Virus record (IMG/VR): IMGVR_UViG_3300033997_000565
Location: 1 to 42,275 of that record
Source of the DNA: a virus
Direction: 5' to 3' (one strand)
Length of the DNA: 42,275 nt
Part shown: piece by piece, positions 1-42,275 of the stretch
Layout of the letters: every line of letters starts with the position of its first letter
How positions within the stretch are numbered: position 1 is the stretch's first letter
Notes under the pieces: generated by a model
What the model was told of the DNA's origin: nothing
Database searches by the model: none
Seen by the model: the letters and a program-made list of their open reading frames with translations, nothing else
Program-made: the position numbers and the translations under genes

Positions 1-1479
1 ATGCAGGTTATCGAAACGCTCGCTGAAGGGCTGAAGCGCGAACTCAAGGTCGTTATTCCGGCCGCCGACATGAAGGCCCGTCTGGACGAGCGCCTGGTTG
101 ACGCCAAGGACAAGGTTCGCATCAACGGCTTCCGTCCCGGCAAGGTGCCGATGGGCCACCTGAAGAAGATGTACGGCAAGTCCATCATGGCCGACCTCGT
201 CAACGAGCTGGTTCGTGAAAAGCCGACTGAAATCCTCTCCAGCCGCGGCGAGAAGTCTGCGACGCAGCCGGCCATCTCCATGACCGAAGACGAGCAGGAA
301 GCCGAAAAGATCCTGTCGGCCGAATCCGATTTCGAATTCACCGTTGCCTATGAAATCATTCCGGCCATCGAACTGAAGGCCAATGACGGCATCAAGGTTA
401 CCCGCGAAGTTGTTGAAGTCTCCGAAGACGAAATCAACGAGCAGATCCTCAAGATCGCCGAAAGCGCCCGCACCTACGAGACCAAGAAGGGCAAGGCCGC
501 TGACGGCGACCGCGTCACCATGAACTATCTCGGCAAGGTTGACGGCGTTGCCTTCGACGGCGGCGCTGCTGAAGATGCTGAACTGGTTCTCGGTTCGGGC
601 CGCTTCATCCCCGGCTTCGAAGACCAGCTGGTCGGCGTCAAGGCTGGCGATGAAAAGACCATCACCGTGACCTTCCCGGCCGATTACCCGGCTGCGAACC
701 TTGCCGGCAAGGACGCCAACTTCGACATCACCGTCAAGGAAGTTGCCGCTGCTGCTGCCGTCGAAATCAACGACGAACTGGCCACCAAGCTCGGTCTCGA
801 ATCGGCTGAAAAGCTGAAGGAAATCGTCAAGGGCCAGATCGAAAGCCAGTACGGCAACATCACCCGCCAGAAGGTCAAGCGTCAGATTCTCGACCAGCTG
901 GACGAAATGTACAAGTTCGACACGCCGGCTGGCCTGGTTGACGCCGAGTTCGACAACATCTGGCGCCAGATCAACACCGATCTCGCCCAGTCCGGCAAGA
1001 CCTTCGCTGACGAAGACACGACCGAAGAAGAAGCCCGCGAAGAATATCGCAAGCTTGCTGAACGCCGCGTCCGTCTCGGCCTCGTTCTCTCCGAAATCGG
1101 CGAAAAGGCCGGCGTTGAAGTGACCGAAGAAGAAATGCAGCGCGCGCTGTTCCAGCAGCTGCAGCAGTTCCCGGGCCAGCAGAAGGAAATCCTCGATTTC
1201 TTCCGCAACACCCCCGGCGCTTCCGCTTCGCTGCGCGCTCCGATCTTCGAAGAAAAGGTCATCGACAAGCTGCTCTCCGAAATCTCGGTAACGGACAAGA
1301 CCGTTTCCAAGGAAGAGCTTCTGGCTGACGACGCCGAAGAAGCAACGGAAACCAAGAAGAAGGCCCCGGCCAAGAAAAAGGCTGCCGCCAAGGCTGACGA
1401 TGCCGCTGAAGGCGAAGAAGCCGCTCCGAAGAAGAAGGCTCCGGCCAAGAAGAAGGCCGCTGAAGGCGACGCCGAATAA
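1..1479 (+). CDS. tig: Trigger factor, ribosome-associated chaperone / peptidyl-prolyl isomerase
   Basis: Trigger factor binds the ribosome near the exit tunnel and folds nascent cytosolic proteins. The 492-residue product has the N-terminal ribosome-docking signature GFRPGKVP at residues 43-50, an FKBP-type isomerase domain at about 160-246 (motifs [10 protein letters not shown] and [11 protein letters not shown]), and a long helical C-terminal chaperone domain to about 435. The last 40 or so residues are a low-complexity Lys/Ala/Glu tail ([11 protein letters not shown] repeated), absent from the 432-residue E. coli protein but typical, from general knowledge, of rhizobial homologues. The gene starts at base 1, so its promoter is outside the window. 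It is followed by a strong terminator and is the best pointer to a Rhizobiaceae host. Confidence 0.97.
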
Positions 1480-1509
1480 TCTTCTTCACTGGAAGCTGAT
1501 TGAACAAGG

Positions 1510-1536
1510 GGCCGTGGCGAAAGCTGCGGCCTTTTT
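1510..1536 (+). terminator. Rho-independent terminator of tig
   Basis: A 9-bp stem (1510-1518 with 1523-1531, two G-T wobbles) is closed by a GAAA tetraloop and followed directly by five T residues. It lies 31 bases after the tig stop codon and ends that transcription unit. Confidence 0.9.
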
Positions 1537-1694
1537 GTTTGGGCGTCTGGCGTCCTGGCGGTGCTGTTTGCCCGGTTTCAGACTTTCGACATCGTTGCGT
1601 TATTCTGGATCGCTATCGTCAGAGACGGTGGCCGCCGGATCGGAAGGTATCGGCACCATCGCCACAATGCCTGGGAAGGTTGAAGGGTCGTGCC

Positions 1695-2222
1695 ATGGGT
1701 GTCAGAAACTATTTGATCGAGGGTGTTTCCGGCACGGGTAAAACCTCGGTGGCAACGGAACTCCAGCGGCGTGGCTATCATGTCATCCACGGCGACCGTG
1801 AACTTGCCTACAAGGGCGACCCGGAAACCGGCGAACCGGTCGATCTCTCCCTGTTTCAGGGCGATGGAGATATGGTCTACCGTCACCGGCATCATATTTG
1901 GGATGTCGAAAGAGTTCAGGCGCTGGTGACGGATCGGCGTCACGCAATCACGTTCTTCTGCGGCGGCTCAAGGAACTTTCAGCGTTTTATAGACCGCTTC
2001 GATCAGGTCTTCGTTCTGGATGTCGATGTCGCGACCCTGCGAAGACGGTTGACGGAGAGGCCGGAGGATGAGTTCGGTGGGAAACCGGCCGAACGCGAAT
2101 TTGTCCTGCAACTCCATGCGACGAAAGAAGACCTTCCCACCAATGCAACGGTCATTGATTCATCGAGGTCTTTAGCCGTGGTGGTCGATGATATTCTTGC
2201 CCGCTGCGTTGGACCGGCCTGA
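1695..2222 (+). CDS. Small P-loop nucleoside/nucleotide-kinase-like protein
   Basis: The 175-residue product opens with a beta strand and a textbook Walker A loop, GVSGTGKT, at residues 9-16. That is the layout of small kinases of the adenylate/shikimate kinase superfamily (AAA_18/AAA_33-like). A later VFVLDVDVATLRRRL segment resembles the strand and LID-type arginines of nucleotide kinases, so ATP-dependent phosphorylation of a small molecule is likely but the substrate cannot be read. I chose ATG 1695 because the Walker A strand should lie near the N terminus; the frame stays open upstream to 1500, but that would run through the tig terminator. The gene is monocistronic, on the host side of the prophage junction. 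Confidence 0.75.
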   Translation: MGVRNYLIEGVSGTGKTSVATELQRRGYHVIHGDRELAYKGDPETGEPVDLSLFQGDGDMVYRHRHHIWDVERVQALVTDRRHAITFFCGGSRNFQRFIDRFDQVFVLDVDVATLRRRLTERPEDEFGGKPAEREFVLQLHATKEDLPTNATVIDSSRSLAVVVDDILARCVGPA

Positions 2223-2273
2223 GGAAACCAGCAGCGTGGGGGCTCTTGTGCCTTCGCTTCGATCACAATGCAG

Positions 2274-2345
2274 TGCAGCATGATTTTTTGCTGCATCTGC
2301 TCTTGTTCATCTCCCGTTCATCTGGCACCCTGCGCAGCATGATTT
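2274..2345 (+). repeat. Short direct and inverted repeat upstream of the secreted-protein gene
   Basis: The 12-mer GCAGCATGATTT occurs at 2275-2286 and again at 2334-2345. The first copy also forms a hairpin, TGCAGCA (2274-2280) with TGCTGCA (2289-2295). No T-run follows, so it is not an obvious terminator. Its role is unknown; it may be a regulatory site for the gene at 2485. Confidence 0.4.
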
Positions 2346-2484
2346 GCCCCGGCCGCCTGAGTGGCCGTTCGGGTTCTACGTGCCGCTCCTTTGTGGCCTT
2401 CATCGCTGCCAAACCATTGGCCTTTGCTTTTACCGTGCCTGCCGGCGTCTGCTGGCATGCCCTTAATTTGCCAGGGGACAAGAT

Positions 2485-3135
2485 ATGTCGCTCCAAAGGG
2501 GTTTTGCCCTTTTCATCATTCTTTATGCCCTCACGGGAACCGCTGCCCATGCCGATGAGGCCGGGCTGATCTGGAAGCCGGTCAAGAATTCCGACCGTTC
2601 CTATACGGCGCGCATCGGCGCGAAGCTGCCCGTCGATACGCCGATCCGAGCCGGGCTGGAAATGGGCATGAGTGCTTCAAAGACGGGGCAGGTGGTGGAT
2701 ACGCCGGTGCGGGTATGGGGCAATGTCACGCTGCTCGCCGAACAGCTGCCCGGTGTTTCGCTTGCCCGTGATGTCGGCGTGCTGTTCAACGCGCTGACGG
2801 GCTCGAGCAGCGTTTCCGTGACTTCGCAGCAGAAGCGTATCGTCACGCCGGAACTGGATATCGAGGCGAACCGCAATTTTACCGTGCGTTATGATGGTAC
2901 GGCGCAGCAATGGAACGGTCTTGATGTGTCGCAGTCATTGCGGCTTTCCCGCTCCGAGACCGGCACGGCCTTCGTTCTGACGGGGGCCAGCCGCAACAGC
3001 TTCAACGAATTCAGCAGCGGCGTGGCGGTGGAGCAGAAACTGGGCGATCACCTGACTGTGCGGGGGACGCTCGATCAGGGTTTTGCGGATCATTTCCGGC
3101 CGGGGGTGAGTGCGCGGTATAGCATTAGATGGTGA
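2485..3135 (+). CDS. Secreted or outer-membrane protein of unknown function
   Basis: I do not recognise a named family. The 216-residue product has a clear Sec signal peptide: MSLQR, a hydrophobic stretch FALFIILYALTG, and a likely signal peptidase site after TAAHA near residue 23. The mature part is rich in alternating hydrophobic/polar segments (for example FTVRYDG, VSQSLRLSRS, LTVRGTLDQG) and ends in YSIRW. A terminal aromatic residue after beta-type strands is common in outer-membrane beta-barrel proteins, so a small barrel or periplasmic beta protein is plausible. It stands alone, with 262 bases upstream and the REP-like palindrome and prophage junction downstream. It is the last host gene before the phage. 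Confidence 0.75.
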   Translation: MSLQRGFALFIILYALTGTAAHADEAGLIWKPVKNSDRSYTARIGAKLPVDTPIRAGLEMGMSASKTGQVVDTPVRVWGNVTLLAEQLPGVSLARDVGVLFNALTGSSSVSVTSQQKRIVTPELDIEANRNFTVRYDGTAQQWNGLDVSQSLRLSRSETGTAFVLTGASRNSFNEFSSGVAVEQKLGDHLTVRGTLDQGFADHFRPGVSARYSIRW

Positions 3136-3179
3136 GCGGGGTTCCACCCATAGTGGGGTGGCTGAAAAATCGTCGTCAT

Positions 3180-3242
3180 CCTCGGGCTTGACCCGAGGAT
3201 CCATGGTGCGCCGGTTTGTGGATCCTCGGGTCAAGCCCGAGG
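3180..3242. repeat. REP-like extragenic palindrome, 24-bp perfect inverted repeat, broken by the prophage
   Basis: The left arm (3180-3203, CCTCGGGCTTGACCCGAGGA then TCCA) is the exact reverse complement of the right arm (3219-3242), with 15 bases between. Each arm is itself a small hairpin (CCTCGGG/CCCGAGG). Such GC-rich palindromes are common between genes in rhizobia. Outside the left arm the sequence is CGTCGTCAT (3171-3179); the mirror ATGACGACG is missing on the right, where TGTAACCC begins instead. This marks the likely insertion point of the phage. The whole stretch 3136-3447 holds no gene, only this repeat and the phage left end. Confidence 0.85.
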
Positions 3243-3310
3243 TGTAACCCGCAATACCGTCTGGCAAGAGTGGGAATTATTCGGGAATATCTGGGAAAAG
3301 CCGGGAACCT
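3243..3310 (+). promoter_or_regulatory. Phage left end with helically phased GGGAA repeats (candidate transposase-binding sites)
   Basis: After the terminal TG at 3243, four GGGAA motifs lie at 3272, 3283, 3293 and 3303, spaced 11, 10 and 10 bases, so all face the same side of the helix. The first belongs to AGTGGGAA, which recurs as AGTGGGAAC at 4236-4244 and, inverted, at 4144-4152. In Mu, transposase sites lie within about 170 bp of the left end and a second set in the operator region; the same arrangement is inferred here. Confidence 0.5.
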
Positions 3311-3447
3311 GCGATTAGAATCGTTATTTTCTCGGCACTCCCGGTCCTTCGCGGAGGCTTTGATCGCGTTCTCCGTGCCTCTTTGACGCAAGATCAAATG
3401 GCAGGCAAGAGATTGGCACGAAACATGGAATGCAGCCAATCAGGCCG

Positions 3448-4185
3448 TTATATTGAGCGGCCAAACCACATTACCCGCCCTGCGATATTAAGTAAATCAA
3501 CCTCGCCGGGGCTGACCTCTTCCGGTGGATAGCGCGGGTTGTCGCTGAGTATCTGCAACGAGCCGTTCAAGCGTCCATGTATACGTTTCACCAAAACCAT
3601 TTCGCCGTACACAACTACATAAATGGCATTATCCTTTATCCTGTCGATAGAAGTATCCACGAGCAAGATATCACCATCCCGTATTGTCTCCTCCATACTG
3701 TCGCCGCGCGCCGTTAAAACGCGGGCAGTGCTGGGGTGTATGCCGCGACTACGAAGCCAATTAGCCTGAAAAGCCAGATATTCGAGTGGGTCCTCGCCCA
3801 TCGGTACCCGGCCGTGGCCCGCAGAAACCTGCACATCTAAGCGTGGAACGAGCGTAAAGCCTGCGGCCTCTGCGTTTGCGATTGTTTGCGCGTGGCCAGA
3901 AACGATCGGCAAAAGTGCCTCTTCGCCTTTTGCAAGCCAATCGAGCGATTTACCGGCCGCATAGGTTAGCGCCGCAATGCTCCCGAAATTTGGCTTGGCT
4001 TTTCCGTCTCTCCACCGTCTGACCTGTTCATCCGTCACACCTGCGATTTCACCAGCTCGCACGAGACTGCCGATTCGCGTGATTACCTCGGAAAGCCGCT
4101 CCCTCGCGCCTTCATCAAGATAAAAGTCGCTAGCGGGAACGATGTTCCCACTTTCTGTTGTCATTGAAATCATACGCCAACTCAT
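3448..4185 (-). CDS. Prophage repressor, HTH plus S24 (LexA/CI-type) peptidase domain
   Basis: The leftward gene encodes about 245 residues: an N-terminal DNA-binding part with a helix-turn-helix near IAGVTDEQVRRWRDGKAKP (about 47-64), a linker, and a C-terminal S24 domain. Visible features are an Ala-Gly bond in QVSAGHGR (about 122-123, the LexA cleavage pattern), the nucleophile Ser in ARGDSMEETI (about 163) and the catalytic Lys in VLVKRIHG (about 200). This implies RecA-stimulated self-cleavage after DNA damage, unlike Mu c repressor, which ClpXP degrades. ATG 4185 was chosen; ATG 4164 and a TTG at 4194 are alternatives, none with a good ribosome site. It lies divergently to ner, across the operator region. 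Confidence 0.9.
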   Translation of the reverse strand: MSWRMISMTTESGNIVPASDFYLDEGARERLSEVITRIGSLVRAGEIAGVTDEQVRRWRDGKAKPNFGSIAALTYAAGKSLDWLAKGEEALLPIVSGHAQTIANAEAAGFTLVPRLDVQVSAGHGRVPMGEDPLEYLAFQANWLRSRGIHPSTARVLTARGDSMEETIRDGDILLVDTSIDRIKDNAIYVVVYGEMVLVKRIHGRLNGSLQILSDNPRYPPEEVSPGEVDLLNIAGRVMWFGRSI

Positions 4186-4210
4186 TGATCGCAAACGACA
4201 TTCAGTAGCC

Positions 4211-4224
4211 CAACTTAAAAGATG
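4211..4224. promoter_or_regulatory. Second operator-like half-palindrome near the repressor start
   Basis: CAACTTAAAAGATG matches 12 of 14 bases of the perfect palindrome at 4263-4276. It lies 26 bases upstream of the repressor ATG on the opposite strand, where it could mediate autoregulation. Confidence 0.5.
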
Positions 4225-4254
4225 CCCATTAACGAAGTGGGAACCGTTTTAGTG

Positions 4255-4283
4255 TTGTTATCCAACTTATAAGTTGCTACATT
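4255..4283 (+). promoter_or_regulatory. Early promoter Pe with the repressor operator in its spacer
   Basis: A -35 like TTGTTA (4255-4260) and a -10 like TACATT (4278-4283) are separated by the ideal 17 bases. The spacer contains the perfect 14-bp palindrome CAACTTATAAGTTG (4263-4276). A dimeric repressor bound there would exclude RNA polymerase. Transcription would run rightward into ner and the transposition genes. Confidence 0.75.
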
Positions 4284-4353
4284 GGTCGCGGCTCTAGTTT
4301 GAACACATTGCAGCCGACTGCCCCGGCAAGGGCACCCGACAAAAGGAGATGTC

Positions 4354-4656
4354 ATGACCACCAAAAAGTGGGACCGCCACGATATACTTGCGGAAATCAG
4401 ACGCAGAGGAATGACGCTTACAGGCATTGCACGTGACGCAGGCCTTTACGCCAGCGCCTGCCGTGCAGGCATGATCGGCGCCAGCCGTCCCGGCGCGGAA
4501 GCGATTGCTAGCGCGCTGAACGTGCCGTTCCGCGAAATGTTTCCCGACAGCTACACCCGTGGCCGCCATGACGAGAGGGAGACTAGCAGCAACAAGAGTT
4601 GCAACGCCAGTGCAAAAAAGTCGTCGAAGCCTGACGGCGCGCAGAGCGCCGCCTGA
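4354..4656 (+). CDS. ner: Ner-like DNA-binding regulator
   Basis: The first rightward gene behind the early promoter encodes 100 residues. Residues 1-75 match the Ner/Nlp family (Mu Ner, Sfs-type HTH): WDRHDILAEIRRRGMTLTGI opens the domain, followed by ARDAGLYASACRAGM and a recognition-type segment ending NVPFREMFPDSY. In Mu, Ner binds between the two divergent early promoters and damps both repressor and early transcription. The last 25 residues are Lys/Ser-rich and probably disordered. A good ribosome site (AGGAG, 4344-4348 region) precedes ATG 4354. The stop codon overlaps a possible ATG of the next frame (TGATG at 4654-4658). Confidence 0.9.
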   Translation: MTTKKWDRHDILAEIRRRGMTLTGIARDAGLYASACRAGMIGASRPGAEAIASALNVPFREMFPDSYTRGRHDERETSSNKSCNASAKKSSKPDGAQSAA

Positions 4657-4703
4657 TGTTTTCGTCAGGCCGCGCATCCTTTCCTGACAATCCAGAGTGC
4701 CAC

Positions 4704-5555
4704 ATGCAGATTGAACTTCTGTCTCCCCAACTGATCGACGTTTCCTCCGACGCAAAAAAGGTCTCACCCGACGCCATTCAGGCGTTGGCCGAAAGCTTCC
4801 AGCAGATCGGACAGCGTGTCCCGGTCGAGGTTGTCGCCGGAACCGAAGGGCGATATCGCCTCGTCTTCGGTGCCAAGCGGCTTGCCGCCGCCGCGTCGCT
4901 CGGCATCGACATATCGGCCATCGTTCGCCAACCGGACGAGTTCGCCAACGACGCGCAAATCCGCCTCACATCGATTTCCGAAACGCTCTATCGCCACGAA
5001 CTTACGGCGCTGGAACATAGTGTCGACGTTGCCGACTGGTGTGCGATCTGGCGAGCCGCAAACCCTGTCCGGCGCGGCCCGAAACCGAAACAGGAATTAG
5101 GTGCAGAGTCTGCACTAAATTCCGATGACGAGACAATCGCCACCGCTGAGGCATTCTCCGGCACGTTCAGCGAGGCAGCACAGCGCTTCCTCAAGATCAG
5201 CCGCCGCAATGTTTTCAACGCACTCAAGATTGCCGGTATACCCGCCGATCTGCGGGAGCGTATCGCGCTGGATGACGGCCTGGCTGACAACCAGCAGACC
5301 TTGCTGGACATCGCGGGTCAACCCTACGAGCGGGCCTCCCGCATCGTTGATCTGCTCATTTCCGGTGAGGCGACGAACTATGCCGACGCCATTGCGATCA
5401 TCGATCAGGTTCCCCGCGCCAATCCGCTGGCCGCATGGGAAAAGCTCAATGACCGCTTCACGCGGCTGAAGCCCAACGAACAGGATGCATTCTTCGCCCT
5501 GAACGAAGCTTCGGTCATGCGTTGGCTCGCCGATCGGAAAGCCGCTCGCCGATGA
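4704..5555 (+). CDS. ParB/Spo0J N-terminal domain protein
   Basis: The protein of about 283 residues begins with a ParB N-terminal (ParB-like nuclease/CTPase) domain: an I-x-L-L start, SPDAIQALAESFQQIGQRVP near 20-35, and the family signature YRLVFGAKRLAAAASLG near 52-68 (compare the ParB GERR box, here GAKR). A central helical part with a likely HTH (AAQRFLKISRRNVFNALKIA) follows. ParB-domain genes lie between ner and the transposase in several alphaproteobacterial transposable phages; the role, DNA binding in regulation or transposition, is not established. ATG 4704 fits the domain edge; an in-frame ATG at 4656, overlapping the ner stop, would add 16 residues. It overlaps the next gene by ATGA. 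Confidence 0.8.
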   Translation: MQIELLSPQLIDVSSDAKKVSPDAIQALAESFQQIGQRVPVEVVAGTEGRYRLVFGAKRLAAAASLGIDISAIVRQPDEFANDAQIRLTSISETLYRHELTALEHSVDVADWCAIWRAANPVRRGPKPKQELGAESALNSDDETIATAEAFSGTFSEAAQRFLKISRRNVFNALKIAGIPADLRERIALDDGLADNQQTLLDIAGQPYERASRIVDLLISGEATNYADAIAIIDQVPRANPLAAWEKLNDRFTRLKPNEQDAFFALNEASVMRWLADRKAARR

Positions 5556-6016
5556 GCAAACGCCGCGACCCTCTCACGAAAGACCTTTTCGAGTGGACGC
5601 CGCCGCAGGTGGCGATCCGCTACGAAGAAGGCGTGACCGGTCGCGGCCCGCTCGACAACCGCATATCCCGCATCATTGCCCGCGCTCTGCGTGATGCCCG
5701 CGATGACGGGTTTCAGCGGTCAGAGGTCGCCAGCGCCATGAGCAAGTACCTCGGCCGCACGATCTCAAGCGCGATGCTCGATAAGTGGGCTTCGGAAGGA
5801 AGCGGCGAGCACCGCATTCCGCTCGATGCCTTCATCGCGCTTGTTCATGCCACCAGTGCCAAGGAGCTGCTCGGTTTTGTGCCGGGCGAGTTCGGTCTGA
5901 CCGTCATCGAGGACGAATACGCCGAGATGATCGAGGACCAGCTTCTTGAGGATCACATCAAGGAAATGGAGGCGCTGAGAGCAGCTCGCGCCGTAAGGAA
6001 GAGAGCACGCCGATGA
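5552..6016 (+). CDS. Early phage protein of unknown function, HTH-like
   Basis: The 154-residue product starts at ATG 5552, overlapping the preceding stop (ATGA). I recognise no named domain. Residues about 40-75 (RIIARALRDARDDGFQRSEV and the following VASAMSKYLGRTISSAMLDKW segment) look like a helix-turn-helix, and the C terminus is a charged helix rich in Glu then Arg/Lys. Position between ner/ParB and the transposase suggests a DNA-binding accessory of the transposition module. The alternative upstream GTG-type start near 5522 lies inside the preceding gene and lacks support. Confidence 0.7.
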   Translation: MSKRRDPLTKDLFEWTPPQVAIRYEEGVTGRGPLDNRISRIIARALRDARDDGFQRSEVASAMSKYLGRTISSAMLDKWASEGSGEHRIPLDAFIALVHATSAKELLGFVPGEFGLTVIEDEYAEMIEDQLLEDHIKEMEALRAARAVRKRARR

Positions 6017-6186
6017 ATAAAGTCAGCAGCATCGCGCCGTTCCTGCAGTTCGTCTGCCGTGTCGCGAAAAGTCAGATTGTGAAAGACGTTGCCGCCTTGT
6101 GGGCCGTCGCCTGCTTCATCCTCGGAATGATCTATTTCTCGCAGGTCGCTACGGCGCTTGTTCTGATCGTGAGGGAAGTGCGTTGA
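6013..6186 (+). CDS. Small predicted membrane protein (57 aa)
   Basis: ATG 6013 overlaps the preceding stop codon (ATGA) and the frame ends at 6186, inside the transposase start. The product MNKVSSIAPFLQFVCRVAKS... carries one long hydrophobic segment, ALWAVACFILGMIYFSQVAT, at about residues 28-47, followed by a basic end (IVREVR). It is too short to assign to a family. Tight coupling on both sides argues that it is translated. A single-span membrane protein in the early operon could act in exclusion or host takeover, but that is a guess. Confidence 0.55.
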   Translation: MNKVSSIAPFLQFVCRVAKSQIVKDVAALWAVACFILGMIYFSQVATALVLIVREVR

Positions 6187-8432
6187 ATACAGTTCCCTTT
6201 GCCTCTGACGCCAGTCGCCTGAAGGAATGGCTGACCGCACAGGAGATCGCAGATGAAGCTCTCCCCGGCCTGCCGACAACCAAGCGCGGTGTTAACAAAT
6301 TTGCAGATACGGCGAACTGGTCAACAAATCCCGCCCTTTGCCGCGCTCGAAGCGGCGTCGGCGGCGGTCTGGAATATCATTATCGCCTGTTTCCGACACT
6401 CGCCCAGGTGACCTATGTACAGCGTTATATGGTTGTCGGCAGTGAGCCGGTGGAACGGCAGCCCGAGCTGGAAACGAGCACCTCGGCATCGCTGACCGAT
6501 CGCGCCCGGCGCGAACGCGATGCCCGCTTGGCTGTTGTCGCCGCCTTCGAGACCTTCTCAAAGGGCCTCTCAATCTCAGTTCAAGCCTCCATGTTCATCT
6601 TCTGCGACCGGTGGAACATGAACATGATCCAAGCGGATGATTGGGTGAAGGACATCCTGCCGCAGATTTCGCAGCGCTCGGTTTTCCGGTGGCGTTCGGC
6701 CAAGCAAGCCGGTGCAAAGGACAAGCTCGCCGTCGATCGTTCCGAGGCGCGCAAGGGCAAGGGATTGCTCGACACCGCGAACGCCGGTGAGGTCCGCGCC
6801 TTTGTACTGGCATGGATCGCCAAAAACCCGGCGCTGTCGGCTGATGTCATCCGTGGCTATTGCAAGGATCATTTTGGAGCGGAGTTGATCGACCGCAATG
6901 GCGAACTGAAGCCGCTGCCGCCACCGCGCACATTCCAGCACTTCATCGCTCAGTTGAAGTCATCGGAAAAGGTCGTCCTCACCAAGATCACCGACCCGGA
7001 TAAATTCCGGTCGCACATGAAGCTTTCCGGTACCGGCACCTATCGCCACATCACCGACCCGAATGCACTCTGGATGATCGACGCCTCTCCGGTCGATGCC
7101 CTCTGCATTGATGGCCGTCATTCATTGTACGCCTGCATCGACATCGCCACACGTCGGCTGGTCATTACCCTATCGAAAACGCCGCGTGCCTCGGCCGTTG
7201 GTCTGATGATGCGCAAAGCAGTCCTGAAATGGGGCGTTGCGAAGATCATCAAGACGGACAATGGCAGTGACTTCGTCGCCGTTTCGATCAAGCGCCTGTT
7301 TGCCGATCTCAACATCGAGCCGGACGTTTCCGACGCCTATACGCCAGAGCAGAAAGGCCATGTCGAGCGTGTCATCAAGACGTTCCAGCATGAGGTTGGT
7401 CCACAGTTGCCCGGTTACATCGGCCATTCTGTCGCCGATCGAAAGGCGATCGAAGGTCGCAAATCGTTTGCGGAGCGTCTCGGCGCTGACGAAAAAGAAC
7501 TGTTCGAAGTCGCTCTGACCGCCGAGCAGCTCCAGCACCATATCGATGACTGGCTGGAATATGTCTATCACGAGCGTGAACATGGTGGCCTGAAAGACCG
7601 CACACCCAACGAGGTCGCAGCCGCGTCTCTTGCGAAGATCAACCGCGTTGACGAGCGTGCGCTGGATGCGCTGCTGATGCCGGTGGCTGGCAAGAACGGC
7701 CATCGCACCATGCAGAAGCGTGGCATTCAGAATGACGGTTTCTTCTATCTTGCCGGTTCCATCATGGTCGGCACCGATGTGTTCTGCCGCCTCGATCCGC
7801 TCGACATGGGCAAGATGTATGTCTTTGATGGCGAAACCGGACGCTATCTCGATGTCGCCATCTGCCCGGAACTCTCCGAGGTCAATCCACAGGCTTACGT
7901 CAAAGCGCAGAAACAGATTGCCGCCGAGCTGATCCGAGAAAAGGAACGCGAGATCAAGGCCGGTATTCGCGAGCTGAAGAAAGGCCCATCGGGTATCGAG
8001 CGCACCATCCGCCTTGCCAAGAAAGAGAAGGCGGAACGCGACGCAGCTATCGCCAACGTCATCCAGTTGCCCAAGCGCGAACAGCAGCACAGCACGCCCG
8101 CCATTGACGCCGCACTGGAGGCCATGACCGCGCCGAAGATGCCGCAGCCTGCCACGCTCAACGAGAAGGCGGCGGAAATCCACGCGGCCATCGTCCGCGA
8201 GGCCGAGCTGAAAGGTAATTCCACCGTCATTCATCTGGACCCGGACGCGGCGCTGACGGACGGCGCACGTATGTTCAAGTGGTCGCAGACCGTCGACGCG
8301 CAGATCGCTTCCGGTGTCGCGATCGATGACGCCACAGCGGGCAAGCTCGCCCGCTACAAGGCCAGCGCCGATTACCAGACGCGCCGGGACATTTTCGAGG
8401 ATTTCGGGATCGACGCCGCACTACGCGGCTAG
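6183..8432 (+). CDS. Phage transposase A, DDE/rve type with Mu C-terminal domain
   Basis: The transposase cuts and joins phage ends during lysogeny and replicative transposition. With TTG 6183 as start (good GAGGGAAG ribosome site, TTGA overlap with the gene before) the product has 749 residues. An N-terminal Mu-type winged HTH covers about 13-60 (LKEWLTAQEIADEALPGLPT). The catalytic core carries D300 (WMIDASPVD), D359 (IIKTDNGSD) and E395 (GHVERVIKTF). The spacing D359-E395 is DD35E, as in Tn552, IS3 and retroviral integrases, not the DD55E of MuA. A Mu-transposase C-terminal beta-barrel follows near 500-570 (GFFYLAGSIMVGTDVFCRLD), then long charged helices that probably contact the B ATPase. 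Confidence 0.95.
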   Translation: MNTVPFASDASRLKEWLTAQEIADEALPGLPTTKRGVNKFADTANWSTNPALCRARSGVGGGLEYHYRLFPTLAQVTYVQRYMVVGSEPVERQPELETSTSASLTDRARRERDARLAVVAAFETFSKGLSISVQASMFIFCDRWNMNMIQADDWVKDILPQISQRSVFRWRSAKQAGAKDKLAVDRSEARKGKGLLDTANAGEVRAFVLAWIAKNPALSADVIRGYCKDHFGAELIDRNGELKPLPPPRTFQHFIAQLKSSEKVVLTKITDPDKFRSHMKLSGTGTYRHITDPNALWMIDASPVDALCIDGRHSLYACIDIATRRLVITLSKTPRASAVGLMMRKAVLKWGVAKIIKTDNGSDFVAVSIKRLFADLNIEPDVSDAYTPEQKGHVERVIKTFQHEVGPQLPGYIGHSVADRKAIEGRKSFAERLGADEKELFEVALTAEQLQHHIDDWLEYVYHEREHGGLKDRTPNEVAAASLAKINRVDERALDALLMPVAGKNGHRTMQKRGIQNDGFFYLAGSIMVGTDVFCRLDPLDMGKMYVFDGETGRYLDVAICPELSEVNPQAYVKAQKQIAAELIREKEREIKAGIRELKKGPSGIERTIRLAKKEKAERDAAIANVIQLPKREQQHSTPAIDAALEAMTAPKMPQPATLNEKAAEIHAAIVREAELKGNSTVIHLDPDAALTDGARMFKWSQTVDAQIASGVAIDDATAGKLARYKASADYQTRRDIFEDFGIDAALRG

Positions 8433-8442
8433 GTCAAGAAAA

Positions 8443-8466
8443 AGGGGCCGACTGCCATCGACCCCT
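8443..8466 (+). other. Intergenic hairpin between transposase and B ATPase genes
   Basis: AGGGG (8443-8447) pairs with CCCCT (8462-8466) and CGA (8449-8451) with TCG (8458-8460), with one mismatch and a 6-base loop. No T-run follows, so it may adjust mRNA stability or the A to B ratio rather than terminate. Confidence 0.4.
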
Positions 8467-8494
8467 CTGCATTGCAATAATTACGAGGATCAAA

Positions 8495-9253
8495 ATGACG
8501 ACACAACCGATAAAAGTCAATGGTGACACGGCTCCGATCAAGAACGTCACTACGGCGCTTAATCTCCTCCGGTCCCTCCAGAACCGTAATCCCCTGCAAC
8601 CGAACCTTGGCGTTCTCGCCGGTTACTCCGGTTATGGCAAAAGCGTAGCGGCGCTCTATTGCCAGAACAAGACCGGCGCAGCCTATGTCGAAATCCGGGA
8701 CACGTGGACCCGCGCCAAGCTGCTGCGCTCGATCCTCTCCGAACTCGGCATCTACCAGCCACGCGGCACGCTGTCCGACATGGAAGACGAGGTCATCGGC
8801 CTCCTTTGCCGCGATCCACGCCGCCCGCTCATCATTGATGAAGGCGATCTGCTCATCAAAAAGAACCTGATCGAGTTGGTGCGCGGCATTGCCAAGGCCA
8901 GCGGCGTGCCGGTCCTGCTGATCGGCGAAGAACTGTTCCCGCAGAAGCTGGAACATGTCGGCGACCGCTTCCGCGATCTCGTCCTCGACACGAAATATGC
9001 GCATCCCTGCGATCTGGATGACGCCCGGTCGCTGGCTCGGACTTTTTATCCCAACCTCACGATTGCGGATGGCCTGCTCGAAAAGGCCATCACCGAGGGC
9101 GAAGGCCGCGTCCGGCGCGTCGGTAACTCCCTGCATAACATTGCCGAGGCGGCAGCGAGGATGGGCGTCAGTTCGATCGACGTTGCTGCCTACGAGGGCG
9201 GCAACGGCCTGTTTTCCCGCTCGCGCCTGCCCACCAGAAGGGAGGCAGCATGA
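8495..9253 (+). CDS. Transposition ATPase B, MuB/TniB-like AAA+ protein
   Basis: This AAA+ ATPase would coat target DNA and direct the transposase to it. The 252-residue product has Walker A GYSGYGKS (43-50), Walker B PLIIDEGD (111-118) and an Arg-finger region near FRDLVLDTKYA. MuB has about 312 residues with an HTH domain before its Walker A; here only 42 residues precede it, so that N-terminal domain is missing, as in TniB and Tn552-type partners. The gene follows the transposase after 62 bases and has an ACGAGGATCAAA ribosome site. Its stop overlaps the next start (ATGATG). Confidence 0.93.
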   Translation: MTTQPIKVNGDTAPIKNVTTALNLLRSLQNRNPLQPNLGVLAGYSGYGKSVAALYCQNKTGAAYVEIRDTWTRAKLLRSILSELGIYQPRGTLSDMEDEVIGLLCRDPRRPLIIDEGDLLIKKNLIELVRGIAKASGVPVLLIGEELFPQKLEHVGDRFRDLVLDTKYAHPCDLDDARSLARTFYPNLTIADGLLEKAITEGEGRVRRVGNSLHNIAEAAARMGVSSIDVAAYEGGNGLFSRSRLPTRREAA

Positions 9254-9888
9254 TGCGGGTTACTCCAATCGCCCTCAAGATCGCCGTTGCCAAGGGGCAG
9301 CGCGTCCTGACAGGCCGCGACCACTATTGGCAGCTGATGATGGACTTCGACATGCGCAAGCAGCCCTTCAGCGTGGACGATATCTTTGGCCTGTCCAACA
9401 ACCGTAGCCGCCTGCAGATATCCGATTTTATCAACATGCTGGAAAAGGCGGACATCATCCGCCGCACCGGCGAAACGAACCCGCGTGGTATGGCCCTGTT
9501 CCGTGTTGCGGCCCGGCAGTCAGCCACGCCGATGTTCAAACGCGACGGCACACCGATCGGCGACCAGATCACGGCACGGCAAGCGCTCTGGAACGCCATG
9601 CGCTCGCCGTTCTTCAGGAACGGTTTCAAGCTGATTGACGTATCGGTTCATGCCTCAACGGACACCCTTACTGTCACGCAGCGTTCTGCCCGGCTTTATA
9701 TTTCCCGTCTCCTGCGGGCCGGTTACCTGATTGTCCTGCAGAAGGGTAGCAGCGCCACGCCGACCATCTGGCGGCTTGTGAACAACACCGGCCCGGTTGC
9801 GCCAAAGCTCCTGAAAACCGAGAGCGTGTATGACCCGAACGCCGAGAAGATTTTCGGCGAGCCGGAGACTGTCGAGGTCGAGCCATGA
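9250..9888 (+). CDS. Early phage winged-helix-like protein, function unknown
   Basis: The 212-residue protein is coupled to the B ATPase by a 4-base overlap. Two parts look like winged helices: about 38-75 (FSVDDIFGLSNNRSRLQISDFINMLEKADIIRRT) and about 105-155 (ITARQALWNAMRSPFFRNGF through VTQRSARLYISRLLRAGYLI). The pattern of helix-turn-helix followed by a hairpin and 'L..AGYL' is typical of wHTH DNA binding. Homologous proteins follow the B gene in alphaproteobacterial transposable phages, to my knowledge without an assigned role. It may assist transposition or early gene control. Confidence 0.75.
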   Translation: MMRVTPIALKIAVAKGQRVLTGRDHYWQLMMDFDMRKQPFSVDDIFGLSNNRSRLQISDFINMLEKADIIRRTGETNPRGMALFRVAARQSATPMFKRDGTPIGDQITARQALWNAMRSPFFRNGFKLIDVSVHASTDTLTVTQRSARLYISRLLRAGYLIVLQKGSSATPTIWRLVNNTGPVAPKLLKTESVYDPNAEKIFGEPETVEVEP

Positions 9889-10283
9889 CCCCGACTAAGC
9901 CCAAACCCGACAATCTGGAAAAGGCCCGCGCCGCATGGGGCGAGCAGCTCCCGGAATGGATCATCGCTCTGGCGGAGGCCTGCAACGCCGAAAACCAGAC
10001 GGCTATCGGCAAGCGCATCGGCTATGCCGGTTCGACCGTCAGCCAGCTTCTTTCGAACAGCTATCCCGGCGATGTCGGCCGCATCGAGCAGCTCGTGCGC
10101 GGCGCGCTGATGTCCGAGACCGTGCGCTGCCCGGTCCTGCAGGAGATCGGCCGGGATATCTGCCTCGGCTGGCAGCGCCGCCCCTTCAGCACCGCCAGCG
10201 CCAACGCCGTCCGCATGCATCAGACCTGCCGGAACAATTGCCCTCACAGCCGCATAAAGGAGACGAGCAGTGAAACGTTTTGA
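9885..10283 (+). CDS. Early phage HTH protein
   Basis: The 132-residue product overlaps the previous gene by 4 bases. A helix-turn-helix of XRE type is readable at about 38-62: NQTAIGKRIGYAGSTVSQLL then NSYPGD. The C-terminal third contains Cys residues (VRCPVLQEIGRDICLGWQ, QTCRNNCPH) in no clear zinc pattern. It overlaps the next gene by 14 bases (10270-10283). Likely a small DNA-binding regulator; the target is unknown. Confidence 0.7.
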   Translation: MTPTKPKPDNLEKARAAWGEQLPEWIIALAEACNAENQTAIGKRIGYAGSTVSQLLSNSYPGDVGRIEQLVRGALMSETVRCPVLQEIGRDICLGWQRRPFSTASANAVRMHQTCRNNCPHSRIKETSSETF

Positions 10284-10560
10284 ATATCTTTCTGATCGTT
10301 TGCGCGACACCCGCAACAAGATTGCCGAGCATCGGCACGGTGGCGTTGTCATGTCCAGCGAAGAGGTCGAGCTGCTGGTGAAGCGTCTTGATGGCTATGC
10401 CGAGATGGCCGTCGCCATGGAGACGCAGCTCAACGACATGCAGGTCTTGAACAGCGCCGAGTTGAACAAGCTCGTCCCTCCGGCAAGCGCCACCATCCTG
10501 CACATGATGCGTCCTGGCACCAACGTTGTGCCGTTCCCGCGCTCCCCGCACACCTCCTGA
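10270..10560 (+). CDS. Early phage protein of unknown function (96 aa)
   Basis: No family is recognised. The product is mostly helical (FEYLSDRLRDTRNKIAEHRH; EEVELLVKRLDGYAEMAVAM) with a Pro-rich end. A possible GTG start lies upstream, but position 10270 has the ribosome site AAGGAGACGAGCA. It overlaps the preceding gene by 14 bases and is followed by a hairpin before gam. Confidence 0.65.
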   Translation: MKRFEYLSDRLRDTRNKIAEHRHGGVVMSSEEVELLVKRLDGYAEMAVAMETQLNDMQVLNSAELNKLVPPASATILHMMRPGTNVVPFPRSPHTS

Positions 10561-10570
10561 AGTCGCCTTC

Positions 10571-10592
10571 GAAGGGCGCTTTAGCGTCCTTC
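10571..10592 (+). other. Strong hairpin ahead of gam
   Basis: GAAGGGCGC (10571-10579) pairs with GCGTCCTTC (10584-10592), including one G-T pair, around a TTTA loop. It lies 11 bases after the preceding stop and 31 before gam. There is no T-run, so attenuation or RNA protection is more likely than full termination. Confidence 0.45.
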
Positions 10593-10623
10593 CAATCCCC
10601 TTTGAAAACCCGAGGAAACGACC

Positions 10624-11151
10624 TTGAAAAACGCATTGAAGACCAAAACGAAAGCCATCTCCCGCGTGCCGCAGAACCGTGAAGACGCCATTTTTGCAGT
10701 CGGTCGGATTGGTGTCCTGCGCCGCGCCATCGCAGCACACAAGGCGCTGGCCGACGAAGCCATCCGCCTTGTCGGTGAGAAGTTCGAAGCCGATACCGCT
10801 GTGATGCTGGAAGAGCTGGCGGAGCATGAGCGCGGCGTGCAGACCTACTGCGAGGCAAACCGCCTTGCCCTGACCAATGACGGCAAGGTGAAATATCACG
10901 ATTTTGGCAATGGCCGTATCAACTGGCGCTCACGCCCGCCGAAGGTGTCCATTCGCGGTGTCGAGACCGCGATCGAGGCATTCAAGAAACTCGGCCTGAG
11001 TGCGTTCATCCGCACCCGCGAGGAGCTGAACAAGGATGCCATGCTCGCCGATCCCGACAAGGCCCGCCTCGTCAACGGCGTGACGATCTCCTCCGAGGGC
11101 GAGGATTTCGTTATCGAACCCGCCGAACTCGAAACCTCTGCGTTGAACTGA
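10624..11151 (+). CDS. gam: Host-nuclease inhibitor, Mu Gam family
   Basis: Gam binds DNA ends and protects phage DNA from host exonucleases; it is a bacterial Ku relative. The 175-residue length equals that of Mu Gam (174). The family pattern is visible: a long helix with IGVLRRAIAAHKALADEAIR, then EHERGVQTYCEANRLALT, a short 'GRINWRSRPPKVSIRG' strand region and a C-terminal helix. The start is TTG 10624, supported by the ribosome site CGAGGAAACGACC. The gene lies in the expected place after the transposition genes. Confidence 0.92.
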   Translation: MKNALKTKTKAISRVPQNREDAIFAVGRIGVLRRAIAAHKALADEAIRLVGEKFEADTAVMLEELAEHERGVQTYCEANRLALTNDGKVKYHDFGNGRINWRSRPPKVSIRGVETAIEAFKKLGLSAFIRTREELNKDAMLADPDKARLVNGVTISSEGEDFVIEPAELETSALN

Positions 11152-11161
11152 GGGTGAGCCG

Positions 11162-11440
11162 ATGAAGAATATCTGCGTAGAAAATCCCACCACACCGGAA
11201 GCTTTCGTTCAGGTGATGAACGAATTGGGCGTTGCCTTTCCGCTGACATGCTCGCAGCGGGACATGGGTGTCCTGTTGGATGCAGATGGTGATGAGCTTC
11301 TCACCGTCGATTCCGCTGGCGCCATGGCCGACGACACCGTAGCGCTGCTCGCCGCAAACATCGTCATGGTGCTGAACAACGCTGCCGGCCATGTCGCCAT
11401 TGCCGCGATTGTGCCTCTTGAGCAAGGCAGCGCAGCATGA
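11162..11440 (+). CDS. Early phage protein of unknown function (92 aa)
   Basis: No named domain is recognised. The product looks like a small alpha/beta protein: TPEAFVQVMNELGVAFPLTC, a 'VLLDADGDELLTVDS' beta-hairpin, then a hydrophobic helix (DTVALLAANIVMVLNNAAGH). It starts 11 bases after gam with a GGGTGA ribosome site and overlaps the next small gene by ATGA. It belongs to a run of short coupled early genes. Confidence 0.65.
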   Translation: MKNICVENPTTPEAFVQVMNELGVAFPLTCSQRDMGVLLDADGDELLTVDSAGAMADDTVALLAANIVMVLNNAAGHVAIAAIVPLEQGSAA

Positions 11441-11556
11441 GCGACGTATTAATCACCTTATTCAATGTGGTCGGCCTGATCCTCTTAATTGCCGTGCTCC
11501 GCCACGGTTTTCCGGCCGTCATGAAGGCAATGTTCAACCGGAAGGATCAGGAATGA
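11437..11556 (+). CDS. Tiny membrane protein (39 aa)
   Basis: The frame runs from ATG 11437 (overlapping the previous stop) to TGA 11556 (overlapping the next start). The product begins MSDVLITLFNVVGLILLIAV, a single hydrophobic helix, and ends in a basic tail (KAMFNRKDQE). Start and stop overlaps on both sides support translation. No function can be assigned. Confidence 0.55.
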   Translation: MSDVLITLFNVVGLILLIAVLRHGFPAVMKAMFNRKDQE

Positions 11557-11897
11557 GCCAGCTTGCTCCAATCATATCCAAGCACAAAAAGAGCAGGAGC
11601 GGTGCGGGCGATCCATGCCCGCATTGCGGCAAGTTGCTGCGCGGTCAGAAGGGTCTGAAAATGCATGTCCAGCAGGAGCATTCACAGGAAACCGGCCTTT
11701 GCGAGTATGAACTGACCGTTCTGAACGCCTTCGCCGGAAACACGGTCGATGATCTCGTGCAGGGTGCCGCTCTGAATGCTGCCGCCGAGGCGCTTGTTGC
11801 ATCCGGCTACATGAACCGCAGTGGCGACATCACCGAGAAAGGTGCAACCGCTCTCGGCCATTCGCATCCTATGCGTAAAATGTCGGGTGCGGCATGA
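11553..11897 (+). CDS. Small protein with a classical C2H2 zinc finger
   Basis: The 114-residue product carries one C2H2 finger: C22-P-H-C25, twelve residues, H38, four residues, H43 (CPHCGKLLRGQKGLKMH then VQQEH). This spacing is that of eukaryotic-type and Ros/MucR-type fingers. The rest is helical (YELTVLNAFAGNTVDDLVQG) and ends in SHPMRKMSGAA. DNA or RNA binding is likely. It could be a phage regulator or a mimic of host MucR/Ros regulators; the latter is speculation. ATG 11553 is supported by the GGAAGGATCAG ribosome site and a 4-base overlap. Confidence 0.75.
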   Translation: MSQLAPIISKHKKSRSGAGDPCPHCGKLLRGQKGLKMHVQQEHSQETGLCEYELTVLNAFAGNTVDDLVQGAALNAAAEALVASGYMNRSGDITEKGATALGHSHPMRKMSGAA

Positions 11898-12157
11898 CCA
11901 GCATCTATTTCTCCGACGCAACCGTGAAATCCTTCTCCGCCACCACCAAGGGCGGAAAGTCCACGATCAAGATCGAGATCGAGACGGCCGATCGCTACCA
12001 GATGGCCAGCATTCTCAACCAGCTCGATGAGATCGAGGCCGAACAGCAGTCAGCGAAAAAGCCTCGCAAAGCCCCTTCCAAGAAGACGGATTCGCCCCTG
12101 TTGGCGCTTCCGGCTCCCATGAAACAGATCAGCTATCACGGTGACGATCATGAATGA
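11894..12157 (+). CDS. Early phage protein of unknown function (87 aa)
   Basis: Coupled to the previous gene by ATGA overlap. The N-terminal half could form a beta sheet (SIYFSDATVKSFSATTKGGK then STIKIEIETADR), followed by a helix (MASILNQLDEIEAEQQ) and a basic Lys/Pro-rich stretch. No family recognised. The basic tail hints at nucleic-acid binding, nothing more. Confidence 0.6.
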   Translation: MTSIYFSDATVKSFSATTKGGKSTIKIEIETADRYQMASILNQLDEIEAEQQSAKKPRKAPSKKTDSPLLALPAPMKQISYHGDDHE

Positions 12158-12449
12158 CCCTATTGCCAAAGCAAAGGCCGAGGAGGCCCGCCAGTCGCAG
12201 ATACTCGCCGACGCGATCCATAAGGCCATTATTGAGACCGGCGAACAGTTCGAGGTCCCGATCCTAAATGCAGTTGGTGGCGCGCTCGCCACCAACATTG
12301 CGGAGGTTCTGGCCTCAATACCCGACCGCCGTCACCGCAAGATGTTTCGTGACCAGCTCGATCGCGCTGTTTCTCTCGCGCTCGCTCAGTCCGCCACGCG
12401 GCCCATGGCCCCTGTCGAGACCGTCATCGTCGGAGGTGTCCGCCAGTGA
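12150..12449 (+). CDS. Early phage protein of unknown function (about 99 aa)
   Basis: Starts at ATG 12150, overlapping the preceding gene by 8 bases, or at GTG 12141. The product is almost entirely helical (AKAKAEEARQSQILADAIHK; LNAVGGALATNIAEVLASIP; FRDQLDRAVSLALAQS). No named family. It overlaps the next gene by 4 bases. Confidence 0.6.
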   Translation: MNDPIAKAKAEEARQSQILADAIHKAIIETGEQFEVPILNAVGGALATNIAEVLASIPDRRHRKMFRDQLDRAVSLALAQSATRPMAPVETVIVGGVRQ

Positions 12450-12697
12450 CGAGCAAACGGCAAATTCCTGCGGCCTTTACCAAGGGCTATGTGCTTTGCT
12501 CTCCATCGGGAAAGCTCCAGCCGAGCACTTGGGGCGCGACCGCCAAAAAGGCGATTGCCACCAAGTACCGCAAACACGAGACATGGGAAAAAGCGCAAAG
12601 CCGGGGCTGGTCCGTCCAGTTGGTCTATGTGCGCTTTTTCGTGCCGGTCTTCAAAGCCACCTTCACCACCACCGAAATCAGCGAGATTTGCGAATGA
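12446..12697 (+). CDS. Early phage protein of unknown function (83 aa)
   Basis: GTG 12446 overlaps the previous stop (GTGA). The small basic protein shows YVLCSPSGKLQPSTWGATAK, then a helix with WEKAQSRGWSVQLVYVRFFV. I do not recognise it. Position and coupling place it in the same early operon. Confidence 0.6.
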   Translation: MTSKRQIPAAFTKGYVLCSPSGKLQPSTWGATAKKAIATKYRKHETWEKAQSRGWSVQLVYVRFFVPVFKATFTTTEISEICE

Positions 12698-12942
12698 CCG
12701 ATATCGAAAACCATGCGCTTTCCGATGAGCAGGTAGCAATTGCGCTGAAGATCATCGGAGTCATCCAGCCTCATAGCGCCGACAATGTCATAACCGCGAT
12801 GGTGTCCATTATTTCGCATGCGATCAGCCAGTCGGACGATCCGGTTGGCAATGCTCAGTTTTGGGCGAACACTCTTCGGGAGACTGTCCACTATGCCCGC
12901 GAGAATGGCGACCGCCCTTACAGCGGAGGATCGATCCAGTGA
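12694..12942 (+). CDS. Early phage protein of unknown function (82 aa)
   Basis: ATG 12694 overlaps the previous stop (ATGA). The product is helical (LSDEQVAIALKIIGVIQPHS; VITAMVSIISHAISQS) and ends at 12942, overlapping the GTG start of the methyltransferase. The longer same-frame reading from 12268 would cross two other genes and is not preferred. Confidence 0.55.
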   Translation: MTDIENHALSDEQVAIALKIIGVIQPHSADNVITAMVSIISHAISQSDDPVGNAQFWANTLRETVHYARENGDRPYSGGSIQ

Positions 12943-13517
12943 GATTGTTCCCGGAACTCTGGCCGTTCGGCGACCTTCCGCCGTTCTCCTTCGACCTGAT
13001 CATGGCCGATCCACCGTGGCTCTATAAGCTGCGGTCGGAGAAGGGCGAAGGCAAGTCCGCGCAGGCTCATTACAACTGCATGCCGCTTGACGAGATCAAG
13101 GCCATGCCGGTTCTCGATCTTGCCTCGGAAAATTGCCTTCTCTGGCTTTGGGCCACCAATCCAATGGTCATTCAGGCCTATGAGGTTCTGCTCGCTTGGG
13201 GCTTTGATTTCGTCACCATGGGATCATGGGAAAAGACGACGAAGAACGGCAAGCAGGCATTTGGCCCCGGCTACGTCTTTCGCACCTCGAACGAACCGAT
13301 CCTGATCGGCAGGCGCGGCGAGCCGAAAACCACGAAATCTGTCCGCTCCTCCTTTGCCGGTGTGGTCCGTGGCCACTCACGCAAACCCGAGGAAGGCTAC
13401 CGGCAGGCCGAAAAGCTGATGCCGAACGCCCGGCGGCTTGAGCTTTTCAGCCGGACCAACCGCAAGGGCTGGACGGTATGGGGTGATGAAACCGGAAAAT
13501 TTGGAGAAGCAGCATGA
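12939..13517 (+). CDS. MT-A70 family adenine-N6 DNA methyltransferase
   Basis: This S-adenosylmethionine-dependent enzyme would methylate adenine in DNA. The 192-residue product has the catalytic DPPW at residues 24-27 in FDLIMADPPWLY, the MT-A70 segments LPLDEI-like 'MPLDEIKAMPVLDLASENCL' and LWLWATNPM, and a C-terminal 'RLELFSRTNRKGWTVWGDE' typical of the family. The start is GTG 12939 with the ribosome site GCGGAGGATC. Phages use such enzymes to mask DNA from host restriction, or for regulation. A second, unrelated methylase ends the window. The stop overlaps gemA by 4 bases. Confidence 0.92.
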   Translation: MRLFPELWPFGDLPPFSFDLIMADPPWLYKLRSEKGEGKSAQAHYNCMPLDEIKAMPVLDLASENCLLWLWATNPMVIQAYEVLLAWGFDFVTMGSWEKTTKNGKQAFGPGYVFRTSNEPILIGRRGEPKTTKSVRSSFAGVVRGHSRKPEEGYRQAEKLMPNARRLELFSRTNRKGWTVWGDETGKFGEAA

Positions 13518-14164
13518 GCATTCAACGTGCAATTTTCGGCGGTTTCCGCCAACTCGGTATCACTGAAGAAAACGCGCAGCGCGACATCTACGCTCGCGTG
13601 ACGGGACAGTCTCGCCTGTCCCTGATGAATGCGCAGCAACAGGATGCTGTCATGAAGGAGCTGCGCCGCCTCGGCTATAAGCCCGTGGCAGTGCGCCGCA
13701 ACGGTCGCCGTCGCCTCGACGGCCGCTATGCACCGAAGATGCAGTCGCTGTGGATCGCGGCCTACAATCTCGGCATAGTCGAGGACCGCGAAGACCGGGC
13801 GCTGGAGGCGTTCGTCAAGCGCCAGACCGGCCTCGACAGCGGCCGGTGGGTCAACAATGCCGACGATGCCAGGGCGGTTGTCGAAGCCCTGAAAAGCTGG
13901 ATCGCCCGCGAGGCCGGTGTGGTATGGGCGGATCGCAAACCCTGCGAAGCCTACACGATGCGCTACGGTTACAAGATCGCGCTTGCGCAGCATGCCATGC
14001 TCAAATCCATGCTCGGCGATGGCTTCTGGCCTTCGGTGACCGGCATTCTCGATCAGGAAATCACCTATCGCTCTGTGACCGACAAGGAATGGATCGCGGT
14101 CATGGACTATTACGGCAAGCTCATTCGTGGCCGCCGTGCGCCGAAGAAGAAGGTGAGCGTGTGA
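13514..14164 (+). CDS. gemA: GemA family regulator (Mu gp16-like, DUF1018)
   Basis: The 216-residue product matches the GemA/DUF1018 family of Mu-like phages: an N-terminal QRAIFGGFRQLGITEENAQR, then 'Y.RVTGQSRLSLMNAQQQDA VMKELRRLGYKP', and 'KMQSLWIAAYNLGIVEDRED.AL..FVKRQTGLD..RWV' further on. In Mu, GemA alters host gene expression and DNA supercoiling, but the mechanism is poorly known. The protein is strongly basic at both middle (RRNGRRRLDGRY) and end (RGRRAPKKK). It overlaps its neighbours by 4 and 1 bases. Confidence 0.88.
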   Translation: MSIQRAIFGGFRQLGITEENAQRDIYARVTGQSRLSLMNAQQQDAVMKELRRLGYKPVAVRRNGRRRLDGRYAPKMQSLWIAAYNLGIVEDREDRALEAFVKRQTGLDSGRWVNNADDARAVVEALKSWIAREAGVVWADRKPCEAYTMRYGYKIALAQHAMLKSMLGDGFWPSVTGILDQEITYRSVTDKEWIAVMDYYGKLIRGRRAPKKKVSV

Positions 14165-14613
14165 TGGTCGCCTACGGTTTCAAGAAGTTCTTCAGCCCGC
14201 AGATCGAAAGTGGCCACAAACGACAGACCGTGCGCGGTGATCGCGACCGCCATGCCCGGCCGGGCGAGCGCGTCCAGCTCTACGAGGCCATGCGCACCCA
14301 ATATTGCCGAAAGATCATTGACGATCCGGTCTGCACCCACGTCGTTCCGATCGAGATCGTGGTGAGCGACCTCATCAATGAGCTGATAGCCAGCATCGTG
14401 ATCGACGGCGTGCATCTGCACCGGACCGAGGTCGAGGCGTTCGCCCGCCGTGACGGCTTCGCGCCCGAGCTGCTCGGCAACAGCTATCCGGCCAAGCTCT
14501 ACGGCCGGACGGCACGGGAGACGATGGGGCGGTTCTGGATCGCCAATCATCCGGGCGTTTCGAAGTTCACCGGCGTTCTGATCCGCTGGCAACCGGAGGC
14601 ACCGACGCCATGA
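14164..14613 (+). CDS. ASCH-domain (PUA-like) protein
   Basis: The 149-residue product has the ASCH signature G-x-K-x-x-T-x-R at residues 17-24 (SGHKRQTVRG), then PGERVQLYEAMRTQYCRKI, the usual second block of this fold. ASCH domains are RNA-binding or act on modified nucleosides; some are amidohydrolases of N4-acetylcytidine. The substrate here is unknown. The C-terminal half contains HRTEVEAFARRDGF and a Trp-containing end. ATG 14164 shares one base with the gemA stop. Confidence 0.75.
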   Translation: MVAYGFKKFFSPQIESGHKRQTVRGDRDRHARPGERVQLYEAMRTQYCRKIIDDPVCTHVVPIEIVVSDLINELIASIVIDGVHLHRTEVEAFARRDGFAPELLGNSYPAKLYGRTARETMGRFWIANHPGVSKFTGVLIRWQPEAPTP

Positions 14614-14825
14614 ACCGGAACGTCTCTCCCATGACCGTCATGCCGCTCTTCGGCTGGCCGGAGCAGCGGGAGATAGACGTTCTGCAGACGAAGCGGGACG
14701 AACTGGCGGCACGTGCCGCCAAGCTCCCGCGATTTTCACACAAACGCCTAGAGCTGGAAGTGCGGCTGAAAGCCTTGACCGAAGAACAACTGAGAATATC
14801 GAGCAGGATCAATCATGGAAGATGA
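14610..14825 (+). CDS. Small coiled-coil protein of unknown function (71 aa)
   Basis: Overlaps the previous gene by 4 bases and the activator gene by 11. Residues 18-66 form a charged helix with heptad-like leucines (REIDVLQTKRDELAARAAKL; LELEVRLKALTEEQLRI), probably a coiled coil. No family recognised. Confidence 0.6.
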   Translation: MNRNVSPMTVMPLFGWPEQREIDVLQTKRDELAARAAKLPRFSHKRLELEVRLKALTEEQLRISSRINHGR

Positions 14826-15207
14826 CCGTTTCTCCCATCTGCCCGTGGTCATGCGCGAGATCGCCGAGGTTGCCGGTCTGGAAGCCGCATGGGCAATCGT
14901 GCAGGCGCAGGGCGGCCGCGTGGCCTATATTCCCGCCAAGGCTGCTCCGGGCCATTGGTTGACGGAGCTGGTCGGCATGGAGGCCGCCGCGAAAATCTGC
15001 AATTTCTACAAGGCGGGCGATTCCGGCTACCGCATTCTGGTCCCGATTGCCAAGGACGCCGCAAAGCGGTTAAGATTGGTGAAGGCACTGGCTGACGGCA
15101 TGTCGGCCCCGGATGCGGCTGCAGCCGCTGGCATGCATGTCCGGTCAGCATTTCGCGCCCGCAAGCGCATGAAGCACAGCGACGACGATCAGGGCAGTCT
15201 TTTCTAA
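14815..15207 (+). CDS. Mor-type transcription activator of the late genes
   Basis: The 130-residue product resembles the Mor/C activator family of Mu (Mor has 129 residues). The N-terminal half (LPVVMREIAEVAGLEAAWAI, 'GGRVAYIPAK', 'HWLTELVGMEAAAKIC') is the dimerisation part. The C-terminal helix-turn-helix covers about 88-118 (LVKALADGMSAPDAAAAAGM then HVRSAFRARKRM). It is the last gene before the first dyad at 15219. No second activator (C homologue) is visible in the window, so this protein probably drives all three dyad-bearing promoters. Confidence 0.88.
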   Translation: MEDDRFSHLPVVMREIAEVAGLEAAWAIVQAQGGRVAYIPAKAAPGHWLTELVGMEAAAKICNFYKAGDSGYRILVPIAKDAAKRLRLVKALADGMSAPDAAAAAGMHVRSAFRARKRMKHSDDDQGSLF

Positions 15208-15218
15208 AGAAACATTTG

Positions 15219-15269
15219 CTGACACTGACAGTGTCAGGGGCGCGACAGCACCACCTTTGAAGCACATTT
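15219..15269 (+). promoter_or_regulatory. Late promoter 1 with activator dyad ACTGACAGTGTCAG
   Basis: The dyad ACTGACAGTGTCAG at 15224-15237 lies in a longer symmetric block (15219-15237). A weak -10-like CACATT sits at 15263-15268, about 32 bases past the dyad centre, and no -35 is present. In Mu, Mor and C bind near -43 and replace the -35 contact, so this layout fits an activator-dependent promoter for the lysis and packaging genes. Confidence 0.75.
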
Positions 15270-15306
15270 GAACGGATTTCAACGAACCGTTCAAGGTGCT
15301 TTTTTT

Positions 15307-16275
15307 ATGTCTCCCAACGTCAGTCCGAAAGGACGGAAATTTATCTACGGACACGAAGGCGTCGTGCTGAAAGCCTATCGTGACGTTGTCGGGGTGTGGA
15401 CGATCGGCCCCGGCCTGACCGCTGCCTCCGGTGTCATCACGCCCAAGGCGGGAATGACGATTACCTCCGAAAAGTGCGATGAGCTGTTCGATCTCGCCGT
15501 CGCCCGCAATTATCTGCCCCGCGTGGTGAAGGCGCTCGGCGCGAATGTCAGTCCTTACGCGATCGATGCGGGTGTTTCTTTTGACTGGAACACCGGCGCG
15601 ATCCTGAAGGCGTCGTGGGTGAAATCCTTCCTTGCCGGGAAGAAGGAAGAAGCCCGCCAGCGCCTCGGTCTCTGGAATAAGGCAGGCGGCAAAGTTCTGC
15701 GCGGCCTGACGCGCCGCCGTGGCGAAGAGGCGAACATCCTCCTGCTCGGCAAATATCCCGCCGACATCGAGGCGGCTTCCACGACCATTGCCGACACGGC
15801 CCGGTTTGCGGTTTTCGTGGTTTCCGCGACGACGCCGGAAATCGAGGAGGTCAGGACCGGCCTCACCAGCATCGGTTTTGATGCTGGTACCGTGACCGGC
15901 AAAATTCTCCGATCGGCGGTCGAGGGTTTCCAGAAAACCTACAATCTCACTATCGATGGGAAGATTGGCAGGGCAACCCTGTCCACCCTGCAGCGTGAAC
16001 TGGACGCCCGGCGTAAGGCCAAGAGCGGTGCGGTAACGACCGCTGCCAGCACCACGGTCGCAGCGGGAGATCAGGCCGTCAGTACCGTGACCACGCCAGC
16101 GCCAGCCGATCCGACCTCCGTTGTGCCGGATCATATCGCCTCGTGGATCGGTGGCGGCATCGCCGTGATCGCTGTCGCCTATCTTGCATGGCAGGCCTAC
16201 CAGTACCGTGACATCATCGCAGTGCGCGTTGCCGACAAGGCCCCGCGTCTTGGCGTCTGGCTGCGGAGCTTCTGA
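15307..16275 (+). CDS. Endolysin: GH24 muramidase, peptidoglycan-binding domain, C-terminal membrane anchor
   Basis: The enzyme would cleave glycan strands of peptidoglycan for lysis. The 322-residue product (ATG 15307, ribosome site CAAGGTG) has the T4-lysozyme triad with exact spacing: E17, D26 and T32 in GHEGVVLKAYRDVVGVWTIG. A PG_binding_1 domain follows at about 178-235 (TGKILRSAVEGFQKTYNLTI then DGKIGRATLSTLQREL). After a Thr/Ala/Pro linker a transmembrane segment occupies about 280-300 (WIGGGIAVIAVAYLAWQAYQ). A C-terminal anchor is unusual for a phage lysozyme. A same-frame TTG at 15268 is an unlikely earlier start because it lies in the promoter region. Confidence 0.92.
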   Translation: MSPNVSPKGRKFIYGHEGVVLKAYRDVVGVWTIGPGLTAASGVITPKAGMTITSEKCDELFDLAVARNYLPRVVKALGANVSPYAIDAGVSFDWNTGAILKASWVKSFLAGKKEEARQRLGLWNKAGGKVLRGLTRRRGEEANILLLGKYPADIEAASTTIADTARFAVFVVSATTPEIEEVRTGLTSIGFDAGTVTGKILRSAVEGFQKTYNLTIDGKIGRATLSTLQRELDARRKAKSGAVTTAASTTVAAGDQAVSTVTTPAPADPTSVVPDHIASWIGGGIAVIAVAYLAWQAYQYRDIIAVRVADKAPRLGVWLRSF

Positions 16276-16276
16276 C

Positions 16277-16810
16277 ATGAGCGCAGCCATCACCTCCATT
16301 CTTATCGGGGCCGCCGCGAAAGTCGGCGCTCCCATCGTCAAGGGCGTGCTGGAGAAGCATGTTGGCGGGCTTGCGGGAACGCTGGCCGGCACCGTGGTTG
16401 ATCAGGTGGCCGAGCGCCTCGGTGTTGAGCCGGACGCCTTGCCGTCCGTCGATCAGGCCGAACTCGGCGATGCCGTCAGCGAGGTCAACGCCAACATGCC
16501 AGAACTGATCGCCCTTTATGAAAAGGGCCTTCAGGGGCAGTTCGCGCTCCTCCAGGCCGAGCAGGCTGAAGGCTTCTGGCAGAGCGCGTGGCGTTGGGGC
16601 TGGATGTATCTGCTGGCGTTTCTGTGGATTTGCGCATTTTTGCTTTTCCCGGTTCTGCGCGTCTTTGGCATTCACATCGACCCGATCGACAACACCACCC
16701 TGATGACGCTGACCGGCTGGTTCATCTCCCTCTATATGGGCGGCCATACGCTGAAGGAGTTCGGCAAGCAGGCGGTCGAAGCCGTCAAGACTTGGAAGCG
16801 CACTCCATGA
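16277..16810 (+). CDS. Holin, 3TM GTA-type family
   Basis: The 177-residue product has a hydrophobic N-terminal segment (AITSILIGAAAKVGAPIVKG), an amphipathic middle and two strong membrane helices: about 110-130 (WGWMYLLAFLWICAFLLFPV) and about 142-160 (LMTLTGWFISLYMGGHTLKE). The C-terminal WRWGWMYLL...GWFISLYMGGHTLKEFGK layout is that of the '3TM holin' family known from gene-transfer-agent and transposable phages. It would form the lesion that lets the endolysin act. It starts one base after the endolysin stop and overlaps the next gene by 4 bases. Confidence 0.85.
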   Translation: MSAAITSILIGAAAKVGAPIVKGVLEKHVGGLAGTLAGTVVDQVAERLGVEPDALPSVDQAELGDAVSEVNANMPELIALYEKGLQGQFALLQAEQAEGFWQSAWRWGWMYLLAFLWICAFLLFPVLRVFGIHIDPIDNTTLMTLTGWFISLYMGGHTLKEFGKQAVEAVKTWKRTP

Positions 16811-17025
16811 ATTTCGGTGGAAATGCTGCGTTCGAACAGGCCGACCTGCGCGCCGAACAGGAACGGGAGGCGGCTATTGCCGCCGCCTCTCGCACCTTGC
16901 GCAGCCCCGGCACCATGCAGTGCGAGGATTGCGGCAGCGATATAGCCCGCGAACGCCGCCTTGCGCTGCCATCCGCCACACGCTGCATCGCCTGCCAGAC
17001 GATGCTGGAGAGATCGCGAGTATGA
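16807..17025 (+). CDS. TraR/DksA-type zinc-finger protein
   Basis: The 72-residue product ends in a four-cysteine finger, C39-E-D-C42 and C60-I-A-C63, with the family pattern CxxCG..I...RL...P....C..C. The first 35 residues form a short acidic helix. Phage TraR/DksA proteins bind the RNA polymerase secondary channel and mimic DksA plus ppGpp. Such genes regularly sit between the lysis and packaging genes in Mu-like phages. It overlaps both neighbours by 4 bases. Confidence 0.85.
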   Translation: MNFGGNAAFEQADLRAEQEREAAIAAASRTLRSPGTMQCEDCGSDIARERRLALPSATRCIACQTMLERSRV

Positions 17026-17414
17026 CCACCGCAGAAATAGCCCTTTATTGCAGCCTCGCCCTCTCTGCGATCGCGATATTTGGACACGTAAAGGGCTGGA
17101 TGAACACCGGCGAAAAGCAACTGACGGAAGATGTGGCTGCGCTGAAGAAACAACAGGCAGCCGATGTTGCGGCGCTGAGAAGCGAAGACGAGTCGCACGA
17201 AAAAAAGCTGATCGAACACGACCGCCGCATCCAGTCGGTTGAGAGCGACATGAAATATCTGCCCGACCGGGAAAGCCAGCACCGGCTGGAGCTGGCGCTC
17301 GAAAAGGTCAACGGGCGTCTCGACACCCTCAATGAAACCCTCAAGCCGATCAAGGCGAACGGCGAGGCTATGAACGAACTGCTGTTGGAAAGGGCGCGAC
17401 AGGCCAATGTCTGA
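17022..17414 (+). CDS. DUF2730 protein (Mu gp25-like): membrane helix plus coiled coil
   Basis: The 130-residue product has an N-terminal membrane helix (AEIALYCSLALSAIAIFGHV, residues 4-23) and a long coiled coil (LTEDVAALKKQQAADVAALR; KKLIEHDRRIQSVESDMKYL). This matches DUF2730, found before DUF3486 in Mu-like phages. An i-spanin (Rz-like) role would fit the topology and the nearby lysis genes but is inference. ATG 17022 overlaps the previous stop. Confidence 0.8.
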   Translation: MTTAEIALYCSLALSAIAIFGHVKGWMNTGEKQLTEDVAALKKQQAADVAALRSEDESHEKKLIEHDRRIQSVESDMKYLPDRESQHRLELALEKVNGRLDTLNETLKPIKANGEAMNELLLERARQANV

Positions 17415-17721
17415 TATCGGTGTGGATTGGGCGCGGATGCGCCGCGAGCGTGCACGGCTCATCATCCTGAAGGCGCTTGCCGAGCAGGTGAATGGTTCCT
17501 TGGACAGCAGCATGATCGAAGAAATCATGCCGAGCTTTGCCATCAGGGAAACACGCCTCTGGATACACGAGCAGATGGAGTATCTGGCTGAACGGGACGC
17601 GGTGACGCTCACCAAGGCCGGAACGGTCATGATTGCCACGCTCAATAAACGTGGCCGCCGCCATCTTCAGCGCGACATTGCTATTGAAGGCATCCTGCGC
17701 CCCTCCGAGCCGGGTGAATGA
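17407..17721 (+). CDS. Mu gp26-position protein, VpaChn25_0724-like winged helix
   Basis: The 104-residue product resembles the phage family known as VpaChn25_0724: RARLIILKALAEQVNGSLDS, a helix-turn-helix-like segment, then EYLAERDAVTLTKAGTVMIA and TLNKRGRRHLQRD. The fold would be a winged helix. It always sits between DUF2730 and DUF3486 genes; its role in packaging is unproven. Overlaps neighbours by 8 and 4 bases. Confidence 0.78.
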   Translation: MSDIGVDWARMRRERARLIILKALAEQVNGSLDSSMIEEIMPSFAIRETRLWIHEQMEYLAERDAVTLTKAGTVMIATLNKRGRRHLQRDIAIEGILRPSEPGE

Positions 17722-18353
17722 CGATGGGTCGCGGTCGCCTTTCCGGCATTGAGCTGTTGCCTGAAGCCTGCGCGGATATCGTCGCATGGGCCGCCGAGGA
17801 ACTTCAGAAGCGTGAGCGAACGCAGACGGAAATCTATGAGGAGTTCGTCGGCAAGCTTGAGGCGCTTGACCAAGAATACCGTGGCGAGCTGGAATTCACC
17901 ATTCCCTCCTTCTCGGCTTTCAATCGCTATTCGATCCGTCTTGCAACGCTGACGCAGCGTCTCAACCAGACCCGCGAAATCGCCACGACGCTTGCCAGCA
18001 AGTTCGATGCCGCCGCCTCCGATGATCTCACCCTGATCGCCTCCGAGGCGATCAAGACGCTGGTGTTCGAGCTGGTGACGGCCGGTGGCGAGGCCGGGTT
18101 CGATCCCAAGGGCGCGAAAGCTCTTGCCGACGCCCTGTTTTCCGCCACCCGTGCACAGGGCGTTTCGACGGCTCGCCGCCAGAAGGTCGAGGCCGAGTTT
18201 TCCAAGAAGGCCGAGAACGTCATCGACAAGGTCTCGAAGGAAATGGGCCTTTCATCCGAGCGCGTTGCACAGCTGCGCCGTGACTTCCTCGGCGTGCGGC
18301 CGGAACACAAGACGGAACCCGAAACCGTAACCACCAGAGGATCGCAGGAATGA
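17718..18353 (+). CDS. DUF3486 protein, probable terminase small subunit (Mu gp27-like)
   Basis: The 211-residue product begins GRGRLSGIELLPEACADIVA, the conserved DUF3486 opening (R..S.ld.LP......v...l), followed by TQTEIYEEFVGKLEALDQEY and a long helical body. In Mu, gp27 is in the small-terminase position directly before the large terminase. DNA recognition for headful packaging is the likely role. The C terminus is disordered (KTEPETVTTRGSQE). Confidence 0.83.
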   Translation: MTMGRGRLSGIELLPEACADIVAWAAEELQKRERTQTEIYEEFVGKLEALDQEYRGELEFTIPSFSAFNRYSIRLATLTQRLNQTREIATTLASKFDAAASDDLTLIASEAIKTLVFELVTAGGEAGFDPKGAKALADALFSATRAQGVSTARRQKVEAEFSKKAENVIDKVSKEMGLSSERVAQLRRDFLGVRPEHKTEPETVTTRGSQE

Positions 18354-18526
18354 TGGATGCTGCCCGCCCAGAGACGTGCAGCCGGTGCGGTGGCGTCGGG
18401 CAGGCTGTCAAACGCATCAACCATCGCCGGGACGGCACGATCTCCAGCATCGTCTATGACGTGAAGGTGATCTGCAAGCCCTGCAAGGGTAGCGGCCTCG
18501 CGTGCATGGAGGTTCGCCGTGACTGA
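18350..18526 (+). CDS. Small DnaJ-type CxxCxG zinc-motif protein (58 aa)
   Basis: The frame from ATG 18350 (overlapping the previous stop) to TGA 18526 overlaps the terminase start by 8 bases. The product carries two CxxCxG motifs, CSRCGG (10-15) and CKPCKG (42-47), each followed by a glycine, as in one zinc site of DnaJ. Such mini-proteins can bind RNA or unfolded protein. The function here is unknown. Confidence 0.65.
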   Translation: MMDAARPETCSRCGGVGQAVKRINHRRDGTISSIVYDVKVICKPCKGSGLACMEVRRD

Positions 18527-20189
18527 TAGCGCGCTGCCCGGCCTGCCGCGTGGCAAGTGGGACGGCTCGGCCGTTCTCGCCAGTCTGGCCGACCTGCCTC
18601 CCGAATTGCCCCGCGGGGCAGACGTGCCGGACGATCTCGACCCGCTTGCCGAAGGCGTGCTGATGAAACATCAGTCCGAGTGGCTCGCGGACGATTCCGA
18701 TCTGAAGCTTGGCGAAAAGGGCCGACGCACTGGTATCACCTTTGCCGAGGCGACCGACGCGACCCTGATCTCGTCCTCGGCTCCGAGCGCCGGTGGCCAG
18801 AACTATTTCTATATCGGCGACACCAAGGATAAGGGCCGCGAATTCATCGGCTATGTCGCCAAGTTTGCCAAAACGATCGCCGACGATCTCGGCCAGATCG
18901 AGGAGTTCCTGTTTGAAGACGAGCTGAAGGACGGCTCGACGCGGTATATCGCCGCCTACCGGGTGCGTTTCCGATCGGGTTATCGTGTCGAGGCGCTGTC
19001 GTCGCGGCCGGAGAACATCCGTGGTCTTCAGGGAACCGTCTGCATTGACGAAGCGGCTTATCACCGTGACGTGCGCGGCGTCCTCGATGCCGTCAACGCG
19101 CTCCTGATCTGGGGCGGCAAAATCCGTGTCATCTCGACGCATAACGGCGTCCTCAATCCGTTCAACGAATTGATCCGGGAAGCGCACGCTGGAAAAATCC
19201 CGTTCTCGGTCCATCACATTCCGTTCGCGCTCGCCGTCAAGAACGGCCTATTCCGGCGCGTCTGCATGCTCAAGGGCGAAGAGTGGACCCAAGCGGGACA
19301 GGACGCGTGGGAAAAGAAAATCCGTGGCTCCTACGGCGTTCGTCTCAGCGCCATGCGTCAGGAGCTGGACGCGATCCCGGCCGATCAGGCGGGGGCAGCG
19401 CTCACCCGCGTGCAGATCGAAAGCCGCATGGAGAAGGATATCCCGATCCTGCGCCATGCCCAGACCGACGATTTCAAGAACTGGAGCGAAGAGGACCGGA
19501 CGGCCGAGGCGCTGAAGTGGTGCAGGGAAAACCTGATCGCCGTTCTGGAGCGGCTCGATCATCGCCGTCAGCATGTATTCGGTGTGGACTTTGCCCGCAG
19601 CGGCGATGCCACGGCAATCGTGGTGATGGAGATCGGGCAGGACCTCGTCAGGCGCGTCCGCTTTATTGTCGAACTGCACAACATGCCGTTCGACCAGCAG
19701 CGCGAAATCCTTTTCTATGTTTGCGATCGTATCCCGAGCCTTGCCGGTGGCGCGCTCGATGCCGGGGGCAATGGTTCCTATCTCGCGGAAAAAGCGACCC
19801 AGAAATACGGCTCCAGCATCATTGAGGTCAAATTCTCCGAACAGTGGTATCGCCGCGAGATGACCGCCTATGTCGCGGCCTTCGGCGACCAGACGATCGT
19901 GCTGCCGCTCGATGCCGATGTTCTGGCGGACCATCAGGCGCTCGCCTATGTCAGTGGCGGCTATATCAAGGTGCCGGACGGTCATCGCTTCAAGGGCGCG
20001 AATGGCTTCAACCGCCACGGCGACACCGCAATCGCCGGAGCCTTGGCCTATTTCGCATCCCGATCCGAACTTGAATACTTCGGTTACACCACGGTCGATG
20101 AACTGGACACCATGGACGGCGTCCAGCTCTTCGAGGCGGTTGCGACCGGAGACATCCTTATCCCGACATTGAATGGAGGTCTTCACTGA
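18519..20189 (+). CDS. Terminase large subunit (Mu gp28-like)
   Basis: The motor-nuclease pumps DNA into the prohead and cuts it. The 556-residue product (GTG 18519) has a Walker A-like GEKGRRTGIT at 65-74, Walker B in GTVCIDEAAYH (D177, E178), a coupling motif region 'IRVISTHNG', and an RNase H-type nuclease domain with FGVDFARSGDATAIV (D357), GALDAGGNGSYLAEKA and a final HGDTAIAGALAYFA. Size and motifs fit Mu gp28 (about 550 residues). It overlaps the 58-residue zinc-motif gene and ends one base into the portal start. Confidence 0.93.
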   Translation: MTDSALPGLPRGKWDGSAVLASLADLPPELPRGADVPDDLDPLAEGVLMKHQSEWLADDSDLKLGEKGRRTGITFAEATDATLISSSAPSAGGQNYFYIGDTKDKGREFIGYVAKFAKTIADDLGQIEEFLFEDELKDGSTRYIAAYRVRFRSGYRVEALSSRPENIRGLQGTVCIDEAAYHRDVRGVLDAVNALLIWGGKIRVISTHNGVLNPFNELIREAHAGKIPFSVHHIPFALAVKNGLFRRVCMLKGEEWTQAGQDAWEKKIRGSYGVRLSAMRQELDAIPADQAGAALTRVQIESRMEKDIPILRHAQTDDFKNWSEEDRTAEALKWCRENLIAVLERLDHRRQHVFGVDFARSGDATAIVVMEIGQDLVRRVRFIVELHNMPFDQQREILFYVCDRIPSLAGGALDAGGNGSYLAEKATQKYGSSIIEVKFSEQWYRREMTAYVAAFGDQTIVLPLDADVLADHQALAYVSGGYIKVPDGHRFKGANGFNRHGDTAIAGALAYFASRSELEYFGYTTVDELDTMDGVQLFEAVATGDILIPTLNGGLH

Positions 20190-21808
20190 TGGCCACGCCA
20201 CCCCGGATCATCGACCAGTGGGGAAACCCGATCTCGACCACGGACCTTGAGGATGAATTCGCCGCCCCCACCTTGGGCGGCATTCATTCTGTATGGCAGG
20301 AAACCATTGTCAGCGGCCTGACCCCGCATGCACTTGCGGAGGTTTTGCGGCAGGCCGCTCGCGGTTATCCCGATCGGTTCTTTTCGCTCGCAACGGACAT
20401 GGAGGAACGCGACCTGCATTATGCGGCCGTGCTTGGTACCCGCAAGCGGGCGCTGACCGGTATCACGCCGCTTGTCGTTGCCGCGTCCAGCTCGGCCGAG
20501 GACGAGAAGATTGCCGAGGCCGTCCGTGAAATGATCGGCCAGCCGGAGTTCGTGGACGATTATCTGACCGACCTGCTCGACGCCTTGGGCAAAGGCTATT
20601 CGGTTGTCGAGACCATATGGGACCGCAGCGCCAAGGAATGGTGGCCGAAACGATATGAGTGGCGCGACCAGCGGCATTTCGTGATCGACCAGCGCGACGG
20701 CCGCACGCTGCGCCTGAAGGACAGCAGCATTGAAGGTGTTGACCTGCCGCCCTTCAAGTTCTCGATCCATCGCCCGAAGCTGATGTCCGGCCTGCCGATC
20801 CGCGCCGGTCTCGCCCGGCTGGCGGCGTGGGCGTTCCTCTACAAGAGCTATACGCTCAAGGACTGGATGGCTTTTCTGGAAGTCTACGGCATGCCGCTCC
20901 GCGTCGGCCGTTATAGCCGAAACGCCAAGGATGCCGAGAAGCGCGTGCTTCTGACGGCAGTGCGCAACATCAGCTCGGACGCTGCAGCCATCATCCCTAA
21001 GGAAATGGAGATCGAGTTTATCGAGGCCAAGGGTGGCACCGGTAATGCCGTGTTCTCAGCCAAGGCGGAATATCTCGACCGGCAGATTTCCAAGGGTGTT
21101 CTCGGCCAGACCATGACCACGGATGACGGTTCATCGCTCGGTCAGGCGGCCGTGCATGAAAATGTCCGTCATGACATTGCCCGTGCCGATGCCCGCCAGA
21201 CGGCGGTGACCGCAAACCGCGATCTTATCCGGCCTTTCGTGGACCTGAATTTCGGGCCTCGCGACAAATATCCGACGATGGTCATTCCGATCACCGAAAA
21301 CGAGGATATCAAGGCGCTGGTCGAAGCCATCTCGGCACTCGTGCCGCTCGGCCTTGAGGTTTCCATGCCCAAGGTCCGCGAGCGTATCGGTTTCGAGGAG
21401 CCGGACGAAGACGAAAAACTTCTCAAAACCGCTGTGCCTGGCACAGCCCTGCCGAAGCCCGAGGAACCGCCAGCGCCGGACAAAAACAACCCGCTGAAGC
21501 CGAAGGACAGCGCGCAGGCCCGCGTCCAGCCGTGCGCCCATTGCGGCGGTTTTCATGCTGTCGCAGCTGACCAGCGGCCCGAACTGGAGGCGCTTGCCGA
21601 CGATGCCCTGTCGGAATGGGAAACCGATCTTGAGCCGCTCGTAAAGCCGCTTCAAAGGCTCTTTGAAAACTCGAAAAGCTATGCGCAGCTTGAGGCCGGT
21701 CTCGATGACCTGATCGCCAAGATGGACGCCGGGCCGCTCGCCGATCGGCTTGCCAAGCTGCAGATGAAAGCCAGAGGTTTGGGGGATATCGGCGATGGGC
21801 GTAGCTGA
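20189..21808 (+). CDS. Portal protein (DUF935, Mu gp29-like)
   Basis: The 539-residue product forms the dodecameric portal through which DNA enters the head. The DUF935 pattern is clear: 'I.DQWGNPI', 'HALAEVLRQAARGYPDRFFS', 'DMEERDLHYAAVLGTRKRAL', 'YSVVETIWD', 'GLARLAAWAFLYKSYTLKDW' and 'EVYGMPLRVGRY'. A short Cys/His segment (CAHCGGFH, about 449-456) precedes the C-terminal helices. The gene overlaps the MuF gene by 14 bases, as in Mu. Confidence 0.93.
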   Translation: MATPPRIIDQWGNPISTTDLEDEFAAPTLGGIHSVWQETIVSGLTPHALAEVLRQAARGYPDRFFSLATDMEERDLHYAAVLGTRKRALTGITPLVVAASSSAEDEKIAEAVREMIGQPEFVDDYLTDLLDALGKGYSVVETIWDRSAKEWWPKRYEWRDQRHFVIDQRDGRTLRLKDSSIEGVDLPPFKFSIHRPKLMSGLPIRAGLARLAAWAFLYKSYTLKDWMAFLEVYGMPLRVGRYSRNAKDAEKRVLLTAVRNISSDAAAIIPKEMEIEFIEAKGGTGNAVFSAKAEYLDRQISKGVLGQTMTTDDGSSLGQAAVHENVRHDIARADARQTAVTANRDLIRPFVDLNFGPRDKYPTMVIPITENEDIKALVEAISALVPLGLEVSMPKVRERIGFEEPDEDEKLLKTAVPGTALPKPEEPPAPDKNNPLKPKDSAQARVQPCAHCGGFHAVAADQRPELEALADDALSEWETDLEPLVKPLQRLFENSKSYAQLEAGLDDLIAKMDAGPLADRLAKLQMKARGLGDIGDGRS

Positions 21809-23012
21809 TCTCTTCAAGACCGCGCCGAAAGAAGTCACCCGCTATTTCGACGGCAAGGCCAGCCTGCCGACATTCGACTGGCGGGATATCGCGCCGGAGG
21901 AACATGCCTTTTCCTTTACGGTCGCCAAGTCGGCCGGTTACGACATTCTGGACGATATCCGCTCTGCGATCTCCGAAGCAATCACCGGCAAGACGCCATT
22001 CGAGGAGTTTCAGCGCAACCTCATGCCGTTGCTTCAGAGCAAGGGCTGGTGGGGTAAGACGCTGGCGATCGACCCAGAGACCGGCGAGGAGAAGCTCGTG
22101 CAGCTCGGCTCGCCGCGCCGTCTGCGCACGATCTATTGGGCAAACACCATGTCGGCGCATGCGGCAGGCGAATGGGAGCGGACGCAACGGAACAAGGATT
22201 TCCTGCCGTTCCTCGTCTACACCCTGTCCACGGCCGAGCGGAAACGGCTGGAGCATGAAGGCTGGGTCGGGTTCGTCGCGCCGGTGGATGATCCGATATG
22301 GAACCGCCTCTATCCGCCGAATGGCTGGGGCTGCATGTGCGGCGTGCGCCAGATCTCGCGCAGCGAGGCGATCCGCCTTGGCTGGCGCGAGGACACACCC
22401 GTCATGCCGTTGGTCGAGAAACCATGGGTGAACAAGCGGACCGGCGAAACCCGCATGGTGCCGGTGGGCATTGATCCGGGCTGGGACACCAACCCCGGCA
22501 AGTATCGCGGCCAAAATGTTTCCCGCTTTCTTGAGGAGCGTCTCGGCTCCATGCCCGCCGATCGGCAGCGCATCGCCATCCGCGATATCGTCCGCTCACC
22601 GCTCCTGCAGGCTATGGCTGGCGGCAAGATGCCGAAATCCTATCTGCCGGTGGCGCAGATACCGGGTCCGGCCGTCGAGGCGCTCGGCGCATCCACCTCG
22701 GTCGTTCGTTTGTCGTCGGACAGTCTCACCCATATTCTTCAGGAGCGTGCCGAGCGCGGGCTTGATCTCGACAATATCGAGGCGGCGATCGAGGTTCTTA
22801 CCAATCCGGCGGCGATCATCCGCAGCGCGTCCACCAATGCCGTCTCGCTTCTTGGAAAATCATCTGACGGTTTCTGGTGGCGGCTGGCCGTGAAGACGGC
22901 CGGGAATGGTTCGGAATGGTGGCTCACCAGTTTCCATCGCAAAAGCTACGCCGAGACATACAAGGTCATCGAGCGGGCGAAGCGGGCCGGAAATCTGATT
23001 GAGGGGGATTGA
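21795..23012 (+). CDS. MuF head protein (Mu gp30-like) with C-terminal nuclease-toxin-like domain
   Basis: The first 290 residues are the minor head protein that joins portal and prohead: DWRDIAPEEHAFSFTVAKSA, a helical MuF core, and the signature YPPNGWGCMCGVRQ. The last 103 residues (from VVRLSS at 303) look like an extra domain of the Barnase/EndoU/ColicinE5-RelE (BECR, PBECR2) type: LTHILQERAERG (His 313), FWWRLAVKT and EWWLTSFHRKSY (His 381, Lys 383). MuF proteins with fused toxins are known; they may be injected with the DNA. No immunity gene follows; the next 335 bases are noncoding. Confidence 0.85.
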   Translation: MGVADLFKTAPKEVTRYFDGKASLPTFDWRDIAPEEHAFSFTVAKSAGYDILDDIRSAISEAITGKTPFEEFQRNLMPLLQSKGWWGKTLAIDPETGEEKLVQLGSPRRLRTIYWANTMSAHAAGEWERTQRNKDFLPFLVYTLSTAERKRLEHEGWVGFVAPVDDPIWNRLYPPNGWGCMCGVRQISRSEAIRLGWREDTPVMPLVEKPWVNKRTGETRMVPVGIDPGWDTNPGKYRGQNVSRFLEERLGSMPADRQRIAIRDIVRSPLLQAMAGGKMPKSYLPVAQIPGPAVEALGASTSVVRLSSDSLTHILQERAERGLDLDNIEAAIEVLTNPAAIIRSASTNAVSLLGKSSDGFWWRLAVKTAGNGSEWWLTSFHRKSYAETYKVIERAKRAGNLIEGD

Positions 23013-23347
23013 AAGGCGCGGAGGGTCGGCACTCCCTCGTTGATCCGGTGAAACCGTCCAAGTAAACCTTGCTCGCGCCTGCCACCAATATGCGCCTGAA
23101 CCCTGAAATTATCAAGCCGGGCTATGCGACAGCACCGGATTGAAATAAACGGCCACAGAACGCGATCGCGGGCAAAAACGCTCAATCGATCGTCCCGGCC
23201 GAGAAATCGCCTGTACGGCTTTCAATCCGGCTTCAATTTTGATGCCGTTCGGGTATTCTTCATCACAGATCAGGTTTTGGGAAAGATCGGCGTAGCACTG
23301 ACAGTGTCAGTCTCTTAGGTCTCCCGCCGTCAGGGCATTAATCGCCC
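23013..23347 (+). other. Noncoding gap between packaging and capsid genes
   Basis: These 335 bases contain no convincing gene. A weak hairpin (GAGGG 23021-23025 with CCCTC 23034-23038) follows the MuF gene. A 10-base palindrome CGCGATCGCG lies near 23160. The region is more AT-rich than its neighbours and ends in late promoter 2. A 64-residue frame at 23124-23318 overruns the dyad and is judged accidental. Confidence 0.6.
23297..23342 (+). promoter_or_regulatory. Late promoter 2 with activator dyad ACTGACAGTGTCAG
   Basis: The dyad at 23297-23310 extends here to a perfect 7-1-7 palindrome (ACTGACA-G-TGTCAGT, 23297-23311). A -10-like CATTAA lies at 23336-23341, 32 bases past the centre, with no -35. 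This would place the transcript start at or next to the ATG of the protease gene (23348), so a very short or absent leader is possible. Confidence 0.75.
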
Positions 23348-24445
23348 ATGACGAAAAAAACCGCAACCGCAATTTTCAGCCTCGCCGCAATCGCCGCTTC
23401 CAAGGGAAAGACCCCTCCGGAATGGGTCGAGCTGTTCCCGACCGGTCCCGAGATCAAAGCACGGGACGGGCGCAACTGGACGCTCCAGCCGCAGATTGTC
23501 GTTGAAGCCTTCAAGCTCAACGATGGCCCGCTCGCGATCGACTATGAACATGGTCAGGCCCATCTCGCGCCGCAGGGCATTCCCGCTCCGGCCGCTGGCT
23601 GGATCGTGCTTGTAGAGGAGCGCGACGGCGGTGTCTGGGGCAAGGTCGATTGGACGCCCAAGGCATCTGCGGCAATCGTCGACAAGGAATACCGTTTCCT
23701 GTCCCCCGATTTCGATCACACGATTGATGGCCTGATTTTGCGCCTCAACGGTGCTGGCCTCGTAAACCGGCCCGCACTGGTCATGACGGCCTTGAGCCGT
23801 GTCTCCCCTGAAGAAAAGGAAAATCCACCGATGTCCAAGGCAATTGCCAAGGCGCTCGGTCTTGCGGAGGATGCCGATGAAAAGGCGATCCTTGCGGCAC
23901 TGACTGCGCGTCAGGATGAGCGTTCCGCCCTGTGCGGCCTGCTCAAGATCGAGACCGGCAGCAATGCCGAGGCGATCTCCGCCGCCGTCACCAAGCTGCA
24001 GACAGAGACCGAAACGGCGCTTGCGTCCGTCAAGTCGAATACGTCTGCCGCCGAGGTCAAGGCCCTGAAAACCGATCTCGACCAGACTCGCACTGCGCTC
24101 GCCGCGCTCCAGAAGAAGGACGCCGATCGCGAGATCGACGCCGCTCTCGACGCGGAGATCGCGGCCGGGAAAATCACCCCGGCGTCCCGCGATGGCTATC
24201 GCGCCATGTGCGCCGAAAAGGGCGGGCTGGAGCGGTTCAAATCTCTTGCCGCGACCCTGCCGGTCATCTGCGCACCGTCCGATCTGGACAACCGCACCGT
24301 CAACACCCGGACTGCCGAGGATGACCGCGACCCGGTCGTGATCGCCTCGCTTGCCCGCAAGTATCAGGACGATCAGGCCGCACTCGGCATCAGCGTCACG
24401 ATCTCCGAGGCCGTCCGCCATGTCGAGGAGATCCAGAAGAAATGA
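23348..24445 (+). CDS. Prohead protease with C-terminal scaffold (Mu I/Z, gp32-like)
   Basis: The 365-residue product matches the Mu-like prohead protease: 'WVELFPTGPEIKARDGRNWT', 'PLAIDYEHGQAHLAPQGIPA' (with the His of the conserved DYEH), 'PAAGWIVLVEERDGGVWGKV' and 'YRFLSPDFDHTIDGLILRLN'. From about residue 162 it becomes a charged, coiled-coil scaffold region. In Mu, the protease I and the scaffold Z share one frame, Z starting internally; the same is likely here at ATG 23831. The enzyme matures the capsid by cutting scaffold and itself. The leader is unusually short (see promoter 2). Confidence 0.9.
   Translation: MTKKTATAIFSLAAIAASKGKTPPEWVELFPTGPEIKARDGRNWTLQPQIVVEAFKLNDGPLAIDYEHGQAHLAPQGIPAPAAGWIVLVEERDGGVWGKVDWTPKASAAIVDKEYRFLSPDFDHTIDGLILRLNGAGLVNRPALVMTALSRVSPEEKENPPMSKAIAKALGLAEDADEKAILAALTARQDERSALCGLLKIETGSNAEAISAAVTKLQTETETALASVKSNTSAAEVKALKTDLDQTRTALAALQKKDADREIDAALDAEIAAGKITPASRDGYRAMCAEKGGLERFKSLAATLPVICAPSDLDNRTVNTRTAEDDRDPVVIASLARKYQDDQAALGISVTISEAVRHVEEIQKK
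23831..24445 (+). CDS. Nested capsid scaffold protein (Mu Z-like), internal start
   Basis: ATG 23831 is in frame with the protease (its residue 162) and follows AAAGGAAAATCCACCG, a usable ribosome site. The 204-residue product, MSKAIAKALGLAEDADEKAI and on, is helical with a coiled coil (AEVKALKTDLDQTRTALAAL). Mu makes its scaffold the same way. The start is inferred, not proven. Confidence 0.6.
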   Translation: MSKAIAKALGLAEDADEKAILAALTARQDERSALCGLLKIETGSNAEAISAAVTKLQTETETALASVKSNTSAAEVKALKTDLDQTRTALAALQKKDADREIDAALDAEIAAGKITPASRDGYRAMCAEKGGLERFKSLAATLPVICAPSDLDNRTVNTRTAEDDRDPVVIASLARKYQDDQAALGISVTISEAVRHVEEIQKK

Positions 24446-24822
24446 CGACGCCCATTCTCATCAAGTCTTTCCGTGTCGGCCTTTCCGCGATCGCCGGCTA
24501 TCTCATCGTCAAGGCTGCGGCTGAAGGCAAGGTCGCCGCTGCGGCTGGCCCGACCGATCCGCTGATCGGCTCAGCCACCATGCTCGGCGCTCCGGCTGAA
24601 GGCATCCTTGATGTCGATCAGACCGGTTGGTCCGAGGTTCGCTGCGGCGGCAATGTCTCCTTTGGTGACCCGCTGACCTCCAATGCCAACGCAAAGGCCG
24701 TCAAGGCCGTGCCGGCTGCCGGGTCCGTGGTGCGCATCATCGGCTTCGCGATGTCGGACGGTTCCGCCGACGATGTCATTCCCTATCAGGTCGCGCCCGG
24801 CGTTCTTTCCACGCCCGCCTAA
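24442..24822 (+). CDS. Capsid decoration (cement) protein
   Basis: The 126-residue product lies between protease/scaffold and major capsid, where Mu-like and lambda-like phages encode a decoration protein. It looks like a small beta-rich protein of the DUF2190/gpD type: 'VKAAAEGKVAAAAGPTDPLI', 'GILDVDQTGWSEVRCGGNVS', 'FGDPLTSNANAKAVKAVPAA' and 'VRIIGFAMSDGSADDVIPYQ'. The role in stabilising the expanded head is inferred from family and position. It overlaps the protease stop by 4 bases. Confidence 0.7.
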   Translation: MTTPILIKSFRVGLSAIAGYLIVKAAAEGKVAAAAGPTDPLIGSATMLGAPAEGILDVDQTGWSEVRCGGNVSFGDPLTSNANAKAVKAVPAAGSVVRIIGFAMSDGSADDVIPYQVAPGVLSTPA

Positions 24823-24839
24823 TTTCGAGGACGCTTTAA

Positions 24840-25817
24840 GTGAACACCACCAATCGACCCTTTCCGGTCTCGCCGACACTGACGGCGATTTCCATCGGAT
24901 ATCGCAATCCGGCCGCCACGCTGATCTATGATCGCGTGCTGCCGGAAGTCGATGTCCTCGGCGACACCTTCAAATGGACCGAGTTCCCGCTCGGCGAAGC
25001 CTTCACCGTGCCGGAACTGGAAGTTGGCCGCACCGGTCAGCCCGGCCGCATCGAGTTCACCGGCGAGGAGCGCGACAGCAGCGTCCGCAATTTCGGCCTT
25101 GATGATCCGATCCCCTATTCGGACATCAGGGAGGCCGAGAAGGCCCGGCGCGAAAAGCGTTCCACGATCGACCCCGAGTCGATAGCCACCGAGGGTCTCA
25201 CCAACCTTCTCCAGCTCGGCCGCGAGGTCCGTGCCGCTGCGGTGGTTCAGGACCCGAACAACTATGATGCTGCCCGCCGTCTGGTTCTCGCCGGGAACCA
25301 GCAGTTTTCCGACTTCGCGAATTCCGATCCTTACGCGGTGATTGATGAAGGCATGGACAAGACTCTGGTCTATCGCCCCAACACAATCACCATGGGCCAG
25401 CCCGCATGGTCGAAGATCAAGCGGCATCCGAAGCTGATCAAGGCAGTCAAGGGCGGGCTGACCGAAGATGGCGCCATCACCAAACAGCAGTTTGCCGATC
25501 TTTTCGAAATCGACATCAAGAACCTGCTGATCGGTGTCGCCCAGGTGAACCTTTCCCGCAAGGGCCAGCAGGTGAACCTCAGCCGTGTCTGGGGCAAGAC
25601 GATCTCGCTGCTCTATATCGACCCGACGAAAAAGCAGGCGGATGGCTCGGTCATCACGTGGGGCTTCACCGCTGCCAACGGCAAGCGCATCGCCGGTTCG
25701 ATCGAGGACAAGGATATCGGCCTTGAAGGCGGCAAGCGCGTGCGTGTCGGTGAAAAGGTCCGCGAACTCGTCTGCGCCAAGAGCGTCGGCTACCTGATCC
25801 AGAACGCCGTCGCCTGA
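24840..25817 (+). CDS. Major capsid protein
   Basis: The 325-residue product starts at GTG 24840 after an AGGACG ribosome site. It opens with PTLTAISIGYRNPAATLIYD and VLPEVDVLGDTFKWTEFPLG, the opening common to Mu-type (HK97-fold) capsid proteins of this group. Later 'NQQFSDFANSDPYAVIDEG', 'VKGGLTEDGAITKQQFADLF' and 'LLYIDPTKKQADGSVITWGF' fit the same family. Position after protease, scaffold and decoration genes supports the call. Confidence 0.92.
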   Translation: MNTTNRPFPVSPTLTAISIGYRNPAATLIYDRVLPEVDVLGDTFKWTEFPLGEAFTVPELEVGRTGQPGRIEFTGEERDSSVRNFGLDDPIPYSDIREAEKARREKRSTIDPESIATEGLTNLLQLGREVRAAAVVQDPNNYDAARRLVLAGNQQFSDFANSDPYAVIDEGMDKTLVYRPNTITMGQPAWSKIKRHPKLIKAVKGGLTEDGAITKQQFADLFEIDIKNLLIGVAQVNLSRKGQQVNLSRVWGKTISLLYIDPTKKQADGSVITWGFTAANGKRIAGSIEDKDIGLEGGKRVRVGEKVRELVCAKSVGYLIQNAVA

Positions 25818-25841
25818 TCGGCCTTCTCCCCTGAAACCATC

Positions 25842-25861
25842 ATCGGCCCTGCGGGGCCGAT
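25842..25861 (+). other. Intergenic hairpin after the major capsid gene
   Basis: ATCGGCCC (25842-25849) pairs perfectly with GGGCCGAT (25854-25861) around TGCG. No T-run follows. It may protect the capsid mRNA or partly reduce downstream transcription. Confidence 0.55.
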
Positions 25862-25887
25862 CGTATCACCCGACCGGAGACAGTCAC

Positions 25888-26343
25888 ATGGGAACTCCCG
25901 AAGAAGAGAAAGCCAAGGCCGAAGCCGCTGCCAAAGCCAAGGCGGAGGCGGATGCAAAAGCGAAGGCTGATGCGGAAGCGAAGAAAAAGGCCGAGGCCGA
26001 GGAAAAGGCCAAGGCGGAAGCTGCCGCGAAAGCCAAAGCGGAAGCCGACGCAAAGGCGAAGGCCGACGCTGATGCGAAGGCAAAAGCCGACGCCGAGGAA
26101 AAGGCCAAGGCCGAGGCCGCTGCGAAAGCAAAGGCGGAAGCGGAAGAAAAGGCGAAGGCAGAGGCGGCCGAGAAGGCCAGAGCGGAGGCGGAGGCGAAAG
26201 CTGCTGCGGCCGCCGCCAAGCCCGGCCCGGTGGCCAAACAGGAAATCCGCCTGCCCGGCAAGACATACGCGCCGGGCGAGAACCTGCCCGGCGACGTGAG
26301 CGAGACCGATCTCGACACCTTCAGGGCGCACGACGCTATCTGA
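25888..26343 (+). CDS. Ala/Lys/Glu repeat protein, long single-helix type
   Basis: About residues 7-110 are made of imperfect repeats of KAKAEAAAKAKAEADAKAKA, with EE punctuations (four blocks starting near 8, 40, 72 and 88). Composition is like the TolA stalk and should form one long, highly charged helix. The last 40 residues are different: VAKQEIRLPGKTYAPGENLP then GDVSETDLDTFRAHDAI, a conserved-looking tail probably the functional domain. It stands between capsid and head-completion genes, flanked by two strong hairpins, so a head or scaffold-related role is likely but unproven. The long open frames on the other strand are by-products of the repeats. Confidence 0.75.
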   Translation: MGTPEEEKAKAEAAAKAKAEADAKAKADAEAKKKAEAEEKAKAEAAAKAKAEADAKAKADADAKAKADAEEKAKAEAAAKAKAEAEEKAKAEAAEKARAEAEAKAAAAAAKPGPVAKQEIRLPGKTYAPGENLPGDVSETDLDTFRAHDAI

Positions 26344-26367
26344 TCCGCCTCCCAAGCGGCGCGACCA

Positions 26368-26395
26368 GCTCCCGCAGCAATCCGGCTGCGGGAGC
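26368..26395 (+). other. Strong intergenic hairpin before the DUF1320 gene
   Basis: GCTCCCGCAGC (26368-26378) and GCTGCGGGAGC (26385-26395) form a perfect 11-bp stem with an AATCCG loop. ATCTTCAACGG follows, so a U-run is lacking. With the hairpin at 25842 it brackets the repeat-protein gene. Confidence 0.6.
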
Positions 26396-26415
26396 ATCTT
26401 CAACGGGTTTCTTCC

Positions 26416-26835
26416 ATGGCATATGCAAGTCGCACCAATATCGAGGATTTGTGGGGTTCCGAGTTCATCGCGGACCTTATTCGCGAGGACGTGGACGCCG
26501 AGGTTGCCATCGCCCGCGCCGTCGAACAGGCCAGCGGCGAAATCGACACCCATCTTTCTGCCCGTTATGCCACGCCCATTCACGGCACGCCGCAGGCGCT
26601 CGTCATGCCCTGCGTGAACATCGCCGTCTATTATCTGGCGATCCGCCACACCAGCCTCACCACCACAATCGAGGACCGCTACAAACAGGCCGTCGAGCTG
26701 CTGAAGCGCATTGCCGATGGCAAGGCGGGTCTCGGCGCTGACGAGCCGAAGGTGCCGACCGATGACGGCCTGTCATCCAGCGGAGCGGCTTTCTATTCCG
26801 GGCCTCGTCTGTTCGGCCGGGATCGCCTGCCATGA
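26416..26835 (+). CDS. DUF1320 head-completion protein (Mu gp36-like)
   Basis: The 139-residue product has the DUF1320 pattern: 'YASRTNIEDLWGSEFIADLI', 'AVEQASGEIDTHLSARYATP', 'LVMPCVNIAVYYLAIRHTSL' and 'RYKQAVELLKRIADGKAGLG'. Mu gp36 lies directly after the capsid genes and is thought to act in head completion or head-tail joining. The C-terminal 'FYSGPRLFGRDRLP' is typical. Overlaps the next gene by 4 bases. Confidence 0.88.
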   Translation: MAYASRTNIEDLWGSEFIADLIREDVDAEVAIARAVEQASGEIDTHLSARYATPIHGTPQALVMPCVNIAVYYLAIRHTSLTTTIEDRYKQAVELLKRIADGKAGLGADEPKVPTDDGLSSSGAAFYSGPRLFGRDRLP

Positions 26836-27320
26836 GCGGTATCGTCACCGAACTTGTCGGCTATGAGGAAGCGATTTTCGCCCTTGAAGGGATCGAGAAC
26901 GCGCCGCTTGGCGAGTTGAACGAAGGCATCGGCCGTCTCGTGCAGGGCCAGATACGTCATCGTATCGAGGTCGAAAAGACCGAGCCGGACGGTGCGCCGT
27001 GGGTTCGCAACAATCAGGGAACCAGTATCCTGTTTGCTTCAGGCGCGCTTTCGCGTTCGATCGACTATATCGCCGACGCCTCCACCATCATGATCGGTTC
27101 CGGTCTGGTCTATGCCCGCATTCACCAGCTCGGCGGCATCATCAAGCCCAAGAATGGCAGCGCGTTAAAATTCTGGTGGGTCTCCGGCGGCTTTGTGAAT
27201 TTCGCCGTGGTCAAGCAGGTCGAAATGCCTGCCCGGCCATATCTCGGCCTCTCCGTCGCCAACCAGAACGAACTGGTCGAAACCACTGAGGACTGGCTCT
27301 CCAGACTGGTGCAGCGATGA
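26832..27320 (+). CDS. Virion morphogenesis / tail completion protein (Mu gpG, P2 gpS family)
   Basis: The 162-residue product fits the phage virion morphogenesis family: 'IGRLVQGQIRHRIEVEKTEP' and 'DGAPW', then 'FASGALSRSIDYIADASTIM', 'IGSGLVYARIHQLGGIIKPK', and 'MPARPYLGLS'. These are the landmark segments (Q..FR, G.W, L...G.L..S, YA.IHQ.GG, PAR..LG). The protein finishes the head-tail joint. Overlaps both neighbours by 4 bases. Confidence 0.9.
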   Translation: MSGIVTELVGYEEAIFALEGIENAPLGELNEGIGRLVQGQIRHRIEVEKTEPDGAPWVRNNQGTSILFASGALSRSIDYIADASTIMIGSGLVYARIHQLGGIIKPKNGSALKFWWVSGGFVNFAVVKQVEMPARPYLGLSVANQNELVETTEDWLSRLVQR

Positions 27321-27838
27321 GCGGCCGCCTTATCACTTTCCGTGAATCGGTTCTGGCCGAGATCAAGCGCATCCTGCCGACCATAAAATCGTGCGAGGCG
27401 CAGTTCGGCCGCTTCGACCTGTCGGAGCTGGAGCGCGAGATGATCCGTGCGCCGGGCGTGCGTCTTGCCATCCTGCGCAGCCCGCTTTCATGGCAGGCGA
27501 ACGGTCAGGCTGACGCTGCACTGAGCATGGTTGCCTTTGTTATCACCGAAGGCTCCAAGCGCGAGCAAGACGGCTGGGATATCGCCGAGGCGATCGGCAC
27601 GCTGCTTCACCCGGCGCAGCTCTGGGGCATGACGAAGCTTTCCGTGCCGTCTTCCGTTGTCATCCAGCCGATCATTTCCGCAGCCGTGAAACAGCGCGGT
27701 GTCGGCGTGATGTCGGTCGAATGGAACCAGACGCTCCGCCAGCTCGGCGACGGCCTGTTCGGTCCTGACGGCGTGGTCATCTCCGAATTTGAGGTGAACG
27801 GCGAGCAGCTCGATATGCCGGAGGCCGGTCATGTCTGA
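27317..27838 (+). CDS. DUF1834 protein (Mu gp37-like)
   Basis: The 173-residue product lies where Mu gp37 (DUF1834) stands, between the gpG-like gene and the tail genes. 'RESVLAEIKRILPTIKSCEA', 'APGVRLAILRS', 'GWDIAEAIGTLLHPAQLWGM' and the C-terminal 'VMSVEWNQTLRQLGDGLFGP' fit that family loosely. A tail-terminator-type role has been proposed for such proteins by position. Overlaps the next gene by 8 bases. Confidence 0.75.
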   Translation: MSGRLITFRESVLAEIKRILPTIKSCEAQFGRFDLSELEREMIRAPGVRLAILRSPLSWQANGQADAALSMVAFVITEGSKREQDGWDIAEAIGTLLHPAQLWGMTKLSVPSSVVIQPIISAAVKQRGVGVMSVEWNQTLRQLGDGLFGPDGVVISEFEVNGEQLDMPEAGHV

Positions 27839-28382
27839 TGCCGATATCATCGTCCGCGAGTTTCGCGGCATCTACAAGAACATTGACGATCTCAACCGCC
27901 GTCTCGTGGCATCGCAGATGACCGGCCGTGTCGCCGAGATCGACGGCAGCCGCGTGCGGCTGGAACTGGCCGCAGTCGGTGCCAACGGGAAACCGTTTCT
28001 CTCCCCATGGGTGCAGGTGCAGGAAGCGGCCGGAGCCACCGGCACGAACATGCCTGTCGAGATCGGCGATCCGATGCGGCTCTTCTCTCCGAACGGCGAG
28101 ATCGGCAGTCAGTCGCTCGCGATCCGCGACAGCCACACCGACGATGCGCAGAACCCGGCCGGAACGCCGAAGGAGTTGGCAATCACCTATGCCGGGTCCG
28201 CAATCCGTATGACGGAAGAGGGCCTGAAGCTTTCGCATGGCGGCTCCAGCATCACCCTTTCGGAAGACACTATCCATGCCCTTTCGACCCACCTGCGCCA
28301 CAACGCAAAGAACGTTGGCGACACCCATAACCATGGCGGCATCCGAAGGGGTGGCGAAAACACCTACGAACCCAACGAATAA
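27831..28382 (+). CDS. Baseplate assembly protein V, membrane-piercing spike
   Basis: The 183-residue product resembles P2 gpV/Mu gp45: an N-terminal helix, an OB-fold region (GRVAEIDGSRVRLELAAVGA; WVQVQEAAGATGTNMPVEIG), 'GDPMRLFSPNGEIGSQSLAI', and a C-terminal beta helix (ITYAGSAIRMTEEGLKLSHG; GSSITLSEDTIHA). The tip carries DTHNHGG (164-170), the HxH motif that in P2 gpV holds an iron ion at the needle apex. It is the trimeric spike of the contractile tail. Confidence 0.9.
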   Translation: MSDADIIVREFRGIYKNIDDLNRRLVASQMTGRVAEIDGSRVRLELAAVGANGKPFLSPWVQVQEAAGATGTNMPVEIGDPMRLFSPNGEIGSQSLAIRDSHTDDAQNPAGTPKELAITYAGSAIRMTEEGLKLSHGGSSITLSEDTIHALSTHLRHNAKNVGDTHNHGGIRRGGENTYEPNE

Positions 28383-28393
28383 AGGAGCCTTTA

Positions 28394-28612
28394 ATGACCT
28401 CTAAAAAGACTTTCACCGTCACTGCCAGAGCCGGGCTTTTTGTCGCGGGCGTCCGTTCGCCCGGCGTCGGCAAACCCATCGAGCTGACCGACGAACAGGC
28501 GGCTTATCCGCTGATCGCGGGTGAGATCGAGGAGCCGGGTACGAAGACGGAACCGCCTGCAGGTGGAACCGAAACCACGCCCGCAGCCAAAGCCAAGGCT
28601 GTGAAGGAGTAA
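28394..28612 (+). CDS. Small phage protein of unknown function (72 aa)
   Basis: Lies between the spike and gpW-like genes, with an AAAGGAGCC ribosome site. The N-terminal half is beta-like (KKTFTVTARAGLFVAGVRSP then GVGKPIELTDEQAAYPLIAG), the end is Pro/Thr/Lys-rich. The 'RSPG.GKPIELT..QA..PL..GEIE' pattern is reminiscent of small head or tail proteins but I cannot name a family. Confidence 0.6.
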   Translation: MTSKKTFTVTARAGLFVAGVRSPGVGKPIELTDEQAAYPLIAGEIEEPGTKTEPPAGGTETTPAAKAKAVKE

Positions 28613-28614
28613 CC

Positions 28615-28992
28615 ATGCGGGCCGGTATCGACGCGAGGACAGGCAAGATGCTGCTCGGCTGGAAGCATTGCGTCCAGTCGATCAGGAAGTGCCTGACGAC
28701 ACGGTTAGGAAGCCGCGTCCTTCGCCGTCATATCGGCTCGGTTCTCCGCGAGCTGCAGGACGGCAATGCCGATGCCACAACTATCCTTGCAGCCTATCGG
28801 GCGATTGCCGATGCGCTCAATGATCCTGATGGCGGCGAACCCGGTTTCAGCCTGCAGAAGATCGAGCTGGTCGAATACAAGCGCACCGGCCGCTTCATTT
28901 TCATTTTGACCGGTGTCTGGTTCCCGCGTGGCCACCTTGGCGACTGGTCCGTCTATGAAACCGTCAATACGTCTTGGCCGGAGGCCGCATGA
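28615..28992 (+). CDS. Baseplate wedge protein W (P2 gpW / T4 gp25-like)
   Basis: The 125-residue product has the gpW/gp25 features: 'GIDARTGKMLLGWKHCVQSI', 'CLTTRLGSRVLRRHIGSVL' (the conserved L.T..GSR..RR..GS) and a C-terminal beta part. It forms part of the baseplate wedge around the spike. Overlaps the gpJ gene by 4 bases, the P2 order V-W-J. Confidence 0.9.
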   Translation: MRAGIDARTGKMLLGWKHCVQSIRKCLTTRLGSRVLRRHIGSVLRELQDGNADATTILAAYRAIADALNDPDGGEPGFSLQKIELVEYKRTGRFIFILTGVWFPRGHLGDWSVYETVNTSWPEAA

Positions 28993-29927
28993 GCTTTCAG
29001 ATTATCGACCTTTCCCGCCTGCCGGTTCCTGACGCGATCGAGACGTTGAGCGCCGAGGCGATGATTGCCGCGTTCAAGGCCCGCTTCCTTCAGGTATGGG
29101 AAACGCAGCGCCTGCTTGATCCGACCCTGCCAACCTATGAGACGCTCGACCTTGAGACCGACAGCGCCAACATCGTCGGTCAGGCTTGGACCTATCTGCG
29201 CCTTCTTGATCGCCAGCGCGTAAACGACGCTTTCCGTGCCTTGCTTGCGCCCTATGCAAAGGGTTCCAACCTTGATGCGGTAGCGGCCGACAACAACGTC
29301 GAGCGCCAGATCGTGACACCGGCAACCGCGAACACGGGTGCCGTCATGGAAGGCGATGCGTCGTTGCTGCGCCGCTACCTGCTCTCGCTTGATGCGCCTG
29401 CGTCCGGTTCTTCCGGTCGTTACCTCTATGACGCGTGGACCGCTTGGCCGCAGACCGAGGACAGGACGCTTGGATTGTGGGATGCCCGGATCAACGGCCG
29501 GGCTATCCACGGCCGTCGCGGCGATACCGATGTTGTGCTGATCGGGCCGTTCGGCCGTGAACCGACCCCGGCCGAACTGGCGAACGTGCGCGCCGCCGTT
29601 CTTCATGTTGACCGGACGCCGGAGGCTGTCAGCGTTTCGATCATGGCGGCGACCCGCAGGGAATATCAGGTGTCGTTGGTGCTGGAGATCGTCGGGACCG
29701 GCCCGTCACCTGATCTGCTGAAGGCCGAGGCGGAAAAGCGCGTGACGGCTGCAGCGATCGAGCGAACCATCGTCGGCGGCGAAATTCCCGAAGGCCTCCT
29801 GTCCGGCGCTGCCTATGGCGCCAACATCGTCAAGGTGCGCGACCTTTCGCCGGTGGCGATTGAACCCGATCCCTACACCGTGCCTGTCATGACCGGGCTG
29901 ACAGTGGTGACGGAGGTGCGCGTATGA
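28989..29927 (+). CDS. Baseplate assembly protein J
   Basis: The 312-residue product matches P2 gpJ: 'IDLSRLPVPDAIETLSAEAM', 'YETLDLETDSANIVGQAWTY', 'NDAFRALLAPYAKGSNLDAV', 'RRYLLSLDAPASGSSGRYLY' and 'VHVDRTPEAVSVS'-like strands in the C-terminal half. It is the wedge protein that links the spike hub to the tail-fibre network. ATG 28989 overlaps the gpW stop; a same-frame start at 28974 is less likely. Confidence 0.9.
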   Translation: MSFQIIDLSRLPVPDAIETLSAEAMIAAFKARFLQVWETQRLLDPTLPTYETLDLETDSANIVGQAWTYLRLLDRQRVNDAFRALLAPYAKGSNLDAVAADNNVERQIVTPATANTGAVMEGDASLLRRYLLSLDAPASGSSGRYLYDAWTAWPQTEDRTLGLWDARINGRAIHGRRGDTDVVLIGPFGREPTPAELANVRAAVLHVDRTPEAVSVSIMAATRREYQVSLVLEIVGTGPSPDLLKAEAEKRVTAAAIERTIVGGEIPEGLLSGAAYGANIVKVRDLSPVAIEPDPYTVPVMTGLTVVTEVRV

Positions 29928-30586
29928 GGGACGTTGCAGCGCTTCTTCCGTCCAATTCCGAGCCTTTTGAGTACGCGCTTGCCGGTGGCATGTCCGATGA
30001 CCTGGCTGTGCCTTTCGCCGACCTGATGGATCCCTACAAGACCGAGGCGCGGCTGTTGCCTTATCTCGCTGCGCACCATTCAGTTGACCTCTGGTATGAC
30101 GACTGGACCGATGAGCGGAAGCGGGAAATGATCGCCCAGTGCGCCGGGCGTTCCGTCCTTTATCCCGGCTCGCGGTTGGCGGCCCTTAAAGGCACGCTTG
30201 TCGGCCTGAAGCGCTATCTGGCTTTTGTCGACGCTGAGATTGTTGACCGGATCGCCCATCCGGCCCGGTTCACGTTCGGCCGCGCCATTCTCGGCCGCAC
30301 GCCGATCGCGCACCAGCCGTTCACGGCGCACTACCTCGTGCATGTCACCTTGCGCGCTCCGAAGAACCATTTTCAGATCGGTCGGTCGGCTTTCGGCCGT
30401 GCCGCTCTCACATCCGTCGATCTTGAGCCGATCCGTCGCGCACAGCGCGCCATGGTCACCGCCAAGACGCCGGACACCCTCTACACCGTCAGCTTCGCTT
30501 GGCGTCGGCCGATCACCCTGCAGGACGCCGTCATGATCGACGGCAGCACTTCGCCGGGCGGTTATCGCCAGCGCAAATATCTTTGA
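29924..30586 (+). CDS. Tail protein I
   Basis: The 220-residue product fits the P2 gpI family: 'LLPSNSEPFEYALAGGMSDD', 'PYLAAHHSVDLWYDDWTDER', 'MIAQCAGRSVLYPGSRLAAL', then 'FQIGRSAFGRAAL' and 'VSFAWRRPITLQDAVMIDGS'. In P2, gpI is part of the baseplate wedge and lies between J and the fibre gene H, as here. It overlaps gpJ by 4 bases. Confidence 0.88.
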   Translation: MRDVAALLPSNSEPFEYALAGGMSDDLAVPFADLMDPYKTEARLLPYLAAHHSVDLWYDDWTDERKREMIAQCAGRSVLYPGSRLAALKGTLVGLKRYLAFVDAEIVDRIAHPARFTFGRAILGRTPIAHQPFTAHYLVHVTLRAPKNHFQIGRSAFGRAALTSVDLEPIRRAQRAMVTAKTPDTLYTVSFAWRRPITLQDAVMIDGSTSPGGYRQRKYL

Positions 30587-30601
30587 TACGAGGACCAGCC
30601 A

Positions 30602-32866
30602 ATGCCCCGCGTTACCTTCTCGAATGCCGAAATCGCCGATCACACCGACTTTGAAAATGTCAGCCTTTTTGCCCAGCAGGATGTAGATGGCGTTTGGCGG
30701 GACGCTATCGGCTATCCAGCGCACTGGTCGCATTTTACCGTTGCCCGGAAGTCCGTGCAGGAAATCACTGTATCGCCCGGTCGCTTTGTCGCGGGTGAGA
30801 AGGTCTATGCGCAGGCGGCTTCCAAAGACGTCAATCTTCAGCTTCAAATCCCTCCGGCGGCGTCTGACCAGCGCTGGGTCGCCATCCTGCTGCGCGGCGA
30901 AGAAATTACCGAGACCGCAAGCAGGCCGTTCGAGACATCTCAGGACCCCGAGACCTCGATTCCGGTTCAGCGTGTTACGCCCAAGACCGTGCGACGCATC
31001 GTCAATCTGATCGTGCAGGCTGGCGAGGCGAACCCGGTTCCGGCAAAGCCAGTGGTGGCGGAGACCGACGCGTGCATCGCATTCGTCCTGCTGAAATCGA
31101 CCGGGGTTGATGTCATCGAGCCGGGCAATGCCAGTCGCGTAAAGACGCTCTATGAGGTTGAGGGACGCGTGACGGCGCTGGAAATGGACCTTTCGGGCCT
31201 TTTCCTCCGCACCGAAACCATCGAGACGCAGATCACAAACATCGCCACCCGCCTGACGGACATTCCACGCCCGGCGATCATCCGCCAGATGCAGCGCGAT
31301 ATCGGTGCCGCCAGACTGAAGGTCGATCTGCCAGACGAGGCTCGCGCCTATGTCTTCGACAACGGCCTGATCCCAGATCGGTGGGACCTGCAGCATGTGG
31401 ACTGGCTGGCACGGGTTGAGGAAGGCGTTCGCTTCGGGTTTGCCGCCATCACACAGGCGCGTCTTGAAGTGCAGGCCGAGGACAATCCGCAGATAGCTTT
31501 CCGTGGCCGCCGCATGGTTCCGTCCTTTGAAGAGGTCGTGAAGATCGAGAATTCATCGCTCGATAGCACCCTCAACATTTCCCAGAACGTTCATACACAA
31601 ACGACGCTCAAGCGCCTTGAAGCCTCTCGTGTTCGCCTGACCTATGGCCCCACGATGTCTGCCTGCGAGAATGCGGCTGGCTGGTCGGCTCTCGGCGGCG
31701 ACAGCCGGGTCGGCCAGATGCTCAATGTCGGGGGAGAGACGTTCGAGGTGGTTTCAATTGGCCCGCAATATGGCGTTGGTCACCAAACCTACGGCGTGCG
31801 CCAGATCCGCCTTGAAACTTACAGCGAACCCTATTGGGAATATGTCACCGAAGAAGTCGGCCTGAATGGCTCGACCTATGCGCAGACGTTTCTGGTCGCG
31901 CAGCCGATGCTGCTGACGTCGATCGATCTGCATTTTGCCCGCGTCGGCCTCGACGGGGACGTGCATCTTGCGATCGTAGAAACATCGACAGGCGGTAAGC
32001 CGCTGCCCGGCAGGGTTCTGGCTGTCAGCAAGATCGAGCGCAAGGATATGGCAGTCGGCTGGGTGAAATGCGCGATGCCTTTCACGCTGCTCGAAAGTGG
32101 CAAGCGCTACGGGATCATGATTGTGACCACCGGTGCGCACGCATTGTCCGTCTCGACCGGCAACAAGTTCACGGGCGGCTCGCAGTTCGTCGTCAATGAC
32201 GGTGCCTATGCGCAGGGATCGGTAGAGATCGACTTCTGCTTCAAGGCGAATGGCGCACGTTATCACAGCCCTCGCACCGTGGTTCCGATGCAGGCCCTCA
32301 ACTTGGCTGACGGCATGACCCAGATTGATATGCTGTTCCCCGGTTGGGTTCCGGGCGGCACGGCGCTGGTCTGGGAAATCCGCCCTGTCGGTACCACGGA
32401 ATGGGTCGAACTGGATGACGGTGACCCCGCCACGAACCCGCTGGTCGGCCTGCCTGCGTCCGTCGAGTTGCGTCTGGTCATGGTCGGCACGGCTGACCTG
32501 CAGCCAATGATCCAGCTTGATGCCACCGCCGTTTCTCGGGTGGCGCGCAATCGTACCGACATGAAGGGTGTAAGTGACGCTTTCGATTTCGGGATTTCGA
32601 CCAGCGCCATCGTTACTCAATACACAGTGGATTCTTTCGACCCGGCGCATCACACGTTCACGCCCCGGATCATCGTCGGCAATAACGTCATCACGCCCGG
32701 CACTACCGAAGTGACGATCGACCCGAATAACCCGGCGCGGCGCACCTTTCTGTCAACCTATTCCCTTGGCGCTGCCACGCAATCGGCCCGCATGCGGATT
32801 GCCGCCAACACCGATAATCCCGTCACCGTCCCGTTTCTCCAGGACGCGTTTATCTCCGCCCTTTGA
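30602..32866 (+). CDS. Large tail-fibre / baseplate-associated protein (754 aa)
   Basis: This is the first fibre-position gene after gpI. The N-terminal 300 residues (FSNAEIADHTDFENVSLFAQ; FTVARKSVQEITVSPGRFVA; RWVAILLRGEEITETASRPF) would attach to the baseplate and resemble DUF4815-type phage structural proteins. A coiled-coil segment (ALEMDLSGLFLRTETIETQI) follows near 200-225, then mostly beta sandwich modules (TSIDLHFARVGLDGDVHLAI; YGIMIVTTGAHALSVSTGNK) that may bind carbohydrate. A role in host adsorption is inferred from position and build. The ribosome site GAGGACCAGCC precedes ATG 30602. Confidence 0.75.
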   Translation: MPRVTFSNAEIADHTDFENVSLFAQQDVDGVWRDAIGYPAHWSHFTVARKSVQEITVSPGRFVAGEKVYAQAASKDVNLQLQIPPAASDQRWVAILLRGEEITETASRPFETSQDPETSIPVQRVTPKTVRRIVNLIVQAGEANPVPAKPVVAETDACIAFVLLKSTGVDVIEPGNASRVKTLYEVEGRVTALEMDLSGLFLRTETIETQITNIATRLTDIPRPAIIRQMQRDIGAARLKVDLPDEARAYVFDNGLIPDRWDLQHVDWLARVEEGVRFGFAAITQARLEVQAEDNPQIAFRGRRMVPSFEEVVKIENSSLDSTLNISQNVHTQTTLKRLEASRVRLTYGPTMSACENAAGWSALGGDSRVGQMLNVGGETFEVVSIGPQYGVGHQTYGVRQIRLETYSEPYWEYVTEEVGLNGSTYAQTFLVAQPMLLTSIDLHFARVGLDGDVHLAIVETSTGGKPLPGRVLAVSKIERKDMAVGWVKCAMPFTLLESGKRYGIMIVTTGAHALSVSTGNKFTGGSQFVVNDGAYAQGSVEIDFCFKANGARYHSPRTVVPMQALNLADGMTQIDMLFPGWVPGGTALVWEIRPVGTTEWVELDDGDPATNPLVGLPASVELRLVMVGTADLQPMIQLDATAVSRVARNRTDMKGVSDAFDFGISTSAIVTQYTVDSFDPAHHTFTPRIIVGNNVITPGTTEVTIDPNNPARRTFLSTYSLGAATQSARMRIAANTDNPVTVPFLQDAFISAL

Positions 32867-32880
32867 CCAGCGAGGCACCT

Positions 32881-33048
32881 ATGAAGATTGATGAAAAAAA
32901 GACCTATGACGTCAAGCTCGCCCGGCCGGTGACCATGGGACCTTTTCGATATCGGCCGCTCAACGAAATCGAAATGTCCGGCTCGATCCTGAAGTCGATT
33001 GTCGAGAAGGAAGGGGAAGACGTCCTTGACTATGCCAACGCGCGATAA
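32881..33048 (+). CDS. Short phage protein between the fibre genes (55 aa)
   Basis: ATG 32881 follows GCGAGGCACCT. The product (MKIDEKKTYDVKLARPVTMG then PFRYRPLNEIEMSGSILKSI) has the pattern of small proteins found beside tail-fibre genes in rhizobial phages, function unknown. It overlaps the next gene by 17 bases. Confidence 0.6.
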   Translation: MKIDEKKTYDVKLARPVTMGPFRYRPLNEIEMSGSILKSIVEKEGEDVLDYANAR

Positions 33049-34087
33049 CCGCTACCAGCTTCCATCATGGCCGCCGACAGAGTTCACCATTGATCTCTGG
33101 AACGCGACTTTTGGCGATCTCGCCGATCGCATCACTCACCGTGAGCAGCTGGAAGCGACGTTCCAAAGCCTGATCGCGGAAGGCATTCAGGCTTCGCTTG
33201 ATTATATTCAGGCGACAGTCGCACCCCAGATTGTCAGCCTTCAGCATTCAATCTCGTTGGCGCAAGACCAGATTGACCAGATCATTGTCGGTGGTAAAGC
33301 GCCTGACGCCCTAAAATTCGGAGGTGAGCTGCCTTCGTATTATGCGACGGCGCAGGGGTTACAGACGGTCGTGGACAGTCTTGTGGACTTCATGCGCGCC
33401 GATCTGCGAGATGCAGAGAACGGAGTTGCGCCACTTGGTCCGGACAGCAAGGTGCCGTTGGCTAACCTCCCGGCATTGACCACAACCACTACGGTGGGCG
33501 CAGCCATTGCTGGCGCAAACGGACTGGCAACGCCCGACGATGGTGACACCTTCGCAGGTGTGAAATCCGGTGCGTCCACCATGTTTCGAACGACATGGGG
33601 GAACATCAAGGCTGCGCTGACGGCCTTGTTCGATGGCCGGTATCTGAAGCTTATCGGTGGTGTCGTCAACGGCTCGGTCACGATCCAGCCCTCAGCCGAA
33701 GCGGCTATGCTCGAAATGCGAGCCGCCGCGAACGCCGCATGCCTTATCGACTTTTCGCCCAATGGCTACGGCGGTGATTTCAACTGGCGGATCATCGCCC
33801 AGCCAAACAACGTCGAGTTCGATGTATTTCATAACGGAACGCATCGCTTCCGTATTCGCAATGATGGACATGTTTGGACTTCCGCTTACGGCTGGCTAAG
33901 TGAACGCTTCGCGGATCGCGGCGCACGCGTCCAGCGCGAGGGGGGGATATGGGAATTCGGCTCGATTGACCCGAATTACAACGCCCGAACTACCGATGCG
34001 CCAGCGCCTTACGTTCTGGTCGGGCTGCGCAGCTCGAACGGTACGAATGTCATCAACCTGCGTGCCGAACTGTTGAGGAATAACTGA
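33032..34087 (+). CDS. Tail fibre protein
   Basis: The 351-residue product has the layout of a trimeric fibre: a helical N terminus (LADRITHREQLEATFQSLIA; IVSLQHSISLAQDQIDQIIV), a Gly/Ala/Thr-rich shaft with the pyocin-type 'TPDDGDTFAGVKSGASTMFR TTWGNIKAALTALFDGRYLK', then a beta-rich tip (NNVEFDVFHNGTHRFRIRND; YVLVGLRSSNGTNVINLRAE). The shaft resembles side-tail-fibre repeats. The tip probably binds the receptor on the host surface. ATG 33032 was chosen over the upstream start at 32999, which would overlap further into the previous gene. It overlaps the assembly gene by one base. Confidence 0.8.
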   Translation: MPTRDNRYQLPSWPPTEFTIDLWNATFGDLADRITHREQLEATFQSLIAEGIQASLDYIQATVAPQIVSLQHSISLAQDQIDQIIVGGKAPDALKFGGELPSYYATAQGLQTVVDSLVDFMRADLRDAENGVAPLGPDSKVPLANLPALTTTTTVGAAIAGANGLATPDDGDTFAGVKSGASTMFRTTWGNIKAALTALFDGRYLKLIGGVVNGSVTIQPSAEAAMLEMRAAANAACLIDFSPNGYGGDFNWRIIAQPNNVEFDVFHNGTHRFRIRNDGHVWTSAYGWLSERFADRGARVQREGGIWEFGSIDPNYNARTTDAPAPYVLVGLRSSNGTNVINLRAELLRNN

Positions 34088-34719
34088 TGAGCGACCCTTA
34101 CAGCACTGAGGGATTGCCCTACGATCTCGCATCAGACGAATTGGCTTTCCTGATCCGCAAGCTTCATCCTGCAGCAATCCATGGCGTTGACTTCTGGTGC
34201 GCCCACAAGGTGAAGCCAAACAGCCCCGACAGGACCAGCACGGCCATTATCGTCAAATGGGATTTGGCGGCTGAGAAGCCAACTCCCGCCGAAATCGAAG
34301 CATTGGCGGCGACATATGCCGCCGAGCTGGTAACGCTTCGCGGGGTGACCGCACTCGATGTCGATATCGAGCGCGACCGTCGCGTTGAGGCGGGTTTCGT
34401 ATTCGATGGCATTCTCTACCAGTCCCGCCCGGAAGATCGTGAGAACATCGCCGGAGCGGTTAAGGCGGCAACTGACGCGGTTGCTCTCGGAGCTGCGGCC
34501 GGTGATTTCGGATGGCAGCGCCTGCTAGACCCCAATGCGCCACCTGAATTCCGGTGGATCGCGGCCGACAACACAACGCAGGCGATGGATGCACAAACCG
34601 TCATGCGGTTCGGCTACGCCGCTCTCGGCCACAAGCAGGCTCATATTCTGGCGGCCCGCGAGCTGAAGAACATGGCTACGATCCCGGCCGACTATGCCGC
34701 TGCGAGCTACTGGCCGTAG
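34087..34719 (+). CDS. Tail-fibre assembly protein, DUF4376-like
   Basis: The 210-residue product has a DUF4376-like C-terminal domain (about 105-205): 'RRVEAGFVFDGILYQSRPED', 'RENIAGAVKAATDAVALGAA', 'FRWIAADNTTQAMDAQTVMR', 'FGYAALGHKQAHILAARELK'. Such proteins follow fibre genes and act as trimerisation chaperones or distal fibre parts. It is the last gene of this transcript, followed by a strong terminator. Confidence 0.75.
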   Translation: MSDPYSTEGLPYDLASDELAFLIRKLHPAAIHGVDFWCAHKVKPNSPDRTSTAIIVKWDLAAEKPTPAEIEALAATYAAELVTLRGVTALDVDIERDRRVEAGFVFDGILYQSRPEDRENIAGAVKAATDAVALGAAAGDFGWQRLLDPNAPPEFRWIAADNTTQAMDAQTVMRFGYAALGHKQAHILAARELKNMATIPADYAAASYWP

Positions 34720-34765
34720 AAGCCAAGTAGACAGACCTTCCGAAATAGGTCATTAAATAGGCTTC

Positions 34766-34790
34766 AAGGGCGGCTCAAACCGCCCTTTTT
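34766..34790 (+). terminator. Rho-independent terminator of the head/baseplate/fibre operon
   Basis: AAGGGCGG (34766-34773) pairs with CCGCCCTT (34780-34787) around CTCAAA, and the T-run continues to 34790. It lies 47 bases after the fibre-assembly gene and just before late promoter 3. Confidence 0.92.
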
Positions 34791-34799
34791 CATTACCGT

Positions 34800-34844
34800 A
34801 CTGACAGTGTCAGGCTCTCCGCCCATCGCCTTGAAACCTAGTTT
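34800..34844 (+). promoter_or_regulatory. Late promoter 3 with activator dyad ACTGACAGTGTCAG
   Basis: The dyad at 34800-34813 is identical to those at 15224 and 23297. A -10-like TAGTTT lies at 34839-34844, 32 bases past the centre, again without a -35. It sits directly behind the terminator and ahead of the tail sheath gene. Confidence 0.78.
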
Positions 34845-34873
34845 GTCTCCAATTCGACCTTTGGAGACGGCTA

Positions 34874-36148
34874 ATGGCACTCGATTTTAATCACGGCGTC
34901 CGCGTAATAGATGCTGGCAGCGAAAGCAGGCCACTTGAGACGGCCGACAGCTCTGCGATCGGCGCGGCCGTCATTGCGCCAGACGCCTCAAATACGCTTT
35001 TCCCCTATGATGAGCCGGTGGCGTTCTACACCCACGAGGTCGACAAGGTTGCCGCGCTCGGCACCACCGGCACGGCGATCGACATTATTAATGCGATCCG
35101 GGCGCAGGGGATCGAGGCGCAGTGCGTGTTCGTCCGTTGCGAGGCTGGCCAGACGCCGGAAGCCACCCGCGCCAAGCTGCAGGGTTCGGCCGCTTCGATG
35201 ACCGGCATTCATGCGCTTTCCTTTGCTCGTGGTCATGTCGGCGTCGAGCCGGGCCTCGTGATCGCGCCCGGCTATTCTTCCGGCCGTGTAGACGGTGCCA
35301 AGAACCCGCTCGCCGACGCGCTGGAGCAGGTCTCCGAAAAGCTGAAGGCGATTGCCGTCCTCGACACTGGTGGCCCCGACGCCGCCACAAGCCTCGCATT
35401 CCGCGCCGATTTTTCCTCCCGCTACACTTATCTGGTTGACCCGTTCGTTCGGGTCGCATCCGGGGCCACGATCGTCACCAAGCCCGCTTCGCCCTTCGCG
35501 GCCGCCATGTTCATAAAACGGGACAAGAAGAAGGGCGGCGCTTACTGGTCGCCATCGAACCAAGAGGTCAAGGGCATCCTCGGCACGGCACGGCCGATTA
35601 CCTATTTCGACGGCGAGATCGATCACGAGGCAAACCACCTCAACCAGAACGGAATTGCCACCTTCATCCCATCCCGGCTTTCGCAGGGCGCGAACGGCCA
35701 GTTCGCAACGAACGGTCGCATCCTGTGGGGCAACCGCACCGCCTCCACAGACACCCTCTGGCAGTTCGTCAATGTTGTCCGCACCCGCGCCACCATCGAG
35801 AAAGCCATCATCAACGGCTTCCGGCCGTGGGCCAATGACGAGAACCTGACCGCGCAGCATGTCATTGCCGTGATGCGCAGCCTGCAAGACCTTCTCGACA
35901 GCATGCAGGCTGTTGGCGCGATCCTCGGCGGTCGCGTCTTCTGGGAGCGCGCTATGAACGGCAATGCGAACCTGCGCCTCGGCAAGCTCCGCGTCGAGTT
36001 CGATGCCGAAGAAACACCGCCGCTCGAAGATTTGATCTTCGGATCGCGCCGCAACGAGGCGTACTTCGACACCCTCGCCAATGAAATCCAGCGCCGCGTG
36101 ACTGCCGAGTTCGGCGGCACGATCGCCGATTATCTCTCCGCCGCATAA
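34874..36148 (+). CDS. Tail sheath protein
   Basis: The 424-residue product forms the contractile sheath. It fits the P2 FI family: 'FNHGVRVIDAGSESRPLETA', 'VIAPDASNTLFPYDEPVAFY', 'LGTTGTAIDIINAIRAQGIE', 'IAPGYSSGRVDGAKNPLADA', 'KGGAYWSPSNQEVKGILGTA', and the C-terminal domain 'WQFVNVVRTRATIEKAIING' and 'YFDTLANEIQRRVTAEFGGT'. Ribosome site TTGGAGACGGCTA. First gene of the tail operon under promoter 3. Confidence 0.94.
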   Translation: MALDFNHGVRVIDAGSESRPLETADSSAIGAAVIAPDASNTLFPYDEPVAFYTHEVDKVAALGTTGTAIDIINAIRAQGIEAQCVFVRCEAGQTPEATRAKLQGSAASMTGIHALSFARGHVGVEPGLVIAPGYSSGRVDGAKNPLADALEQVSEKLKAIAVLDTGGPDAATSLAFRADFSSRYTYLVDPFVRVASGATIVTKPASPFAAAMFIKRDKKKGGAYWSPSNQEVKGILGTARPITYFDGEIDHEANHLNQNGIATFIPSRLSQGANGQFATNGRILWGNRTASTDTLWQFVNVVRTRATIEKAIINGFRPWANDENLTAQHVIAVMRSLQDLLDSMQAVGAILGGRVFWERAMNGNANLRLGKLRVEFDAEETPPLEDLIFGSRRNEAYFDTLANEIQRRVTAEFGGTIADYLSAA

Positions 36149-36157
36149 GGGGCCACC

Positions 36158-36676
36158 ATGACACTGCGCATCATTCGGGGCTTCACGCTCAACGTCAACG
36201 ACAACGTCAATCTGGCGCTCGACATCGAGACGCTGAAGCTTCCAGCGCTGGAAGAAATCACCGAGACTTTCCAGCCGGGCGGCTCGGACATGGAGCTGGA
36301 CATCACCGGCCTCGGCATCAAGGCGCTAACCATGCCGTTCAAGCTGAAGAGCCACACGCCGGAAACGCTTGCCCTCTTCGGCGGGCCTGCCGGTGTTCGC
36401 CAGAACTGGACCGGTAAGAAGCTGGTGATTTCCGAGGAAGACGGTACGGAGCACGAGCATTCGATCGACGTGACCGGCCGTCTGTCCAAGGTCGAAGGCG
36501 AGTCCATGGCGGGCGGCAAGGCCACCGGCTACGACCACGAGATCAAGTCGATCTGGTCCTACACCGAATATTGGGACGGTCGCGTGATGCACCGTTTCAG
36601 CTTCAAAAAGGGCGGCTGGGACATCTGGAACTATCAGGCCATCAATTCCACCCGCCGCTCCATCCTCTTTTCATAA
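36158..36676 (+). CDS. Major tail tube protein (P2 FII-like)
   Basis: The 172-residue product is the inner tube protein: 'RIIRGFTLNVNDNVNLALDI', 'LKLPALEEITETFQPGGSDM', 'ELDITGLGIKALTMPFKLKS', 'ETLALFGGPAG' and 'ATGYDHEIKSIWSYTEYWDG' are the P2 FII pattern. It lies nine bases after the sheath gene, in the usual order sheath-tube-chaperone. Confidence 0.92.
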   Translation: MTLRIIRGFTLNVNDNVNLALDIETLKLPALEEITETFQPGGSDMELDITGLGIKALTMPFKLKSHTPETLALFGGPAGVRQNWTGKKLVISEEDGTEHEHSIDVTGRLSKVEGESMAGGKATGYDHEIKSIWSYTEYWDGRVMHRFSFKKGGWDIWNYQAINSTRRSILFS

Positions 36677-36685
36677 GGTCTCGAC

Positions 36686-37096
36686 ATGTCGCTCGTTCAC
36701 GAAGTCAAAATCCCGCTCACCGTCCCGGTCCCTGTCAAGGACGCTGTCGGCAAAGAAGCCAAGCGTGATGGTTTCACGATGTACCGGCCGAACGTCGCCC
36801 ACGCCAAGCAGCTCGCCGTGCTGATTGGCCCGAAGCTCGCCTCGCAGCTGATGAGCGACGGCAAAGCGAATATCGATGATGTCGATATCGGCGGGCTTAT
36901 TACCGAACTTTCCAGCACGCTGTTGACCACGGATGGCCTCGACAGCCTGACCGGCATCGTCGCCTCGATGTCGCGGGAGGAATCGGCCTTCATCGATCAG
37001 CTCGACTGGCTTGACCTCGTTTCTGTCGGCAAGGCGTTGCTTGATTTTTTTCCGGCACTCCGGTCCCTCGGGCGTTCGAATACGCCGCAGACCTAG
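36686..37096 (+). CDS. Tail assembly chaperone, E-like (phage tail assembly PF10109-like)
   Basis: The 136-residue product matches Mu gp41/P2 gpE-position chaperones: 'KIPLTVPVPVKDAVGKEAKR', 'RPNVAHAKQLAVLIGPKLA', 'GLDSLTGIVASMSREESAFI' and 'DQLDWLDLVSVGKALLDFFP'. It keeps the tape measure soluble during tail assembly. Near its end a run of seven T (37045-37051) allows a -1 frameshift that would replace the last 14 residues by a 52-residue extension, as in P2 E/E' and Mu gp41/42. The 0-frame ends TAG at 37096. Confidence 0.9.
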   Translation: MSLVHEVKIPLTVPVPVKDAVGKEAKRDGFTMYRPNVAHAKQLAVLIGPKLASQLMSDGKANIDDVDIGGLITELSSTLLTTDGLDSLTGIVASMSREESAFIDQLDWLDLVSVGKALLDFFPALRSLGRSNTPQT

Positions 37097-37209
37097 CGGC
37101 CGTCTACAAGTTCCAGCCCTCGGAAATCGCACAGATGCCTTGGCTGGACGCTCTCTCCTATCGCGCCGAACTTCCCCGATTGACCGGAACTGCCCAAAGG
37201 ACCGAATGA
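37045..37209 (+). CDS. E'-like extension made by -1 frameshift at T TTT TTT
   Basis: The slippery heptamer T TTT TTT (37045-37051) is read GAT TTT TTT CCG in frame 0. After a -1 slip, reading continues TCC GGC ACT ... to TGA 37207-37209, adding 52 residues that include EYAADLAAVYKFQPSEIAQM and PWLDALSYRAELPRL. That sequence has the look of P2 E' (short Pro-Trp and Leu-rich segments). The total fusion would have 174 residues. This is the standard two-product tail chaperone arrangement; the extension has no good own start. Confidence 0.82.
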   Translation, partial: FFSGTPVPRAFEYAADLAAVYKFQPSEIAQMPWLDALSYRAELPRLTGTAQRTE

Positions 37210-37210
37210 C

Positions 37211-39526
37211 ATGGATATCTCTTTTGTCATTCGGCTGATCGACCAGCTGACCGGACCCGCCAAAAAGGTGAAGTCCGGCCTTCTTGATTTGGGCCAAGCG
37301 GCTAAGCAGGGCTTCTCCGGCGCGATCAAGGACGGCTTTACCGTCGAGAATATCGAAACCGCCACCAGAAACGCCGAGGCGGCGCTGCGCGATGCTCGCG
37401 GCCGCATGCTTGGCGCGTTCGGGCAGGCCATGACGCTTGCCGCGCCGATCTTCAAGGGTGCGAATTTTCAGGACGCCTTTATCGACTTCGCCAATGTCGC
37501 GGAAATCCCGATCGACCGCATGGGCGAGATCGAGGCGCGGCTGATTGCGCAGACCCGCACCACCGGCAAGAACAAAACCGAACTTCTGCAAATCCTCGCA
37601 ACCTATGTCGGCAAGGGCATGGACCTTGACGAGAGCCTTGCCGCGATCGAGGCGACCGGCCGGGCATCGACTGCCACCAAGGCGGAAGTCGGCGACATGG
37701 GCAATGCCGGTTACGCGGTGATGGACAACCTCAAGGTTGCCGCGACCGATCTCGCCAAGGCGTTCGATGTCATGGCGTCCACCGGCAAGTCCGGCTCATT
37801 CGAGCTGAAGGACATGGCGCGCAATTTCCCCGAACTGACGGCCAATGCCTCGGCGCTGAAGATGCAGGGCGTCCCGGCCGTGGCATCGCTTGCCGCCGCG
37901 CTCCAGATCGCCATGAAGTCGGCAGGTTCTGCCGATCAGGCCGCAACGAACATGTCGAATTTCCTAGGGAAGATCACTTCGCCGGACACGGTGAAGAACT
38001 TCAAGAAAATGGGTATCGACATTGAGAAGGAGATGAAGTCGGCCGCTGCCAAGGGTACCGATCCCCTGTTGCATTCGCTGGAGCTGATCAAAAAGGCGAC
38101 GGGAGGCGACCAGTACAAGATGGGCGAGCTATTCGCCGACAAGCAGGTTCTCGATTTCCTTCGCGCCCTGATCCCCAATCTGGAGGATTACAAGCGCATC
38201 CGTGACGAAGCCGGTGCAGCCAGCGGTGTCATCGACAAGGATTTCGTCAACGTCATGTCTGGCCTGAAAACCCAGATCAAGGGCCTCGTGACCGAGATCG
38301 ACAACCTGTTTTCTGCAGGCGGCGCATTGCTGCCCGTGGTGCAGGATATTGTCCTTCGCGGAACGGCCATCGTGCGGATGGTCAACGACTGGACCACGGC
38401 GAACCCGGAGCTGACGGCGACGATCGTGAAGATCACGGCCGGGCTGCTGGCGGCATCGGTCGCCATGCGCGTCGCCTCCTATGCGTTCGCCGCAATGCGG
38501 CTGTCCGCGATCGGCTTCACATCGACCTTCCTGCGGTTTCAGGATGGCAGGAACATTGCCACCGGCTGGCGCATCATCGCCGGTGCATGGCGGTTTGCGG
38601 CGGGCAGCGCATCGGCGCTCGGCTCGGCGCTCTTGCCTGTCGCTGGCCGGATTCCGATGCTGCGAAACGCGATCGCCGGTCTTTCTTTCATCTCGGCCGC
38701 GAGCGGCGGGGGGCTGGCCGGTTCACTGTCGGCCGTCACGGCCGCTCTGACCGCCTTTGCCTCTGGTCTTGCAGGCATCGTCGCCGGGATCACAGCGCCG
38801 GTGTGGGCGATCGCGGCCGTTCTGGCGGGTGCCGGATTTGCCGTCTGGAAATATTGGGACCGCATTTCCTCATTCGCTTCCGGGTTCGCAGGGCCGATTG
38901 TCGCCTTCTTCAATACCGGCGTCGAGGGCGTCACGAAGGCGCTGTCGCTCCTCGTGGACCGTATCGGCTCCGCCCTCAACATCGATCCCGCCTCGATTGA
39001 AGCCTTCAAAGCCTCCATGGCAAGGATGTTCGATTTCGGTGAGATGATCGAGGCTGCAAAGCAGAAGCTCGGCGAGATATGGAAGGTGATCACGTCTTTC
39101 TTCTCGCAGGAAAAGCTGTCTGACGCCGACAAGGAGTCGATGCGTGCTGCCGGTGCAGCGCTCGGCACTGCCGTTGTCGACGGCTTTAAAGCGGCTTTTG
39201 AAGCACTCTATAGCTGGTTGACTGGTGTGCCAGGGCGAATTCGCGCCGCTATTGGCAGCATCGATCTCACAGGCCTTTTTAAGTTGCCTGCAATATTTGG
39301 CGGTAGTGACGATATGTCCGTTGCGGAGCCGTATCAGCCATCACCGGGCGCTGGAGGAAATCCGCCAGCCGCAGGCGGTTCTACTTCCAACACCACGATC
39401 AACCAGAATGTGACGCAAAATATTTCGTCGCCTGATCCCAAAGCCGCTGGCGATGCGGCGGCGTCGAAACTGGAATCACTCTCGTCCGTGCGTTCCGGCG
39501 CATTTAATGACGGAGCCACACCATGA
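37211..39526 (+). CDS. Tail tape measure protein
   Basis: The 771-residue product sets tail length and is threaded through the tube. It opens with 'SFVIRLIDQLTGPAKKVKSG', has the TMP core 'DAFIDFANVAEIPIDRMGEI', 'LLQILATYVGKGMDLDESLA', 'GKSGSFELKDMARNFPELTA', and several hydrophobic segments between about 400 and 565 (ATIVKITAGLLAASVAMRVA; ASGLAGIVAGITAPVWAIAA) that may become a channel in the host membrane. The end is disordered and Asn/Thr-rich (GGSTSNTTINQNVTQN). Length would suggest a tail of roughly 110 nm, using about 1.5 angstrom per residue. Starts one base after the E' stop. Confidence 0.93.
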   Translation: MDISFVIRLIDQLTGPAKKVKSGLLDLGQAAKQGFSGAIKDGFTVENIETATRNAEAALRDARGRMLGAFGQAMTLAAPIFKGANFQDAFIDFANVAEIPIDRMGEIEARLIAQTRTTGKNKTELLQILATYVGKGMDLDESLAAIEATGRASTATKAEVGDMGNAGYAVMDNLKVAATDLAKAFDVMASTGKSGSFELKDMARNFPELTANASALKMQGVPAVASLAAALQIAMKSAGSADQAATNMSNFLGKITSPDTVKNFKKMGIDIEKEMKSAAAKGTDPLLHSLELIKKATGGDQYKMGELFADKQVLDFLRALIPNLEDYKRIRDEAGAASGVIDKDFVNVMSGLKTQIKGLVTEIDNLFSAGGALLPVVQDIVLRGTAIVRMVNDWTTANPELTATIVKITAGLLAASVAMRVASYAFAAMRLSAIGFTSTFLRFQDGRNIATGWRIIAGAWRFAAGSASALGSALLPVAGRIPMLRNAIAGLSFISAASGGGLAGSLSAVTAALTAFASGLAGIVAGITAPVWAIAAVLAGAGFAVWKYWDRISSFASGFAGPIVAFFNTGVEGVTKALSLLVDRIGSALNIDPASIEAFKASMARMFDFGEMIEAAKQKLGEIWKVITSFFSQEKLSDADKESMRAAGAALGTAVVDGFKAAFEALYSWLTGVPGRIRAAIGSIDLTGLFKLPAIFGGSDDMSVAEPYQPSPGAGGNPPAAGGSTSNTTINQNVTQNISSPDPKAAGDAAASKLESLSSVRSGAFNDGATP

Positions 39527-39954
39527 GTTCGGCTTTGCTCGCCCTCGGTCCGCATATCTTCCAGATCGACCGTCTGAACTATCAGCAGTTCGCCCGCTCG
39601 ACCGAAGCAAAGTGGGCATCTATCCCGCGCTTCGGCACCTATCCCGGCCGCCAGTTCGTCGGTTATGGCGATGACACGATCACGATTTCCGGATTGCTGT
39701 TTCCCGACGAATTCGGCGACAGGGCGGATTTCGAGGCCGTGCGCACAACGCAACGCGCCGCCAATCCGGTCATGTTGGTCGGTTGGGCAGACACCAGCTC
39801 GACAGTCGCAACGATTTATGGTCGCGTCGTGATCCTGTTTGTCGATGACGAGCAGTCGGCAATCAACAAGGCTGGTCTCGGTCGAAAGGTGAGCTACACA
39901 ATCGAGGTCGCGCCATTCCATGACGGCGGCAAACCTGTGGGTCTGTTCCTATGA
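39523..39954 (+). CDS. Tail protein U
   Basis: The 143-residue product fits P2 gpU: 'LLALGPHIFQIDRLNYQQFA', 'RFGTYPGRQFVGYGDDTITI', 'GLLFPDEFGDRADFEAVRTT' and 'ANPVMLVGWADTSS'. It belongs to the tail tip assembly, after the tape measure. It overlaps the tape measure stop and gpX start by 4 bases each. Confidence 0.92.
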   Translation: MSSALLALGPHIFQIDRLNYQQFARSTEAKWASIPRFGTYPGRQFVGYGDDTITISGLLFPDEFGDRADFEAVRTTQRAANPVMLVGWADTSSTVATIYGRVVILFVDDEQSAINKAGLGRKVSYTIEVAPFHDGGKPVGLFL

Positions 39955-40214
39955 GCGCCACCATTATCCCGGCCGGAACCCGCATCATCGAGCTGGAAGA
40001 CCTCAGCATTGACCTTGTCTGCTTTGATCATGCCTTCAAGGCTCTCGGCGATCGGCGCGTGGCGGGCAAGCTGGAAGGCTATGTCGAGGCGACCCTCGAA
40101 GCCAATCCGAGTATTGCCGATCGTGGCATCCTCCTTCCACTTGGAAGCACAATCACTCTGCCGGAGTTCACTATCCGGGCCACGTCCACCTCTGTTGTCA
40201 GGCTTTGGGACTGA
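39951..40214 (+). CDS. Tail protein X (LysM-like)
   Basis: The 87-residue product resembles P2 gpX, a short LysM-type protein that may contact peptidoglycan: 'TIIPAGTRIIELEDLSIDLV', 'FDHAFKALGDRRVAGKLEGY', 'VEATLEANPSIADRGILLPL', 'GSTITLPE'. The 'G.....NP.LA..G..LP.G..I.LP' pattern is clear. Order U-X-D as in P2. Confidence 0.9.
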   Translation: MSATIIPAGTRIIELEDLSIDLVCFDHAFKALGDRRVAGKLEGYVEATLEANPSIADRGILLPLGSTITLPEFTIRATSTSVVRLWD

Positions 40215-41188
40215 TGCGCCATAAACCCTTTATCGAATGCTTTGTCGGCGGAAAGGCCGTAGCGCCGGGCTTCTATGACCGCCTGTCAACGGCCACAGTC
40301 ACTGACAATGCCGGGCAGGAGGCAGACCGCATTGAGCTTGTGTTCGATGATTCCGGCAATGCGATCCAGATGCCGGAAAAGGGAGCGAAGCTCTCCGTGT
40401 CGTTCGGCTACAAGGAGTTTGGCTCGTGGGTCATGGGCGAATTCACGGTCGAGAAAAACAGGATCAACTTTGGGCCGGACGGTGACAAACTGACGATCTC
40501 GGGCCACTCGGCTGACATGCGCGAGGACGTTAAAGAGCAAGGCTCTGAACACTTTGATCAGACAACGATCGGCGATGTGGTCGAGCAGCTCGCCAAGCGG
40601 CACGGATATGACGCGAAGGTCAGTCCCGAACTGGCGTCGAAGCAAATCGAGTACATCGCTCGCGTGGGGCAGAGTTCCCTTGATTTCCTGACTCGCCTTG
40701 CCGATCGCAACCGGGCGCTCTTTTCGATCAAGGGCAATAAATTCCTGTTCCTGTCTCGCGGCATCCTGCCAACGATCACGATCGACAAAAGCGAATGCGA
40801 GAGCGGCGATTTCGAGGTCGAACCCCGCACCAAATTCGGCAAGGTCGAGGCGTCCTATTTTGACCGTGCAACCGGCAAAACCGAAATCGTGTCCCATTCG
40901 ACAGGGCTGAAAGGTCCAGTGCGTCGGCTGCGCACCGTCTATGCCAACAAGGCCGAGGCGGAGGCTGCGGCTGGCTCAGAGGGCGACAAGCTCGGGCGGG
41001 CGACCGGCTCCGGCAATCTCATGATGTTCGGCCGACCGGAATTGATGGCCGATACGCCTTTGAACCTCACCGGGTTTCGAGCCGAGGCGAACGGGGCATG
41101 GCGCGCTGGAACAGTCACCCAGACCTTCGCGGCCGACAGCTACAAAACCGGTGTTGCGGTCGAAGCGCCGGAAAGCGGCAAGGAGTAA
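40214..41188 (+). CDS. Late control / baseplate hub protein D
   Basis: The 324-residue product fits P2 gpD (phage late control D, the gp27-type hub): 'RHKPFIECFVGGKAVAPGFY', 'RLSTATVTDNAGQEADRIEL', 'SVSFGYKEFGSWVMGEFTVE', 'DVVEQLAKRHGYDAKVSPEL' and 'QSSLDFLTRLADRNRALFSI'. It connects tube and spike. ATG 40214 shares one base with the gpX stop. In P2, D is the last tail gene; here it is too. Confidence 0.92.
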   Translation: MRHKPFIECFVGGKAVAPGFYDRLSTATVTDNAGQEADRIELVFDDSGNAIQMPEKGAKLSVSFGYKEFGSWVMGEFTVEKNRINFGPDGDKLTISGHSADMREDVKEQGSEHFDQTTIGDVVEQLAKRHGYDAKVSPELASKQIEYIARVGQSSLDFLTRLADRNRALFSIKGNKFLFLSRGILPTITIDKSECESGDFEVEPRTKFGKVEASYFDRATGKTEIVSHSTGLKGPVRRLRTVYANKAEAEAAAGSEGDKLGRATGSGNLMMFGRPELMADTPLNLTGFRAEANGAWRAGTVTQTFAADSYKTGVAVEAPESGKE

Positions 41189-41193
41189 GCACG

Positions 41194-41307
41194 ATGAATG
41201 AGATTTTCTATCTGGCGATTTTCGGTCTGATCTGCGGAGCCATTTTTCTTTTAGGAGGATTGGGCTTCGCCATCTGGTGGATCGTGAACCACGTCCAGAT
41301 CGTCTGA
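41194..41307 (+). CDS. Tiny membrane protein after gpD (37 aa)
   Basis: ATG 41194 has an excellent ribosome site (AAGGAGTAAGCACG). The product, beginning MNEIFYLAIFGLICGAIFLL, is one long hydrophobic helix with a short polar end (NHVQIV). It may be an accessory lysis, exclusion or superinfection protein; none can be shown. It is the last gene before the structured noncoding stretch. Confidence 0.65.
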   Translation: MNEIFYLAIFGLICGAIFLLGGLGFAIWWIVNHVQIV

Positions 41308-41318
41308 GATCGAGAACA

Positions 41319-41454
41319 GCCTCCCGGTAAGCCGGGTGGCCGGGGTGATTCTACGCACCCCAAGCGACGGGCCAAAGTTTGGCGACCTAACCCGTCCGAC
41401 AGCCACGTTCGATAACTGTCACACCCGTACCCTGCAGGGCGGGTTTGCTGTGAC
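41319..41454 (+). ncRNA. Candidate structured RNA: four consecutive hairpins before the methylase gene
   Basis: Four stems follow one another: GCC-T-CCCGG/CCGGG-T-GGC (41319-41340, TAAG loop); GGGGTG/CACCCC (41342-41361); GACGGG/CCCGTC (41366-41396) enclosing a CCAA/TTGG hairpin; and GTCACA+CCCG/CGGG+TGTGAC (41418-41454) enclosing CCCTGCAGGG. No frame in this interval looks coding, and no T-run marks any stem as a terminator. It may be a small RNA, a tail-operon 3' end or a 5' leader that controls the methylase. Folding was judged by eye. Confidence 0.45.
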
Positions 41455-41474
41455 TGAGTCGAGAGATATTTGAA

Positions 41475-42275
41475 ATGGTGAATCTGACATCGGTGGCTCC
41501 GGCCACTCCCGCCGCACCTTATATCGGTGGAAAACGTGTTCTGGCGAAGGCGATCATCGCTCGCATCAACGAGACGCCGCACGAAAGCTATGCGGAGGCA
41601 TTTGTTGGCATGGGTGGTGTCTTCCTCCGCCGAAACCTCCAGCCGCGCATGGAGGTCATTAACGACATCAGCGGCGACGTCGCCAATCTCTTCAGGATAT
41701 TGCAGCGGCACTATCCGCAGTTCATGGAAACGTTGCGATATCAGGTCACGAGCCGCCGTGAATTCGAGCGCCTGTCCCGTGTTGACCCTTCGACCCTGAC
41801 CGATCTGGAACGTGCGGCACGGTTTCTCTATCTCCAGCGCACCGCGTTCGGCGGTAAAGTCGCCGGGCAGAACTTCGGGGTTACTATGCAAGGCGCTCGT
41901 TTCAATCTCCTGAAGCTCGCCCCGCAACTGGAGGCGATCCACGAACGGATGGCCGGTGTCGTCATCGAACAGCTTCCTTGGCGGCGCTTCATTGAACGTT
42001 ACGATCGGCCCGGAATGCTGTTTTATCTCGATCCGCCTTATTTCGGAAACGAGACGGACTATGGCGCTGGCGTGTTCAGTCGGGAGGAGTTCGCCGAAAT
42101 GGCGGTTGTTCTCGGCCAGATTGAAGGGCGTTTCATATTGTCTTTAAACGCCGTTCAAGGTGTCTTCGAAACCTTCAAGGATTTTCGAATTGAACAGGTG
42201 GATTGCACCTATTCCATACAGGGCGCTGGAAACAGCAAACCTGTAAAGGAGGTAATTATCTCAACCTCCTATTGA
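41475..42275 (+). CDS. D12-class adenine-N6 DNA methylase (Dam-like)
   Basis: The 266-residue product is complete; its TGA ends exactly at the window edge. Motifs of D12-class N6-adenine methylases are present: PYIGGKR (15-21), the SAM-binding FVGMGG (43-48), DISGDVANLFRILQ, and the catalytic DPPY (186-189) in LFYLDPPYFG. The family includes Dam (GATC), but the target cannot be read. Placed near the right end of the phage, it occupies the position of Mu mom, which also modifies phage adenines against restriction. No strong ribosome site (GAGAGATATTTGAA precedes), which leaves room for leader-based control. Confidence 0.92.
   Translation: MVNLTSVAPATPAAPYIGGKRVLAKAIIARINETPHESYAEAFVGMGGVFLRRNLQPRMEVINDISGDVANLFRILQRHYPQFMETLRYQVTSRREFERLSRVDPSTLTDLERAARFLYLQRTAFGGKVAGQNFGVTMQGARFNLLKLAPQLEAIHERMAGVVIEQLPWRRFIERYDRPGMLFYLDPPYFGNETDYGAGVFSREEFAEMAVVLGQIEGRFILSLNAVQGVFETFKDFRIEQVDCTYSIQGAGNSKPVKEVIISTSY

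Follow-up and report, generated by a model that had tools for sequence, protein, structure and literature searches.

A conserved structured RNA, probably antisense to the leader of DNA-modification genes, in a Mu-like prophage and related phages

Comparison of related sequences gives good support to the view that the hairpins ahead of the D12 methylase gene in the window (the whole 42,275-nucleotide stretch of viral DNA analysed here) form a conserved structured RNA that probably reads from the minus strand, where it lies antisense to that gene's leader. The window is a Mu-like transposable prophage with a MuA-like transposase at 6099-8432, Mu portal, Mu F-like and Mu I-like proteins, and P2-type tail proteins. 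Its first gene (1-1479) is the host trigger factor gene, and the prophage therefore lies near tig. The stretch 41319-41454 follows a short ORF that ends at 41307 and precedes the D12 N6-adenine methylase gene. An earlier note, made from the letters alone, had described a cascade of four hairpins here; tandem hairpins are present where it placed them, but the fold is a minus-strand four-way junction with an additional hairpin rather than a linear plus-strand cascade (Table 1).

The folding energy of the single sequence is not decisive. When the plus strand of the stretch was folded alone, the z-score was -1.48 and 18 of 200 shuffled sequences folded equally well; for the minus strand, the values were -2.30 and 4 of 200. 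For this reason, the case for an RNA rests on comparison. A scan against Rfam, suggested by the earlier note, returned no family: Rfam 15 gave no match to the window stretch at the gathering threshold or at E values up to 5, and at gathering the relatives matched no family apart from tRNAs. A second RNA type described below matched none at E values up to 1, so that neither type is matched by an Rfam family on either strand, and no description of this RNA was found in the literature searched (the open part of PubMed Central).

A methylase-based search of IMG/VR revealed relatives that share a conserved spacer but have different genes upstream of it. The same RNA, hereafter the first type, is also found in Rhizobium phage RR1-B and Sinorhizobium phages StopSmel and Aussie, and because these cultured phages carry it, it is open to experimental testing. 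The covariance model built for this type, R1, matches the window at 41463-41326 on the minus strand (138.3 bits, E 3.5e-36), the window being among the model's own sequences. In order on the minus strand, the fold consists of the P4 hairpin and then a four-way junction closed by hA and enclosing P3, P2 and P1.

Table 1. Predicted RNA elements and the neighbouring gene in the window
Feature	Position	Strand	Support or remark
Structured RNA, approximate extent (5′ hairpin P4, then four-way junction)	41329-41449	-	Covariance model, covariation, strand counts
GAYTCAGTCAC, conserved unpaired block 5′ of the RNA	41450-41460	-	Promoter-like position
P4, short hairpin on the 5′ side of the RNA	41429-41440	-	95.2% of cells paired; 2 pairs with double changes
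hA, closing helix, 5′ arm	41422-41427	-	Pairs with 41333-41338; 95.7% paired; 3 pairs with double changes
P3, stem-loop	41397-41421	-	98.6% paired on minus; loop with conserved U41414 and U41412
P2, stem with small apical P2a	41366-41396	-	Arms 41366-41371 and 41391-41396; 100% paired; 3 pairs with double changes
P1, stem-loop	41340-41363	-	86.3% paired; 4 pairs with double changes
hA, closing helix, 3′ arm	41333-41338	-	Same support as 5′ arm
P0, optional hairpin	41319-41340		Rivals hA for CCGGGYGG
D12 class N6-adenine DNA methyltransferase gene	41475-42275	+	PF02086, E 1.4e-18; leader predicted antisense to the RNA

Covariation, the check that the earlier note had named, came out in favor of the structure. 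In a 50-sequence alignment, 94.4% of the cells of the 33 pairs were paired, 15 pairs showed double changes, and none of 500 shuffled alignments equaled the real one on any of five measures, although the shuffling ignores relatedness and the structure was derived from the same sequences, so that the exact figures need care. Slid versions of the structure reached at most 51.5% pairing, and this drop, together with the strand bias described below, is a firmer point than the shuffle figures. Paired changes in hA include GGAUG with CAUCC and similar combinations, and the P2 pair 41367-41395 is A-T in 65 and G-C in 34 of 103 sequences. P0 can form with no more than one mismatch in 38 of 57 relatives, where about 6.6 would be expected. 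Outside the helices, loop residues 41414, 41412 and 41381 are conserved, and most positions of the GAYTCAGTCAC block, which adjoins a variable stretch at 41444-41448, are more than 85% conserved among the 103 sequences.

The impression that no frame here is coding held up, as the lengths of the RNA among relatives fall into all three residue classes. A minus-strand ORF at 41208-41942 (244 aa) was set aside, because only 59 of the 103 relatives keep the corresponding frame open and the RNA lengths vary out of register. There is likewise, as had been remarked, no T-run terminator at these stems in the window; P0 was considered as a minus-strand terminator and rejected, since no T-run follows it on that strand. 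The helix P4out (41418-41423 with 41449-41454) was left out of the core because it competes with hA and P3 and its support comes mostly from a nearly invariant column.

Which strand is selected was determined with 103 non-redundant relatives. The RNAalifold consensus-fold index (SCI) was 0.46 for minus and 0.13 for plus, and the share of paired cells was 93.1% versus 82.1%; P3 pairs to only 60% on the plus strand. Counted over the 30 core pairs, Watson-Crick cells number 2466, and G-U occurs on the minus strand alone in 372 cells and on the plus strand alone in 37. The pair 41401-41417 illustrates this bias: read on plus it is A-C in 72, A-T in 20 and G-C in 10 sequences, which on minus gives G-U, A-U or G-C in 102 of 103. 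Moreover, the covariance model recovers distant relatives besides the window copy, and all its strong matches are antisense to the gene, including locus L066, where the RNA precedes com.

The genes beside the RNA were examined with a gene-blind DNA pattern derived from the RNA alone, which found 72 viral stretches; three of them (L093, L108 and L120) had no RNA-profile match and were taken as chance. Among the remaining 69 copies, 49 precede a D12 methylase and 15 a Com-like gene, and the last five comprise L116 and four decayed copies that are nearly identical. Over all loci then assembled there are 133 distinct copies, a total biased by the fact that most loci were fetched by the methylase, a bias from which the pattern set is free: 107 precede D12, 12 precede com followed by ABC-GNAT, seven precede com followed by a C5 methylase, one precedes com at a contig end, two are rows from L017 (D12, com and C5), and four have none of these genes. 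The distance from RNA to gene is nearly fixed in almost every copy. Pfam confirms Com (PF10122), C5 methylase (PF00145), and ABC and GNAT domains in the neighbors. In the window itself tblastn finds no com gene, in agreement with the earlier note and unlike other members of the same RNA family, where com is present.

Several of these loci show arrangements of their own. In L092, L138, L146, L154 and others, com is followed by a protein that carries both ABC ATPase and GNAT domains (PF00005, PF00583), possibly a Mom-like modification module. In L017 the D12 gene lies between the RNA and com, and partial, decayed P1-P2-half copies lie beside a complete RNA in L017 (2536-2607 and 2855-2989) and L034 (4946-5007).

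In whole genomes, the first-type model was positive in 22 of the 297 genomes belonging to the order of Rhizobium rhizogenes and in none of 288 other genomes drawn from the same class, these large searches using stricter filters; it was also negative in 150 genomes from the order of a Burkholderiales genome, under the stricter filters and without a positive control. In about 30 of the 34 Rhizobiales loci the RNA adjoins com or a D12 methylase gene. L227 retains only a methylase remnant, L237 has com and then an N6/N4 methylase, L250 has neither gene, and L244 and L247 are weak matches. The Martelella mediterranea genome has eight model matches, two of them overlapping on opposite strands, which suggests several related prophages.

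A second RNA type was found in com phages of Pseudomonas, Burkholderia and Curvibacter, where about 130 nt before com have very stable minus-strand folds. For 27 aligned sequences, the SCI was 0.57 on minus versus 0.38 on plus, and 164 cells are G-U only on minus versus 24 only on plus. It is a three-way junction with the same layout as the first type (P4, hA, P3, P1), with 91.6% of cells paired, double changes in 19 of 31 pairs and none of 500 shuffles as good. An alternative helix resembling P4out (columns 3-8 with 33-38 of alignment A5) was rejected, since it overlaps the promoter-like block and shows little variation in its inner pairs. After hA on the minus strand, the first five bases have T frequencies of 0.78, 0.67, 0.85, 0.74 and 0.63 (background 0.22). 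Upstream lies a TAGGCT block, usually after TG (TGnTAGGCT), with a TTGC[A/C] block 14-18 nt away, mostly 16-18, that adjoins the start codon of the gene. The U-tract and the upstream blocks thus look, by their sequence, like a terminator and a promoter.

Among genomes of the Pseudomonas family, the second-type model was positive in 30 of 148; it was also positive in 14 of 200 Burkholderiales-order genomes and in 2 of 149 from the order of Citrobacter. All 49 loci from Pseudomonadaceae and Burkholderiales adjoin com, a D12 methylase or both, the D12 gene of L344 being truncated and read by eye. The Citrobacter-order match L391 has no evident gene beside the RNA, and in L392 (31-1485), from an Enterobacterales genome, the gene next to the RNA encodes an N6/N4 methylase that has a weak ParB-like domain. 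Neither type is clearly recovered by the model of the other, and the two may share descent or only a layout.

The strand evidence of two separate sequence families thus points to the strand opposite the gene, and this bears on what the earlier note had proposed. Its unknown regulatory RNA associated with the methylase is borne out as a conserved RNA tied to that gene, but not as a leader structure or switch within the mRNA of the methylase; of its two options, the free small RNA appears to fit better, in the form of an antisense-strand RNA.

Existence, strand and gene linkage of the predicted RNA are well supported by these comparisons, which also support its structure; the linkage, at near-fixed spacing, is almost exclusively to com and/or DNA-modification genes. 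The RNA is constant while the enzyme varies (D12, C5, N6/N4 or ABC-GNAT) and com comes and goes, which favors action in cis on the right-hand gene. We therefore prefer, as a tentative reading, a cis-encoded antisense regulator that would hold back late and possibly harmful modification genes. On this reading, a non-coding RNA some 110-130 nt long would be transcribed leftward from just upstream of the modification gene and fold into the 5′ hairpin and the multi-branched core. Its transcription and the folded RNA would keep the right-hand gene low until late infection, because late read-through mRNA would carry the complement of the whole RNA and, for the Pseudomonas type, because the promoter-like elements of the RNA would overlap the start region of the gene. 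Against this reading, the predicted RNA stops short of the ribosome site and could therefore not cover that site directly. For the window's own family, no standard minus-strand promoter was found at the right place, the single sigma-70-like match falling inside the RNA, nor was a U-tract found on that strand.

The conserved loop residues suggest recognition in trans, which a pure cis-antisense role would not need. The RNA could accordingly act in trans or bind protein as a small RNA of the modification module: it would bind a host or phage factor, such as a restriction or defense component or a regulator, and would only be co-inherited with the modification gene. Selection of the structure on the RNA's own strand, and its retention with or without com and alongside different enzymes, would fit this as well. 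Nevertheless, the nearly fixed distance to the gene start suggests action in cis, and no clear copy was found far from modification genes; we regard this explanation as rather unlikely. A plus-strand structured leader of the methylase mRNA, acting as a riboswitch or translational switch, is improbable. The helix 41418-41423 with 41449-41454 adjoins the start region and is pairable to 91% on plus and 82% on minus; however, its partner column 41449-41454 is nearly invariant, and P3 accounts for the shared strand. The other helices have the minus-only wobble pairs, on which this leader was rejected as the main reading, and the U-tract of the second type reads only on minus.

More improbable still is a folded single-stranded DNA element, for example a recombination site by which modification cassettes are swapped under a common head. 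Different enzyme cassettes following the same element, the D12 gene between element and com in L017, and the partial 5′ copies in L017 and L034 would fit it, but the terminator-like U-tract and promoter-like block of the second type fit a transcript, and no integrase-type core site was recognized by informal inspection. Chance hairpins in a G+C-rich spacer would agree with the modest single-sequence z-scores; this reading is already contradicted by covariation in two families and by covariance models that recover copies next to modification genes.

Phages must turn DNA modification on late and tightly, and Mu mom is the textbook case. The mom product is cytotoxic and mom is controlled at both transcription and translation (PMC4461284, PMC6483171). 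A cis-encoded antisense RNA would serve the purpose that Mu achieves at mom by other means. The parallel to Mu com-mom drawn in the earlier note is supported: genome position and the late DNA-modification role are the same, and the same RNA type heads com-containing modification operons of other phages, preceding PF10122 (Zn_ribbon_Com) genes in many relatives. However, Mu uses sense-mRNA structure and a protein, whereas the RNA here is predicted on the other strand, with or without com. When a Com-target hairpin adjoining the start codon in the sense mRNA was considered, the conserved helices appeared to favor the antisense strand. The com region of Mu also differs in having no covariance-model match and in holding a late promoter, and R1 run directly against Mu, B3, JD024 and Chuche gave no convincing match. 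As a point of likeness, the Mu mom region has a leftward-pointing RNA polymerase site, momP2, and work by Balke in 1992, cited in PMC4461284, reportedly deals with distinct polymerase sites; we know of no structured RNA product of momP2. The set of Weinberg from 2017 reportedly contains a D12-methyl RNA motif upstream of D12 methylase genes, which could be related to the RNA described here.

It is also possible, and we suggest it with slightly more reserve than the antisense role itself, that these RNAs form a widespread new class in phages, comprising two or more structural types, placed antisense at the head of exchangeable DNA-modification cassettes as a common controller of anti-restriction genes with or without Com. 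If confirmed, an antisense-strand RNA of this kind would be a control element that such genes have in common in phages of alpha-, beta- and gammaproteobacteria and that has so far escaped notice; it would also serve as a marker for finding new modification cassettes. In phage B3 (1234-1459 of its locus), the region of the predicted RNA is overlapped or adjoined by B3ORF45 and B3ORF46, short annotated ORFs that may not be genuine. Among known phage RNAs, the C4 type (RF01695) is likewise a phage-encoded structured RNA and acts by antisense pairing, but differs in being an Rfam family; C4 itself and its a1/b1 target match Rfam elsewhere, in the same contig stretch of one locus (L287, 3138-3329).
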